Below, piece after piece: positions 1-64,000 of a DNA stretch of 64,000 nt (positions are counted from its first letter, which is position 1; each line of letters starts with the position of its first letter). The notes below the pieces were generated by a model. That model was not told the DNA's origin, searched no databases, and saw only the letters and a program-made list of their open reading frames with translations. The stretch is from assembly GCF_027943255.1 (NCBI RefSeq), contig NC_072896.1, positions 118,699,879 to 118,763,878 on the forward strand, read 5' to 3'. Made by a program: the position numbers and the translations under genes. The DNA comes from Anastrepha obliqua (Eukaryota > Arthropoda > Insecta > Diptera > Tephritidae).

Positions 1-130
1 GAAAAATTCTGGGAATTCAGTTTAGTAGCCCAATAAATTTAGTTATAATATTTTGCCAAGTTAAAGTGGCTCGAAATTTGCATTGATTTTTGATAATTTT
101 TTTTTGTGACATTGTTAGGCATTTTCCATA
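1..130 (+). repeat. Dispersed AT-rich repeat, copy A
   Basis: This stretch resembles four others in the window (4235-4435, 14700-14905, 17515-17645, 63120-63246). Shared landmarks are a phrase meaning 'gaaatttgcattgatttttg', then a T-run followed by a short GC-richer segment. The left side is cut by the window edge. No protein is evident and the class of element is unknown. Confidence 0.5.
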
Positions 131-354
131 AAACGAATGTTAGACACTTTTTTTATATGAAGAAAATGTGCTGAGAGGAATGAGGAATTGTTAAAAATTT
201 GACATTATTAAACCAAAATGGAATAGGTTTTGTTAATTTTTTTTAATAATATAGTAATTTTTGATGAGAATTGTTTTGAATATCCCAAAATTTTGTGCAT
301 GAATTGAAACTTGGTTACTTGATTTTTGCTGTGGTATAACATATAGTTTTATTA

Positions 355-1700
355 GCAAACAAAAAAACAATAAAAATTTAAAATAAAAAAGAAACAAAAA
401 AAAAGATAAAAAAATATAAAATAAAAAGATGTATTAAATACAAAAAAATTTAATTAAATAACAAAATTAAATTGAAAATAAACAATAAAAAAATTTAATT
501 AAAACATAAGACAGTAAAATAAAAATAAATTTAAAAAATAAAAAAATAAATAAAAAAATATAAAAATAAATTTAAAAATAAAAAAATTAAAAAACAAAAA
601 AATACATAAATTAAAAAATATAACAGTAAAATAAAAATAAAACAAATTGAAAGTAAAATAAGAAATTTAGTTAAATTAAAAGTAAAAAATTTAATTAAAT
701 TGAAAGTAAAAAAATACACAAATTCCAAATTAGAAAAAAACTCATTTAAAAATACAATTTTTAGTTAAGAATAAAAATAAATAAATTAAAAAATAAATAA
801 ATTAAAAAAATAAATTAATTAAAAATTAAATTAATAAAAAACAATTATTTAAAAAAAATTAATGAAAAGTAAAAAAAAATTAAAAATAAAACATTTAAAA
901 ATAAAAGTGTTGAATTAAAAATAAAAAAATTAAATACGAAATAAAAAAATTAAGTAAAAAAAAATTAAATTAAAAATAAATATTTATTTAAAAAACGTGA
1001 AATAATAATACAACTATTTTTACACGAAATAAGGAGCGCTGGCTGCTAACCAGGACCTTCGGCAAAAAATAAATAAAAAGACTAAATTTAAAAAAAATCG
1101 CGTTGCTATTATTGTGAACACAGGTGTACATGTTCTACTTGTGAAGAGCCTGGATGATTGGTAAAAAACTACAAAAATAAAAATAAAAAAATTTAAATTA
1201 AATGTTTGTCCATTGTTTGAAATTTAAAGGTACTTTGTTTTCCTTATGGCAAGAAAAAAAATATATATATAAAATAGAAAAAAATTAAAAATTTATATAA
1301 AAATAAAAAATAGAAAAAAAATTATATAATATAAAATAAAAAAGTAAAATTAAAAATAAAAATAAACGAAAATTAAATTAAAAATAAAGATTCAAAATGA
1401 AAAATTAAAAAGAAAAAAATTAAAAGAAAAAATTTAAATTACAAAAAAATATAGTAAAATTTAAAAACTATATACAAAAAATAAAAAAAAAAATATATAA
1501 AAAGGAAATACAAAAAAATAAAAAACATATATATAAAAAAATAAATATAAAAAAAAATTAACAAAAAAAATTTATTTAAAAAGTAAAAGTAAAAATTAAA
1601 AATAAAAATTAAGAAAATTTAATTTAAAAAGTAAAAATAAATATTAGAAAAACTTAAATAAAAAATACAAAATATTAACATATAAATATTTATTTACTTA
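355..1700. repeat. A-rich low-complexity block
   Basis: The + strand is almost only A and T, made of short A-runs separated by T, TT or TTT. Open frames here are composition artefacts rich in Phe, Leu and Ile on the minus strand. The block is interrupted by a GC-richer island at 983-1162 that recurs at 1702-1880. It directly follows copy A of the dispersed AT-rich repeat, as a similar block follows copy B. Confidence 0.8.
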
Positions 1701-1880
1701 TTTATAAAACGAGAAATATTAATTCCATTATTTTTACACGAAATAAGGAGCACTGGCTGGCAGCCAGTCTAGTCTAAACCTTGCCATAAATCGCGTTGCT
1801 ATAATACAATATTTTTAACACAGTATACCTGTACCTTACTTAACTTGCAAAGAAAGCTTGAATGATTTTCTCATCGTTTT
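983..1880 (+). repeat. Direct repeat pair (983-1162 and 1702-1880)
   Basis: Two GC-richer islands about 720 bases apart share a common order of words: an ACGAGAAAT/ACGTGAAAT start, 'tatttttacacgaaataagg', 'gctggctg', 'aatcgcgttgctat', then 'aacaca' and a 'gtgtacatgtt' or 'tatacctgtacc' variant, ending in 'gatgatt' or 'gaatgatt'. The islands and the A-rich DNA between them look like a diverged tandem duplication. No coding potential is visible. Confidence 0.65.
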
Positions 1881-2084
1881 TTTTCCTGGTCTTATCATTA
1901 ATTTGCTACAACCACAAAAATAAATGAGCTCATCGACTTATCCAAAACATTCCTGACATGAAAATTAATGGAAGCAGGCAGGCAACGACGCGGACCTCTA
2001 TGGTCGAAATTTGCTAAACTTCTGCTCTAATTTGAGGGTAGCTAATTTTTATCAAAAGCTTTTTCATCGACGAACGTTTAACAT

Positions 2085-2190
2085 CACCTGCCGAGTGGCG
2101 ATTGCTACTAGAAAAAGCCATTTTGAACATTTCCCCAATGTGCTTCGAACCCATACCAAACCAAACGCGCTAGTCTACGGCAGCCGCTGA
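2085..2190 (-). repeat. Diverged tRNA-derived SINE fragment
   Basis: Read on the minus strand, the segment ends on the + side with a form of the GCGGC..CCGTAG head, and carries 'gggttcgaag' in the box B position. The adjoining 'cctgccgagtggcgattgct' matches the body that follows the head in the better copies at 21757-22000 and 34928-35254. Divergence is high, so this is an old copy. Confidence 0.45.
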
Positions 2191-2228
2191 AATAGCAAGC
2201 GCAATTAAGCAACTAAAATGCGCTGGGT

Positions 2229-2237
2229 ATATAAAGT
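2229..2237 (+). promoter_or_regulatory. Candidate TATA box
   Basis: TATATAAAG stands in a locally GC-richer context, a good match to the arthropod TATA consensus. There is no strong initiator about 30 bases downstream and no open frame that fits. It could be a chance match in AT-rich DNA. Confidence 0.2.
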
Positions 2238-2399
2238 TCGGTTCCGCCCGAGCTCAAGCACTCCTAGAGAGCCTTTTTTTGTTGCTTTTTGTTTCTACAC
2301 AAAAATGAGTTAATTTTATTGCTAGACTTTATGGCTGTAAACGGGGTAAACTAAAGTCTCGGTTGAAGTGTGGTGAGTGAGCTTCACAGCCAGTCTTCA

Positions 2400-2446
2400 T
2401 ACCCCAGCACCACCACACCACCACACCACCGCACCACTGCACCAAA
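2400..2446. repeat. CACCA microsatellite
   Basis: Short units of CACCA/CACCG repeat imperfectly. It is a simple sequence tract with no coding assignment. Confidence 0.7.
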
Positions 2447-2449
2447 CTA

Positions 2450-4230
2450 CTTCATTACTTAAGCACATTTCAACGCTTTGCTAATTTTTCTTGTACCGTT
2501 ACGCCCTTTCAATTATAGGTTTTCAAAAGACATGGACTGAAAAAATGCGATATTTCATTTAAGCATTTTTTTTTGCTTCATAGTTTGGCACTTTATGCAA
2601 AGCAGGCGGTCATCAGCCGTTAATTGCAGTTAAATGTTTCGCCAGGTCGGCGCAGCTCAGGGTCATATTAAAAAATTGTGTGCAAAAAAAACCAAAAAAC
2701 ATGAAAAACAAAACAAAAAAAAACTGAGGGTTGGTATGTGCGATATACAAATTACTAAAACCAGCCAACCAAGTCGCTTTCTTTAAACTCAATGTCTTAA
2801 GTTTAATAATGGGAAGTATTTAAGAAAGACAGCTTAAACCTTTGCAGGGGTTGCAAGCAAGTGCCCTCACCCTGGAAGATTGATAAAATAATAAATAAAA
2901 AATTTTGAAAAATGTGAAAAGAGTGACAAAGCGTGCTTGAAGAGGGAAACGACAGCCATGAAAAAAAAATTATATATTTTAAGTCAGAGAGGGGGAAATA
3001 AGAAAGAAAAAGACATTATTACACAGTCAAATATTGTTCATATTCAATTATTCATGAAACGACGAAAATTTCCTATACTTGTGTGCCAGTCAGCCAGTCA
3101 TTGGCACAAGGGCGATAGCGCCCCGGTAAGGAGAGATCCCTCCTCCTGCAGCACAACAATTAGTTGCTTGGAGCGTGGTTTTGTGCAAGAAAAATGGCCG
3201 ATTGAGGTCGTTTTTTGTTGTTTGCTGTTTGCTTTTTGTTGTGCATGCTCTAACGACCTACTACTCCACCAGCGACTCGTTTATTACTCACACATTTTAA
3301 TGAAAACAGTAAATGGACGGGGTATTAACAGAGCAACAAAATATACTCGTATATATTATATTACAAACTTCATTCTCAAATACACTTAACACAAAATTGT
3401 ATTATTGTGTACACAATCGATTATGTACCTACATAATAATTTATTTTTATTTTATTGTATTTATTTCATTTTGCAGTCGAAACCGCTTATTTCGTATTGA
3501 TTTTGTGCGTAGCTATCAGCAGCGCCTAATAAACAACAAAGCCCAAACCCTCAATCAAAAATTCTCCCTGAATTCCTGCCGCAGCAGTTGTTTGATTTTA
3601 TATAATAACCGGTAAATTTTCTATTATTCTCTTCCATTTTTTGACATTGAAATATTACATATACAAAATCCTTCTATTGCTTCACAAACTAAATACCCTA
3701 AAAATTTGCTTTTGTCACTTCAAATGAGTAGTGATTTGTTTTGAGCGCAAATATGCGATAAGCTTGAAAAAACCATAGAATTGTGCCGAGCGAGCCTTCG
3801 ACCTTCATGCTACATAAATAACACCGCTTGGTTGGCGGCAAATGCTTGAAAAGGTGTGTAAAATTATAAATAACTGTTTAAAGACGATTAGGTAAGTAAA
3901 CAAAATAAAATACTTCAAACATTAAAATACTTCACATAATATTTTTTATCACTCATTCAAATGTATGTCGTATTGATAAGATAAGTCGATAGATGAGTAC
4001 TTCGAAGTGTCGATTAATATCCATATATTAGATTAGATAAAAAAATATTATAATTGCTTTAAAATGGAATGTGAAGAATTTCTTTGATATTGGAGTGATA
4101 TTTGTATATACTGACAGCGTGAAAAGAAAGTGTCCCACATATCGATAAGTTTTGACTATTTATTTACAATATTTATTTTGTAATTTAAATTTTATATAAA
4201 TATAGTTCATACTGAAACAAGACCCATATA
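2450..4230. other. No gene recognised
   Basis: Open frames of up to 150 codons on the + strand near 2937-3615 contain no domain, no membrane pattern and no recognisable composition, and they overlap one another. I see only short A-runs and T-runs with scattered unique DNA. If the minus-strand gene at 30-31 kb extends to the left, this is intron or downstream intergenic DNA. Confidence 0.5.
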
Positions 4231-4234
4231 AAGC

Positions 4235-4435
4235 AAAATCTCGATCTTTGTATAAAATTTGTAAAAATTCGGCAAATTTTTATCAAAGTTTCAAACTTTT
4301 TACTCAGAAACTTTAGAAAACTTTCAGGTCATTGAATTTTCATATAATAAAGTGCAAGTTTCAAGTGGTTCGAAAATAACGTTGATTTTTGATCATTTTT
4401 TTTGCTGACGGTGTTGACATTTTTTCTCTTGTATA
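4235..4435 (+). repeat. Dispersed AT-rich repeat, copy B
   Basis: This is one of the longer copies. In order it shows 'ctttgtataaaatttgtaaa', 'attcggcaaatttttatcaa', 'caaactttttactcagaa', 'ttgaattttcatataataaa', 'gtgcaagtttcaagtggttc' and 'gttgatttttgatcat', ending with 'gctgacggtgttgac'. The same order recurs at 14700 and 17515, and in part at 1 and 63120. It has no open frame of note. Confidence 0.6.
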
Positions 4436-5360
4436 AATATTTTTTTTTTTTCAATTTTTGTTAATTCTTTTTTTGTAATTCCTGTTTGTTCACTTTTTTT
4501 ACTTTCAGTTTTCTATTAATTTTTTATTTTCTTTACTTCCATTTTTATTTTATTTTTTTTATTTTAATTTTTTTTTTCGTTTTTGGTTTAATGACATATA
4601 TTTGAATTTTATTTTGTTTACAACTCATTAATAATTATCTTTATTTTTTATTTTTTTATTATTTTGTATTATTTTTACATTTTTTTATTATTATTATTTT
4701 TTTAATTACAAATATTTGAATTTTATGTTAATTATAAATTTTTTCTGTTATATTAAAATTTTTTTGACTTTTAGTTCATTTAGCATTTTTTTAATCATTT
4801 TGCTTGGTTTTTTATTTAATTTTTTTCAAATTTTTTTTGTAATTAAAATTTTTTTTTACTTTTATCTATTCCAGTTTTCTGAATTTTTTTTTTCACTTTC
4901 ATTTTTACATTTTTATTTTTCTTTTTTTAATTTTTAGTAATTTTTATTTTTTTTTTATTTTATTTTTTTTTTATTTAATGACAAATACTTGAATTTTATT
5001 TTAATTACTACGCATTAATTATTATGATATATATTTCATTCTTATTTTTATCTTTACTTTTTAAATTTTTTTTTATTATTTTTTATTTTTTAATTACAAA
5101 TATTTGAATTGTATGTCAATTATTAGTTTTTTCTCCCATATTAAAATTTTTTTGACTTCGTAAATTCTTTTTATTTTTTTACTCTTTTTTTATTTTTTAC
5201 TTTCATTTTTGTTTTTTATTTATATTTTTTAATTTTTTTTTTACTTTCATTTTTGTATTTTTTATTTTATTTTATTATTTTTTTTTTTTATTTTAATTAC
5301 AAATATTTGTATTTTATTTCAATTATTAATTATTAGAATACATATTTGATTTTTTTTTAA
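4436..5360. repeat. T-rich low-complexity block with 387-base tandem duplication
   Basis: The + strand is mostly T with A spacers. Within it, two less simple words recur at a fixed offset. A 'aatgaca.atatttgaatttt' segment occurs near 4590 and 4977. An 'attacaaatatttgaatt' segment, followed later by 'atattaaaatttttttgact', occurs near 4703 and 5090. Both offsets are 387 bases, so the block contains a tandem duplication, with a partial third unit near 5290. Confidence 0.65.
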
Positions 5361-6010
5361 TTCTTTTCTTCTGCAACATTTTGGGCTTTTAAGGACGCGA
5401 CCTTCCATTTTATTCTACAAAACTTCATAAAATCTATAAATAACTAATACACAAATATATATATATAAATATTTTTGAATGGCTTCATTACTTTTCTAGC
5501 TATGCAGTAACATTAAAAACAGCATAATATTAAAAATGGGACAAGGCAAGCCATAGCGGGCAAAAAGAAATAATTATCCAACTATTAACGAGGTACAAAA
5601 TCATAAAATAAAATTGCATAAACAGCTACTTAAATATGAATACTGTGAACAAAATATGCACAAGAAAATACAAAAACGTAAATAGCAACTAAAAAATAAT
5701 AATAATCATAAAATCAGCTACAATACGAGCAAAATTTTTATGTCACGTGCTTGCTGCATTTCGAGCAATAATAAAAACTGCTGAAGATCTTTATCGGTTT
5801 CGCAAAACTGACAAATATGAAGAATAGGAAAATATATGAAGATTATGAAATAACGAATTAGGAAAATCGTAAATATAAAGAAGTTGGAAAATTACAAAAA
5901 CAAAAATTACCAAACCAAAAGTTAAAAAACAGAAATTAAAAAAATAAAAAAAAAAATAAAAAAAAAAAAATTAAAAAAAAAATTAAAAAAAAAGAGGTTG
6001 TCTGTAAAGT
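5361..6010. other. No gene recognised
   Basis: AT-rich DNA that ends in a pure A-run region at 5935-5995. No open frame, RNA gene or repeat match was found. Confidence 0.5.
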
Positions 6011-6011
6011 C

Positions 6012-6665
6012 GGGTTAGTGACGATAGTTTAACGTGACAACGTCATAAGAAAATACTGATGGAATGGTTGCATTTTTCAAAAGAAAACTTTAATTTTATT
6101 TGTTTGATAGATATTTTGTATGGATATAGAGAAGGAGGTAAATGGAATCGCAATGGAATAGGCCAAGTTACATTTACACAAACGTTAAAAATGACGAAAC
6201 ATTTATCAATTTCATGAAAGATATGTTCAATTTCGATTGTGCATCAAACGTTAATAAGTCAACAACACTAAGAGGCAACATCATCGATTTGCCTTTTTCA
6301 AGACACATTACACTCGAAACACTCCCTTGCATTTCCTACTTTTCCTATCATCGTCCTATTCTCAACAGAGAAATGGTTCATTACCATGCACATAGGAAGA
6401 AGGCATATGCAAATACAAATATGTGAATTTATATACAAATGCGCATATACTATACATACATATATATGCTCACTCAAGTAGGAGAGAGCCAGATGTCGAA
6501 CATTGCCGAACCAATTGTGCCTCTTTGACGTTCGTTCCGCGCTCTCGCTTGCAGTTCAAGCAAGGTAACGACGCATGAGCAAGATAACGACGATTGAGCA
6601 AGATAGCGACACATTTTTTCGTGCGTGCAGCCGGCTAAATCGGATTATAAGACGTTATCACATCA
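6012..6665. mobile_element. Possible element with inverted ends and an endonuclease fragment
   Basis: Near the left limit is 'gtgacaacgtcataa' (about 6037-6051). Near the right limit, the minus strand reads 'gtgataacgtcttataa' (about 6643-6660). This is a 15-17 base inverted pair with a few differences that could mark element ends. The interval holds the endonuclease-like fragment at 6142-6429. GC content rises at 6480-6640, where a 'caagataacgacg' type word occurs about three times. Target duplications were not identified, so the exact limits are uncertain. Confidence 0.4.
6142..6429 (+). pseudogene. Endonuclease-like C-terminal fragment of a transposon
   Basis: A 94-codon frame contains a segment at residues 21-75 that reads like the end of an endonuclease/exonuclease/phosphatase domain attached to mobile-element proteins. 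It has 'STTLRGNIIDLPFSRHI' followed by 'CISYFSYHRPIL'. The final His-Arg-Pro-Ile takes the place of the D-H-x-P/A motif that closes this fold, here with Tyr before His. Similar ends occur in non-LTR retrotransposons and in Helentron-type rolling-circle elements. No reverse transcriptase or helicase is adjacent. The N-terminal part of the domain is missing and the last 18 residues are probably unrelated. The family call is from memory of the pattern, so it is tentative. Confidence 0.45.
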
Positions 6666-6789
6666 AAAAATTAAAAAAAAATATAAAAAAAGAAATTAAA
6701 GAAAAACAAATTTGGAAAAAATAAATCCATTAAATAAACAATATTGATGTTATTTCAGTTAAGAAGCTGTTCATACGCTATTGGCGGCG

Positions 6790-6940
6790 TTTTCCTCCTC
6801 TTTCGCAAAACCTCAAAGAAAGAAATCCAATTGCATGGCGGGCAACTCCCAACGGCGCATCTCTCGATAATGAGATTTTCGAATGATTTCAGCAACACTT
6901 TCAGCATTTCGATGGTGCATTTCCACAATTTCTATGTGAC
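6790..6940 (-). pseudogene. Possible transposase N-terminal fragment
   Basis: The minus strand can be read for about 47 codons with a pattern like the first helix-turn-helix of a Tc1/mariner-type transposase: 'IEIVEMHHRNAESVAEIIRK' followed by an Arg/Trp-rich stretch. It stops at a TGA after 'QLDFFL' and shows no continuation. Only the general look supports this reading. It could be a chance frame. Confidence 0.25.
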
Positions 6941-7179
6941 GATGTAATTCTCTATAAACCTCCATGTTTGCTCATGACAGCTGTCACAAAACGATGCAAA
7001 ATTGTGCTGAATTTGTTCCTAATGAAAACCTTTTCGTGGAGCAAAAGTGGAAACCCGTTTTAGCAAGTTGCACGTACGTAAATGCCCAACATTTGCAAAG
7101 CCAAGAAAGGGTGGCGAAAATACTTAAAGTCGCAGAGCTTACAGTAAATTGCGCAATTTAAGTGGAGTGCCGCGTCAAA

Positions 7180-8790
7180 TAAGGGGGTTGCGAAAAATGC
7201 ACCTTCATAACTCAAGCGACTATTCATGTCTTGCTATTTTTGCATTAATGCAAAGTATTTTTTGTTGAAAATCGCGAAAATCAGCACCAATATACGGGTA
7301 GTCAGCGACGCAACTACCCGGATAAGAGTGCCACCCGAGCGCTAGCGCACACTTTCCTCACTGCAGACTGTTACTTTCCACATGCAACACTGTGGCATAT
7401 GGTGTGCAATAAGTACATGAATACCAATATATTTGTAGCATACCGCCTGCCACGAAAGTAGATCGTTTGTTGCTGTGTTAATTCTATTGCTGCGCACAGT
7501 TTTCAACTTGAGCCGCTGTCAGCCAACTGCCGGTAACCGGCACAAAATGAAAAATCGTGAAATCACATCAGTAATTAAAGGGGGCGAAAAAAGTAAAGAA
7601 AAACATGCGGGGAGTTGAGTAGAGGCTTAAGTTTGGTGGCGCTGGAAACACACACCGAGCCGACACATCTGCGACAGGCAAATGAGTAAAATAAATGTGC
7701 AGTATGATGGAAGAGGCAAATGAAAAGAATAATAAGTACATAAATGGCAGTAAGATTTTAATCGCTTCACGTGCCACCACAATCATGCCACTGCAACTGA
7801 CTCAGCCGTGTTGTTGGCGTGGCGTTCTATAATTCGCTCGCTCGGCCTGCCTGCCGCCAGTCATGCCGAGGGTTGCTTCGCACTGAGCTTAAGTTCGTTA
7901 AGTTCACACTTCTTCCTAATGCATTTTAGGCATTTCAGGCCAAAGTGAAAAATTCAAGCAGCATTGGAAAATCACAGGGGTAGTAGAAAATGAGCGCTGG
8001 TAACTTTCGGCGCGCTCCAATCACGCATATTGCATTTTATTGAGTTATTGGAGGAGGGTGAAAATCGTATAACGAACGGCGCACGTAATTATTTTCTAAA
8101 GATTTTATCGGAATTGATATGATTAAAGGCATGCAGCCGCAGCAGGCTGACATGATCCATTTAATGAACTATCAATCAATTAATCAACCCTGCAGCAAAC
8201 GGCAAGCAACAAGCGCCTGCAGCGATCAATATCGCGTACGCAGTGGTTGCTCAAGTTACAGGACAGATCGAAAATTGTTTTTTATTGTATTAATCTAAAT
8301 GAAGTGTGAAAATGCAATTTTTTTTTTTTTTGTTTTGCTTTTTTATAAGCCTCTTTAGCGTAAAGTGATTTGTTGCGGCTAATGGCCGCATATTTTAGTT
8401 ACTCCAACTCTGCCGACTTCTCAGTGCATTTTCAGTGCCCAGCTCTCGTTTTTTTTCAACTATCATCGTTGCCCATCTGTTGGGTTCGCTGATAACTCAA
8501 ACTGCACCCATAGATGCACACCTATAATGAGTGGCATACGCCATTAATGAATTTGCATTTTAATCGTATTTGCCTTAAACCTTTTTTAGATGATTTTTTA
8601 CAGCTACTGAATTTGTCATCAACAAAGCTTTCATTCGTTGTTAATATAACTTCCAAACAAACAACCAAAGCCACAGCGCTCGAATTTGATGGGGTGTCCT
8701 TACCGGGCATTGCCCGTTAGGTATCCAAGCTGGACTTGCTTCAAGTCGTTACTGCAACTTCTTCACAACTGTCCTGCTCTTTCGTCAGGC
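7180..8790. other. Unique-looking DNA, no gene recognised
   Basis: This interval is closer to balanced base composition than its surroundings. I found no long open frame with domain content, no tRNA fold and no match to the repeats elsewhere in the window. It may hold non-coding regulatory sequence, but nothing in it can be named. Confidence 0.4.
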
Positions 8791-8799
8791 TAAGATTCA

Positions 8800-9595
8800 T
8801 TTGTTCTTCTTTTTCCAAACTGGATAAAGAAGCAAAGCGTATGGGTCTGATGGTGAACGAGGACAAAACGAAGCACTTCCTGCCATCAAACAAACAGTCG
8901 GCGCACTCGCGTGTCGACACCCACGACAGTTATGATTTCGATGTTGAAAGAGACTTCGTTTACTTAAGAACCAGCATTAACACCAATAACAATGTCAGCC
9001 TTGAAATCCAACGTGGAATCTCTCTTGCCAACAAGTGCTACTTTGACAAATGCTAAGTGGGCAACTGAGTAGTAAAATCTTCTCTCGACGAACAAAACAT
9101 ACACGATACAACGCTCTCATCATGCCCGTCTTAAGGTATGGCGCAGAAGCGTGGACGATGACAATATCCGTTGAATCGTCGCTTGGAGTGTTTGAGAACA
9201 AGATTCTGCGTAAGATATTTGGACCATTGCACGTTGGCAACAGCGAATATCGCAAGCGATGGAACGATGAGCTGTATGAGCTTTATGGTGACAGACACAT
9301 AGCTCAGCGAATAAAGATCCAGCGGCTACATTGGCTGGGTCATGTCGTCCGAATGGATACAAACGCTCCGGCTCTGAAGATATTCGATGCGGTACCAGCT
9401 GGTGGTAGCAGAGGAAGAGGAAAGCCTGCACTGCGTTGGAAAGATCAGGTGGAGAAGGACTTGGCTCCACTTGGTGTATCCAACTGGAGCCGGTTAGCAC
9501 GAGAAAGAAATGACTGGCGCGCTTTGTTAAACTCGGCCAAAATCGCATAAGCGGTTATCGCGCCAATTAAGAAGAAGATTAATTTTTGTGTTTTT
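8800..9595 (+). mobile_element. RTE-like non-LTR retrotransposon, 5'-truncated 3' end
   Basis: Only the last part of the reverse transcriptase open frame and a short 3' region remain. Loss of the 5' side is the usual outcome of target-primed reverse transcription. After the stop at 9548-9550 comes a short 3' region ending with 'aattaagaagaag' and then a T-rich tract. A second, shorter and internally deleted piece of the same family lies at 47645-47744. RTE assignment rests on the C-terminal protein pattern. No target-site duplication was found. Confidence 0.75.
8811..9550 (+). pseudogene. RTE-like reverse transcriptase C-terminal part, frameshifted
   Basis: The first frame (to 9055) carries 'LMVNEDKTKHF', then 'DFVYLRTSINTNNNVSLEI', then a run ending in 'SLANKCYF'. 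These are the thumb-side motifs that follow the YADD box in RTE-type enzymes. The reading shifts frame near 9050-9060 and continues as 'LSSKIFSRRTKHTRYNALI', 'MPVLRYGAEAWTM', 'LRKIFGP', 'RLHWLGHVVRMD', 'RGRGKPALRWKDQVEKDL' and 'NWSRLARERNDWRALL' to a natural stop. The YADD catalytic box, the palm and the endonuclease are absent, so the product cannot be active. The conserved Arg-Leu-x-Trp-Leu-Gly-His block is well preserved, which suggests moderate age. Confidence 0.8.
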
Positions 9596-9599
9596 TTTT

Positions 9600-11320
9600 T
9601 GTGAAATTTGTTAAATTTTTGTGAATTTTGTACAAAGTTTGGAGCTTTGGCCATGGGTGTATGTGTGCACTTATTGCAAGTACTACCCAAGCTATATTAT
9701 TACTTTCTTTTTTTTTTTGTTTTTCTTTTTTGTACCACATTTTCGTTGGTTTACGGTGCAGTGAATGTTTAAGCGCTGCTTAGATTTACAACAGCAAAAA
9801 CCAAAACTACTGAAATGCGCACAATGCGACAGAGTTGACGAATAGATCGACGAGGCGATAATGTCGAAATTAGGTACACTAGAAACCAGCAAGCTAACGG
9901 TTAACTTGAAGAAGCAGAAAAGTAGTGTTACCGGAATACAAAAACCAAAGTCAAAAGAAAAGCAGTGTGAAATAGGCGAGAAAACTTGAAACGAAATGGT
10001 CGCACTTGGAGATAAATTTTATATTTAACGATAAGGAAGTGGAATACCAGGTAGAAAACAAGCGGAAGAGAGCATGCAACAAGGAACTAATGATAAGCAT
10101 TCCTAGCGCTGTTAAGCGAGCTTAGTCATGTTCCCCGCTCGCTGGATGAAACGGCAAGAAACGCTGTTAATACCTGACACTAATGCAAATATGCACGCAT
10201 TCGAATGATTTGCATTCGAGAAATGGGAGAGAAAATTCTGCCAAATCATGCCCTTAAAGTATTCGCCTTCCGCACATTTTCTCACGCACACTTGGCAACT
10301 TGAAAATCATCTCAATTTGTTCACCCTTCACATACGTAGTCTGTGTGTGTGTGTACAAAAATCGCTCACTTTTGTGTAGGGAAAACATATTTGGAACGTG
10401 ACTGCAACCACCTACCATTGGATTGCATAAATATTGTCAAATACATATCAAGCACTCACACGCATAAAGCAATAACAACTGCCACATCATGAAGAGCACA
10501 CAACCAACATGGCTAACAACACAACAACAAAAGGGAGAATGACACACAAAAAAGAACTAATTCAAAATATTTTTGTATAAATTCACATCCAACCCCCAAC
10601 AAAAAAAAACGAAAACTATTTGCTTGGATAGGGCTAGAAAAATATTGGGCAGAATTAAAAGTAGAAAAAAAATTTAATTGATGAATCATGAATGGCGGGT
10701 GACAAGCACAGTGTGCCCACAAAAAGTCACACTTAGGCCGCCTAGACAACCTACAAACATACATATTTACATACTATGCACATAAAAACAAGCAAACATA
10801 CATACATACAAATGTATGTTCTTAGGCATAGAACAACAAAAGGTACAAACAACAAATAAACAGAAGAGAAAACGACGACGGAAAAGACATTTGAAACTGC
10901 AGACAAATTTTATGGGAACTAATTCATAGCTTCGTACCCGTTCACGTCTCTCACATACATACATATACTCCTTTTGTGCAGGCATGCATCGGTATGTTTG
11001 CCTATCAATTTGAATGTAGAATGCTTATTTCTTCAACACGTCAAATTAGTAGAAGAATTTATCATTTAAATAATTTTATTTAACAGCTCCACAACTGGCC
11101 ATGAGAATGAACGAATAAACAGTGAGTGAAGGCGGTGGCAGCGGCAACAGGAGCACAAAAGAGGTGGAAAAAAAGTGAAAAAATGGTTGAAGCATTTTTC
11201 AATTTTATATACCGTTCATTAAGGGGAAATGGTATCACTTTGAGATTTATTGTAAGTGTGGTTTAGGTTCTGGCGGCTTTTCTAGACATGTAGAGGGTGC
11301 AATAAAAATAGAGAGGAAAA
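9600..11320. other. No gene recognised; ACAT-type simple repeats
   Basis: Several frames of 60-85 codons occur on the minus strand but have no domain signature. Short ACAT tracts occur around 10760-10815 and 10955-10970, and a GT run at 10340. Nothing matches the mobile elements in the rest of the window. Confidence 0.45.
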
Positions 11321-11324
11321 CCCT

Positions 11325-11765
11325 AAAAAAATTTAAAATACAAACAAATTTAAAAATATAAAAAATTAAAAACTTAAAAAAGAATTAAATAAAAATTATT
11401 TAATTTTTAAAATACTAAAAAAAATTAATAAAAAAAATAAAAAACAAAAAAATATATTACAATAAATTAAAAAATAAATAAAAACAAATAAAAAAATTAA
11501 TAAACAAATAAAAAAAATTTTAAAAATAATTTAAAAAATTAAAAAAAAAAATAAAAAAAAAATTTAAAAAAATAAAAAAAAATAAAAAAAAATTAAAAAA
11601 AAAAATAAAAAAGTTAAAAACAAAAAACAACTTAAAAAAATTTAAGAAATTAAAACAAAAATCAAATATAAAATTAACAAATAAAAATTGAAAAATAATT
11701 AAAAAAAAATTAAATGAAATAAAAAATTAAAAAAAAATGAAATAAAAAATAAAAAAAAACATATA
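11325..11765. repeat. A-rich low-complexity block
   Basis: The + strand is a near-continuous mix of A-runs, TAAA and ATTAAA, ending in a short ATGT repeat. It has the same type of composition as 355-1700. Confidence 0.8.
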
Positions 11766-12041
11766 TGTATGTATATAGATCGGAAACCGCTACAATTCAG
11801 AGTCTATTGAAGAAAAGAAAATGAAGGAGTGTTGATGAAGTGAAGTCTCTGGAAAACAAGGTTACTGAGAAGGAGATATTGAGATAATTCGACCACATCA
11901 TCAGTAATGTTTAGCCTCATCGCATGAATGCGTAACCGTTAAAGTAGCAAATTAGCTAGAATTGCGGCTTGGTAAGCTTGGCCATTTCGTCCATTCGATC
12001 ATCTACGATTCACATCTCGCTATTAGGAGCATGAATCATTA

Positions 12042-12545
12042 CGAGGGTTGCTTTTTATATTTCCGACCTAACAATGGAAAAGTGAACATTGGTGGTTAAA
12101 ACACGTTTTTTTTTAAATTGTGGGGGATCCAATGCGAACACATTTGGCAATCACACAACAAACAGATAAGCAATAGAGCGCATAAAGGTTAAAATAAAGG
12201 TGTCCATCACTAAAAATCATCTTTTTTTCTGATAAAATTATTAAAAACATGGCATGAATAATTCTGTGCCACCCTGTATAATAATTTTAGTTTATCGATG
12301 CATTGTTGTCTTGTTAATCCAAGTCCGAAAATGTGAAAAATAATGGCACGAAAATATTCACAGTTAAATTTCACTTTTTTTTGTCGAGATGCATTTTCGC
12401 AGCCACTGTAAACAGCATTATGGCTCACAGATCAAAACGTTCCGAGTGTAGCTATGGTAAAATAAGTCTAACTTTCCCATGGAAACGTCAGACGGCTCCT
12501 TATAACGGATATTCCTAAGGCTATAAATATAAATAGCAACCCTTG
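12042..12545 (-). mobile_element. Non-autonomous mariner-derived element with TA duplication
   Basis: The left end reads 'cgagggttgctttttatatt' after TA. The right end, read on the minus strand, gives 'caagggttgctatttatatt' after TA. That is about 18 matches in 20, so these are terminal inverted repeats of a 504-base element with TA on both sides, as Tc1/mariner elements leave. Inside is a truncated N-terminal transposase frame on the minus strand and what looks like the end of a second element (12240-12277). Confidence 0.75.
12273..12428 (-). pseudogene. Mariner transposase N-terminal fragment
   Basis: About 52 codons survive. The piece 'KVKFNCEYFRAIIFHIF' followed by 'GLTRQQCIDKL' is the first helix-turn-helix region of a mariner-type transposase that has a basic lead-in. 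The reading then runs into a sequence that resembles the end of another element, so the rest of the DNA-binding domain and the whole catalytic domain are missing. It is not a working gene. The start codon at 12428 is simply the first ATG, and the original start may have been a little downstream. Confidence 0.65.
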
Positions 12546-12549
12546 TACT

Positions 12550-14695
12550 GGCAGGTATTGGTAAACTATTTGCTAAACCAACCAAGGAACAACCTTCGCC
12601 GAAGTCAACAGAGTTGCTTTAGATGGCGTCCAAGGGACTCATAGCGACGTAGCAACATACATGACTTTCATCGTATAGACGAAAACCTGACATGGGCACA
12701 GGATAGAGGAAACCAAGATCAATGAAAATCATTTCTGCTGGTACTAAGCACCCAGTGATTATCATAATCACTCTTCTCCTCCACCTAAACTTCACCGAAC
12801 CTTAATTCATAGGGTCACACTTGACCCAAACCTCCCTGGATAGAATGAATCCTATATCTCTCGGGCGCAAAGCACGAAAATAAATCTAAAAAATTATTGA
12901 TTTGTAGCTATCAATCTGGCTAAAGACACTGGCGTCCTTTCTTGACTTTCTACTGAATTTTCGGATTTTTTTTTTTTGTATTTTTCATTAACAAGCAAAG
13001 TTGACACCGTGGCAACGTCAAACACTAAGAGCAAGCGAGCAGCTTATTGCATATTCCCAAGACTTCAAAGAAAATGATCAGGCATACGAACATATATATT
13101 TTTTTCATAAAATTTTTCGTCAAAAAAAAATCAATGGCCGTTCGTCTGTCGTCTGGATGCGATCAATTTGTCTGGCACGGCTTTTAAAATGCTTTCGACA
13201 GACATACACTGCTGCTGCTGCTGTTGCCTGCCAGCCTCCCATGCCATTTATGTCTTGTGTGTGTCTCGTCTACAAATGCAGCGCATCCGATGGATAGGTG
13301 TACAGATGGCATCACCTACATACATGCACACAGTAACGCACACAAACAAGCCAAGTGTTTTAATATTGATATTTTTAGCTGAAATTAATTTATGAACGCC
13401 GAGGTGTGAGCTAGAGGCGGGGCTGTCAAGCGAGTGAGCGACGAATAGAATAAGCTGCGGCATGGCCGGCGGTCACTTTGATAAGATAATTTAAAATAGG
13501 TAAATTAATGGCAAGGGATATATTAAGAAAATGAAATGGGAAATTATTTAAGTGGAGATATGACACACACACGCCGAAATATTTAAATACATACGCACAC
13601 GGAACATGTATATGCAGTTATAGCCAATAGCAGCAGATGGTATGAAAAGGATTAATTGGGGTAAGATATTAAAAAGCTAAAAATGTACACTTTTCCGATT
13701 TGGTAGGGTACAATGAATTTCAAATAAAAATTTTGCTGGCGTTTAATTTGTCTCTTTTCGTGTTTCATGTTTTAAGAGTCACTTTATTAATTGGCTCTAT
13801 AAATAATAGTTAATGTAATGCGATTATTTTCCAAGTCATTTAATTTAAAAAGCTTGAGAATATATTGGCAAGAGCCCAAATTTATCGTACGATTTTCGTT
13901 GGTTATAAAATTACCAAGAAATTTTATTTTGAGTAAAATAGTGGCAGATAATTGTCAGCATTCATAGTACCTTTACCTATTCCTGTTTGGACTAGAAAAC
14001 AACAGGAAGAATAAGACACTGAAAATGGCGTAAATATTGAGAAGAGGAGAGAAATGAAGTTGCTGAACAATGCCAAGAGGAAGCGTAGAATTTTAATCAT
14101 TATGCAAAATTTATACTAGAAAATATTTAAGAAGTGGTACTATTTGAGGGTCATTGCCTGGGGACAGAATGAAATGAAAGACCTAAACCGGGGTTGAAAG
14201 GCCTTCAAACTTTCAAATCACAAATCGCATTCTTTGGTGAAATTTCTTTGCCATGGCCATTTTAAATTTTCAAAATTTTGCAAATCTGTGGACCTACAGA
14301 TTATTTGTGTAAAGTTTTTTAATGAGAAACCCCTTAGTGAAATTTTTGGCAAATATTTTTCTAGAACATGTTAACCCCCTAACGACCTTGAAAATGGCAT
14401 TTTATCAGGGCTTTCTAAAAAGGTGATCAAAGCGACCATTTCGCGAAAGTGCTAATGGGTTAAAATGTTCTACAAAATTATTTTTCGTAAAATTGTACTA
14501 TAATATATACATCCAATAAATGTGCTGCTCTGCGATATGTATTTTAACTTTGAACCTTTTCATTTACTCTAAAAATACTCAGACAAAATATTGCTAACTT
14601 CAAATGGCCAAAACTATTTGGAGTTTTTACTATATATTGTCAGCATCCAAATCAAGTATACACCACATATTGATATTTATTTATTTATATAGTTT
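12550..14695. other. No gene recognised
   Basis: This interval has ordinary composition with T-runs, CTG repeats near 13211-13225 and an ACAC tract near 13565. Open frames up to 98 codons at 13001-13463 overlap on both strands and have no domain content. No element ends were recognised. Confidence 0.45.
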
Positions 14696-14699
14696 ATAC

Positions 14700-14905
14700 T
14701 ACCATATAAAGAAAAGTTTCGAACTTTGTATAAAAGTTGCAAAAATTTGGCAAATTTTCATCAAAATATCAAACTTTTTACTAAGAATTTTTAGAAAAAT
14801 TTCGTACATGCAGTTGTATAGATCACTGAATTTTTGTATAATAAAATGCAAATTTCGAGTAGATCAAAAATAAAACTGATATTTGAGAATTTTTTAGATC
14901 GCGGT
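14700..14905 (+). repeat. Dispersed AT-rich repeat, copy C
   Basis: In order: 'cgaactttgtataaaagttg', 'aatttggcaaattttcatca', 'caaactttttactaag', 'catgcagttgtatag', 'gaatttttgtataataaaat', then 'gcaaatttcgagtagatc'. It matches copy B over about 180 bases with many substitutions. Confidence 0.6.
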
Positions 14906-15164
14906 CTTGTGCATTTTCTCCATTTAAAGGCTACCAAATCAACGTGTTTTGTTTACTTTGATGCTAACAGTAGACCTTTCATCCTGTTTAAGTTAAGTTT
15001 CTCTCCATTTTCCTTGCACCAAAATTTTCATAAAGAAAATCAAAACATTTTCAGCAGTAAAATACTAGCATAACTGAAACATACCGAAATTTTTCCAGCC
15101 CTTTATAAATAAATCATTCAGACCAAGAAATCCTAGCCAGTAGAATGGGTGTATCTCACAATGA

Positions 15165-15307
15165 CTTATGCAGGGTCGGCCCAACACCTCCTCTATGAAT
15201 GTCCTGCACTTCAAAGAAACCGCGCCAAATATCTTGGCGATTATTTCTTTGAAGACCTGTGAAATTTGCAAAATGTAGTCCCTAGTTACCTTCCTAAAAA
15301 GATCTAA
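15165..15307 (+). pseudogene. LINE ORF2 C-terminal zinc-knuckle remnant
   Basis: From 15182 the + strand reads 'QHLLYECPAL', then 'KYLGDYFFEDL', an internal TGA, then about 14 more codons to TAA. This is the H-x4-C half of the C-terminal CCHC region and the 'LG.YFF' tail, as in the longer element at 27.6 kb ('QHLLLSCPAL', 'HLGSYFF'). The first two cysteines lie in a different frame or are lost. It is clearly non-functional. Confidence 0.65.
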
Positions 15308-15315
15308 GTGGTTTT

Positions 15316-15412
15316 TTCTAAATTTTGGTGTTTCACCGAGATTCGAACCTACGTTCTCTCTGTGAATTCCGAATGGTAGTCACGTTCCAACCCATTCGGC
15401 TACGGCGGCCGC
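15316..15412 (-). repeat. tRNA-derived SINE, head only
   Basis: Reading from 15412 leftward, the sequence begins GCGGCCGC, then has 'TAGCCGAATGGGTTGG' in the box A position and 'GGTTCGAATCTCGG' in the box B position, ending in an AT-rich stretch. These are the internal RNA polymerase III promoter boxes of a tRNA-type SINE. The body present in the copies at 21757-22000 and 34928-35254 is missing here. Confidence 0.75.
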
Positions 15413-15617
15413 AACTTAGTTAGTGGATGGAAATCAAATGCAGGTACCGCAATGGCCCTTAGGACCAGCGGGTGTCGAGACAAGCAACCTGACTAACACA
15501 ACCTAACCTAAAGCACATAAATAAGGTAGCAGCAGTAAAGATGCTGATTTGAGTTTTAAATAAAATTTTTTGTTATTCTTAAATTTTTTTTTAATAAAAT
15601 TGAATTTAAAATTTATA

Positions 15618-16899
15618 TGGACGTTGAATTAGTTTTAAAGGTTTTTTTCGAAGATTTGGGGCTTTATTGTGAAAAAACGGTACAAAATATTTTATTCGAA
15701 GTATTCGCCATCACTAGCTACAACTTTCGCCCATCTTTCGGGCAATTTCCATATGCCGTTTCTCCAAAATTCTGGCCGCTGCTTGGCTATCCATGACTCA
15801 ACCCATATTTTGGTAGCCTCGTACGAGGAGAACCGCTGGTCCGCCAAATCGAGACTCATATGCCGGAACAAATGATAATTGGAGGAAGCTATGTCTGGAC
15901 TATGCGGGTGGGGTAAACTTCCCAGCCAAGCGTTCCAAGGTATTTTTTGACAGGTTGAGCAGCATGCGGCCGAGCGTTGTCATGTTGCAAAATAACCTTG
16001 TCGTGCCTTTTTACCGTTTCCGGCCGTTTTTCTTTCAATGCCCGGCTTAAGCGCATCAATTGCAGTCGGTAACGATCCCCCGTGATTGTTTCGTCCGGTT
16101 GGAGCAGCTCAAAATATACGACGCCGACCTGATCCCACCAAATGCAGAGCATGATTTTCTTGCCGTGAATATTCTGCTTGGCCGTCGACGTTGATGCGTG
16201 GCCGGGCAAACCCCATGATTTTTTGCGTTTTGGGTTATCGTAGTGGATCCATTTTTCGTCGCCAGCCACCACCCGATGCAAAAAACCCTTCCGATTTTGT
16301 CGCTCGATCAGCAATTCGCACGTAAAAAATCGCCGTTCGACGTCGCGCAGCTTCAACTCGTACGGGACCCAATGTCCTTGTTTTTGGATCATTCCCATCG
16401 CTTTTAGACGCTTGCAAACGGTTGATTTATCAACGCCCAATGATTCAGCAAGCTCGTCTTGGGTTTGGCACGAGTCCTCGTTTACCAATTCCCCCAATTC
16501 CGCGTCCTCGAACTTTTTGGGCTGGCCAAGACGCTCCTTGTCTTCGGTGTGAAAATCACCACTTTTGAATCGTCGAAACCAGTACTCACATGTTGAAATC
16601 GACGGAGTATGGTCTGGGTAGGCCTCCTGCAGCAATTCACGGGCTTGGGCTGTATTTTTTTTTTTTTCAAATTGAAGCAGAAAAGCAAAGCTTCCCGCAA
16701 ATTGCGTTTCGACGGCACGAAAGTTGACATACTCGGAGCACGAAAACACTGCGTTGTTTATACTTCAGCGGAATGACAGATACTGATAAACAAAGCCTAG
16801 GGATGAGGCTTTGTCATGAATATATATTCAGTATTGCCAACGCGATAAAGTGATAAATAGCGCCATCTGTGTGTCACCTTTAAAACTAATTCAACCTCC
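15618..16899 (-). mobile_element. Near-complete mariner element
   Basis: Both ends carry 'GTTGAATTAGTTTTAAAGGT' as inverted repeats (15623-15642 and its complement around 16876-16895), identical over 20 bases. TA lies just outside on both sides (15616-15617; 16900-16901). The length of about 1.28 kb is normal for mariner. Inside is one minus-strand transposase frame broken by two frameshifts. It is the most complete element of the window, and its well-matched ends suggest it is one of the younger ones. Confidence 0.9.
15692..16730 (-). pseudogene. Mariner transposase (DD34D type), two frameshifts and a lost catalytic residue
   Basis: The transposase would cut and join the element ends in the nucleus. 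The natural start is the ATG at 16730 ('MSTFVPSK'). That frame is lost at an A-run (T-run on +, about 16651-16665) and continues in the frame that reads 'EYWFRRFKSGDF', 'WVPYEL' (the mariner WVPHEL box with Tyr for His), 'VAGDEKW' with the first catalytic Asp, and 'LQHDNARPH' with the second. A further one-base shift near 15915 moves into the frame reading 'SPDIASSNYHLF' and on to TAA at 15692. The residue at the third catalytic position, Asp in 'PSDYHLF' of Mos1-like enzymes, is Asn here. Even without the shifts the enzyme would be inactive. The total of about 345 residues is the family norm. Confidence 0.9.
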
Positions 16900-16904
16900 T
16901 AATA

Positions 16905-17510
16905 TTTTTTATTCTTAAATTTTTTTTTAAATAATTTAAAAGTTTAATTTAAATTTGTTTGGCTTTAATTTTATTCAATTTTTGTTTTTATTTAATTTTT
17001 TAAATTTTTTTTTTATTCTTCTTTTATTTTTTTGTTTTTTAATTTTTGTTACATTTTCTTTTTGAATTTTTCTCGATTTTTTTTATTGATTTTTTTATTT
17101 TATTTTGTTATTTTATTTTATTTTGTTATTTTGTTATTTTTTTTTATTTTGTTATTGTTTTTTATTTTTTTTTTATTTAATTTTTTTTATTTGATTTTTT
17201 TTTTTATTTGATTTTTTTTATCTAATTTTTGTTACATTTTCGTTTTTAATTTTATTTCGATTTGTTTATTGAATTTTTATTTTTTATTTTTTTTTATTTT
17301 TTTTTAATATTTTTTTATTTAATTTTTCCCCCTTTTTTGCTAAATTTTCTTTTTTAAGTTTTTTGTTTAACTAAATTTTTTTATTTTTGTTTAGGTTTTT
17401 GTTTAACTAAATTTTTTTTTATTTTAAAGTTATTTTAATAAAAATATTTTTGTGTTTTTTAATTGTTTAATTGATTTTTTGGTTCAAATTTAAATTGAAA
17501 CCTTTTTATA
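16905..17510. repeat. T-rich low-complexity block
   Basis: The + strand is T-runs broken by A and a few G. It lies between the mariner and copy D of the AT-rich repeat. No open frame deserves attention. Confidence 0.8.
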
Positions 17511-17514
17511 TTTT

Positions 17515-17645
17515 ATTTCAGAGAAATTTCGGGCATGCAATTTTATAGTCCAGAGTTTTGGTATAATAAAGAGCAAATTTGTAGTTGCTTTAAAATTCGC
17601 ATTGATTTTTCATAATTTTTTTTTGCTGTCGGTGTTGAGTGTTTC
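17515..17645 (+). repeat. Dispersed AT-rich repeat, copy D
   Basis: The piece contains 'gggcatgcaattttatag', 'gttttggtataataaagagc', 'attcgcattgatttttcata' and 'gctgtcggtgttgag'. This is the right half of the family as seen in copies B and C. Confidence 0.6.
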
Positions 17646-17649
17646 CATC

Positions 17650-19250
17650 TATAAGTTGCACATTTACAAGATTCGCCATGATGTTTTTTTATAGCATTCC
17701 GATCCAAGGAGAGAGACAAAAACAACACTCACTCTTTAAAAAAAACATTATTTATTATTGTGAAAATATTTCTCATCGATTCTGCAACAGTTTCGCACTT
17801 TTTTAGACGCATTGATGGCTCAGCAGTGTTTACCTCACTGAGGCGTAGGCATTAAAATTCAGCAATTGATTTCACAAATATCATAAGCGACTCACGGCTC
17901 AAATGCTACTGTCAAGACAATAAAGTACAAGAAACAGGTGCAATAAAAAAATGTTTTGCATTTTTTGCATAAAAATAGCTCCTCTTCAAAGAATAAATAA
18001 TTATCATAACTCTTGTCTTATCTGCAAATTATATCGCAAATCGTTTTCTGATGAGTCCATAATAATAGCGCGCAGTCGGTGCAACACAAAACACAACAAC
18101 AGCTTCTTTTGCAGCAAACAAAGCGAAACTTGCTCTACTCCGTCGGCCTGCTAACAGCTAGAAACTCATGGCAAGCATTGGCGGTAAAGCACGCCCGCTT
18201 CCTTTGAACGTTTTATTGTCATTTATTTTTAGTTTTTTTTTTCTTTTGTTTTTTGTCTTTTTGTTTTGCAATGACAACATCATTGTTTTATCAGGCATTT
18301 ACCACGTCGAGTGTCAATTGTGCCTTCTTCACAACGACTTGGCTTTATTAATTCTCTGGCGTTTAATTTTCTTTTTTGTTTGCATTGCTTTGCTTTTGCG
18401 CACCGCTCCCATCAGCACACCGAACGACAACCAAGTCCAGCGACGACATGCAAATTACTCCTATGCACACAAATTTGCAAATATTAACAGCTACGATAGT
18501 ATAAAGTAGAAAAATACAACAAGAACAACAACAACAGCAATACTATGCTTGTCACTCACTCGAATTGGCCAAGAGTTGCACGGAGTTGTCACCGACTTCC
18601 CTCGCCTGCCAGGCATCGGAAGCGAGAACTTTGCGAATACTTAGCGGACGTTGCAATTAAAACGGACGCCATGATGACTAGACAAAAGCGACAGAAGAAT
18701 GTTGTCACTTCCAACTACAAGTTGCTTGCCTCTTGCTTCTTTTTTCTCTAGTTGTTATTGTACTAGCCTAGAGTCCGTCTATAATGTCGCACGCCTTCTC
18801 ATGCTTCAGGCCTCACGCCGCACGCCTCACGTTTCAACAAGTAAGAGTATTTAAATTGTTGTTAATGTGTTGATAATGAATGGTGCAAAGTCGGCGAAAA
18901 AAGTTGTGCCGTAAATTTCACGACCAACGGCGCTCCTCAATGAAACTTCAAGTAAAGGGTGTGTCACAAAGTGCTTTGTAGCTTAAGTAATTATAGCATA
19001 AAAAGTTATCTAATTAGTTGCTATGTTTTGAAGAGGTTAGAACATCTAAAGAATTTGAGATTAGTTGACGAAGTTTTGCAAAGAAAATAAAAATAGCAGC
19101 CCTCGGATAAAAGGTTTAAGAGTAATATTTTTATTATTTTAGATGCGTACGACGGCAAGATTCCCGGTAGAGGGAGATGAAATTACTAGAAATTTACGAT
19201 GGAAAATAGAAAATAATAGATTGTTAACATTGTAACTAATTGTTACAAAA
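17650..19250. other. Unique-looking DNA, no gene recognised
   Basis: Open frames such as 18168-18509 are hydrophobic because of T-runs and have no recognisable domain. No element ends, tRNA or splice-bounded exon could be supported here. Confidence 0.4.
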
Positions 19251-19256
19251 AAGTTA

Positions 19257-20077
19257 CAGGGTCCGGCACTCAAACTGTAAACAATTTAGTTTGGCCAGAA
19301 GTTGTGTTTGGAAAACTACTTTTATTCAATTCAAAGTAAAAAATGTGTGAAAATAATACAAAATTAGGAATCAATTTACTCTTGCTCGATATGACCACCT
19401 TTTGCCTTGACTATGGCCTTGAGACGGTCCAGAAACGAATCGGAAGCTGTCCGAATGTGATTTGCAGGTATTTTGGCCCACTCGCGGACAATGGCTTTTT
19501 TCAGCGCCTCGAGACTGGACCGGTGAATCTTTTAGTTCGGACCTTGCTCTCTACAATGGCCCAAAGAGAAAAATCCTTTGGATTCGCGTCTGGTGAATTT
19601 GAGAGCCATTGTGTGGACGTTATTAAGTTGGGGAGAGCGCCCATCTGCGGTTACAGTGGCCCAAACCATTACCTGTAGCAGGTGCTGCTGCCTCCTGGTG
19701 GCCAATCGATGGCTCAAATTCTCGTATGAATGGTCGGTCAAATAAACTCTATCGTTTTAGGAGTTTGCGAATTGCTCAATTTGAAAAATTTTCTCGTCAG
19801 AAAACACAGCATCATTGTGACAAGTAATAGTGCGATAAACAAGAACTTTATTTACTTTAAGGTGCTCGAGCTCACGAACAATCGCTGGTTGTGATTTTCA
19901 AGCCAAATATAATGCAATCACACTATTATGTCTGAAATCCATTACTGATTTGCTTGTTTCGCGTTTACTCTCGGCATAATGCTTCCGCGCGCTTGTGAAC
20001 AATACTCTGGACTATCATTTAGCCAACTAACAGACACCACGAGCGTTCTGAAGTTACACTTCGAGTGCCGGGCCCTG
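19257..20077 (-). mobile_element. maT-like Tc1/mariner element, internally deleted
   Basis: The left end reads 'cagggtccggcactcaaact' after TA (19255-19256). The right end on the minus strand reads 'cagggcccggcactcgaagt', also bordered by TA (20078-20079). These are inverted repeats of about 25 bases with few differences. At 821 bases the element is shorter than the 1.2-1.3 kb of full maT elements, and the loss falls within the transposase. It could only have moved with transposase supplied in trans. Confidence 0.8.
19376..19942 (-). pseudogene. maT-like transposase, with internal deletions
   Basis: Start at ATG 19942: 'MDFRHNSVIALYLA', an in-frame TGA, then 'KSQPAIVRELEHLKVNKV', the first helix-turn-helix. 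Soon after, the reading jumps to 'VFSDEKIFQIEQF' with the first catalytic Asp, so most of the linker is gone. It goes on to 'LQVMVWATVTADGRSP' and then is missing the region of the second catalytic Asp. A degraded stretch with a TAA leads to the normal C-terminus: 'SLEALKKAIVREWAKIP', 'LDRLKAIVKAKGGHIE' and TAA at 19376. Both ends of the gene are well preserved while the middle is lost. Confidence 0.8.
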
Positions 20078-20079
20078 TA

Positions 20080-21100
20080 AGTAGTAAATCGTTCGTCATT
20101 CATCATTATATTCAGTACTGAAGGGACCAGTACGCGTTTTTCTGTGCTGAAAAAACGTTTTCAAATACTACTTGAAAATTTTAAAGCTACTTTAGAAAAC
20201 TTGACTGTTTATGTATGAGACCGATATTTATAGCAGTGCCTTCTAATAAATAGCGATTTTAATGAGTGATATACTGGATAGCAAAATATTTCTACGAATC
20301 CTCAGCATCGCTCTTTGATATTTGTTTATTTATCTATTACTAAATTTTCAAAATTTTCATGAACTTCCTTTTTTTAAATAAAATTATTTGCTTCAGTATT
20401 TTTTACTTGAATATTGATTTGGAAATATTATATGATTTGTAGTGAACCATATGAAGATCGTGGGAATCTTCTTCTTCTTCATGGGAATCCATATTTATAA
20501 ACACAGTTGTTTCCTTTTTTGTTAAAACTTGGCGCAAAAGCGCACGAACGGATTACAACCAAATTTGAAAAGTATATTCCTAAGGCCCTGTGCAAGAACA
20601 TAGGACATATTTTAATACGCTAGGTGGCGCTGATTGATTTCGGTGAAGTTAAAAACTTATGCTGCAAGTGAGATTAGAAATACGAGTATTTTTACGAAAA
20701 CTGGATCATCTTTACAGTCAAAATATTTACTCTCCGAAATATTCGCGAATTATATTTTTAGCTTCCGATTTTTTTTACATAGAATATTTTGTGACATTCT
20801 TTAAGAAATACCGTTAATGCGGTTCATTTAACCCTTAGGAGCATGGTGGGAAGCCAGGTTCCCACCTTCTTTTTTCTCAACTTTTCTCTACAGATTTGAT
20901 ATTTATGAAAATGGGACCGAGAAAATTTATTTATATGATAATCCATATATCAAAGAATGTAACTGAAACTAAGAAAATTGTTTTGCGTGAATTTATAAAC
21001 AATTACAGATAAACAAATTGAAAAAATCGTCTATTTTCAGGAAAAAATTCATTTTTCAACAAAGTACATAATGTATAAAGATGGGACATGATACTATAAG
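20080..21100. other. No gene recognised
   Basis: At 20530-20650 there are words ('aaagcgcacgaacggatt', 'aggtggcgctg') of the kind seen in the non-coding 5' parts of insect Helitrons, and the Helitron at 32.6 kb has a similar 'aggtggcgctgccg'. That is too little to call an element. The rest is plain AT-rich DNA. Confidence 0.35.
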
Positions 21101-21417
21101 GTTTTTGGGGTTGCTGATTACGAATCTGAGGTCAGATTTGAGAAATTCAATATGGCGGATACAAAATGGCGGACATATTTTTTGAAAACTTGTTGGATAC
21201 TCACCAAGTTTGATATTAGGGAGTTTTTGGGGTCGCTGATTACGAATTTTGGGTCAGATTTGAAAAATTCAAAATGGCGGATACAAAATGGCGGACATAT
21301 TTTTTGAAAACTTGTTGGATACCAAAAACTCCCTAATATCAAACTTGGTGAGTATCCGCCATATTGAATTTCTCAAATCTGACCTCAGATTCGTAATCAG
21401 CGACCCCTGAAACCCTT
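21101..21417. repeat. Tandem plus inverted (foldback) repeat
   Basis: A unit beginning 'gtttttgggg' and including 'gctgattacgaat', 'aaaatggcggacatattttt' and 'gaaaacttgttggatac' occurs at 21101 and again at 21223, a 122-base period. From about 21323 the sequence runs back as the complement of the same unit ('ctccctaatatcaaacttgg' to 'attcgtaatcagcgacccc'), nearly to the unit start. The inverted arm is about 95 bases and close to perfect, so this single strand could fold into a long hairpin. No protein is encoded. Confidence 0.85.
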
Positions 21418-21756
21418 AAAATTACATGCAATCATAAAAGCGGTTGGTAAGTAAAATGTGTGCTTCAAAGGGTTAACTTATTTTTATTAATTAATTTATT
21501 TATTTTTTGTTTGTGATATATCAAAAATTTGGCAACACCATTTTCCCCAAGTTTTTTTCTTACAAACCTTCCACAGCCAGAAAAACGCAAAATATAAAAA
21601 ATTTTACGAAATCTGTTGAGTCATCCAGCTCTCTTTATACAGACTTAAATTTGAAAAATTTTCCTTAAAGGGGCAGATACGCTTCCTCGGCATCTTTAGC
21701 ACGGCTAAGATCAACAGGCAAAACTGGAACATGAAAATATCGCAAGAGCTACTCAG

Positions 21757-22000
21757 GCGGCATGCCGTGGATTGGTGCATGACTACCATTAGGAATGGTG
21801 CAGATTTGAATCTGCGCTCATAAAACGCCAAATGATAGAAAAAGTTTTTTCTAATGGGAGTCCCTCATCCGCAGATAATGGCAAACCTCCGAGTGTACTT
21901 CCGCCATAAAAAACTATCCGCCGTTCAGAGTCGACTTAAAACTGATTGAAAATAGACAAACACCCAAAACAGGTGATATGGTAAGCGCCAACTATAATTT
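21757..22000 (+). repeat. tRNA-derived SINE, old full-length copy
   Basis: It runs from a degraded head ('gcggcatgccgtgg', then a box B form 'gatttgaatctgcg') through the body ('ggcaaacctccgagtgta', 'ccgttcagagtcgacttaaa') to the tail ('caaacacccaaaa' and 'gcgccaactataa'). Body and tail are the complement of the copy at 34928-35254, so the order head-body-tail is shared. Confidence 0.65.
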
Positions 22001-22004
22001 TTTA

Positions 22005-25000
22005 ATTTGTATTATCTATGGACTATAATCGGGAGGTAGAGAAGAGCTGGGTTTCCCCGCAATACCTTTTGTATAAGCTGCCTTGACGAAAACGAGCCAG
22101 TGGCCATCAGAAGTGACTGTGTAGAAGGCACATTTTTCGCGGTACAGGATTCTTAAGCGCTGACAGAGTTAACTGAGCGCATCGACAGAGTTGAAAATAC
22201 GGCAGTTGATTAGCTTCGTTAACTCCACAGAAGGGATTAAAAAGTATTTGTTGATTTTTTATCAATGCGGTAGCCCAGTGTGGAGCCCAGCTGTAGGCTG
22301 AATGAATTGTTAGCAGCCACCTAACATAACTCAATCTACTAATGGGTTCATTAATAGTACTCTTTTTATAAATATGACTTAATTCAAAAACTTCCTCGAA
22401 TATTTCAAGACATTTTAGGCTTTTTATGCTAAGCAAAACTTTGACATGCAAGACACTTTTCGAAATGTGGGCTCTGATTGCAATAAGGACTTATTCTGTT
22501 CCTTGCCCTTTAGTAGCCTTCTTTGTGTTAAGTGGAAGTTTTAACTAATGTTTTTTTAATGAACCAAAAAAATTGTTTTCATTAAAAAAAACATTATACG
22601 GCTATGGCTTAAATTTCATTTATGCGAGCCGAATGTAGAGTTGAGTCAGTAGATTTTCACATCACGAGGCAGGCGTAAACCTTCAAAGAGCTGTGCTTAG
22701 CGCATTTTGCGGTAGAACAACAAAATGGGGACAGTTATTGGTTGCTACATTCGACGTCCCATCTCTGATACCTTCGGTAGTTCAACGAACAGTGGGCGAA
22801 AGATGAGTTATGTATGCTTTCCTTCCTTGAATCTATGGTATTTTAAATTTTTCAGTGTGGTAACCAGCCAACACCTTCAAATTAGTTATTTACTCCTTTG
22901 TGTTTCATTTTTGTAATTTCGTTATAAATATTTTTTTCTACTTTTTTGAATTGAAATTATAGCACTACAACTACAACTATCTGCCAGTCAAGACAGGATA
23001 TCGCACCATTTCACGCAAGCAACAGAAGCAACTCATTCGCGAAATCAAATAACCCTATAACAACAAGCATGAGAAAAAATAGACTACAAAAATAAAAAAT
23101 AGTGTCTTAAAGGGAACTAACAACTCCGACAATCAAAACCAACAACAACACCGCAAACAACAAGCAATCACAGACGATTAGCGAATTAAATAAATGAAAT
23201 TGCCTCAACGCAGATATGCACAACAGCAAATCCAAGTATGCATGTAAATCACAGCAACAATGATAACAGCAACAATCAACAACTGCAGTAACGCCTGCAA
23301 CATCAAAAGGTATATCCGTAGGTGAGTCCACTTGCAAACATATAAATATATATGTATACTTACACACACATACATGTATCGTAAGTAAAAGTGGTGAATA
23401 CATAACCACATCCGACGCCAAGGATGAGTCATAGCTGCGGTATGAGGAGTCGATAAGTTCGCGAAATTGCAATGGCAAAAGTAGCGGCGCTGGCGGTGGC
23501 GGTGGCGCATTTCATTGTCTGGTTGGCGCGTGTAAAAGTTTCGCGAAAACGGAAAGCATTTTGCGGAAAGCAGAAAGTAATAAGAAAAAAATATAAAGAT
23601 TTGGAAAAAACCCACGTACAACAACCGGGCAATCAGCCAGACACAACCCAACAGCAAAACAGCAAAAGCCAATTGCAACGCGGCTACAACAAACAACAAC
23701 AAATCTTACCATACATATGCATCATAGACTGTGCACGCGGCGGTAGAACGGCCGGCATTCATCCAGCTGTTGCCTGATTGACGTCGCTGCTGCCCGGTTG
23801 CCCGGTTGCCTGGCTGCCTGTCCAACTCATTCATCTACGCTTTGTTGCCAACCGGCAGCGACAATAACACCGCAGCACCACCGATACAACTTCGGCAGTT
23901 CCAGCAGTGCTGAATTGCGGGCGGGCGAAGAACGCAGAATGTGGCTGGCTGAAGAATTCTCAATTAAATTGTGGCAATGCAATGCAAATTTACGAAAAAA
24001 AACTTGTTCGCGTATTGGCGTAGTTTTTTATTACCAATTTTTTTGTCTTCAGTTTTCAGTTTTCAGTATAGTAATAATGAACATAATTGCTGATTGCAAC
24101 AATGAATGGTGATGGGTGGGTGGAAGAGAAGGAGCAGAGCGGCAGGGTGCATGAAAACGTCTGCACAACGTTTGGCGAGTTGTCAATGCTTGGGTTATTA
24201 TAAGTATATTGTTAACTTTTTGTTTGTGTTGGTATTGTCATTTTATTTTGCTTTTTTTGCATCATTACCACCGACATGATTAGTTAAGAAAGCTATTAAC
24301 GCTGGCGTTTTTTTGCGAGGTGGGTGTAAATAGATTCGCTAATGACTGCAGCTATTTATAAAGTGGTGTATATTCTTATAGAAAATGAAAAAAAAAAAAT
24401 TAATATCTTAAAAAGAGTTGGTACTCTGAAGCGATGAGTTCTGGTTTTCATTTATTTCACCCCTCAAACCAGATAATTATTTTTAAGTTCAAACAAAGAC
24501 GTTGGCTGCTCCTTCTATGTTCAATTTGGCTAGGACCAAATTTTGATAGGAAAAATACGCATTAATCTTGTCTGTTAAATAAAAAAAAAAAGTTGTGCCC
24601 AAATTGCTTTGAAAGAGTAGCTGTAGTGTTATTTAAAAATTACAAAAAATTACAAATGGCCTGTTAATATGGAGGTTATGAAAAATATTTGTATCAGTGC
24701 TTTTTTCCATTTCATTTTAGCTACACCCAAAATTTTTTTAATTTCCGTTTACTTTTACATATTTTTTATTATTTTGAATAAATGATTTTTGATAACATTT
24801 TTAAGAAGGACTAAAGAGCTACTATAAAAAAAAATTAATCGCTCCAGGTCGGAGCATAGAAAGACAGGGGAATCTCCGAAAACCTCCCATTTGAAGAACA
24901 CTAGGACCTTATGCGAAATCATTTAAAAATATTTGAAATTTTATAAATCGTATTTTGAAATATTTCCTAAATCTTTACCTTTATTTCGAGCTATACAACT

Positions 25001-25900
25001 TGAAAATCCGCTTGATTGTTCTGGTTTTATAAGCAAGATTGTAAAAATGTTACTAATTCCATGGATAAAATAGAACTAAAATATATTTACATCTTTAATT
25101 CGAAAAAAAAATTTAATTTATTTATTATCTACTATTTATCTGTTATCTATGTCTATTATGAAATATTAAAATAGTACAATTTTTTTTTTTGTCATTTTGC
25201 TGCGCTGTGATATTGAACAAAAATGGTGAATATGTTGTAAATTATTGTTTATTATTATTTGAAAAATAGCCTTTAAATGAAAGAACAATTTTACCCAATA
25301 AAAGCTATTTTATAATCAAATTGTCTTCCAAAAAGTTTTTAATTTTTTATTTCCTTAGTTTTTGCCATCAAATTATATTACACATATAAGAAATTAAACT
25401 TAAACAAAAACTTTTTTTTAACTCAGTTTGGCTTCTATACTTCATCTTTCCTATAAATATTAAAAAAATTAATCCAGAGCAGTGCGAGGTATAATTCTCT
25501 ACTTCTTTGCAAATTTAGAAAGGTTCATTTACATTTAATTCAATTCCTTTTAAAAAAATTTACCCATCCCTCAGATATCTCTTGAATAATCATGAAAGAA
25601 GCGAGAGTGTGAAGAGGAGAACTGGTTTCAGAAAGAGTAAGAAACATTTCCCAATTGAGCACCGCTGGCCAGAATGCCTGAGTTGACCAATAAATCCAAA
25701 TCCCATTCAATAGATTCGAAACTTTTCGAAAACTTGAATAGAGAATTCATTGAACACGACAGCGCAGAAATATGTACGCGAAAAGTCGTTCGAATACCTC
25801 AAAATGCTGATTTCTTGGTCCTTTTGACAACGCCAAATAGCCAAGGTATTAACTGGGCGAAACAAGACTAAAATTTGACTGCAATTGATTGGTAAAAAAA
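22005..25900. other. No gene recognised; CAA/CAG-rich unique stretch
   Basis: At 22960-24000 the DNA is GC-richer with many CAA and CAG triplets and open frames on both strands (23107-24112) that overlap. The style resembles long untranslated exons or intronic enhancers of fly genes. No domain, splice-bounded exon or conserved protein could be recognised. The flanks (22005-22950, 24120-25880) are AT-rich with no repeat match. Confidence 0.35.
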
Positions 25901-27705
25901 TATTTTCCTCGACGATTCCAAATGCAATCTTTTTGATGCCAACAGTCACGGCAGAGTGGGGCGGTATCTCCATCCACCGGCAGGTGAGTAGAGGCACTCC
26001 GCAAGGTGGGGTTCTCTCACCATTCCTCTGCGTTGTTGTTTTAAATGACCTGTTGGAGGAGCTGGTGAAGGGGGGCTGCAGGGTAATTGCCTACGCGGAT
26101 GACGTGGCACTAATTGTTAGAGGAATATTTTTGGACACTCTGTACAACTTGATGCAGGGATATCTGAATGCAGTTATTAGGTGGGCAACGGATTGCGGCC
26201 TGTCGGTGAATCCTCTTAAGACGGAGCTCGTCCTATTTACGAGGAAACATAAAACACCCAGAGCTCAGCTTCCCTCACTAGGGGGCGCTCCTCTGATGCT
26301 TTCTGACAAGGTGAAGTACCTAGGTATTATCCTTGACAGCAAGCTTACATGGAAGCCCAATATTGAGGAAAGAGTGAGGAAGGCAACAATCGCCTTGTAT
26401 GAGTGCAAGGGCGCAATTGGCAAAAGATGGGGCCTTTCGCCTAGAGTTGTTTTCTGGCTATATAATACTATTGTAAAGCCTATCTTGTTATATGGATTCA
26501 TAGTCTGGTGGAACTCACTAGAGAAGACGACATTGGTGAAGAAGCAGGAGAGAGTTCAGAGGTCGGCACTCATTGGAATCAGTGGGGCGCTTCGAACGAC
26601 TCCTACTCTGGCGCTTAACGCAATGTTAAATGTGGTACCCGTAGACATCGCAGGCAGAATTGCCGCTACACGTACCGCAATCAGACTGAGGGGCTGGAGC
26701 TACCTCACTTATGGGCACTCAAGCATCCTTAGAAACTTCGAGTTCATCCCTCTGTCAACAGACCAGTGCATACCTTCGTTTAGTCCAACTGGAACATTCT
26801 CCACTCTCATCCCGTCAAGGGACGAGTGGACGGAGGGCTACACTTGGGGGCAGGGCCTGGTGAACTTGTTCACGGATGGATCGAAGTTGGAAGGAAAGGT
26901 TGGCGGAGGAGTCTTTTGCGAGAGGCTCCCCATCAGACTAAAATTCAGGTTACCGGACCACTGCAGTGTGTTCCAGGCAGAGGTAGCCGCATTCAAGGAG
27001 GCAGCTGATTGACTGCTCAAATGCGTACTAACAGTCAAGAAAGTAAATATTTACTCCGACAGCCAAGCGGCAGTAAGGGTCCTCGGGTATATGACGGTGC
27101 ACTCGGAATTGGTCAAGGAATGCTTGACCTCACTTTCGACTGCGTCCGAATTCTTTGACATCAGCCTCATCTGGGTTCCCGGTCACAGCGACATTGCGGG
27201 AAACTGTGAGGCGGATGAGCTGGCCAGACAAGGGACATGTGAGGTGATTTCCCAGCGAAGGGAGAAAATTGGGATCCCCCTTACTACCTGCGGTCTGCTC
27301 CTGGAAAGATGGGCATCGCGCCAACTCAGCGAGCGCTGGGCAAATACACAAACGTGTAAGGTCACGAAATCCTTCTGGCCACGTGTGGACTGGAGGCGCT
27401 CGGGCGAGCTTCTGAGGCTGACAAAATATCAGCTCTCCAATCTAGTGGGTTCTCACACAGGACACAATGCGCGAGGAATGCATGCTGTGAGACTTGGAAT
27501 CACCTCGAGTCCTTTTTGCGCTGGATGTATGGAGGATGAGGTGGAATTATCTCAGCACCTTCTCCTTAGCTGCCCTGCTCTGGCAGGGCTAAAATCCAGG
27601 CATCTTGGCTCTTACTTCTTTGCTACGCCTGCTGATATAGCTGGCGCTGACATTAAAAATCTGATGAATTTCATCAGCAGCACAAAGCGGTTGACGCAAA
27701 CATAG
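25885..27705 (+). pseudogene. LINE ORF2: reverse transcriptase (part), RNase H and zinc knuckle
   Basis: The first frame (from 25885; about the first 20 codons are probably flanking DNA) carries 'RGTPQGGVLSP' at residues 37-46 and the catalytic 'YADD' at 70-73, followed by the thumb region. RNase H begins with 'LFTDGSK' (Asp331) and 'FQAEVAA' (Glu366). An in-frame TGA at 27009-27011 breaks the frame. It then resumes with 'IYSDSQAAV' (third acid), 'WVPGHSDIAGN' and 'EADELARQG' (fourth acid). The C-terminus has a C-x2-C-x9-H-x4-C knuckle, then 'LGSYFF', and a natural stop at 27703-27705. Except for the TGA and the missing N-terminal half (endonuclease and RT fingers), the frame is open for 600 codons. 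This makes it one of the youngest elements here. Confidence 0.9.
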
Positions 27706-27890
27706 TCATCGTTCGTAATCCGCACACTCCTAACCATCCCATCACCACCTCTCCCCGCCCTCTCTCTGGATCCCATCGGTCTTTCCCTTTCACCTCACCT
27801 CACAATGGTATCACAAAGGACGAATCTCTCTTCGTCCAAGTGCGCTCACTCCCTGGGCAACCATACCAACCTAACCTAACCTAACCGATT
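25930..27890 (+). mobile_element. RNase H-bearing non-LTR retrotransposon (I/R1 group), 5'-truncated
   Basis: This has the C-terminal half of ORF2, a 3' untranslated region of about 160 bases and a tail containing 'cctaacctaacctaacc' (about 27870-27886). The 5' break is near 25930, where the protein pattern begins inside the reverse transcriptase. No poly-A tail is seen; a short tandem repeat at the 3' end is known for several clades in the I/R1 group. The clade is inferred from the RNase H domain plus a C-terminal CCHC region, and I/R1/Loa cannot be separated by eye. Confidence 0.85.
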
Positions 27891-27993
27891 CCAACAGTAC
27901 GAGCTGCTTTTGCCATTATAGTGTTAGGTCTAATATGATACACGGAACAAAATAAATCGTGATAAACCGCAAGTTTATTGGTATTCGGATATA

Positions 27994-29215
27994 CGAGCTG
28001 TGTTCAAAAAGTATCGCGAATTTTGAATTTTCACAGGTTATGTAAGTATATTCAATTTTTTTGGCGATATGTTGGTACTCATGTCTCTCACTTATGCCGA
28101 CGAGTTCAGCTATTTTGAATGTTCAGTTAATTGTTGACAGCTGTTTTGCTTGCACGTATTTCGGCTCGTCTTCGATTTTTACCTATTCAAGAAGATGGAT
28201 CAAAGAACCTGTATCAAATTGTGTGTGAAAAACGAAATTATGTGCGCGGATGCATTCCGAATGTTGAATGTGTCATACGGAGAAGCTATAGTACTTTGCA
28301 CTAAAGCAACGTTTATCGGTGGTACGAAATGTTCTCAGAAGGCTGAGAAGATGTGAACGACGAAAAGCATGCCGGACGCCCGAGCACTTCAACAACACAC
28401 GAAAAAATTGATGAAGTGAAGAAAATGGTATTGGCCAATCGTCGATTCACCGTTAGAAAAGTTGTTGAGGTCATTTCGTGCCATTCGATTTTTTTCAATG
28501 ATTTGGGCATGAGACGGGTCGCCGCAAAATTTGTACCAAAACTGCTCAATTTCGAACAAAAGCAGCATCGCATGAACATTGCTAATGAGATGTTGGACTC
28601 TGTGCGCGACGACCCAAATTTGCTCCAGATGGTCATAGCTGGTGACGAATCGTGGGCTTATGCGTATGACGTGGAAACCAAAGCTCAAACATCTCAATGG
28701 AAGCTGCCGCACAAACCAAGAGCGAAAAAAGCGCGTCAAGTCAAGAATGTAAAAGTTTTGTTTACCGTTTCCTTCGATTGCAGGGGCGTTGTGCATCATG
28801 AGTTCTTGCCACAGAGTAAAACGTTCAATAAGGAATATTACCTGCAAGTTATGCGCAATTTGCGCGGATCAATCCGCCAGAAATGCCCGGATTTGTGGAA
28901 GAACAAAACTTGGATCCTGCATCACGATAACGCCCCTGCTCACACATCGTTGCTTGTGCGCGACTTTTTGGCCAAAAACAACACACTGATGATGCCACAG
29001 CGACCGTATTCCCCAGATCTGGCCCCCCTGTGACTTTTTCTTGTTCCCGAAACTAAAGAGGCCCATGAAAAGACGCTACGCTACGATTGACGAGATAAAG
29101 ACGGCATCGAAGGAGGAGCTGAACAAGATAAAAAAAAAAATTATTTTTTGAAGTTCTGAAGATGGAAAAAAACGTTGGCACAAGTGTTCTTACTCTTTCT
29201 GAATATTCTTATAAA
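27994..29215 (+). mobile_element. Second mariner element, right end missing
   Basis: The left end 'cgagctgtgttcaaaaagta' follows TA at 27992-27993 and has the look of a mariner inverted repeat. No complement of it is found to the right of the transposase, so the right end is lost. Just past the remains, at 29279, TA is followed by 'cgaggtggttcaataagttt', a similar but different mariner-type end in the same orientation. That may be the left end of a further truncated element. Confidence 0.7.
28194..29149 (+). pseudogene. Mariner transposase (DD34D type), several frameshifts
   Basis: The start is ATG 28194 ('MDQRTCIKLCVKNEI'), the N-terminal helix-turn-helix side. The frame is broken around 28290-28350, where the second helix-turn-helix lead-in is damaged. 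It recovers as 'AGRPSTSTTHEKIDEVKKMV' and runs open for about 220 codons with 'VIAGDESW' (first Asp, residue 98 of that frame) and 'LHHDNAPAH' (second Asp, residue 192). At 29027-29035 an extra C in a C-run converts the expected reading of 'PDLAP.DFF' into a TGA stop. The third Asp is present in the shifted frame, giving the 34-residue spacing. A further disruption at an A-run near 29130 removes the C-terminus. It is not functional, but its residues are well kept. Confidence 0.85.
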
Positions 29216-29339
29216 AATTGCTTCCTATGCAGTCTAATGAGTGAAATCGTATTCCAGAAATGTCGGTAATACATGTACGAGGTGGTTCAATAAGTTTTGC
29301 GGTTCGATAAGAGAAACACAAAATGTTGGAAAAAGTACC

Positions 29340-30111
29340 AAAAAAATATTTTTGATTTATGAAGTTTTTTATTTTTATAAAAGAAAAAAGACGAAAAATA
29401 TGTAGCATGAAAAATATAGCGAATATTGTAGAACGTAAAAGTGACTGGATTGTGTGAGCACAAGTGTATGTCTGTCATAGTACTCGTAATTAAGAAAGCT
29501 GTATTTCTTTCAAACAACCACAAACCTTATGTAGAATGACTGCTGCACCTAACTGAACTAATGAAAAAATTCACATTGAAGCTCTTATTTTTTTCGACGA
29601 AAACAGCAAATACGGCAGTTACTTTACATATCAAAATAATTCCTGACTAAAACCGCAATTTTCTTATTTACCTACGAAGTTGTTATTTGATCCCAAAAGT
29701 GTGCCTGCAGCATCAAGCGGCAAATAAACCCTAGCGGCTGCTTCCGGTGGATGCCAAAACAAAAGCAATGGAAGTTAAAACCAATAACAGCCAAGCACCT
29801 TTTTCAGAAAAAAAACACAAAATATCACAAAAAAATAAAAAAAACACATATATAGATGGAGGCAGCGTCCAGCAACAAAACAAGCATTAGACACATGTCA
29901 AAGATATCAAATTATAAAACAAATGAAACTCCAGGAAGCGATGCCAAGAACGAGGCAGCACCCGAAGCGAGTGAATGGCGGAATATGGCTACAGTTTGGT
30001 TCTTAAGTAAAAACTCCTTTTCTGCAGCACATATTTTTTTAATGCTCTATTTGGGCAAGTATTCATAAAAATGTGGACGTTTGTGCGCCTGCAATAGTCA
30101 ATTGAACTCAC
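29340..30111 (-). other. Presumed intron downstream of the host exon
   Basis: It follows the splice donor of the exon at 30112-31541 on the minus strand. It holds AT-rich DNA, and a + strand frame at 29856-30068 without domain content. No acceptor-bounded coding piece with a convincing continuation of the membrane protein was recognised here. Confidence 0.4.
30106..30111 (-). promoter_or_regulatory. Splice donor
   Basis: On the minus strand the exon ends ACAG and the intron begins GTGAGT, a full match to the donor consensus. Without splicing the frame would read only four more codons, to a stop. Confidence 0.75.
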
Positions 30112-31354
30112 CTGTCGTATCCATGTAAACAATTAATATGCTGAAAACAATCGCGAACGATAGAATACACAGCAGAATTGGCAGAAGTTGACGATATCGA
30201 GACGGACCGAGTAGTATTGGATCAAATTTCTGTGACTTTTTACATCCGCCTGACGACGACGACGACGCCGCCGCTGCTGCTGCTGCAGCCGCCGCCGCCT
30301 TAGACGTTGACGACGATGCCTTTGTATGATGCGAGTGTTGGTGATGTTGATGTTGGAGATGTGGATGATGATGGTGATGAAGATGGTTGCAACTCTTATC
30401 GCTATCGCTGCTGCCGCCACAGCAACCACCCGCTAGCGATTTTTGGCAGCAATTGCTGCTATTGTATTGATTTTGGTGTTTTTGAAAGTGTGGTGCAAGT
30501 CTTGTCGGCGTTGAAAGTGGCGAAGATACTGTGCTGGCCGATGGTGAGCTCAAAACGCTGCTTAAACCACTGACACAACCATCACTGATGGCGTGTATGG
30601 GTGAGGCATGCGGGTCGGCTGTATAATAATCGCCACTATCGTGATGAGGCTGCCGGCTATTACAGCTGGCGTGTGCTGCTGCTGTTCGACTAAGGCGATG
30701 CTGCAAGTGATCCGGCTCATCCATGGATTTCGAAGTGTATGATTGTGGTTGTTGTTGCTGTTGTGATGAGACAGCGCCACCTGCAGCTGACCACCGCAAC
30801 GACGACGGCGTACAGTCTACACAGTCTTTGGTGTTTCTTGATCTACTGCTTGCACTTCGTATGAAAACATCATCGTCACAATTGAGATCGATATCATCGA
30901 TATATGCCAAAACCATCCGATCCACATCGACACCATCAGCATTGTAGGCGAATTTGTTGTCCAACACATCCACATTGTGTGCGTGGCTGGCTGGTGCAAA
31001 GGTTAGCACTGGCGATGCACGTGGAAACGCGTTAGTAAAATGCTGCTGCTGCTGCTCCTCCTGTTCCACAGTGCTGGTGTCGGCGGCGTCGACTGCACGT
31101 GAATTTTTCTTATTTAAGGCATTTGCTGTTGTGGCATTACAATCGAGTTTTGAGGCGTTTTTCGTGGTCGTATATTTGCATGTCGAGCTGGCAGACTTAG
31201 TGGGCGTGCTATGCTCACTGTCAAGTCCAGCTCCGGCCGAGTGATGCCGTCGGTGATGAGCGTGCGTTTTGTTTGAATTCCGGCGCGCTGTGAGCTCGGC
31301 TTGCTGTAATTGCTCGACCGCCAAGTCAGGATGCGCTGAGAATTTCGTAGACAT
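30112..31354 (-). CDS. N-terminal coding exon of a type II membrane protein (partial gene)
   Basis: This is the only convincing host coding sequence. From ATG 31354 (context 'aaatATGtc') it encodes 414 residues and ends in phase 1 at a consensus donor. Residues 1-385 are Ser/Ala/His/Gln/Asp-rich with CAG/CAC-coded homopolymers: a Gln run, a His-rich stretch near residue 330, an Ala12 run followed by Ser5 near 355-372, and an acidic patch '[14 protein letters not shown]'. Near the end comes '[18 protein letters not shown]', then one hydrophobic segment (about 390-410, '[20 protein letters not shown]') followed by 'YMDTT'. A long cytoplasmic N-terminus with basic residues before a single anchor is the layout of type II proteins such as Golgi glycosyltransferases, sulfotransferases or membrane peptidases. 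The lumenal part must be in later exons to the left. I do not recognise the gene. Confidence 0.8.
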
Positions 31355-31541
31355 ATTTTTGCTTTTTGGCTCTTGGCTTTTAGTAGTTTTCTTTTTAGGG
31401 GTGAAGTTTTAGGTAGCAATTTTCGAGGGGAATATTAAAGTTTTCCACTTGAATTTACCAAAAGTAATGTTTTCCGTTTACAGTGACTTATGTAGCACAT
31501 TTTGTATTATTTTGCACATTAATTTTTTTTAATGTTTCAAG
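31355..31541 (-). other. 5' untranslated part of the host exon
   Basis: On the minus strand the stretch runs from the acceptor AG at 31542-31543 to the start codon at 31354. It contains no upstream ATG in frame with the coding sequence. The acceptor implies a non-coding first exon further to the right, which I could not locate. Confidence 0.5.
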
Positions 31542-31560
31542 CTGAAAATAGAAAAAAAAA
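31542..31560 (-). promoter_or_regulatory. Splice acceptor with polypyrimidine tract
   Basis: The minus strand reads nine T, then CTATTTTCAG, before the exon. It is a textbook 3' splice site, about 190 bases upstream of the start codon. Confidence 0.65.
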
Positions 31561-31713
31561 ATACGAAAGATATTAGTAAGCAACTTGGGGGAGAATGCAA
31601 AGAAATGCACATAAAAAAGCAGATTCTACAAAATAAGGGATTTGAAGTTTTAATTTATATGTCTTTAACTTTTGTGGGTTTTGTTAAAGAATGAAATAAG
31701 GAGATACAAAATG

Positions 31714-32200
31714 AATCATCCTTTTTTCTGAATAAAATAATTATTTTGAGCGATGAGTCATTTGAAACTTGCACTTTTGAACTAAAATTCAATAAGCAAT
31801 AAAACTGCGTGCCCACTTTTTCTTTTTTTTTTTAATTTTGAAATTCTCATTAAAAATGTTTAAATTTTGATTACAAATTTTTAAATTTTGATTAAAATTT
31901 GAAGCATTTTTATAAATCTTGTACGAAGTGTGAAACTAATCATCCTTTTTTTCTAAATAAAAAAATAATTTTTAGTGATGAGTCATTGAAACTTGCACTT
32001 TGTTGAAGTAAAATTTAATAAGCAATGAAATTGCGTACCCAATTTCTTTTTTTTTTTAATTTTGTAATTGTGATTAAAAATGTTTAAATTTTGATTAAAA
32101 ATGTTTAATTTTGATTACAAACTTTTAAAATTTGATTAAAAATGTTTAAATTTTGATGAAAATTTGCCGAATTTTTATAAATCTTGTACAAAGTGTGCAA
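31714..32200. repeat. Tandem duplication of about 225-260 bases
   Basis: Unit 1 begins near 31712 with 'aatcatccttttttctgaat' and unit 2 near 31940 with 'aatcatcctttttttctaaa'. Each then has 'gatgagtcat', 'gaaacttgcactt', 'caataagcaat' or its variant, 'actgcgtgccca' or 'ttgcgtaccca', a T-run, and repeats of 'aatgtttaaattttgatta'. Each ends in 'tttttataaatcttgtac.a'. Unit 2 is longer because it has extra copies of the short internal word. Confidence 0.75.
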
Positions 32201-32379
32201 ATTGGATTTTCATAAGATGTTTAGTGGCTTGTTTTTTACTAAATAAAAAATTTTGAAATGATGGAAATCTTTAGTTTGACCTTAACGCGCTTAATTGCTT
32301 GTCTGTCCAATTCACAAGTGTCAAATTTGAAACAACGCCATTTGCAAAACGTGTAAGTCTTCCGATTCGGCGATTAATT

Positions 32380-32396
32380 TTGCGCCACCTTGTATA
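32380..32396 (-). repeat. Probable end of a small inverted-repeat element
   Basis: On the minus strand 'tacaaggtggcgcaaaatta' is a typical Tc1/mariner-style terminus (ACAGGGTGGCGCA in other copies). The end nested in the 12.0-12.5 kb element, on the minus strand 'acagggtggcacagaattat' at 12258-12277, is related. Both are associated with a 'atcatc(T)nctga' word, so one family may link the 12.2 kb and 31.7-32.4 kb sequences. Confidence 0.5.
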
Positions 32397-32944
32397 TATT
32401 TCTATAAAAAATAACTGAAATCAAAGAGTAACTAAATAAATAGTAAAGAATTTATCAGGTTCTGGTGGTTCCATAATTTTGCAACGGAGTATATGTATGA
32501 GCACTGGCATTGCTGCTACAGCAACTATTGCAGAAGTGATTGTAGTTAGAAGGAAGAAGAAAGATATATGTATACATATCTATATATATAAAAATTAAGC
32601 CGAAAAAAAGTGTGCATTTCTCTCCGGTAATCTCAGCAACGCGTGTAAGGAAAACAATGAAAGTTTCACACATTGTTGGTGTTTCTTTGGCAAAGGTTTC
32701 TGTGAAGTTTGGTTGAAATCCGAAAACGCGTGTGTGTGCGGTGCGTCGGTTAAGTGAGTGTGTTTTTGCTATTTGCCGCACGGATTTTTTGTACCGCACA
32801 TAGCATTCATTAGAATTGAATACATTTTGGTCGTGTGTGTCTGGGCCGATTATTATGAAAATTGGTATATATATATATTTTCCCACGGTGAAGGTTAGTA
32901 TAATATGCTTATTGATTCCACTCGCCACCAGGTGGCGCTGCCGA

Positions 32945-33170
32945 AGGCCAAAACGAGGACCCAGGTAACCCTAGGATGTGTTTTTACATTGTGGGTATCA
33001 AATCAAAGCTACTGATGAGTGCTTTAATACAGAGTATTTTTTAGATCTCTGAGTGACCAGGGTCTCGAGATATAGCCGAAAAGGTGGACCAAGGTACCCT
33101 TGGATGTGTTTGTACAATATGGGTATCAGATGGAAGCTGTTGATGAAAGCTTTTAAGTGAAGTAATTTTT
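32945..33170 (+). repeat. Two diverged tandem units inside the Helitron
   Basis: Units start near 32952 and 33080: 'aacgaggacccaggtaaccc' versus 'aaggtggaccaaggtaccct', then 'ggatgtgttt.tacaat.tggg', 'gctactgatga' versus 'gctgttgatga', and a similar end. The period is about 128 bases. They lie upstream of the helicase remnant, in the part of insect Helitrons that is usually non-coding. Confidence 0.6.
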
Positions 33171-33194
33171 ACTGCCCATTTCTGGGATAAAGAA

Positions 33195-33275
33195 AGGAGA
33201 TGGAGCTGGAGATGGAAGAGGAAAAGGAATAGCTACAGGAAGAGGAAGAGGAAGAGGAAGAGAAAGAGGAAGACC
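33195..33275 (+). repeat. Purine tract (GGAAGA)n
   Basis: An imperfect run of GGAAGA and GGAGAT units on the + strand. It is a simple repeat within the Helitron. Confidence 0.75.
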
Positions 33276-33685
33276 ACTTATTATTAAAAATTAAAAAAAA
33301 AAATTTTAAATGTTACATATACGCTTATTATATAATATAAACGTTAATCTGAAGTCAGTTATAGTGAAAAATTCATTGTATCATTGCCGGCGTGATTGGT
33401 GATCGTTTCCTTAATTTTTTTGCAGAAAGGTTATGCTAATATGAGATATTACCTATATCATTCATATATTTACGTATTACCTGTGTACTCACAAATATAC
33501 GGTTGAAGCAAATATATGTCAGTTTTTTTACTTCGCCTGGAAAAGTTTATATAAATTTAAGAAGAGTAAATAGAACTTATTTTATATCAGACTTCACGCA
33601 AAAAAGCCATTTGCACCTGAACACATAGCTGGGTTAAAGCGGGGGGGAATAGAACAGTTCTCTTCTCCTTCTCCGCTTTTTCGCA

Positions 33686-34744
33686 CACGTAATTGTATGG
33701 GATGAGTGCACGATGGCACATAAAAAGTCACTGGAAGCGCTTGATAGGACATTACGAGATTTACGTAGTAAAAATGAAATGTTTGGTCGTGCCTTAGTGC
33801 TGCTGGCAGGTGATTTTAGACAAACACTGCCTGTTATTCCTCGAGCAACTGCAGCAGATGAATTGGTTGCATGTTTGAAATCATCATATTTGTGGAGAAA
33901 TGTTCAAACACTCAAACTAACTACAAATGTACATGTTCTAATGCAAAATGGTCCATCAGCTGCTGAATTTTCACAGCAATTATTGGATATTGGAAATGGC
34001 AAAGTTCCTGTCGATAATTTAACTGGCTTAATAACTTTACAACCAAACTTTTGTCAAATAAGTCAAACGAAAGAACAGTTAATTCAAAGTATTTTCCCAA
34101 ATTTGCCTCAAAATTACAAAAGACATGATTGGCTTAGTGAACGAGCCATCATGGCTGGCAAAAATAAAGATGTGAATGAAATGAATGCGGCTATTTTGGC
34201 TAACATACCACGTCCAGAACAAATATATCGATCCGTTGACACTGTTACAAATCAAGATGATATTGTAAATTATCCCACTGAACTTTTGATTTCCCTTGAT
34301 TTACCTGGATTACCGCCACACATGCTAAACTTGAAAATAGGAGCACCGATTATTATGTTGAGAAACATAAATCAACCACGACTATGTAATGGCACTCGAT
34401 TAACAGTTAAGAGATTGATGAATAACGTCATTGAAGCAACAATTTTGAATGGAAAATACTCTGGTGAAGACGTTTTAATACCGCGAATACCAATGGTACC
34501 ATCGGATATGCCGTTTAAATTCAAACGTCTTCAATTTCCTGTTCGCCTTTCATTCGAGATTACTAGTAATAAGTCACAAGGCCAAACTTTATCAATTTGT
34601 GGTATTGATTTCGAATACCCATGTTTTTCTCATGGCCAACCTTATATTTCATGCTCAAGAGTTGGTAAGCCATTGGTATTGTTCATTTATTCAGCAACGC
34701 ATGGAAAAACAAAGAATATTGTACACCGAAGAGCATTACAATAA
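33686..34744 (+). pseudogene. Helitron PIF1-type helicase, C-terminal half
   Basis: In frame with the ATG at 33713, upstream codons give 'VIVWDECTMAHKKSLEAL', so the Walker B (DE) motif lies just before the first ATG. After it come motif III ('LAGDFRQTLPVIPR'), the conserved 'WLSERAIMAGKN' block, 'LKIGAPIIMLRNINQ', 'RLCNGTRLTVKRL', and the motif VI region 'FEITSNKSQGQTLSICGIDF' with 'YISCSRV'. These are in the order of PIF1-like helicases of Helitrons. The frame is open for about 350 codons to a natural stop at 34742-34744. The Walker A motif and everything N-terminal to it are absent, so the protein cannot hydrolyse ATP. The long open frame suggests recent loss or a fairly young copy. Confidence 0.85.
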
Positions 34745-34927
34745 AAAGAGTAATAAAGTAAATCACATCAAACGTTTTTTAATTGCTACTACTATTCAAA
34801 ACTTCTGTCATTACTATTCATGCGCGAGAATTTTTATAAAAAACACACAGTATTTTTCGGCTTAATTTAATTAATTAATCTAGATTTTTTTAAAGACGAC
34901 CAGTGGAACGGGCGGGGTTTCGCTAGT

Positions 34928-35254
34928 TATATATATACAATTGGCGCGTACACCCTTTCTGGGGGTTTGGCCGAACTCTTCCTCCTATTTGTGGTGTGCG
35001 TGTTGATATTGTTCCACAAAATGGGGGGCCTACAGTTTCAAGCCGACTCCGAGCGGCAGATATTTTTTATGAGGAGCTTTTTTATGGCAGGAATACACTC
35101 GGAGGTTTGCCATTGCTTGCCGTGTGGCGACCGCTGTTACAAAAATGTTTTTTTTTTTTTTAATTTTAGTGTTTCACCGAGCTCCGAACCTACGTTCTCT
35201 CTGTGAATTCCGTATGATAGTTACGCACCAACCCATTCGGCTATGGCGGCCGCC
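34928..35254 (-). repeat. tRNA-derived SINE, full length
   Basis: Head at 35254: GCGGCCGCCATAGCCGAATGG gives box A, and 'GGTTCGGAGCTCGG' (35177-35190) box B with two changes. The body contains 'GGCAAACCTCCGAGTGTATT', 'TGCCGCTCGGAGTCGGCTTG' and 'AACTGTAGG'. The tail is 'gtgtacgcgccaattgtata' running into a TA repeat. The TA tail abuts the Helitron 3' end, so the Helitron appears to have inserted in or next to it. Transcription would be by RNA polymerase III from the internal boxes. The copy is about 325 bases. Confidence 0.8.
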
Positions 35255-35274
35255 AAGGAAGAGGAAGACATCTA

Positions 35275-35635
35275 CAGGGTTGGCCATATTAAACTGACCC
35301 ATTGAGTAACCCTATAACTTTTTACTGTAATTTGAAATCTAAGGCTTACGTCAACAAGCCAAAGACACTAGGCGCACTTAAGGCCAATATCCGACGGGAA
35401 ATAGCCGCCCTATCGGCCGAGACGCTGGCCAAAACTATGGAAAACGCCGAAAAAGGGGGCACATTACGCTATACGAGCTAAGGGCGACCACTTGCGCGAT
35501 ATCATATTCAAAAAGTGATGTAAACGAATCTCCTTGAACTAAATTAAATGTTTTTCACAATGAAACACAAAAAAATGTTTCTTTTTCCATATTTTTTTAA
35601 TAATCACATGGGTCAGTTTAAGATGGCCAACCCTG
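35275..35635 (+). mobile_element. Short TA-flanked inverted-repeat element
   Basis: The left end 'cagggttggccatattaaac' continues 'tgacccat'. The right end is its near-perfect complement ('atgggtcagttta', two changed bases, 'tggccaaccctg'). TA lies on both sides (35273-35274; 35636-35637). The 361 bases hold only the last part of a transposase frame. It is a deletion derivative that keeps about 28 bases of inverted ends. Confidence 0.85.
35344..35520 (+). pseudogene. Tc1/mariner-type transposase C-terminal fragment
   Basis: The frame reads 'YVNKPKTLGALKANIRREI', 'ALSAETLAKTMENAEK', then shifts by insertion within a G-run and, after a stop in the first frame, can be followed as 'RAKGDHLRDIIFKK' to TGA just before the right inverted repeat. 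This is the usual helical C-terminus after the catalytic domain. No catalytic residues remain. Confidence 0.65.
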
Positions 35636-35651
35636 TACATATCCAAATACG

Positions 35652-35811
35652 TGCTAAGGGCGACCACTTGCGCGATATCATATTCAAAAAGTGATGTAAA
35701 CGAATCTCCTTGAACTAAATTAAATGTTTTTCACAATGAAACACAAAAAAATGTTTCTTTTTCCATATTTTTTTAATAATCACATGGGTCAGTTTAATAT
35801 GGCCAACCCTG
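35652..35811 (+). repeat. Tandem second copy of the element's right end
   Basis: From 'gtgctaagggcgaccacttg' to 'ggccaaccctg' this repeats 35480-35635 almost base for base, including the right inverted repeat. It has no left end. Its near identity to the first copy means the duplication is recent. Confidence 0.85.
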
Positions 35812-35814
35812 TGC

Positions 35815-38800
35815 TGTATAATTTATGCTTGAATTCAGTTCTACCGTCAAACATCAGCCAAACACTTGTTTAGTTAGGTACTAGGCAGTTTTGCGTCTAT
35901 CAACATCACAAATTTGACTATTTTCCTGTGGAATCCCGGGTCTGTTAACTTAATTTTTTTTTATCAAACTAGACTTGGTTTCTTTTCCGATGGAGCTTTT
36001 TACGCACATTTGTATCACACTGAGCCAGTTACCAAATTGTAGTATTAGAACAACCACTAAGAATCTACAACGATCAATAGCTGTAGTAAATTGCATGAGA
36101 AGCGCTCAAAAGTACTTCACTGAATTTCACGAAGCCTTTTATGTATAAAATATTTTTAAACCAATTTTTCCATTTCGAGCATCCAAATAACGTCTATGTC
36201 AGGAATACCAATTGAAGATTTTTAATTACAATGCAAAACTTCAGGAGAAATGTGACACTGACGCGTGCCTAAAGCCTAAAAAATGCTTAAAATAAATCTA
36301 AAATTGGATTCAAAAGTAGGTTTGCCAGAATGTAGAAAATCAAAAAACGAGGGGGAAAGTACAATGACCCAATCCGCAGAGGCACACAAAAAAACCCAAG
36401 TAGCAGTGCTGTACTGCATGCAAACACAGATTTCGTCGCTGAATTCAAGGATGCCTGTGAAGCAGCAACAAGGATTCCAGCTTGCGAACAGCAGCCATCA
36501 TTTCTCGAAGAAGCAAATTTGTATGTATGCAGTATACGGTGTGTGTAACTTCAACAAATTTGTTGAGCCACCAACTGCCGTCATGCAACGCAATGTGATT
36601 CGTGTACAAAAAAAAAAAAAAATTTTTTTAATTTAATTTTTTTTTTTTCAATTCCTTACTTTTTGATAAATAGGGAAGTGCATATGAAAATATTTGGTTA
36701 TGCGGTGCTGAGCAAAAAAATACGCAGCAGCATAAAATACATAGCACATACGGCATAAGGTACGAAAGTAGCAACAACAAAGCACCTACATACATTTTCA
36801 AAGTCCCACCTGTCAAAAACACTCAACCAAACATGCAAACACAAACATATTCAAGTACCAACCAACACATGACGCGCTTTAAAGTGGAAATATGAAGACC
36901 ATAAAGACTGCAGCAACAAATGGAAACCGAAGTTGGCGAGTGAGTAGAGGAACTACCGAAATTTGAAATTTTCAAAAAAAACAAAAAAGCATGCAGCATT
37001 TCGAAATTAAAATTAAAAAAGCAGCCAACGACACACCAACCGGTGGACTGACTGAGGAGCGCGCGACCAGTTAGACCGTCAACTAAATGAGCAGAAAATG
37101 GGAAAAAGTAATAATACATTTTTTCCAAACTGGATGAACGTAGTTGATGGTACCGATGATGTGCATGCACACATACATACTTATGTAGGTATGTATGTTT
37201 GTGTATGTACACTTATAGGTATTTCTAGTTAGGTACCCCGGTACTTGTGCGTCTGCGCAACAGCCGAACGAACCTAATGAAATGGGTTCTACAACAGCAG
37301 CAGCGGCAGCACCACCAGCAGGCAACAGGCAGTCACCGTGCAACAACAAAAACCACTAGTAACATACAGAAGAACAACATCACAAATAAAAACAACATGC
37401 GCAAGCGAGTTTGTTAGCAAGCAGCCAGCAACAGCAGGCAATAATAATAACAACCACTACAAGTGAGTGAGTACTCGTAAGTACTCGTAAAACATAAACA
37501 ACAACATCAGCAACAACAACAGCAACAGCGAAAACAATAAAAACATCAGTGGCAGTGCCAGCAATAGTGGCAGATGTTTTTCCGCCAGTCGTCCATCTTT
37601 GGCTCCTCCACTTCAACGCTTCTTCATCACCATCATAACTTGGTACTAAACGCCGCCACCGCCACCGTCGTCATCGTCCTCATCGTCGTGCTTCAACAGC
37701 ATTGCAGTTGGGAATTTATGAACCATAACGTCCGTCCAACAGTCCACTAAGCCGCTGCGCTTTATCGTTACCGCCTAGGCAGCAGCAAAGGCTGCGGTGC
37801 GGTGAATTGTTGACTAAAATGTGGCAGACGTTCAAATGTCCGAACGAAGCAAAGAAAAAGAAACAACAATAGAAATGAAAGAGGAATTTGCTAAAAGTAG
37901 GAAGGTGGATATGGCGGGAAGGGCGTTGGCAAATATCAAATCCATTATCATGATTGGATTTAAGGGTTAGTTAAGGATTCTTGCGGCAACAATGATTGAA
38001 TTGTAATATTTTGTGGAATTTCGCTTACGAATTTGCTTTAAATTTGCTATGGCAAGAGAAAAAGAGCAATCAAGAAGTCTGGGGGTGTCTGATTGACAAA
38101 GGGAGTCGATGTGGAAAATTTAATTGTTGAATTTAAAGGAAATATTAGCTTTCTTTAAAGCGATTATAAATATGAAGCATTTTTTTTTAATATGAGTAAA
38201 TTGTAAGTCTCGTAGCAAACCTTAGTGGACCCACCTTCATGCCTGAAAGCGATATGAGCGATTTCACGTCAGCGATCCAAGTATTTTGGATGTGGACTTA
38301 CACTTTTCCGAAATTTTGTGCTTTTGTTGGCTTAAATATAATAAGAACGAAACAGACAATTTTGAGAAAAAAATAATAATATTCAGGTTTATTTAATGTT
38401 GAAAATTGGGGTTGGAATTTTTTTGAAGTCAAATATCTTCTTTTCAGTAGTTCAGATCTTTGTAAATTTATACATTTTTAATTAAAAAAAAAAACAAAAA
38501 ATGTAAAACTTTTTTTTACTAAAAAAATTATAAGAAATTGTTAAAAAATTTTGGGAAAAAAAACTTTTTTTCGTTTTTTTTGAAAAAAATTGGGGATTTT
38601 TCTTCTATTTTTTCTTTATTAGCTAAAACTGCGCTTTTCATAAAGAAAGGAAAGTTTCATAGTGGAGTCCCATTAACTTTTCGAGTTATATTCAAATACC
38701 CAAAGAGAACTTATGGAAAAAAAATTTTCTTTTTGTGATTTCCAAATTAAGAGCTGTGAGATTTTTCAATCTACATCGAAAAAGCTATGCTATAACCGAT

Positions 38801-40250
38801 AATTGGCCATCTAGCATACATACATACACCAATTACAATCCACCTCCCGCGAGATCGAAAATCGATTGCTATTCCCCTAACTATAATAACCAAAAAAAAG
38901 TTCCAAAAAACTACTTCCATAATTCACGCTGCGCCATTGCATGAGGAAAAATGTTCATAAAACGAAATGCACAGCTTTTAGGCGTTAGAAAATTTGGCAG
39001 CAAAAAGTAAAATAAAAAAACACTCGAAAAAAAACTAAAAAATGCCTCGGCTGAAGTGCAATGCGGCGCAAAGATGGCATGATTTACAAAAAAAGGAGCA
39101 AAAAATCGATATCATGCAATGTGAAAATGGGCTGCTAGCTAGACGGATTTGTGGTAATAAAAAATTCAAATCAAAGCAGTTCACTTTCATTTAAGAAGGT
39201 GCAAAACAATTAAATAAATATGAGTGAGAAAAACTAATAACGAAATACCAAATTTGGGCACTACAGAAAATGTTTAAATTATGCATCGAGAGTGCCATGA
39301 AGTGCCAACCGACCTGAATAGTGAAGCATTTCAATTGAATAATTAAATAAATGAATGCGCTACTTTGAGGCAAATGAAATGAAACTCGATTGCATTTTGG
39401 CTACCAAAACAAACAAAAAAAATATATAAAAAAAATTAAATAAATAAAAGCCAGCAAGAAAACTAAGAGTAAAAGAGTTTGAAGACTTAATGGCGGCGGC
39501 GTCAATGCATAGCCAAGAGGAAAGCGCCTCATGCGGTGCAGACGTTGTTGCAAATTAAAGCGCAGTTGGGAGTCACATCAAAAGGAGTGGCGGTCGTGGC
39601 GGTTGTGGCCTCCAGCAGGCTGCTAAAAATCAAAGAGTCAATAGGACTTTCAGAATGAGAAGCGCACCATAACTTTCCCAGTTCCCAGCATTGTAAAAAC
39701 CAATAAATTTCACTGGAAACCGAGGCAATAAATGTCAGCAGCGGAAGAAATGTATATGAGCACATACTCACACATACTCGCACACACTCGCGCGCATGTA
39801 CTCGTATGCAGAAAACAGTGCACCGAAAGTGACTACGATTTTATTGCTCCAACAAACAAGGCGTGTAAATTTAATTACACAAACCAGACGCTTTTATGCG
39901 CTGCCGCTCGAAAAGCAAATCCTTAAAACTGCAAATGCGCAGTTTTGCAGCTAAAAATCGGAGGATGTGGTGGGAACTGCATTAAGAAGTACAAGGAAAA
40001 AGAAGGAAAGTGGCCATAAAGCGTAAAGTGAGCAGTTATCATTGTTGGATGGCGAAAAGGATTTAACAGCTTTGCAGGACGAAAGACAATTGCAGTTCAG
40101 TTAGTTAAAAGTTAAAAGTAACACGAGAATATTAAAGTGTGAACGGGCACAGACAGCTCCGTGCTTCTGCACACTGCTTGCATTTTATAACTCAGCTCAT
40201 TGTTTAATAGCCAACGGAACCGGCTCAGATTTCGCCCATTGGAAGAATAT
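35815..40250. other. No gene recognised; CAA/CAG-rich unique stretch
   Basis: Between 36700 and 37900 the DNA is rich in CAA, CAG and ACAT with overlapping frames on both strands, in the style of fly untranslated or regulatory sequence. The rest is AT-rich with T-runs or A-runs (36607-36650; 38480-38600). No domain-bearing open frame, tRNA or mobile-element protein could be supported. Confidence 0.35.
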
Positions 40251-40254
40251 CAAG

Positions 40255-41355
40255 TTTTCTATATGTATATTCATCCAATCGATGAATATGAACACCTTCC
40301 GATAAGAAATGTAAATCTTCGTTAAAATACATTTCAGCGCACCTTGAACATCTGTATTCATCCAATCAACAAATATGAACACTTATCGATAAGAAATGAA
40401 AATCTTCGTTCCAATAAATTTCGGTACGTCGCAAACGTCTATATGCATCCAATGGACGAATATTTTTTAAACCTCGCTTCATTATTGCAACGGGTTATCA
40501 TTTAGGAGTAAACTGCAATCTAATTTTTATACGGTGAAATTCAACACCACAAAAAGAGCTGATATTGAGTTTTCATTATCAAGATTCGCATTGAAGTCAA
40601 ATGATGGACCTCTTTGATTCTAAGGCTAAGTATCAAATAATTTATCACCTAGTCTTTATGATTTTGAAGACCCGTTTTCGTTAATTGGATGAACAATTAT
40701 TGTTTCGGAAATCTTCGTTACGAAAAATTTCAGCACACCTTAAGCGTCCATATTCATCTAATCGACGAATATGAACACCTTTCGATAAGGAATGAAACTC
40801 TTTGATACAATAAATTTCAGCCACCTTAAGCGTCTATATTCATCCAATCGACGAATATGAAAACCTTTAGATAAGGAATGAAAATCTTCGTTACAATAAA
40901 TTTCAGCACATCTTAAGCGTCTATATTCATCCAATCGACGAATATTTTTTATACCACTCTTTTTTATTGAAATGGATTATTATTTGTTTGTAGCCAGTAT
41001 TTTACTTTGAAAATGTTTATTATTATTACTCTTTTAAATAAATAAATAAAAAATTTCGTCAATTGGATGAACGCTATTTATTGAATTTCAAAATTCATCC
41101 AATCGACGAATAGTCTATCCGACACATATAAAGTGATTTTTTATGAGTTTAACCATTTACAATTTAAATGAGTGCTATTTATTGAATTTCAAAATTCATC
41201 TAATATACGAATAGTCTATAGACACATATAAAGGGATTTTTGATGAGTTTAACCATTCACAACTTGAATGAATGATACTTATTGAATTTCGGAATTCATG
41301 TAATCGTGGGATTATATAAAGTGATTTCTGATAAGTTTAACCATTTACAACTTGA
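40255..41355. repeat. Local satellite with a near-palindromic core
   Basis: A core close to 'attcatccaatcgacgaat' recurs about nine times. Two groups (about 40258-40470 and 40730-40960) have an 85-91 base period and include 'gaacacctttcgataag' and 'gaaaatcttcgttacaataa'. Both groups end with a 'cgaatattttttAtacc'-like segment, so the groups themselves are duplicated with an offset of about 480 bases. A third group (41086-41355) has a 95-105 base period with 'tagtctat', 'gacacatataaag' and 'gagtttaaccatt'. The core also occurs inverted ('cgtcaattggatgaac' near 41056 and 40680). Confidence 0.85.
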
Positions 41356-41616
41356 GGTGGGGAAAAGTAATTGAAACTAAAGCATACTCATCAGATATGG
41401 AAGGACGGGTAAACGTTTTTTGGAACCTAAACCTTACTAAACTGGTTTCTATGGAAACTTGCAGTTTGGTAGATTGTAACAGTGCTCCCCTAGGTCTGTG
41501 CTTCCTTTCGCGAACACAAGCAAACCCCATTGGAAATACATTTCGGTCGCACGTTTTCACAAATAACAGAATGCACGAAAAATTAATTCGGCCGATCTGA
41601 CTGATTTTAATTTTCT

Positions 41617-41660
41617 AGCGCATAAGAAATTGGTACTGGGTTTGCTCTTTCTTATGCGCT
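41617..41660. other. Perfect 13-base hairpin
   Basis: 'agcgcataagaaa' (41617-41629) is complementary to 'tttcttatgcgct' (41648-41660) with an 18-base loop. It is followed by 'aattaagaagaagaa', a word also found at the 3' end of the RTE-like element at 9.57 kb. It may be the 3' end of an unrecognised element; a small structured RNA cannot be excluded. Confidence 0.5.
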
Positions 41661-41699
41661 TTAAGTCAAAAGAATTAAGAAGAAGAATTTGTCGTTCAT

Positions 41700-43925
41700 T
41701 TTCCTCCGAACACTCTTTTCTACTATTACTCGTTTCTAACTATTGATCTGTGGTCCGCATTTCTACAGTGGGAAGAACCTACTTTATTCGAAAGGTTTTT
41801 AGTTTTGGCTGAGATGGGCCACGTTTAAAGTAGAACAAACGAAACGCTGAATATTTTATTGTATAAATAAAGAAGGCAAATAATAAAGCAACAAACTCTA
41901 TATTTTGCTGGTGTTTTGCGGTTAATGAACGACGTCGCTATTAGAACCTGCTCGCCTGGCTACGGTCAAAGCAGTGAAGTACGAGTATATTAAAGTACCT
42001 GGGCATTAAACTCAATTACGAAAGGCCACTTCAACTACAAATATGCGCAGCACTGTACAACAAATGAACGAATAAATACAAATATAACAGCGACTTCAGT
42101 GGCGAGTTGAAAGAATGTTGCTGATGGCCGCGAAAAAGCCACTGGGGCATAACGACGATAGCACTGATGGTAAAAGCCAAGTCAAACCAAGCCAAGTGGC
42201 CAGTCAGCAGGTTGACGCGAAACAACAACACAGTTGTTGAGCAAATAAACCAAGTAACCAACTAAGGAATGAGTTTTCGAATTGAGCCAGACCACACCAC
42301 CGTCCTTCTGCCCATATGGCGTCTTCAGGGAATTCAAAAGAAGGAAAAGAACATATCGACGGAGCGATAACAAGAATGCAATTGCTTGACCAACCACTGT
42401 GAGCTAATAAACATTTCGGCAGAACCAAACAAATAAAAAACAAAAAGAAAAAAAAATTGTATAATAATTAAAAATGCAAAATGCACAAAAGTGTCGGCAT
42501 GACTCCAAATAAATACTCTTATGAGCCTTGGCATTCAAGGCGAGGGCAAAAGGACATATCAACGATGTCCTGTATTTTTGTGTGTGCAAAAGTGGCAAGT
42601 GGCAAATGTGGCCGCCGGCAGCAATGAAACAACAGCAAGGATATGTTTTACGCACACACACAAGAACAGCCCGCTGAGACTGTCGCTTGTCGACTTTCGT
42701 CGGTGTGGTATCTTCTTCAACCGTCGACTGTCTACCGCCTGACGCTTTTCTTGTGCTCACGTTCTAAGTCACGCCACCGCAGCGGAACGTAAACGTTTTA
42801 TTTCTCAACAACTCCAACGTCTTTCAATTTTTTCTAGCTAATTTCGAAGGTAAGTCGTCCCTTTTTGTGATCAGCCAAAACATTTTTCTTCTTATTTTTG
42901 TTCTTCTTAACTGGCTTCCCTGCCACGGAAAGTGGAACGTGCTTAATGTCTGAAACGTGAAATTTATGCGCTCACACTATGGCGCACACATACACACACA
43001 ATAACTAATAGAAGAATGCGAGTTCGCACATACCAATTCACAGACACAAATTCTTCCTGATGCTTCTGACCCGAACCGAAACTGGTTCAATGCTCATCCA
43101 TATGTTACGCTTTATGTGGCAAATTTAGTGTGAGAAAGGCGGCGGAATGGGGAAAAAATACATGGGCATAAATTTAAGGAATAAAAACATTTTGTACATG
43201 AAAAACTCCTGTATGCACAGGAATATATTTTTTGTATTTTTCGGAGGTAGGAATATTTTTTTCTTTCGCTCTTGGCAATGAGATAAGCAACTGTTAGCGC
43301 CTGTTGTATCCTCTGTTTGCGTGAGTTACCTGTGCGTGTGTGGTCATTTCGCACAGCAACTTGCCCAATATTTTCGTGGTTCAGTTGGCCTTTTAACGAA
43401 AACACCGTTGGAATTTGTGCCTTATCATTATTTTAGAATTGTATGGTAAAAACTAGACTCATGCTGTGTTAAAGAAAACTCGCTGCTATTCGCACAGGAA
43501 AATGTTTTATCCTATAGTTGGCAGTGTGAAATTAGCACGTTTTCCAGTTTATACTTTTACATGGAATTAAGGATTGTTTAAGCGAGATTCTCATGAAATG
43601 ATTCACTTTTTTCTCAGAACGTCCTTCTGAAGAACTGCGAAGACTCCAACAGAATGGTGGCCGAGCACAACTATCGAGGCGCTGAACACTGAGTTGCGGG
43701 TAGTGGGACTGCTATTTTAATACAACAACTTCAACTGCTTATAGGAGTTGAGCTCCCAAACGTTCAACCCATCTGGGCAGGGCTCGTAAGCGCCAATTTT
43801 GTTGCACTTTTACCAGTTTGCCCCTTTAAATCTTCCACTTTTACCATCGACTTGGCATTTTTCCCGTTCAAATTACTTTTTATTTGAGTACCAGATCGAA
43901 GTTAACGAATTATTCTAAGACTCTG
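41700..43925. other. No gene recognised
   Basis: A consensus splice donor on the + strand (GAAG then GTAAGTCG at about 42847-42857) lies after a GC-richer stretch. No coding exon with domain content could be joined to it. Overlapping frames at 42031-42760 on the minus strand have no recognisable domain. Confidence 0.35.
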
Positions 43926-43929
43926 CTCA

Positions 43930-44545
43930 TCACAGTATCTCATTCAGACCCAGTTCCCTTATTAAACTTAAGCTAGATCCGGGTTGGATTGAGCGTATGT
44001 GCCTTTCTCCTGGCTGCAATTGGCACAATTTTCTCCGCGCTATAGCGCTGCATTCAAGGTGAGAGTCAGTGGACCATATTCCAATCATGTGTAGATGACT
44101 GTGCAATCTGCAACGGCCATGAAAATGCCCGTGGGAAAGCTTATGAGTTTTCTAAAACTCTTTTGGTTGTTTTGGCTCATAGTTTGGTGCTAGATAACCT
44201 ACCTTAACCTTAGCTCGTGATTCCTAAGCTGCTCAATGATGGTGTGTCGTCCCATAGAAATGGCCCTCTACAAATGCGTCCGTTACTTCGTTTCCAGTTA
44301 TACTCCTGTGTCCTGGAACCCTAATTAGTCGGATAAGATTATGAGTTCCTAACAGATTCAGTTTCTCGATACACTCAAGACCAATGACGACTCAATCTCA
44401 CAGGATGACAGTACCTTGAGTGACACTGGTCTGTCGCTCAGAATGGCAATTCGCTCATTTCCTGTCTAAATTGATATCTGCACATAGACAAATGGCATGC
44501 ACCTTGGAAGATGCTTGGCAAACTACCCATCAGTACAGAAAGCTT
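43930..44545 (-). pseudogene. LINE RNase H and C-terminal remnant
   Basis: On the minus strand 'FCTDG' (near 44535) takes the place of the first RNase H acid, followed by a degraded stretch with 'ILSD' and then 'NLLGTHNLIRL', 'VPGHRSITGNEVTDAF'. These are the last RNase H blocks. After a gap the reading gives 'HMIGIWSTDS', 'HLECSAIARRKL' and 'LIRELGLNEIL' ending at TGA 43930-43932. The last part matches the + strand fragment at 47.8-48.1 kb. The cysteines of the zinc knuckle are deleted here. Several stops and shifts show great age. Confidence 0.7.
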
Positions 44546-44876
44546 AGTTCTGGGGCCAGCGTCTATCCCCTTGGAAAGGCTTATTTAGAAAGTTATGAAT
44601 TTACAGGGTGTTGTTCCAGTAACTTTCACAGTTGTTGCTCGGCTTGGAGTAGAACACAACTTGGAATAAGACATAAAGATACTTGAATTGGCTCAAAATG
44701 AGCAAGACTTTTAGGAATCGAACGAATTCGAGGATTCGTTAGCAGTTTAGATTCGCAAAGGTAGATTGCTAGTCCGCCTAGCGTAGCTGCCGAGCCCTCC
44801 CCCATCCGCCACCTGGAAAGACGACCGAGTGACTCCCCATGCTCCACTTGGAGTTAAAGAAAAACACAATCGACTC

Positions 44877-45265
44877 ATCATGAGTGGTGATCCACATTTC
44901 ACCCTTACAGGACGGGTAAATGAGCAAAATTGTTTATTGTGAGGAATTGCAAATCTTCGAGTCGTACAAGGACAGCCTCTGCATGATGTTAAAGACACTG
45001 TTTGATCTGATGTGTGCGATACAAACAATGTCAGGCCATTCTTTTTCTATATCGGTCCATGATCACCGAACTTTTGCAGCCATACATCGGAAAAATCAGT
45101 TGGACGAATATTTGTTAAGGTAGGATAACGTAACATGCCACATGAATTTACTCAAGACAATCTCCCTACAATGCTCCCTCGACGGCTCTTCTTCAAAAAA
45201 TGCCAATTTCGACTGACCTTCTCGCTTGGCCGATTTGACAGCGCTGTACACTAATAAACCTGAAA
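44877..45265 (+). pseudogene. Decayed Tc1/mariner-type transposase
   Basis: One + frame reads 'DPHFTLTGRVNEQNCLL', TGA, 'GIANLRVVQGQPLHDVKDTV', TGA, 'SDVCDTNNVRPFFF'. Further on it gives 'TCHMNLLKTISLQCSLDG', 'SKNANFD', TGA, 'PSRLADLTALY'. The order fits a transposase with 'SDEAHF..G.VNKQN', 'KVTVWCG', 'DGATCH' and 'WPPRSCDLTPLD' blocks. In this reading each TGA stands where the family has Trp. The third catalytic Asp is replaced by Tyr. No element ends were located. Confidence 0.65.
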
Positions 45266-45351
45266 CGCTCGACCCTCTGCATCCAAATACTCGCCATAAC
45301 CCCAGAAATTTTACGAAAATGTAGAAAAAAGAACCCAAATGTGCTTCACTA

Positions 45352-45432
45352 GAAATGGTGATGTTGTTTCACAAATGGAGGAACCTACAGTTTTAAGTTG
45401 GCTCCGAACGGCAAATGATTTTTATGAGGTTT
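45352..45432 (-). repeat. tRNA-derived SINE, body fragment
   Basis: The + strand has 'gttgtttcacaaatgg', 'aacctacagttttaagttgg' and 'tccgaacggcaaatgatttt', complement of the SINE body at 35.0-35.1 kb. The head is missing. Confidence 0.6.
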
Positions 45433-45515
45433 TTTTTAATATTAATACAGTAATTAAATTGAATCAAAATATAAAAATTAGTAAATTAAGAAAACTAAAA
45501 ATGAATTAAAGTGCA

Positions 45516-45580
45516 TAACTTGGCACGTACACTTCTGTTATGTGTTTTGGCCGAACTATTTGTGGTGGAGAAAATGAGCC
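45516..45580 (-). repeat. tRNA-derived SINE, tail fragment
   Basis: 'ggcacgtacacttctgttat' and 'ttggccgaactatttgtggt' match the tail side of the SINE at 34.94-35.0 kb. It is separated by about 85 AT-rich bases from the body fragment and its order relative to it implies a second copy or a rearrangement. Confidence 0.55.
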
Positions 45581-45599
45581 TTACTTACGGCAATTTTTT

Positions 45600-47640
45600 T
45601 TTTTTATTTACTCGCTCATATTCGATACTTTTTTTAGAACATCAAAAAATGTGTAGACTGCATAGAATATTCACTATTACAAACTATTAATCCTCTTGGA
45701 AGAGCAGCCCGCTTCTTAGGTACTCAACCACTTCCTCACTTCCCATTTGTCAAGCAAACAATTTGCGCACCTTTAACAGCCATTCATTCAACAAGCGCAC
45801 ATAACAATCAAGTAAATATTTAGGCAATGGGAAAACACCCTTGCGAGCTAATCATTCCAAAGCAGTTGTGGCAGGTTTTCTTTAGCTGAATCTGCTGAAG
45901 AATCTGTATGCCTGCAACATAAAGAGCAAATTCACATGTCTCTTGATTTTTTTTTTTTTTAATTTTCAATTTTTCATCGGCAGTACTTTTCCATTCGGAA
46001 TTCCTTCCGTTGCATTTTTCACAGCCTTTCTATTTCCTTCCTTTTCCCTGAATTTGGGTGCGTGTGCTTCTGTGTGTTGGTGTTGGTTATCGCCCGCCTT
46101 TTTTCGACATTTGTGTTCCTGCGCCTCAGCGAAGAATCTCGATTTTCGTTTTTCACCTACAACTGCTACTGTGGCTGTCACCTGAAACGCTCCAGCAGCA
46201 GCTGCCCCTGCACTGTTTGAGTGTGTGTGTATGTATGTGTGTACAGAGGTTTTTCTACGTATCTATCAATTCATTTCTATTGCATTTCCGTGTTATTGCA
46301 TTTCAACCGGATGAGTGAGGGCCAACATCAACCATCAACCATCAGCCATCAGTAAGCAGCAAGCAGCTACCATCAACCACCGGCTCAAATACAAATTTGA
46401 AAAGGTGCAATTTGTGCATTTTCCCTATCTCTCACGCCATGCAGCTATCACACTAACACACACAGACTTGATCAGACGCCAGACGCCGACACACTTGGCA
46501 TGACAAATAAATAAATCCTGTACCAAATCACTTTAGCATCTTTAAGTTAGATTGGCGGTGCGGTGCGGTGCCGTGTGGTCCATCATCCATCTTTGATTAA
46601 ATGCAAAGCAAAGCTAAGGCGAAGGTAAGAAACATAAAAACTGAAAAACATTTGCCGCAAAGAAACCGAAAATTGTTCAGTTCTTGTTGCAATCGTCGAA
46701 TCCTGATTAAGTAAATTATTATGCCGCTCAATTTTTTTTCTCGTTTTTTTTTTACATTCCTTTGCTGCTTTGTTAACCTCTATCCACAATCCATCCCAAG
46801 CAACGATGACCGCCCTGACTGTGTCATCGGCGTTGGGTCAAACAGCTCGTGTGTTTGTGTGCTTGGACAGGCCTAGCGGATCAGTGCAGTATCTGTTGCT
46901 TGTGTACCCCACGCCGCTCGTTTGTTTTTGTTTTTCAGTTCTTGCGCCGTCAAATGTAATGGAATGTTTCATTTTTTTTTCTATTTTATGTTTTCTGCTT
47001 TACAGTCTGCTTTCCGCTCTCCTCTCAATGTGCATCTGTTTCTCGGTTTGTTATTAGAATTGAAACCAGCACCACCAACCGACCGGTCGTATGTTTGTTA
47101 GCGCGTAGTTCAGCAGTGTAGGTCGGTTGTTGTTCCCCTTAATCGCTTCGGTTGTTTGGTTGGGTTGCTGCGCATGTGCAACAGGCCAATGCCGCCGACA
47201 TTCATCCTCCTGTATGTTTCTTAGCGCATATGAGCTATGGTATATTATTAAGTGGTCTACTGCACCGCACTCACTAATCAGCTGCCATAATTGTTTTGTT
47301 TGCTGCTGACACTGTTGCCTTTTTACCTAAGTGTTTTTGTTGTTGCTGTCTTTTGGCTGATTGTTGTCTGAATTGGATTTTTTTTTGTGGTGCGGTTTAG
47401 TTTTTTAAAATGTTCCATGGCATACCTGCTTTGGACTTTTATTACTTTTGTTTTTTTGGATTCCTCGAAATGCTCAACCAACAGTGTTTTCAAAAAAATA
47501 CCCTCATACTAACATAATTAAGTACTTAAGCTTAGAATACAATTTTTATTGTAAGGTCAACTATGGTCTTGAATGATTTTTTAAGATTTTTGTGACTTCA
47601 TTTAAAAATATTCCCTGTGCAATTTTTAAAACATTTTCAA
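45600..47640. other. Unique-looking DNA, no gene recognised
   Basis: The interval has T-rich runs and open frames of 60-95 codons on both strands (45943-47309) without domain features. Composition is less AT-rich than average. It may be intronic or regulatory. Confidence 0.35.
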
Positions 47641-47644
47641 AATA

Positions 47645-47744
47645 ATGGATCAAAACGCTCCGGCTCTGAAAATCTGCGTTGGATGATTAGGTAGAGCAGG
47701 AGTGGTAACGGTTAGCGCGAGAAAGAAACGACTGGCACGCTTTT
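47645..47744 (+). pseudogene. RTE-like element, small internally deleted fragment
   Basis: The first half, 'atggatcaaaacgctccggc' and 'tctgaaaat', matches 9354-9385. The second half, 'ggttagcgcgagaaagaaac' and 'gactggcacgctt', matches 9490-9525. The sequence between them is lost. It is a scrap of the same family as at 8.8-9.6 kb. Confidence 0.75.
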
Positions 47745-47779
47745 TTTTAAATTTACTACTTTTAGATTCATAAGATATA

Positions 47780-48135
47780 TATAATAGAAACTATTTACAT
47801 TATCCAGATTAATCCATATTTGTTTTCGTTCCACTATCCAGGTTTCATAGCTATGTGCAGAGATCGAGGCTAAACCCTCATTAGTCCTTGGGTGCATTGA
47901 AAATAATAGGCACAGGCTTGGGATATGGTCTACTGACTCCTGTCGTTTCTGCGACCAATCCCCGGGGACTTCAACACACCTCCTCCTCGAATGTGACGCT
48001 ATAGCGTATAGAAAGTTGAGACATCTCGACCGGAGGCGGCCGGAAAAAAGGCGCATACGCTGAGCCAAGCCCAGCTCTATATTAGGTTTATTACGGGAAC
48101 TGGGTTGGGATGAGATACTGTGATGAGCATAAGAC
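47780..48135 (+). pseudogene. LINE ORF2 C-terminal fragment with CCHC knuckle
   Basis: In + frame: 'HRLGIWSTDS', then 'CRFCDQSPGTSTHLLLEC' from 47941 (C-x2-C-x9-H-x4-C), 'DAIAYRKLRHL', a stop after 'RRIR', then 'SILGLLRELGWDEIL' and TGA at about 48121. This is the end of an RNase H-type LINE. It corresponds to the minus-strand remnant at 43930-44545, so copies of one family lie about 3.5 kb apart in opposite orientation. The rest of the element is not found. Confidence 0.7.
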
Positions 48136-48139
48136 ACAA

Positions 48140-48690
48140 AAGACCATGAAGTCGAAGCACAACTTAATTTTCATTTATTCACTCATCCAGGTTTCTTTGG
48201 TGGCTTTGAAAGAACCATAGCGAAATGGACGTGCAAGTAGGAGTTAGTGTGGGGAGCGATATCAGCGAAGTATCTGTCTATTACTTGCTGCTTGGATCGC
48301 AACCACAGACGAGCAGAAACTTCTGACTATCTTGAAATGCATTATTGATCGAAATGTCGAAGAAAATTTAACACACAAGAGATGTTTGCGCAGCATCGCG
48401 CGCTCTGTGCAATATGTTCATCACATTCTAAAGGGTTCTTGCTCAAAAATCGTGAGCTAAATTACAGCCATCAGAATCGTGAAATTGTTGATAAAGAGAT
48501 AGCTCTTAGATATGATATAATTTACAAGTCAAGAAAGTTGATGTAATGTGACTACAATTATCGATGAAAATTGGACAGGCAAGAGAAAACTTTCCTGGGT
48601 ATCATACCGACTATTTTCACTTTATAACTTCTAGTACAACAGGAATGTAAGCAAGTAAGGCTAAGGTGTAGTCACCGCTGAGAATGGCAC
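48140..48690. other. No gene recognised
   Basis: Unassigned sequence between the LINE fragment and the TTAA-flanked element. No frame or repeat match could be supported. Confidence 0.4.
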
Positions 48691-48696
48691 ACTTAA

Positions 48697-49397
48697 GGGG
48701 GGACTCTACTGTAAAACTTAAAAAAAATCGATTTTTTACTTTTTGTTGAAACATACTCAGAAACAACTCCAGAATGTTCCATGAAAATCTTAAAAAGAAA
48801 TCTTGAATAGTTTTCAAGTTATAAAAGTTTTAGCAAAGCAGGTATAAACTGAGCGCTCGAGCGGTTTACGGTCATATGCGTGTTTTTCTCGAAACCACGT
48901 TTTCAAAATTGCCCACATCACAGCTCCGTGAAAAATTAACATATCAAGCTCAAACTTTGATAGTATATTTTTAACAATATTTACTAGTTTTTAAAGCTAT
49001 GGTGGGAAAAAATTTATTATTTATAACCCCTTTTTTAATAACAAAATGACAACAAAAAAATGTCGATTTTTTAAAAAACTTCAAAAATTTTACAAAAAAA
49101 TTTTTTTTTTGCAAGTAATAGGCTTAACAACTAAAAATAATGATATATAATAAAAAAAATTTGGTTTTTTTCATTTCAGATTTTTTTTAAATGCGCGACA
49201 GTGTGGGCAGATTTCAAAAGGCGTTTCGGGGGAGCGGCTGTACAGCTGCCATTTTGAAATGAAAATAAATTAAAAAAATTTTTTTGTACACTCAAGACCT
49301 GTGTTTATGTAACCCTAAACTTTTTTTTACTAAATAAATTAATACAAGTATGAAAACAAAATCCATAAAAATTTGATTTTTACAGTAGAATCCCCCC
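48697..49397. mobile_element. TTAA-flanked inverted-repeat element, copy 1
   Basis: The left end 'GGGGGGACTCTACTGTAAAA' and the right end (complement) 'GGGGGGATTCTACTGTAAAA' match at 19 of 20 positions. TTAA lies directly outside at 48693-48696 and 49398-49401. The 701 bases inside are AT-rich and have no transposase. TTAA duplication is the habit of piggyBac-type transposases, so this is probably a non-autonomous element of that superfamily. The six-G terminus is unlike the usual CCC ends of piggyBac. Confidence 0.75.
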
Positions 49398-49401
49398 TTA
49401 A

Positions 49402-51690
49402 TAGAGACCCTCTTCGCACACGTGCGGCTCTTGCAGCTCTATATCGCCTCTGAACGGATTATTTTTGTTTATAAAAATCATTTAAAAATGGCTGAAATAG
49501 GCGCAGTTGCAAATCAGAGATGGCCGAAAGCAGATGGTGGTAGGGTAAGGGATTAGCAAAGAAATTATAAGCCAAGAAAAGCTCAAACTCTTAGCAAATG
49601 CCGCTGTTTTCGCGCTTTCTTTCGACTAAGTTAGGTAGCTACTAAAATTGAGACATCAGTAAATGCAATGCTCTACTGGGATCAACAGTAAAAAACAATT
49701 TGTGCAAATCTTGAACCATTCTTTTGATACCAAAAGCAACCAGTTAATAGTTGTTCCACTTCGATCTTAGCAATCGGTAGTACTGAACCAGAGGTCTATC
49801 AAAAGGTTGATAGAATTCAATGCGGTTCAGCGGCGGCAAGCAACGCTATCCCGCAGTTCGTGCTTATCATTATGGGGTTTACACAGTAACTGCAACTTCA
49901 ATTGCTGCATTACTGGTCTAATATCCCCCCCTCATTCGATTCGAAACGCTTCAGTTGCCACCCGGTCGGGAGTACAAAATACGATGTAATGATAATAATA
50001 TTTGTGTGGTGCTCGTACCAACTCACAAACAAAGAGGTAAGTATGTAGCTGGTGGCAAAACTATCTTAGCTGGCTGAGTAATTCAGTACTACTGCTTCGG
50101 CTCCATCACGGCCAACATTCTGCGGTCTTGTGGTTTACAAGTCGAACCTCATTTGTACCACAATAGTTTTACCAACACATTCGGATGATTATTTGTGCGA
50201 CTGCATTACACATTTCATGTGGAAATACAGCAGAACATTGCGGACGCGGGAAGTGTCGGGAAGTAGCGGGTTGGTGCCGGAGTTGGACAAACATGCAGCA
50301 CAGAAACTTTGTGCGCTTTGGTAAAGCAAGCATCAAACAATGTAACTATAACCAGCTGAGTGGAGTGCAGTAGAATACCCGAGAATTTCAATAATAAACA
50401 AAAAGAGTAGAGAAACGACGAAGAAAAAAGGAAAATATAAAGAAAAATAGTTGTTAACCAGTGGGGTAGGCGGCGGTGCGCAGTGGGAAGTTAAGACGCT
50501 TGAACCACCTGGAAAAAGAGGAATGCCTTACCAATAAATGCACTGCACTGCATTTAGACTTTTTCCTCCACATGTGAATGTGGAAATGTTTTGCTTTTGG
50601 AACAACAACGACAATACAAACACAAACAACAAGCCACCATTCATTCAGAGAAGACCAAGAAAACGGCCACAGTTATGCAGACGCTGCAGACTTTTGAAGA
50701 ATCTCGAGAAACATACCGAACAAACAGAGAGCTAAACAACAAAAGTAAAATGGAAGTATGAAAGAATGAAATAATCAAGTTGGACTTAAAACATACAAGA
50801 TGCTCGAAATGCCACAGCCATATATGGTTTAAACCAAGTCCAGTCCAGGCGGTCCAGGTGAAGGTAAAGGCACAACAGTGGGAAGCGGGTGCTCAGGAGG
50901 CGCATTGTAGTCACTAGCAGCCAAGTAGTGTGCGTGTGCCTGTGCGTGGCTGTAGAATTGTGGTTTAGCGCTGCTAGCAAGCCATAAAACGAAAAGAAAT
51001 GCGGCAGCAAAGAAAAAGTGGAGTTATGAATGTTATTCGTACGTCAAGTTGTGTACTCGCATAGCCATAAGCGTTGGTGTGTGTGTATGTGGATCAAGAA
51101 GTAAAATAATTTTGAACATTACTTGTTATACCTCTGCTCGCTCGCGTGTGGCTGTTGCTTTGTATGGCTGTCAGTCGGTCTGCTTGTATGTCGATTTAAA
51201 TTGTAGCAACAATATCAACGGCAAACACACACACAAGCAAACATACACATATGCATGTACATGCATGCATATGAAGGCCATGCATGCATATGAAGGCCCG
51301 CCGTGCATTTATCATTCATAAGAAATATTTGTTGCTTTTCAACTTAATTTTCTTTTTGCCTTTTTGTGAAGTAGAAATTTTTCTTCAGTACCAACTTAGG
51401 TTGATGATGGCCGCAGAGGCAGTCGTATTATCTTCACAAGTTATCGATGCTCTCTCCCTGCAATTAGTTATTGCATTGAAGGCTTGCAACAAATATTTGT
51501 GGCATAAAAAATAAAGCTTTTTGAGGCCTTGCCAGAGGTGTGCTAATTTATGCAGAAGTTTGAAATTCGTTTTTTCAGCAGTAAAATTTAACGATAATTA
51601 TTTTCTTGTAAGAAGGTTCAAGCACACGGGTTTATTGAAAAAAGAGTTACTATTTAAAATATTACAGATGGCATATGAAAACTTTTTCAC
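49402..51690. other. No gene recognised
   Basis: Mixed unique DNA with CAA-rich stretches (50580-50700) and an alternating 'tgcatgcatatgaaggc' short duplication at about 51260-51300. No domain-bearing frame or element end was identified. Confidence 0.4.
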
Positions 51691-51694
51691 TCTA

Positions 51695-52000
51695 ACTTTA
51701 TTTCTTTCTTTCATATATTTCAATTTTATTTATTTCTTTCTTATTTTTTAGTTTTTTTTTTAATATATTTCTTTCTTTCTTATTTTTTCAATATTTTTTA
51801 TTTATTTCTTTCTTTCTTATTTCTTATTTTTATTTATTTCTTATTTTTCTCAATTTTTTTTATTTACTTCCTTATTTTCCATTTTTTTATTATATTTCTT
51901 TCTTTCTTATTTTTTTCATTTATTTATTAATTTCTTTTTTTTTTATTTCTTTTTTTCGTTCTTATTTTTTTTATTTTATTTAAATTTTTTATTGACTTTT
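51695..52000. repeat. TTTC/TTAT simple repeat
   Basis: The + strand is T-runs with frequent 'tttctttcttattttt' words. It is a low-complexity pyrimidine tract. Confidence 0.85.
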
Positions 52001-52004
52001 TTCA

Positions 52005-53200
52005 CAATTTTTATGTACAATATATATTATATATATAATTTCATCTAGGGGCTAAAACCAAGCAACCTAAATATGGCCCATACGATTTTCTATACGAATT
52101 TTCATTAAACCACCTCAATAAAAAGTTATTATTATATTTTTAATCCTTAATCTTTTTAATCATAGATAGTAAAAAATTTCCCGTAGACGAATATAACAAT
52201 TTTCGAAAATTTCTCATATGATAAAAAAAAAACGAGTTTTGGAAATTTTAGCTTTCTTCCAATATTGTTTTGGCGAACACTAGGCTAAATCCGAGCAATC
52301 AAAGCATGGCCCTATTTCCCAGACGAATTTTCATTAAGCGAAATATTCTCTGAACCACACCTCAATAAAAAATTTTAGTTTTTTTTTACTCTTGTTAAAT
52401 GTGTTACTTTCATATTAATCACCTCATAGCAACAGTTAGAATTAATAGATTTGTGTCATGAAGAAAATGGGGTATGGAAACCGGAAAAAGATCCACAAAA
52501 AAGTAATCACAAAATTTAATAATAATGAAGCGGAACGCATTGCAATTAGTGCAAGATAAAATATTCCCACAACTGCAGAAACCCAAGGGAGCACAAAATT
52601 AATTGTTTTACAAATGGCTGCATGGGAAATACTTAATTTATTGTAAAAACAAAAACTACTACAAAAACTAAAAGAAAAACTACTTCACCTTTTCCTAGTT
52701 ATTTTTACAAAGCATTTACAGCGTCTACAACCTTCGAATATTGGAATTTAGGTCAGAAATTTTAAGATATTTGAGTGCAAATGAACTTTTTCCACTGTAG
52801 AATTTTACATGCAGAAATTTTCAATTCAATAGGGAATACAAAATAAAACTTATGTGCAGCTAGTTTAAATTTTCTGTTATATCTGTTCTCAGAAAAGAAA
52901 TTTGTATCGTGGAAATATAAAATTCAGACATTAAACAGGAATATTTCCATTTATGCAATCGTTGTTCCCAATACCACTTTCTTTTATTAAAATCCATTCG
53001 TATATTTGCTGTCATGGCAATGTTTACATAGTATATGTATGTACAGTAGTGTGCAAAACCTAAGCAACTTTTTTTGCCCGCCAAGAGTATTAAATTTGTT
53101 AACAACCTGTTTAGGGCCGTTTTCCCCCAGAAAGAAATGCTTTGAAATGGAGAAAAAACCAGTTACTCTAAATGAGTGTGCAAACAGTTAGCTCTCATAT
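52005..53200. other. No gene recognised
   Basis: At 52040-52140 and 52265-52375 there are two related segments ('ctaaa.cc.agcaa.c.aa', 'gacgaattttcattaa', 'cctcaataaaaa'), a diverged duplication with an offset of about 230 bases. Otherwise AT-rich unassigned DNA. Confidence 0.4.
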
Positions 53201-53204
53201 TTCG

Positions 53205-54155
53205 AATTACTCCAATTGAGGCTTGTGCAAACAGTTGTTGTTCAGACAGCAACGAAGTAACATAAACGGAGACTGTGTAGATTTCTTTGTACCATCAACA
53301 CAATCTCATGTAATGACACTGTAATTACCCCAGTTACATTAGCCAATCAACTGATTCCTTTAAGGGGGAGGTAGGGTTTAGCGCTAAAAAAAAAACACTT
53401 TTTTTGTGAATTTTTTACAGAAATATGGCTTAAGATACTTTAATAAAATCAGTTACATGTTATTGTACATCTTTTCAATAAGTTTTTAAAAAATATTAAT
53501 AATAAAATATTGACAAATAAGCCCATGACAGAGTTTTTTTGGAGATATGTTTTTCGAGAGGTGCTCTGCGGTGCCAATCGGCATTCGTCGTAGAATCATC
53601 TGAAACTAAAAAAGTCGAATTTTTCAGTTAAAGTATGACGTAATGCTCCCCCCTACATTAATAAAATTTTTTTTTTTTTCATTTTTGTAGTTTTGGTGGC
53701 AAAAAAACGTAAAACGAGCATTTTTGGCGAAAAATTTCGCCATATTTGTAAGTGAAAAACAACCTTAAAAAACAAAAAAATAAAAAAAAACAGTGTAGGG
53801 GGGAGGTATTTTTGATTTAGAAAACGTGTGCCAAATTTGAAAAGAATCGGTTGAATAGTTTCGGAGTTGTGATTGGCACCGACTTTTAAGAAGTCGTTTC
53901 GGGAAAAACGCGTTTGAAAAAATGACTCTGAGAAATTATCGATGCTCCGCATTCGAGGTAGAGTGCCTACAAAGGCTATAACTTTGAGAGTTCTGCTCCG
54001 ATCCACTTAAAATTTTGACACAACATTCTTGAAATGATTTACTATAAGATGAGTGAAGAAAAAAAATTTCGATTTTGTGACCCTACCCCCCCCTTAAAAT
54101 TGCTGAGAGTCGGTTAACGGTCTGATGTTAGTCATACCGCTGCATTCTGTACCTC
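53205..54155 (+). repeat. Dispersed repeat 'R53', copy a, split by a TTAA element
   Basis: Left part (53220-53363): 'ttgttgttcagacagcaacg', 'aagtaacataaacggagact', 'aacacaatctca', 'attagccaatcaactgattc'. Right part (54098-54155): 'ttgctgagagtcggttaacg', 'gtctgatgttagtcatacc'. The same words run on without a break at 57370-57548, so the 730-base TTAA element between them is an insertion. Confidence 0.8.
53364..54093. mobile_element. TTAA-flanked inverted-repeat element, copy 2
   Basis: Ends are GGGGGAGGTAGGGT on the left and GGGGGGGGTAGGGT on the complement of the right (13 of 14 equal), with TTAA at 53360-53363 and 54094-54097. Length is 730 bases. It is AT-rich inside and has no long open frame. 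It differs from copy 1 in the sequence after the G-run, so the two are sister families rather than copies of one. It sits in a repeat whose unfilled version is at 57.5 kb. Confidence 0.8.
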
Positions 54156-54159
54156 GTGA

Positions 54160-55940
54160 CTACTGGACATGTGAGATAAGTCCGCTCTCAATACGTTAAT
54201 GTCATTTCAAATACGCGTAGTTATAAAATATATCAGAAATTTTAGTTTCGTTGCGCTTGGCTCGTCATAGACAGTTTTAATAGCTTGGAACTGCCTTTAA
54301 TGACATCGGAAAGAGGAGTAGAAGCGTATATGGAGAAATCCTGTTGCTCCTTTGGTTTTAGTTGGGGTAGGGGACCAATTAAATGGTTTCGTTTAAGTCT
54401 AAAAGCAGCTGAGTGGTTAATTCTGGAATGGTTTAGTTGCGCAATCCTTTATAATAATGGGAATTTTCATTTACTTTAAATTTGTAATTAAAAACTAAAA
54501 AACAAAAAATACGTGACAGGTAGCGGAAAAAAAATGCTTAGGTTTCACTCAATACTGTAGATATAATTTCCTAATCAATATTTATAAAACAAAGCAATGG
54601 TTGCACTCAAATCAAGCTATTGATATTTTCAAAAGCAAACACACGACATAGTCCACTGCCGCATGGTGGGATGGGTTAATGTAGTAAAGCTATGAAGAAG
54701 CGCAATGAAAATACAAACATTAAACTCACTTGGCAAACATATGTATGTATATGCATGTATGCATCTGTGTATGAAACATCAATAAATGTCAATACGAGCA
54801 AATGTTAGCGATAAATCGAAAATGAATGCAATAAACGAAATTGAAATTGACGGGGTTAAATGAGAAGGCAACTGCCGGTTAAAGCAAAACGAGGGGCTAA
54901 AGCATTTCTCGCGCCAAATGCTTTACGGCTTGATGGCCATAAAGTGGCACGAGCAGCAGTGCAGCCAATACCAGCGTAAATGGCCAGCAGAACAAAAACA
55001 AAAACACTATCGTAGCTGTAGTCCTCCACCCTGCTTGCTTTGTTATCGACTGCCATTGAAAGGCAGCGAATTTACGCGCTTGGCACTTGGCACTTGGCTA
55101 TAAAAAGATTGTTAGTTAGCAATGGCGGTAGTGGAAGCAGTACAAACAACGTTACAACAACAACGTCCATCAAGGGTTAAACACCTGCCACTGAAGTTTG
55201 CCACAAATTACGTGGCATGCAGTGCTACGTAGAACATTGCAATGCGTTGCGTAATGCGATCAATGCAATCAAATCGAATGAGGGAAGCAAACGCGAAACA
55301 CAAAAACAACAACAGCAAAAAGTATGTATAAATAAAAAAATTCCAAGATCTATAGTGGCAGCGCAATTACGGCCTTCAGTCGGTCAATGATTGTAACTTT
55401 GTTGTTTTATACTTCGTGCACTCCTTTCTTCCTTCTTCACTTGCTTTGCAACGTGTACAAATGCGTACATTTTTACAACATTATCGCCGTTGTACATCAG
55501 TGACATGCTTTATGGCAGCAATCGATTGGGATTAACGTGGCAAAAATCTGCTACGAAAATCGCACTAAGAATGAGGAAGAGTTCAAAGTGCTTCGAAAAG
55601 TAGGGAAATTGGTAATAAAAAAGAGGGATAATACTCGTAAGTTGGCACGCGACAATGGTGGCACGAAAGCACTTGCAAGTACATAAATTTGCTATGCCCT
55701 TAATGGATTTTCTGTGATTCGTAGTAGTTGAAGAAGAAGTAAGAATTTAAGTGAAACAAAAATGTAATAAAGGAATTTTTTGTGGCTCTAACAGTTTTGT
55801 ATAAAATCACCTATTGGCACATAATTCCTTTGTGAACCAACTATCCGGAAATACTCAACAATCATCGAAATAAAGTTACAAACCTGTTGGCAAATCCTAT
55901 AGCTGAGAGAGAGGGCTGAATGGCACAACGTAGGCCACTA
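54160..55940. other. No gene recognised; weak promoter candidate
   Basis: TATAAAAAG at about 55099-55107 lies some 20 bases before an ATG with a 39-codon frame that has no known domain. This is below the level needed to call a gene. The rest is unassigned, with ATGT tracts near 54740. Confidence 0.35.
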
Positions 55941-55944
55941 CTGA

Positions 55945-56170
55945 GCAGGGATGATAGATTACCAGGTTCCGTCATCCGCTATGGTAAACAACAAAATTGG
56001 GAGAGTTACTTCAGCTGCCACATTATCGCGGACTCGGCAGCACTCGTCCAATCAGTGTTTATTCCTTTCGTATGTGACTAACACAATCTCAGCTACGTCT
56101 GTTGCGTCAGCCAATGAGCTGCATCTTTCAAATTCGCTGAGAGCCGGTTAACGGTCTGATCTTGGTCACA
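55945..56170 (+). repeat. Dispersed repeat 'R53', copy b
   Basis: It begins 'gatgatagattaccaggttc', has 'agttacttcagctgccac', 'cactcgtccaatcagtg', 'aacacaatctcagct', 'gtcagccaatgagctg', and ends 'gctgagagccggttaacggt'. A 66-codon frame inside it ends in '..NSLRAG', and copy e has a similar frame end ('NPLRAG'). This follows from shared DNA and is not evidence of a protein. Confidence 0.8.
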
Positions 56171-56484
56171 ACTACAAGACTTTTTTCAACAAGGAGAGCT
56201 AGCAGAACTACTTCTGTGACAGTAACATCGGAGAGAGAAACTCTCGAAAACAAATGAAAAAAAAAAATAGATTAGATGCTTCAGACTATAACGCACTGGA
56301 TGGGCGGGTTAATGTTTAGCTGCTAGCATTTTTAAGACACAGAAAACCTGAAAAAAGCACTTCATTCGAAAATTTTCCGATAAGTAACACTGAGAATGAC
56401 AAAAAACAAAATTAAAATACCAGAAATTTCTCTTAAGACAAGAAATTTCTACTTTCTAAAATACTCTCTTCACTTCGGGAACTA

Positions 56485-57040
56485 AAGGGTTTTTTCAGTA
56501 ACAGATGTTACAGGTGAGTGGATTTCGCTATCGAGAGATGATTAACGATTTTTTATGGCCGGAATTGGATGGTATTGATCTGGTCAACGTTTATTTTCAA
56601 ACAAGATGGCGCTACGTGCCACACAAGCAACGAAGCCATTGATCTTTTACGTGAAAAGTTTCCGGACCGTGTTATCTCTCGAAGAGGTGATCACAATTGG
56701 CCACCGAGGTCTTGTGATTTAACACCTTGTGACTTTTTTCTTTGGGGCTACGGGAAAGAGAAGGTCTACGCCAACATCACAGGGTCGATTCAAGACGATT
56801 CAAAGATGGAAATCGTGGGGCTATCGAGGACAAAGGGCAGCAACTTTCCAATTCCGTTGTGGAAAATTTCATGAAAAGGATATTGTCTTGTAAGCGTGGT
56901 TGGTGGTCATTCGCCTGATGTTATTTTCCACTATGAACGGCATACCTTCCTCTTTGTAATAAAATAAACATCAGATCATTTATATTAAAAAGTAGCATTT
57001 TTCTTTGAATATCAAAATAACACCTCTTATTGGAAAACCC
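56485..57040 (+). mobile_element. DD41D (rosa-like) mariner remnant
   Basis: The left end 'AAGGGTTTTTTCAGTAACAG' with 'ATGTTA' after TA (56483-56484), and the right end on the complement 'GGGTTTTCCAATAAGAGGTG' with 'TTATTTTG' after TA (57041-57042), are related inverted repeats. The 556 bases keep the second half of the catalytic domain only. The element lies between copies b and c of repeat R53. Confidence 0.7.
56569..56878 (+). pseudogene. Mariner-like transposase fragment with DD41D spacing
   Basis: The frame has 'FKQDGATCHTSNEAIDLL' (second Asp at residue 13), 'FPDRVISRRGDHNWPPRS', 'CDLTPCDFFLWGYGKEKVYA' (third Asp at residue 55). Forty-one residues lie between the two acids. This spacing is that of the DD41D group, first described for the rosa element of Ceratitis. 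After 'NITGSIQ' the frame decays; in another frame 'VVENFMKRI'-like coding is seen at about 56860-56880. The first catalytic Asp and the DNA-binding region are deleted. Confidence 0.8.
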
Positions 57041-57125
57041 TATACTAAATAACGGTCTCAGAAGAACTAAAAACCGAGCTGGGCTTTTTAAACGTATGCT
57101 AAATTTGGACGCACAGAACACACAC

Positions 57126-57205
57126 AGCCAATAATGATAGATTACAAGATTTGAACATCCGAAGCAGAATTGTAAGAGTAACTTTGGCTTTTACGTAATC
57201 GGATA
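57126..57205 (+). repeat. Dispersed repeat 'R53', partial left end
   Basis: 'aatgatagattacaagattt', then 'gcagaattgtaagagtaact' and 'ttggctttta' match the first 80 bases of copy c, which starts about 120 bases further on. Confidence 0.6.
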
Positions 57206-57245
57206 CTTTACAGCACTTTTTTCACTAGTATCCTCATGCTCCCAG

Positions 57246-57548
57246 GATGCTAGATTACCAGATTTGGACAACCTGCTATGGTGAAAAACAAAATTGTATG
57301 AGTAACTTCGGCTGCCATGTCAACGCGTACGCGGCAACAGAATTCTGCCAGCTCATTCCACACACTCGTCCAATCAGTCGTTGTTCAGATGGCAACGAAG
57401 TAACATAAACGGAGGCTGTGTAGATTTTTTCACAATCTCAGTTTTTTTGTAAACAAATCGCTATCACGACTCGTGTGACGTTAGCCAATCAGCTGATTCT
57501 TTAAAATTCGCTGAGAGCTGGTTAACGGTCTGATCTTGGTTACACCTT
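57246..57548 (+). repeat. Dispersed repeat 'R53', copy c (reference copy)
   Basis: From 'gatgctagattaccagattt' through 'taacttcggctgccatg', 'cgtccaatcagtcgttgttc', 'aagtaacataaacggaggct', 'acaatctcagtttttttgta', 'acgttagccaatcagctgat' and 'tctttaaaattcgctgagag' to 'ggttaacggtctgatcttgg'. Here the TTAA in 'tctTTAAaatt' occurs once: this is the unfilled form of the site that carries the 730-base element in copy a. Confidence 0.85.
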
Positions 57549-57559
57549 CTGATTTATTT

Positions 57560-59680
57560 CCACAATGAATTCTTCCAACCAGTCGTTGTTCACATGACAG
57601 CGAAGTGGGCAAAGGCTGCGTTGGATTATTCCTACATGGCCAGTTTTTGCCGGCCGCTGTCATATGAGTTTAAAAATTCGCGTGCTGCTTCTTTTTTCTT
57701 AATAGGGCAAACATAGTGTGACTGCACACAAAAATTTAGTAAACCAGGGGGTTTGCCATAATCTTTACCCCTCTTGATAAAAATCGTGAGCAAAAAATAA
57801 GGAAAGGTTTTTGACCTTTTCGGCTACATATGCAGATTTCGGAAATGAGTGCAAAACTGAAGAATGAGTTGGAAAAACGGAAAACATTAAGGGCAAACAA
57901 CAACAAAAATGAAATATATTTCGGCTTTTTATTTGGCAAATGACAAAAAATAAATTATGCAATTAATAAAAAAAGAAAGAAAACCTCAAATACAAAAAAT
58001 GGCAAGCACAAAAATGGCGCACAGCAGGATAGCCGTGCAAACTTCTTGCATACCAAAAGGAAAGTTCCTAACTTAGTTTTAGCACGCAGGTCTCCTGGGA
58101 AGTTTATTGCTTCAAACACCATTTTTCGTGCCACCAATTTTTATTTGGAGTTTAAGGAGTAATGGGACCAGTAATATTTGCATGCAAGGATGAAATTTTC
58201 TACTTTTTAATTCTATATTCGGAATTTAGGTGTTTGGTAGGTGAGTAACTGCAGGCACCACTAAAACTTTTTATCGCCAAATGACGCATTTCGTGTTGAT
58301 GTGGGCGAGAGTTTTCTTTTTGGTGAAACAAAAAAGACGGAGTGTTTGCAGAGGAGTCATTAGGGTGCCTGTTAACTTTACGATTCTTCCGAGTTGGTGT
58401 TCCTGTGTGATGATTTTGGAGCCTTATCTTGGTACTAAACAACCAAGTACCAAGAGAAATGGGCAAGCAGCAGCCTGGCTAAAAGAATCGGTGATTCTAA
58501 GGGCATAGTGGAACTTTACCCAGCGCAGTCTAACGCATAACTGTACATCAATGTCACACAAATGAACGAAAATGAAGCACAGAAACCTCCTAAAATGATT
58601 TATTTCCTACTGTTATAATTACAACAAAAAATGCAATACGACGACAGTTAAAACTCAACGAACCGCAGCAGTGTGCGTGTGAGTGCATTCAGCTTGACAG
58701 CTGAGAGCGGTAGTGCAACCGCAGTGGCATGTGGAAAGTGGCATGAGTAGCGGTATGATAAAACAGTATATGCCCGCACGCAATAAAATTAAAACAAAAA
58801 AACTAATTTAGTGAAAATAAAAACCCAAATGTAAAACAAAAGAATTGAAAAAAAGATTGATTAAAGCAGAAAAACAGAAAGATGCCTGCTGACAAAAAAG
58901 CGCACGTGGAAACATTTTGCTGCAACTTTGCAGCAACACAAACACGGTGGCTCAGAGGATTCACGCTTTGACACGCACGCACATGCAGCAATCAACTTAC
59001 AATGCAATGCTTTACCACCAACACCAAATGCAGCAACTGGCAAGTGGCATTTAAGGTGTTTTAATGCGAGTGCCCTAAAGCCCCTTTTGAGAGGCGCTCA
59101 TTTAACGGGTCGACAATTGTTGACGACGTCGGTGTTGGATGAGTGGTTGGTTACACGTGCGTTGACACATTTTTCCACACAAACACCGCTGAATACTGAG
59201 GCGAACTTAGCTGCGAAACTCGACTGCAAGCCCAAATAGTAAAGAGACTAAGAATGTGTTTTGTAATGTGGGCAGAGAGTGGAATTTTCTTTATTTAGAT
59301 TTTTCTGTAAAATGGCGGCTTTCTGAACACGTTCACAACGCTTTATGGGTAAAGAACTTCGTTGACAGCGCTTGCTTTGGTTGTTGGGTAGCTTAAAGGT
59401 CTGCGCTTTTTGTTTTATTTCGGCTTTACAACACTTTCGTCTTTTCCCCCGATTATTTCTCACACTCTTTTGCGCACACGTGCATCACTACGTCCAAGGC
59501 GCGTACGCATGAAGTTCTAAATTATGGTGAGTTCTATAGCCTGAACTAAATAAATAACCAAAAGCGTTTAGCATGCAGAGTGGAAGCGCCAGTTTATCTT
59601 AGCAGCTATTCCTACGCGTAAGCACCCTCAATTTCTTTGCTCCTCTCTTGGTAGGCACAAAGAGGCCTTCACGCAACACG
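57560..59680. other. No gene recognised
   Basis: A further fragment of repeat R53 at 57570-57620 ('cttccaaccagtcgttgttc') is the only assignable piece. The remainder is unassigned. Frames at 58200-59240 overlap on both strands and have no domain. Confidence 0.4.
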
Positions 59681-59689
59681 GCGATGAAA

Positions 59690-60055
59690 AATAAAGAAAA
59701 TTGTGAGAGAAACTTCGGCTGCTCCGTCACCAGGTACTCGTCAGCAGAATTCTGCGCACTCATTTCAAGGATGATAGATTAACTACATTTGCTCTTTAAC
59801 TATGGGGAAAAAGAATATTGTGAGGGGAACTTTGACTGCCCCGTAACTTGAGAGATTCGGCATTCTGCCCACTCATTTCACATGTATTCACACACTCGTC
59901 CAATCAGTCGTTGTTCAGACGGCAACGAACTATCATTGGTTGATTTTTGTGTTGACATCAGCAACACAATCTCAGCTTTTTTGTAAACACATCCCATGTG
60001 AGGTCAGCCCATCAGCTGATTCTTTCTAATTCGCTGAGAGCCAATCTGATACATC
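59690..60055 (+). repeat. Dispersed repeat 'R53', copy d with a partial lead-in
   Basis: A partial left piece at 59690-59765 ('aacttcggctgctccgtcac', 'cagcagaattctgcgcactc') precedes a longer copy: 'gatgatagattaactaca', 'cacactcgtccaatcagtcg', 'gttcagacggcaacgaact', 'cagcccatcagctgattctt', 'attcgctgagagccaatc'. It is truncated at the end compared with copy c. Confidence 0.75.
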
Positions 60056-60077
60056 TTCTCATTTTTTTTAACCATGA

Positions 60078-60285
60078 ATTCTTCCAACTAATCATTGCTC
60101 AGACATCAATGAAGTATTATGAACAGAGGCTGTGCTGTGTTGATTTTTTTTCATGTATCACCAACACAATCTCAGTTTTTTGTAAACAAAACGCTGTCAT
60201 GACCCCTGTGACGTTAGCCAATCAGCTGAGTCTTGCAAATCCGCTGAGAGCTGGTTAACGGTCTAAACTTGACCACACCTCTTTT
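60078..60285 (+). repeat. Dispersed repeat 'R53', copy e
   Basis: 'caactaatcattgctcagac', 'aacagaggctgtgctg', 'aacacaatctcagttttttg', 'gtgacgttagccaatcagct', 'atccgctgagagctggttaa'. It is the right half of the family and lies head-to-tail with copy d. Confidence 0.75.
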
Positions 60286-60289
60286 CACC

Positions 60290-61340
60290 ACAAAATCTTT
60301 TCACCATGAGTAGTGAGTCAGACTTACCTTGGGTTACTTTTGCAATTGGCGCTGGAGTATATTCCATTCCCTCCCACCCAACAAGCTGCCCCATTTTTTC
60401 TTTTTATTTCTTCAATTTCTGTTGCGGTTTCTGCACTCCTCCAACAATTTGCGCTGCATTAGTTCGTTTTGTAGTGAGTTTATTACTTCGCTACAATTTT
60501 TTTATTCACATTTTTTTGTTTTTCTTTTTTTGTTTTGTTTTTCATTTGTGAAGTTATATTTCATTTTTGTCATAGCTCTGGTGTTTGGTTATAAAAATAT
60601 TTGGCTTGTAGCACAAATTATATTATTTTTTCACATTCATTCACTCACAATTTTATTGCGCTAGCAGCTACTGCTCACGAGCGGCTTTTCCACATTATTT
60701 GCTTAGCTGCTTTGAGCGGCCTCTATTAGAAAGTGTTCAAAAAATTTCCTACAGCGAAAAACTTGATTTTTTTTGTTCGAGGTCTTCACCCTTTTCCTTG
60801 ATTCACTTGCTCACAACAAACCATTTGTTACTTTGTCAACAAAAGTTGGTTTATCTGCATGCCAACAACTACTGTAATTACCCTTTGTATTGTTGTTGTA
60901 TTGTTGCTGCAGTCAGGTTTTTTGTGGTTTTAAAAACTGTAACCGCAATTGTCTGCCCCGCAAAATCAATGTGGTTAGGCTGTTGTTGTTATTATTGTTG
61001 TTGTTGTTTATATGTTTGGTTAGCGCTAGTACAGCTCGTCTTGAAGGGGATTTATATTACTAGAATTACGAGTATCGTACCACCGCAGTTATGTCAAGAA
61101 ACTAGACTCGCTATTCTGCAATATTTTACCAACGAGAACTGGAAATATTTCACAAAAAATTTCATGTTGCTTTCACAATCAAAAGCTACTCATAAACTTG
61201 TGTAAATCACAAACTGACTTACTTAAAGGCGTCTTTATTGACAGAAATGTGAAATGTGAAAAAGGAATATGACTCATATTCCCTTAGAAGGAACGGGAAC
61301 ATTTTAAAAGAATTGATACAGAAAAATATACGAAGGACTC
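60290..61340. other. No gene recognised
   Basis: T-rich DNA with TTG triplets (60885-61015). Frames of 81-168 codons on the + strand are Phe/Cys/Leu-rich from base composition and have no domain. Confidence 0.4.
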
Positions 61341-61344
61341 AGAA

Positions 61345-61650
61345 AATCCTTTGGACTCCTCGCTATTCAATTTCCAAACTCGTACCGGTCACTGGACGAT
61401 CGGCACACACGCGGAAAAGCTAGGGTTATCATTTAACCCCCATTGCAGGAGCTGTGGGGATCTTTCAGAGAAGGAGACTGTTGATCACTTTCTCTGTAAA
61501 TGTCCGGGTTTGGCAACTAGACGATTAAGGTCACCGAGTGCTCCTTTCTTCGACAGCCTGGGCAGTGCGTCAACCTAAATCCCTTCAATTTTCTCCATTA
61601 CACCAACAGCTCTGGCTGGCTGTAGATATCTGCCTGTTGCCCAGACTGGC
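61345..61650 (+). pseudogene. LINE ORF2 C-terminal fragment with CCHC knuckle
   Basis: The + frame reads 'RTGHWTIGTHAEKLGL', then 'CRSCGDLSEKETVDHFLCKC' (C-x2-C-x9-H-x4-C), then 'PGLATRRLRS'. This is the end of an RNase H-type LINE reading frame. It is only distantly like the three others in the window (15.2, 27.6 and 47.9 kb), so it is another family. There is a stop at 61576-61578. The upstream part is absent. Confidence 0.7.
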
Positions 61651-61789
61651 ACTTCAACCATTTCATCTACCTACCTAGAAAAACACCACTTGAAAAGTTA
61701 TAAAATCTTAAGTAAAGTGAAAAGATATGTTCTCTAAACTACCTCAGTTCTCTCTCTACTCATTCTCACTGCTCTAGAAATCGCACACG

Positions 61790-61915
61790 ACAGTATCTGA
61801 ATTCCTACAACAGTCGGTTCTACGTTACTGGAACAACCCGGATCCAGCTAACGACTGTCCCACCTGCAGCAGGGAATGTTTAAGCTGAAACAACAAAAAA
61901 ACAAAAACAACAATA
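61790..61915 (-). repeat. Dispersed repeat with TTG-rich lead, copy 1
   Basis: On the minus strand it begins with a TTGTTG-type tract, then 'cttaaacattccctgctgca', 'gggacagtcgttagctggat', 'ccgggttgttccagtaacgt' and 'agaaccgactgttgtaggaa'. The copy at 63305-63400 has the same beginning ('ttgttgttgtagcagcataa', 'acattcccc'). Confidence 0.6.
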
Positions 61916-62156
61916 GTGTCTGGACATGTTGAGCTTGAGACTATCCAGCGTTGGATACAGCAAATATCCATTCATATGATTTAATAAAAAATTATCTTTA
62001 TTTACGTTAAGGGAAGGAAAGCAAATTCAAATGGGCCAGCTACTTTGAGTGCAGCTTCCGTACCGTCTGAGAGGATTGCAAAGCCATTAGCCGGGTGGTG
62101 TCTCTACTAGTAGCATGGACTTCTTAATAGACTCGCCACCTTAGGGTTCATCATCA

Positions 62157-62456
62157 TTATAATCGGTTCCTGTTTCTCGCATCGGAGGATAGCACCTCAA
62201 TAAAAGACCTCCATCTGGTTTTGCTTTTTGCAAGAAGCTTAGTTTCATTCCAAATATTTTCTAACGATTCAACTTCTTTCTGAATCGTATGCAGCCACGA
62301 TATTTTTGGACGACCAAACTTGCGAGACTTGACGACAGATTTCATTTGCGTGTGCCCAAACCACCTCAACTTGCTCAGTTTTATCAAATTTGCTACCGAT
62401 TGAATTTTGCATCCCTCGTACCGATCATCGTTACTTACTATATAGTGTGGCACCAC
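62157..62456 (-). pseudogene. Non-LTR retrotransposon C-terminal fragment
   Basis: The minus-strand frame of 99 codons reads 'NLIKLSKLRWFGHTQMK', 'RKFGRPKISWLHTIQKEVESL' and 'LLAKSKTRWRSFIEVL'. It follows the pattern 'LRW.GH...M', 'RGRP...W', 'A.DR..WR' that ends RTE-like reverse transcriptase proteins, as at 9.3-9.5 kb. It is distinct from that family. The reverse transcriptase core is not found. Confidence 0.6.
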
Positions 62457-62699
62457 TAGATCTTTAATATCCTGTTTGGAATTTTGCTCTCAATTCAATT
62501 GTGTGTGAGCCAATTTTGCGATCCATGCGAGAGAACGCCGTTCCCTTTTCTTATTCTGGCGATAGCGTCTAAATCTAACCTTGCGATCAGAGCCAGCGGG
62601 CATTGTATTACTTGAGACGAAACTCTCAACAGCTCATATACAAAACAATTTCCATACGTCTGTTAAGAATTACGCGTTATTTAAGATTCTCTGCGCACA

Positions 62700-62860
62700 T
62701 TTTTTTATTGCCATTTCTTAGTTGTTGTTTTTGTTGTAGCAATTCGTCAAGCCCTGACGGTGCATCATCGTTTATCTCATCTAAAGGTAGGCTGTTTCGA
62801 AGGGGTGGGTGGTCCAAAGAGAGAGGGGTGTTAGGCACTCCAATGGTACCCGATTTGACA
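62700..62860 (+). repeat. Dispersed repeat with TTG-rich lead, related family
   Basis: 'ttgttgtttttgttgtagca' is followed by 'tcatcgtttatctcatctaa', 'ggtaggctgtttcgaagggg' and 'tgggtggtccaaagaga'. The TTGTTG..GTAGCA lead is shared with 63305-63400, but the body differs. It has no coding potential worth naming. Confidence 0.4.
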
Positions 62861-63119
62861 TGACTGTCGCGCCCCAGTAAGCCAGTCCTGTCTAGTCACC
62901 CCTTGTATATCGCAATTTATTACTCGCTCATGATGCCTGGTCTATGTGTACTGTATGGCCCAGAAACACAACAGACGAAGGCAACATTAGATATGGCAGT
63001 ATTTGAAGTGTTCAACTGACTCATGCTGTACAATATACAGTTTTGACTATTTATTTGTTTCTTATTTAAATTTAATAAGTTTTTAATGAAAATATGTATC
63101 ATTGGCATACATAAATCGT

Positions 63120-63246
63120 AAGAATCTAAGTTTCAAACTGTGTATAAATTAAAATAAAAATTGTCAAATTTCCATCAAAATTTCCAACTTTTTATTCAGA
63201 ATTATTAGAAAATTTTCGAGTATACAGTTTTATAGTTTATTGAACT
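63120..63246 (+). repeat. Dispersed AT-rich repeat, copy E
   Basis: 'aagtttcaaactgtgtataa', 'ttgtcaaatttccatcaaaa', 'caactttttattcagaatta', 'tttcgagtatacagttttat', 'agtttattgaact'. It matches the left half of copies B and C. Confidence 0.55.
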
Positions 63247-63304
63247 AGCTGCAGAACTGAATTCGAATACGAATGGTTACTAAGCCTGAGAGTGAATTCG
63301 AAGC

Positions 63305-63400
63305 GGTTGTTGTTGTAGCAGCATAAACATTCCCCACTCCCCATACATGTACGGGGAATGCTGCTAAAGTGACAGTGGAAGGTCTCGGTCAAATTCGATT
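63305..63400 (+). repeat. Dispersed repeat with TTG-rich lead, copy 2
   Basis: It starts 'ttgttgttgtagcagcataa', then 'acattcccc', then a short palindrome around 'catacatgtac', 'ggggaatgctgct' and 'agtgacagtggaaggtctcg'. The paired 'attcccc' and 'ggggaat' can form a hairpin. Confidence 0.6.
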
Positions 63401-63429
63401 AAACCGTTACTGAGTTAGTCAAACAGAAA

Positions 63430-64000
63430 TAAGTAAAATATCTACTTTCTATAATAATTAAATACAAATCAAAACTATTTACTGCATTTCAAGTAATGCC
63501 CCAAAATACTTCAATGTTTCATTATTTCACGCAATATTTGTTCACAATTCAAAAATTCTTACACCCGGGCCAATCGCCTTTCATTCGCACTTAGGTCAAG
63601 TTCAAAGTTATGTGAAGGCAAAAATAAAACCAGATATATTAAAAGAAATTTCCAGCTAAATAAACAAATTTATGAACTCTTCCAGCCAACAACCTGACAT
63701 TCATACATTCACAGCTACTAAATACTGTAAATACCCAGTACATTTGCAAAGCAGTATTTTCGGCATCATTCATCAATAAATCGCCGCCATCGCCATTACC
63801 CGCCCTAGCCCAATCTAATCAGCCAAATAAACACTGGTCACTCACATAAGGCAACAACAACAACGCTGGGATTAATTTACTACAACATTTCATCAGTTTG
63901 GAAGATGGATGCTATGCAGACACTAGACATATACAAACATACATACATACATGAGTAAATTAGGTGAAATAAGCAAAATTGCCAAAGTGTTTATTTATGA
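63430..64000. other. No gene recognised
   Basis: AT-rich DNA with an ACAT tract at 63938-63953. No frame, RNA gene or repeat match seen. Confidence 0.45.

Follow-up and report, generated by a model that had tools for sequence, protein, structure and literature searches.

According to the extract of PMC9587614 on which we rely, transposons of the Kolobok superfamily create TTAA target-site duplications and have termini of the form 5'-RR...YY-3', and by these termini they are unlike piggyBac elements, the ends of which carry the motif CC[C/T]T (extract of PMC2872659). T2-MITE ends are described as AGGRR, and one full Xenopus Kolobok element has the left end AGGGGAACTATCATGA (PMC6004289, in extract). 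The authors describing KolobokP state, in the extracted part of their paper, that they found none in arthropods (PMC9587614), and the excerpted account of the iMITEdb database lists Kolobok, piggyBac and Sola3 MITE families across 98 insect genomes (PMC5199201). Among the matches listed for insect or tephritid Kolobok or TTAA MITEs in the open-licence literature (titles and beginnings of abstracts), none describes the family reported here, and six end-like strings had no occurrence in that literature.

The first-pass annotation of the window, i.e. of the whole stretch of 64,000 nucleotides analysed in this work, had described at 53360..54097 a 730-base segment with TTAA on each side and without coding sequence. 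The coordinates proved to be exact, and the termini of the segment, which we call element A, are identical at 13 of 14 positions (GGGGGAGGTAGGGT vs. GGGGGGGGTAGGGT). Its outer features are:

53364..54093, + strand: element A, 730 bp, non-coding (from ends, ORF content and genome copies)
53360..53363, no strand: left target-site copy TTAA (from the window and copies elsewhere)
54094..54097, no strand: right target-site copy TTAA (from the window and copies elsewhere)
53364..53377, + strand: left terminal inverted repeat GGGGGAGGTAGGGT (from end comparison)
54080..54093, - strand: right terminal inverted repeat, GGGGGGGGTAGGGT on the - strand (from end comparison)

The longest listed ORF within element A is 117 aa long; it had no Pfam match, and none of the three candidates returned by a protein search was at E<=0.1, in line with the claimed lack of coding sequence. 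An Rfam search of the window gave no match, and a viral sequence collection scanned for the ends and an inner motif of element A gave 0 matches. Being short, non-coding and of uniform length, with inverted ends and many copies, element A has the properties of a MITE-like element.

Of 22,459 TTAA pairs of the window lying 100-4,000 bp apart four have inverted ends matching at 13 of 14 positions, two of them A/T-rich, the others being element A and a second element, B (48693-49401 from TTAA to TTAA, see below). Sixty dinucleotide shuffles of the window yielded, in total, one such TTAA pair with at least 5 G+C. The control words AATT, ATAT and TATA gave 1, 2 and 0 comparable inverted pairs, respectively, in the real window, and the AATT and ATAT pairs stem from other inverted repeats. 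Because such control pairs exist, inverted ends per se are not specific to TTAA in the window, and the case for TTAA rests on the copies found in the genome.

Some other repeats and frames of the window may be mentioned here. Positions 21100-21414 hold what is perhaps another small element, an inverted repeat whose 63-nt arms are 95% complementary and separated by 189 nt, and positions 35286-35800 hold ATAT-flanked inverted ends, TAAACTGACCCATT/TAAACTGACCCATG, matching at 13 of 14 positions. Mariner-type frames with a PF01359 transposase domain lie at 15889-16749 (- strand) and 28353-29033 (+ strand). A frame for a PIF1-type helicase (33713-34744, + strand) is, we presume, perhaps a Helitron remnant.

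The genome (836,466,488 bases in 204 contigs) was searched with a query of 738 bases, which included the flanking TTAA, and the best 40 of 1,390 first-look candidates were scored; the figure of 1,390 should not be read as a copy number, and element A has at least 40 copies. The best 40 of the 1,390 matches were all 99-100% identical and spread over 7 contigs; 37 of them covered query positions 1-738, the other three 1-733 or 1-734. Substitution from the majority consensus of the 40 copies was 0.45% on average and 1.24% at most, and zero in three copies. As the query contained TTAA and only the best 40 matches were scored, intact ends were favoured and older or damaged copies are under-represented, thus youth and TTAA flanks were partly selected for. 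A 200-kb sample of contig C1 had no BLAST match to element A.

The flanks were analysed in 39 fetched copies, the window copy being excluded. In all 39 TTAA stands immediately 5' of GGGGG, and all 39 have GG...CC termini. The right-hand TTAA is at the reference end in 30 copies and slightly further out in nine, in eight of these after additional C and in L047 after a G and further C. When the length of the C-run at the right end is allowed for, the check for copies without TTAA flanks, proposed in the first-pass annotation, found none among these 39 copies, which are the best-scoring ones for a TTAA-bearing query. The flanking sequences differ between the loci, and no position beyond the TTAA is strongly constrained (38 copies parsed; L045, also TTAA-flanked, was not among them).

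The window holds both an occupied and an unoccupied version of the insertion site:

53222..53363, + strand: host repeat, left of the insertion (from repeat comparison)
54094..54138, + strand: host repeat, right of the insertion (from repeat comparison)
57501..57504, no strand: TTAA, present once, at the paralogous site without insertion (from alignment to the occupied copy)

In the repeat copy at 57.5 kb the sequence is GATTCTTTAAAATTCGCTGAG, with a single TTAA at the insertion point and without the segment, just as had been claimed for an empty site in the same window. The occupied copy reads GATTCCTTTAA, then the element, then TTAAAATTGCTGAG, and differs from the 57.5-kb copy by one additional C on the left and one C fewer on the right. 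When the segment is removed from the occupied copy and both TTAA are left in place, its alignment with the 57.5-kb copy has 146 matches, 23 mismatches and 31 gap positions; the 57.5-kb copy is not an allele but a diverged paralog. It is the only one of the four segment-free copies of the host repeat with TTAA at the insertion point, the other three having TTCA, TTCT and TGCA. Several diverged copies of this repeat lie within 55949-60280 of the window. The doubled TTAA of the window copy and of 39/39 others, together with the single TTAA at 57.5 kb, confirms insertion at TTAA with duplication of TTAA.

Unoccupied relatives were also found for other loci. We joined 38 flank pairs by one TTAA and compared them with the window, the 200-kb sample of C1 and loci L001-L008; six of the 38 spanned an unoccupied relative. 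The joined flanks of L020 align to theirs with 265 matches, 8 mismatches and 0 gaps, the relative having ATAA. L041, L011 and L046 have diverged unoccupied relatives without an exact TTAA. The joined flanks of L010 and L012 match one identical place in the C1 sample, which bears TTAA. In these two loci element A seems to have entered two copies of family C (described below), or of a close relative, at one and the same TTAA and in opposite orientation to it, and the insertions are therefore most likely independent.

The segment is present in only one of the window copies of the host repeat, and this would also be seen if it were an ordinary part of that repeat, lost from the other copies, rather than a transposon. 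Such an explanation, which has next to no probability, is already refuted by 39 further copies with different flanks, exact ends and TTAA, and by the unoccupied relatives of other loci. Element A is a young, high-copy, MITE-like non-coding element with TTAA insertion.

Self-comparison of element A revealed two inner words, each with an inverted partner:

53569..53579, + strand: inner inverted word CGGTGCCAATC, collinear with the ends, partner 53871-53881
53871..53881, - strand: partner of 53569-53579
53646..53657, + strand: inner inverted word CTCCCCCCTACA, partner 53794-53805
53794..53805, - strand: partner of 53646-53657

The order of CGGTGCCAATC and CTCCCCCCTACA is identical, and their spacing nearly identical, in both halves of the element. 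The single-strand DNA folds of elements A and B were both better than those of shuffled sequences (z -4.3 and -4.2, respectively; 20 shuffles each). When the arms were aligned with the ends included, the left and right arms of A scored 51 (maximum of 200 shuffles, 43) and B against itself 75 (maximum of 200 shuffles, 58). In a global test of the inner arms of A, with the ends excluded, the score of 10 was not above the shuffles (maximum 30), a local test of the arms with the ends only equalled the best shuffle (33 and 33), and the best strict self-match of B comprised the terminal 26 nt only. The inner words and the folds suggest that element A may be an old, decayed, imperfect palindrome. We also considered a dimer with two units of ~300 bp in direct orientation, and rejected it since the inner words match in inverted orientation.

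Element B, which is non-coding and has G-run ends, belongs to a related family:

48697..49397, + strand: element B, 701 bp, ends GGGGGGACTCTACTGTAAAA / GGGGGGATTCTACTGTAAAA, TTAA at 48693-48696 and 49398-49401
53862..53912, + strand: inner stretch of element A matching inverted B, ~181-232 bp from the right end (from alignment with shuffles)
48879..48928, - strand: inner stretch of element B matching A, ~182-232 bp from the left end (from alignment with shuffles)

The interior of A aligned to the inverted interior of B with a score of 197, reached by none of 200 shuffles (maximum 160), whereas in direct orientation the score was not above the shuffles (reached by 53 of 200). The matching inner stretches sit at nearly equal distances from an end. 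A further B copy, at C1:60006241-60007307, is likewise flanked by TTAA at either end and contains ~380 bp of other sequence. A third G-ended family, C, was found at positions 1331-2703 of L005, where TTAA, GGGCCTAGGGGTAGTCAGA...TCTGACTACCCCTAACCCC and TTAA follow each other and a copy of A is inserted within. The string TTAAGGGGACAGATACCTGTAAA, from position 1497 of L049 onwards, is a possible left end of yet another family (D) with marginal kinship to A and B. Family B occurred once in the 200-kb sample of C1, and so did a possible D end.

Six of nine arm tests (200 shuffles each), the two already given among them, beat every shuffle. The right arm of A against the left arm of B scored 71 (shuffle maximum 51), the left piece of C against the right arm of A 73 (shuffle maximum 39), and the left piece of C against B and the second piece of C against A were both above all 200 shuffles. 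The comparison of the second piece of C with B failed (44 of 200 shuffles reached the score), and those of the possible family D with A and with B were marginal and failed as well (8 and 3 of 200 shuffles, respectively). The alignments are consistent with descent of A, B and C from one ancestral element.

Which transposase could move element A? Its TTAA target-site duplication (39/39 other fetched copies and the unoccupied sites) and its GG...CC termini (39 fetched copies) agree with both features given for Kolobok; elements A, B and C all fit TTAA with RR...YY, and none fits CC[C/T]T. The first-pass annotation did say that the G-run ends make the family worth naming; TTAA together with RR...YY matches the Kolobok rule as worded in the extract of PMC9587614. 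In our opinion element A is probably a young, high-copy, non-autonomous (MITE-like) DNA transposon served by an enzyme of the Kolobok superfamily, an assignment that we draw from end polarity. The G-run inverted ends would be recognised in trans by a transposase supplied from another place in the genome, by this polarity presumably a Kolobok enzyme, which would move the element by cut-and-paste; insertion into TTAA would then leave TTAA doubled.

The use of TTAA had been read in the first-pass annotation as a pointer to a piggyBac-like transposase, and the TTAA target-site duplication of element A is indeed what such an enzyme would leave. A piggyBac transposase might move element A in either of two ways, element A being a deletion product of an unsampled G-first piggyBac or a substrate of cross-mobilisation, the latter being possible because piggyBac transposases are abundant in this genome. 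Their domain, PF13843, is extremely common here (the best 116 of 5,732 candidates were scored; 0 in 14 control genomes); many of the loci lie in open frames with a length of 450-600 aa or above, and several at different places have equal scores. We surveyed 900-1,000 bp on each side of the domain in 13 of the 116 scored loci, choosing the ends by judgement. They were judged resolved in seven loci, all C-first: CCCGGCGAG, CCCTTARCC (two loci), CCGTTWGAG, CCCTAGAACGG, CWCGTTGAG and CTCTTTCAG, the last being a weak match (9/14); the other six had no convincing ends. None of the seven loci with resolved ends, in this survey of 13 of 116 scored loci, combined a coding piggyBac with the ends of element A. 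As element A starts with GGGGG rather than with CC[C/T] or, as in these seven loci, with C, its ends lend no support to the piggyBac pointer, and we regard a piggyBac enzyme as an unlikely partner.

Several TTAA pairs were passed over in this survey: the outer pair of F2, which is AC-first (13/14) and was taken for another element around the piggyBac, an AGG-first pair at F8 (10/14), an A-rich pair at F1b (10/14), and further weaker or A-rich pairs at F5, F6 and F11. Shared ends were sought for groups F1 and F3 (two copies each, grouped by frame length and score) without success: their flanks failed to align, which makes the grouping doubtful, and apart from the weak F3b match no ends came from it. 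It is a separate observation that the many open frames and the equal scores at separate places, e.g. C6:57803008-57804093, make recent piggyBac activity likely. Another one concerns L070 and L071 (C4:25554954-25557794), where a piggyBac copy is apparently nested in a TTAA-flanked element with ends ACTAGGGGTGGGA, against the purine-purine rule.

Element A could also belong to another TTAA superfamily or to an undescribed group of TTAA transposases. Sola3, for example, has TTAA as its target. Sola3 is among the insect MITE superfamilies of iMITEdb (extract of PMC5199201), and A, B and C are tied to no transposase so far; the Kolobok rule of RR...YY with TTAA, as given in the extract of PMC9587614, is however already satisfied, and we find this explanation quite improbable. 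An even more speculative idea, to which we give slight credence, is that A, B and C, perhaps with D at L049:1497, are palindromic G-ended TTAA families whose shared inner words lie at fixed distances from the ends and would be putative binding sites of one TTAA transposase, very recently active in this genome and neither a canonical piggyBac nor a described Kolobok.

Element A shows cleanly how a non-coding TTAA element has recently spread to high copy number, with ends that do not suit the TTAA transposase so common in the genome. If its partner is, as we think probable, a Kolobok enzyme, an active Kolobok system in this animal would become directly testable; if it is one of the abundant piggyBac enzymes, these would recognise ends less strictly than the usual rule has it. 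By itself TTAA can mislead towards piggyBac, and element A shows why end polarity should be checked.

It is useful to compare element A with the systems described previously, as they appear in the extracts cited. The MITE superfamilies of iMITEdb can be likened to it by listing (PMC5199201). The coral CMITEs, which are piggyBac MITEs, resemble element A in TTAA duplication, in inverted ends of 13-14 bp, in being non-coding and in having a locus seen both occupied and empty, and differ from it in starting with CCC and being ~100 bp long, vs. the GGGGG start and 730 bp of element A (PMC2872659). T2-MITE and other Xenopus Kolobok elements share with element A the TTAA target, non-coding members and purine ends; T2-MITE starts with AG instead of GGGGG, and the two are likened by description (PMC6004289). 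KolobokP is unlike element A in that its terminal repeats are long and direct and that it has coding members, yet like element A it has ends that are purine-first and pyrimidine-last, and end-like words recur in its interior (PMC9587614).
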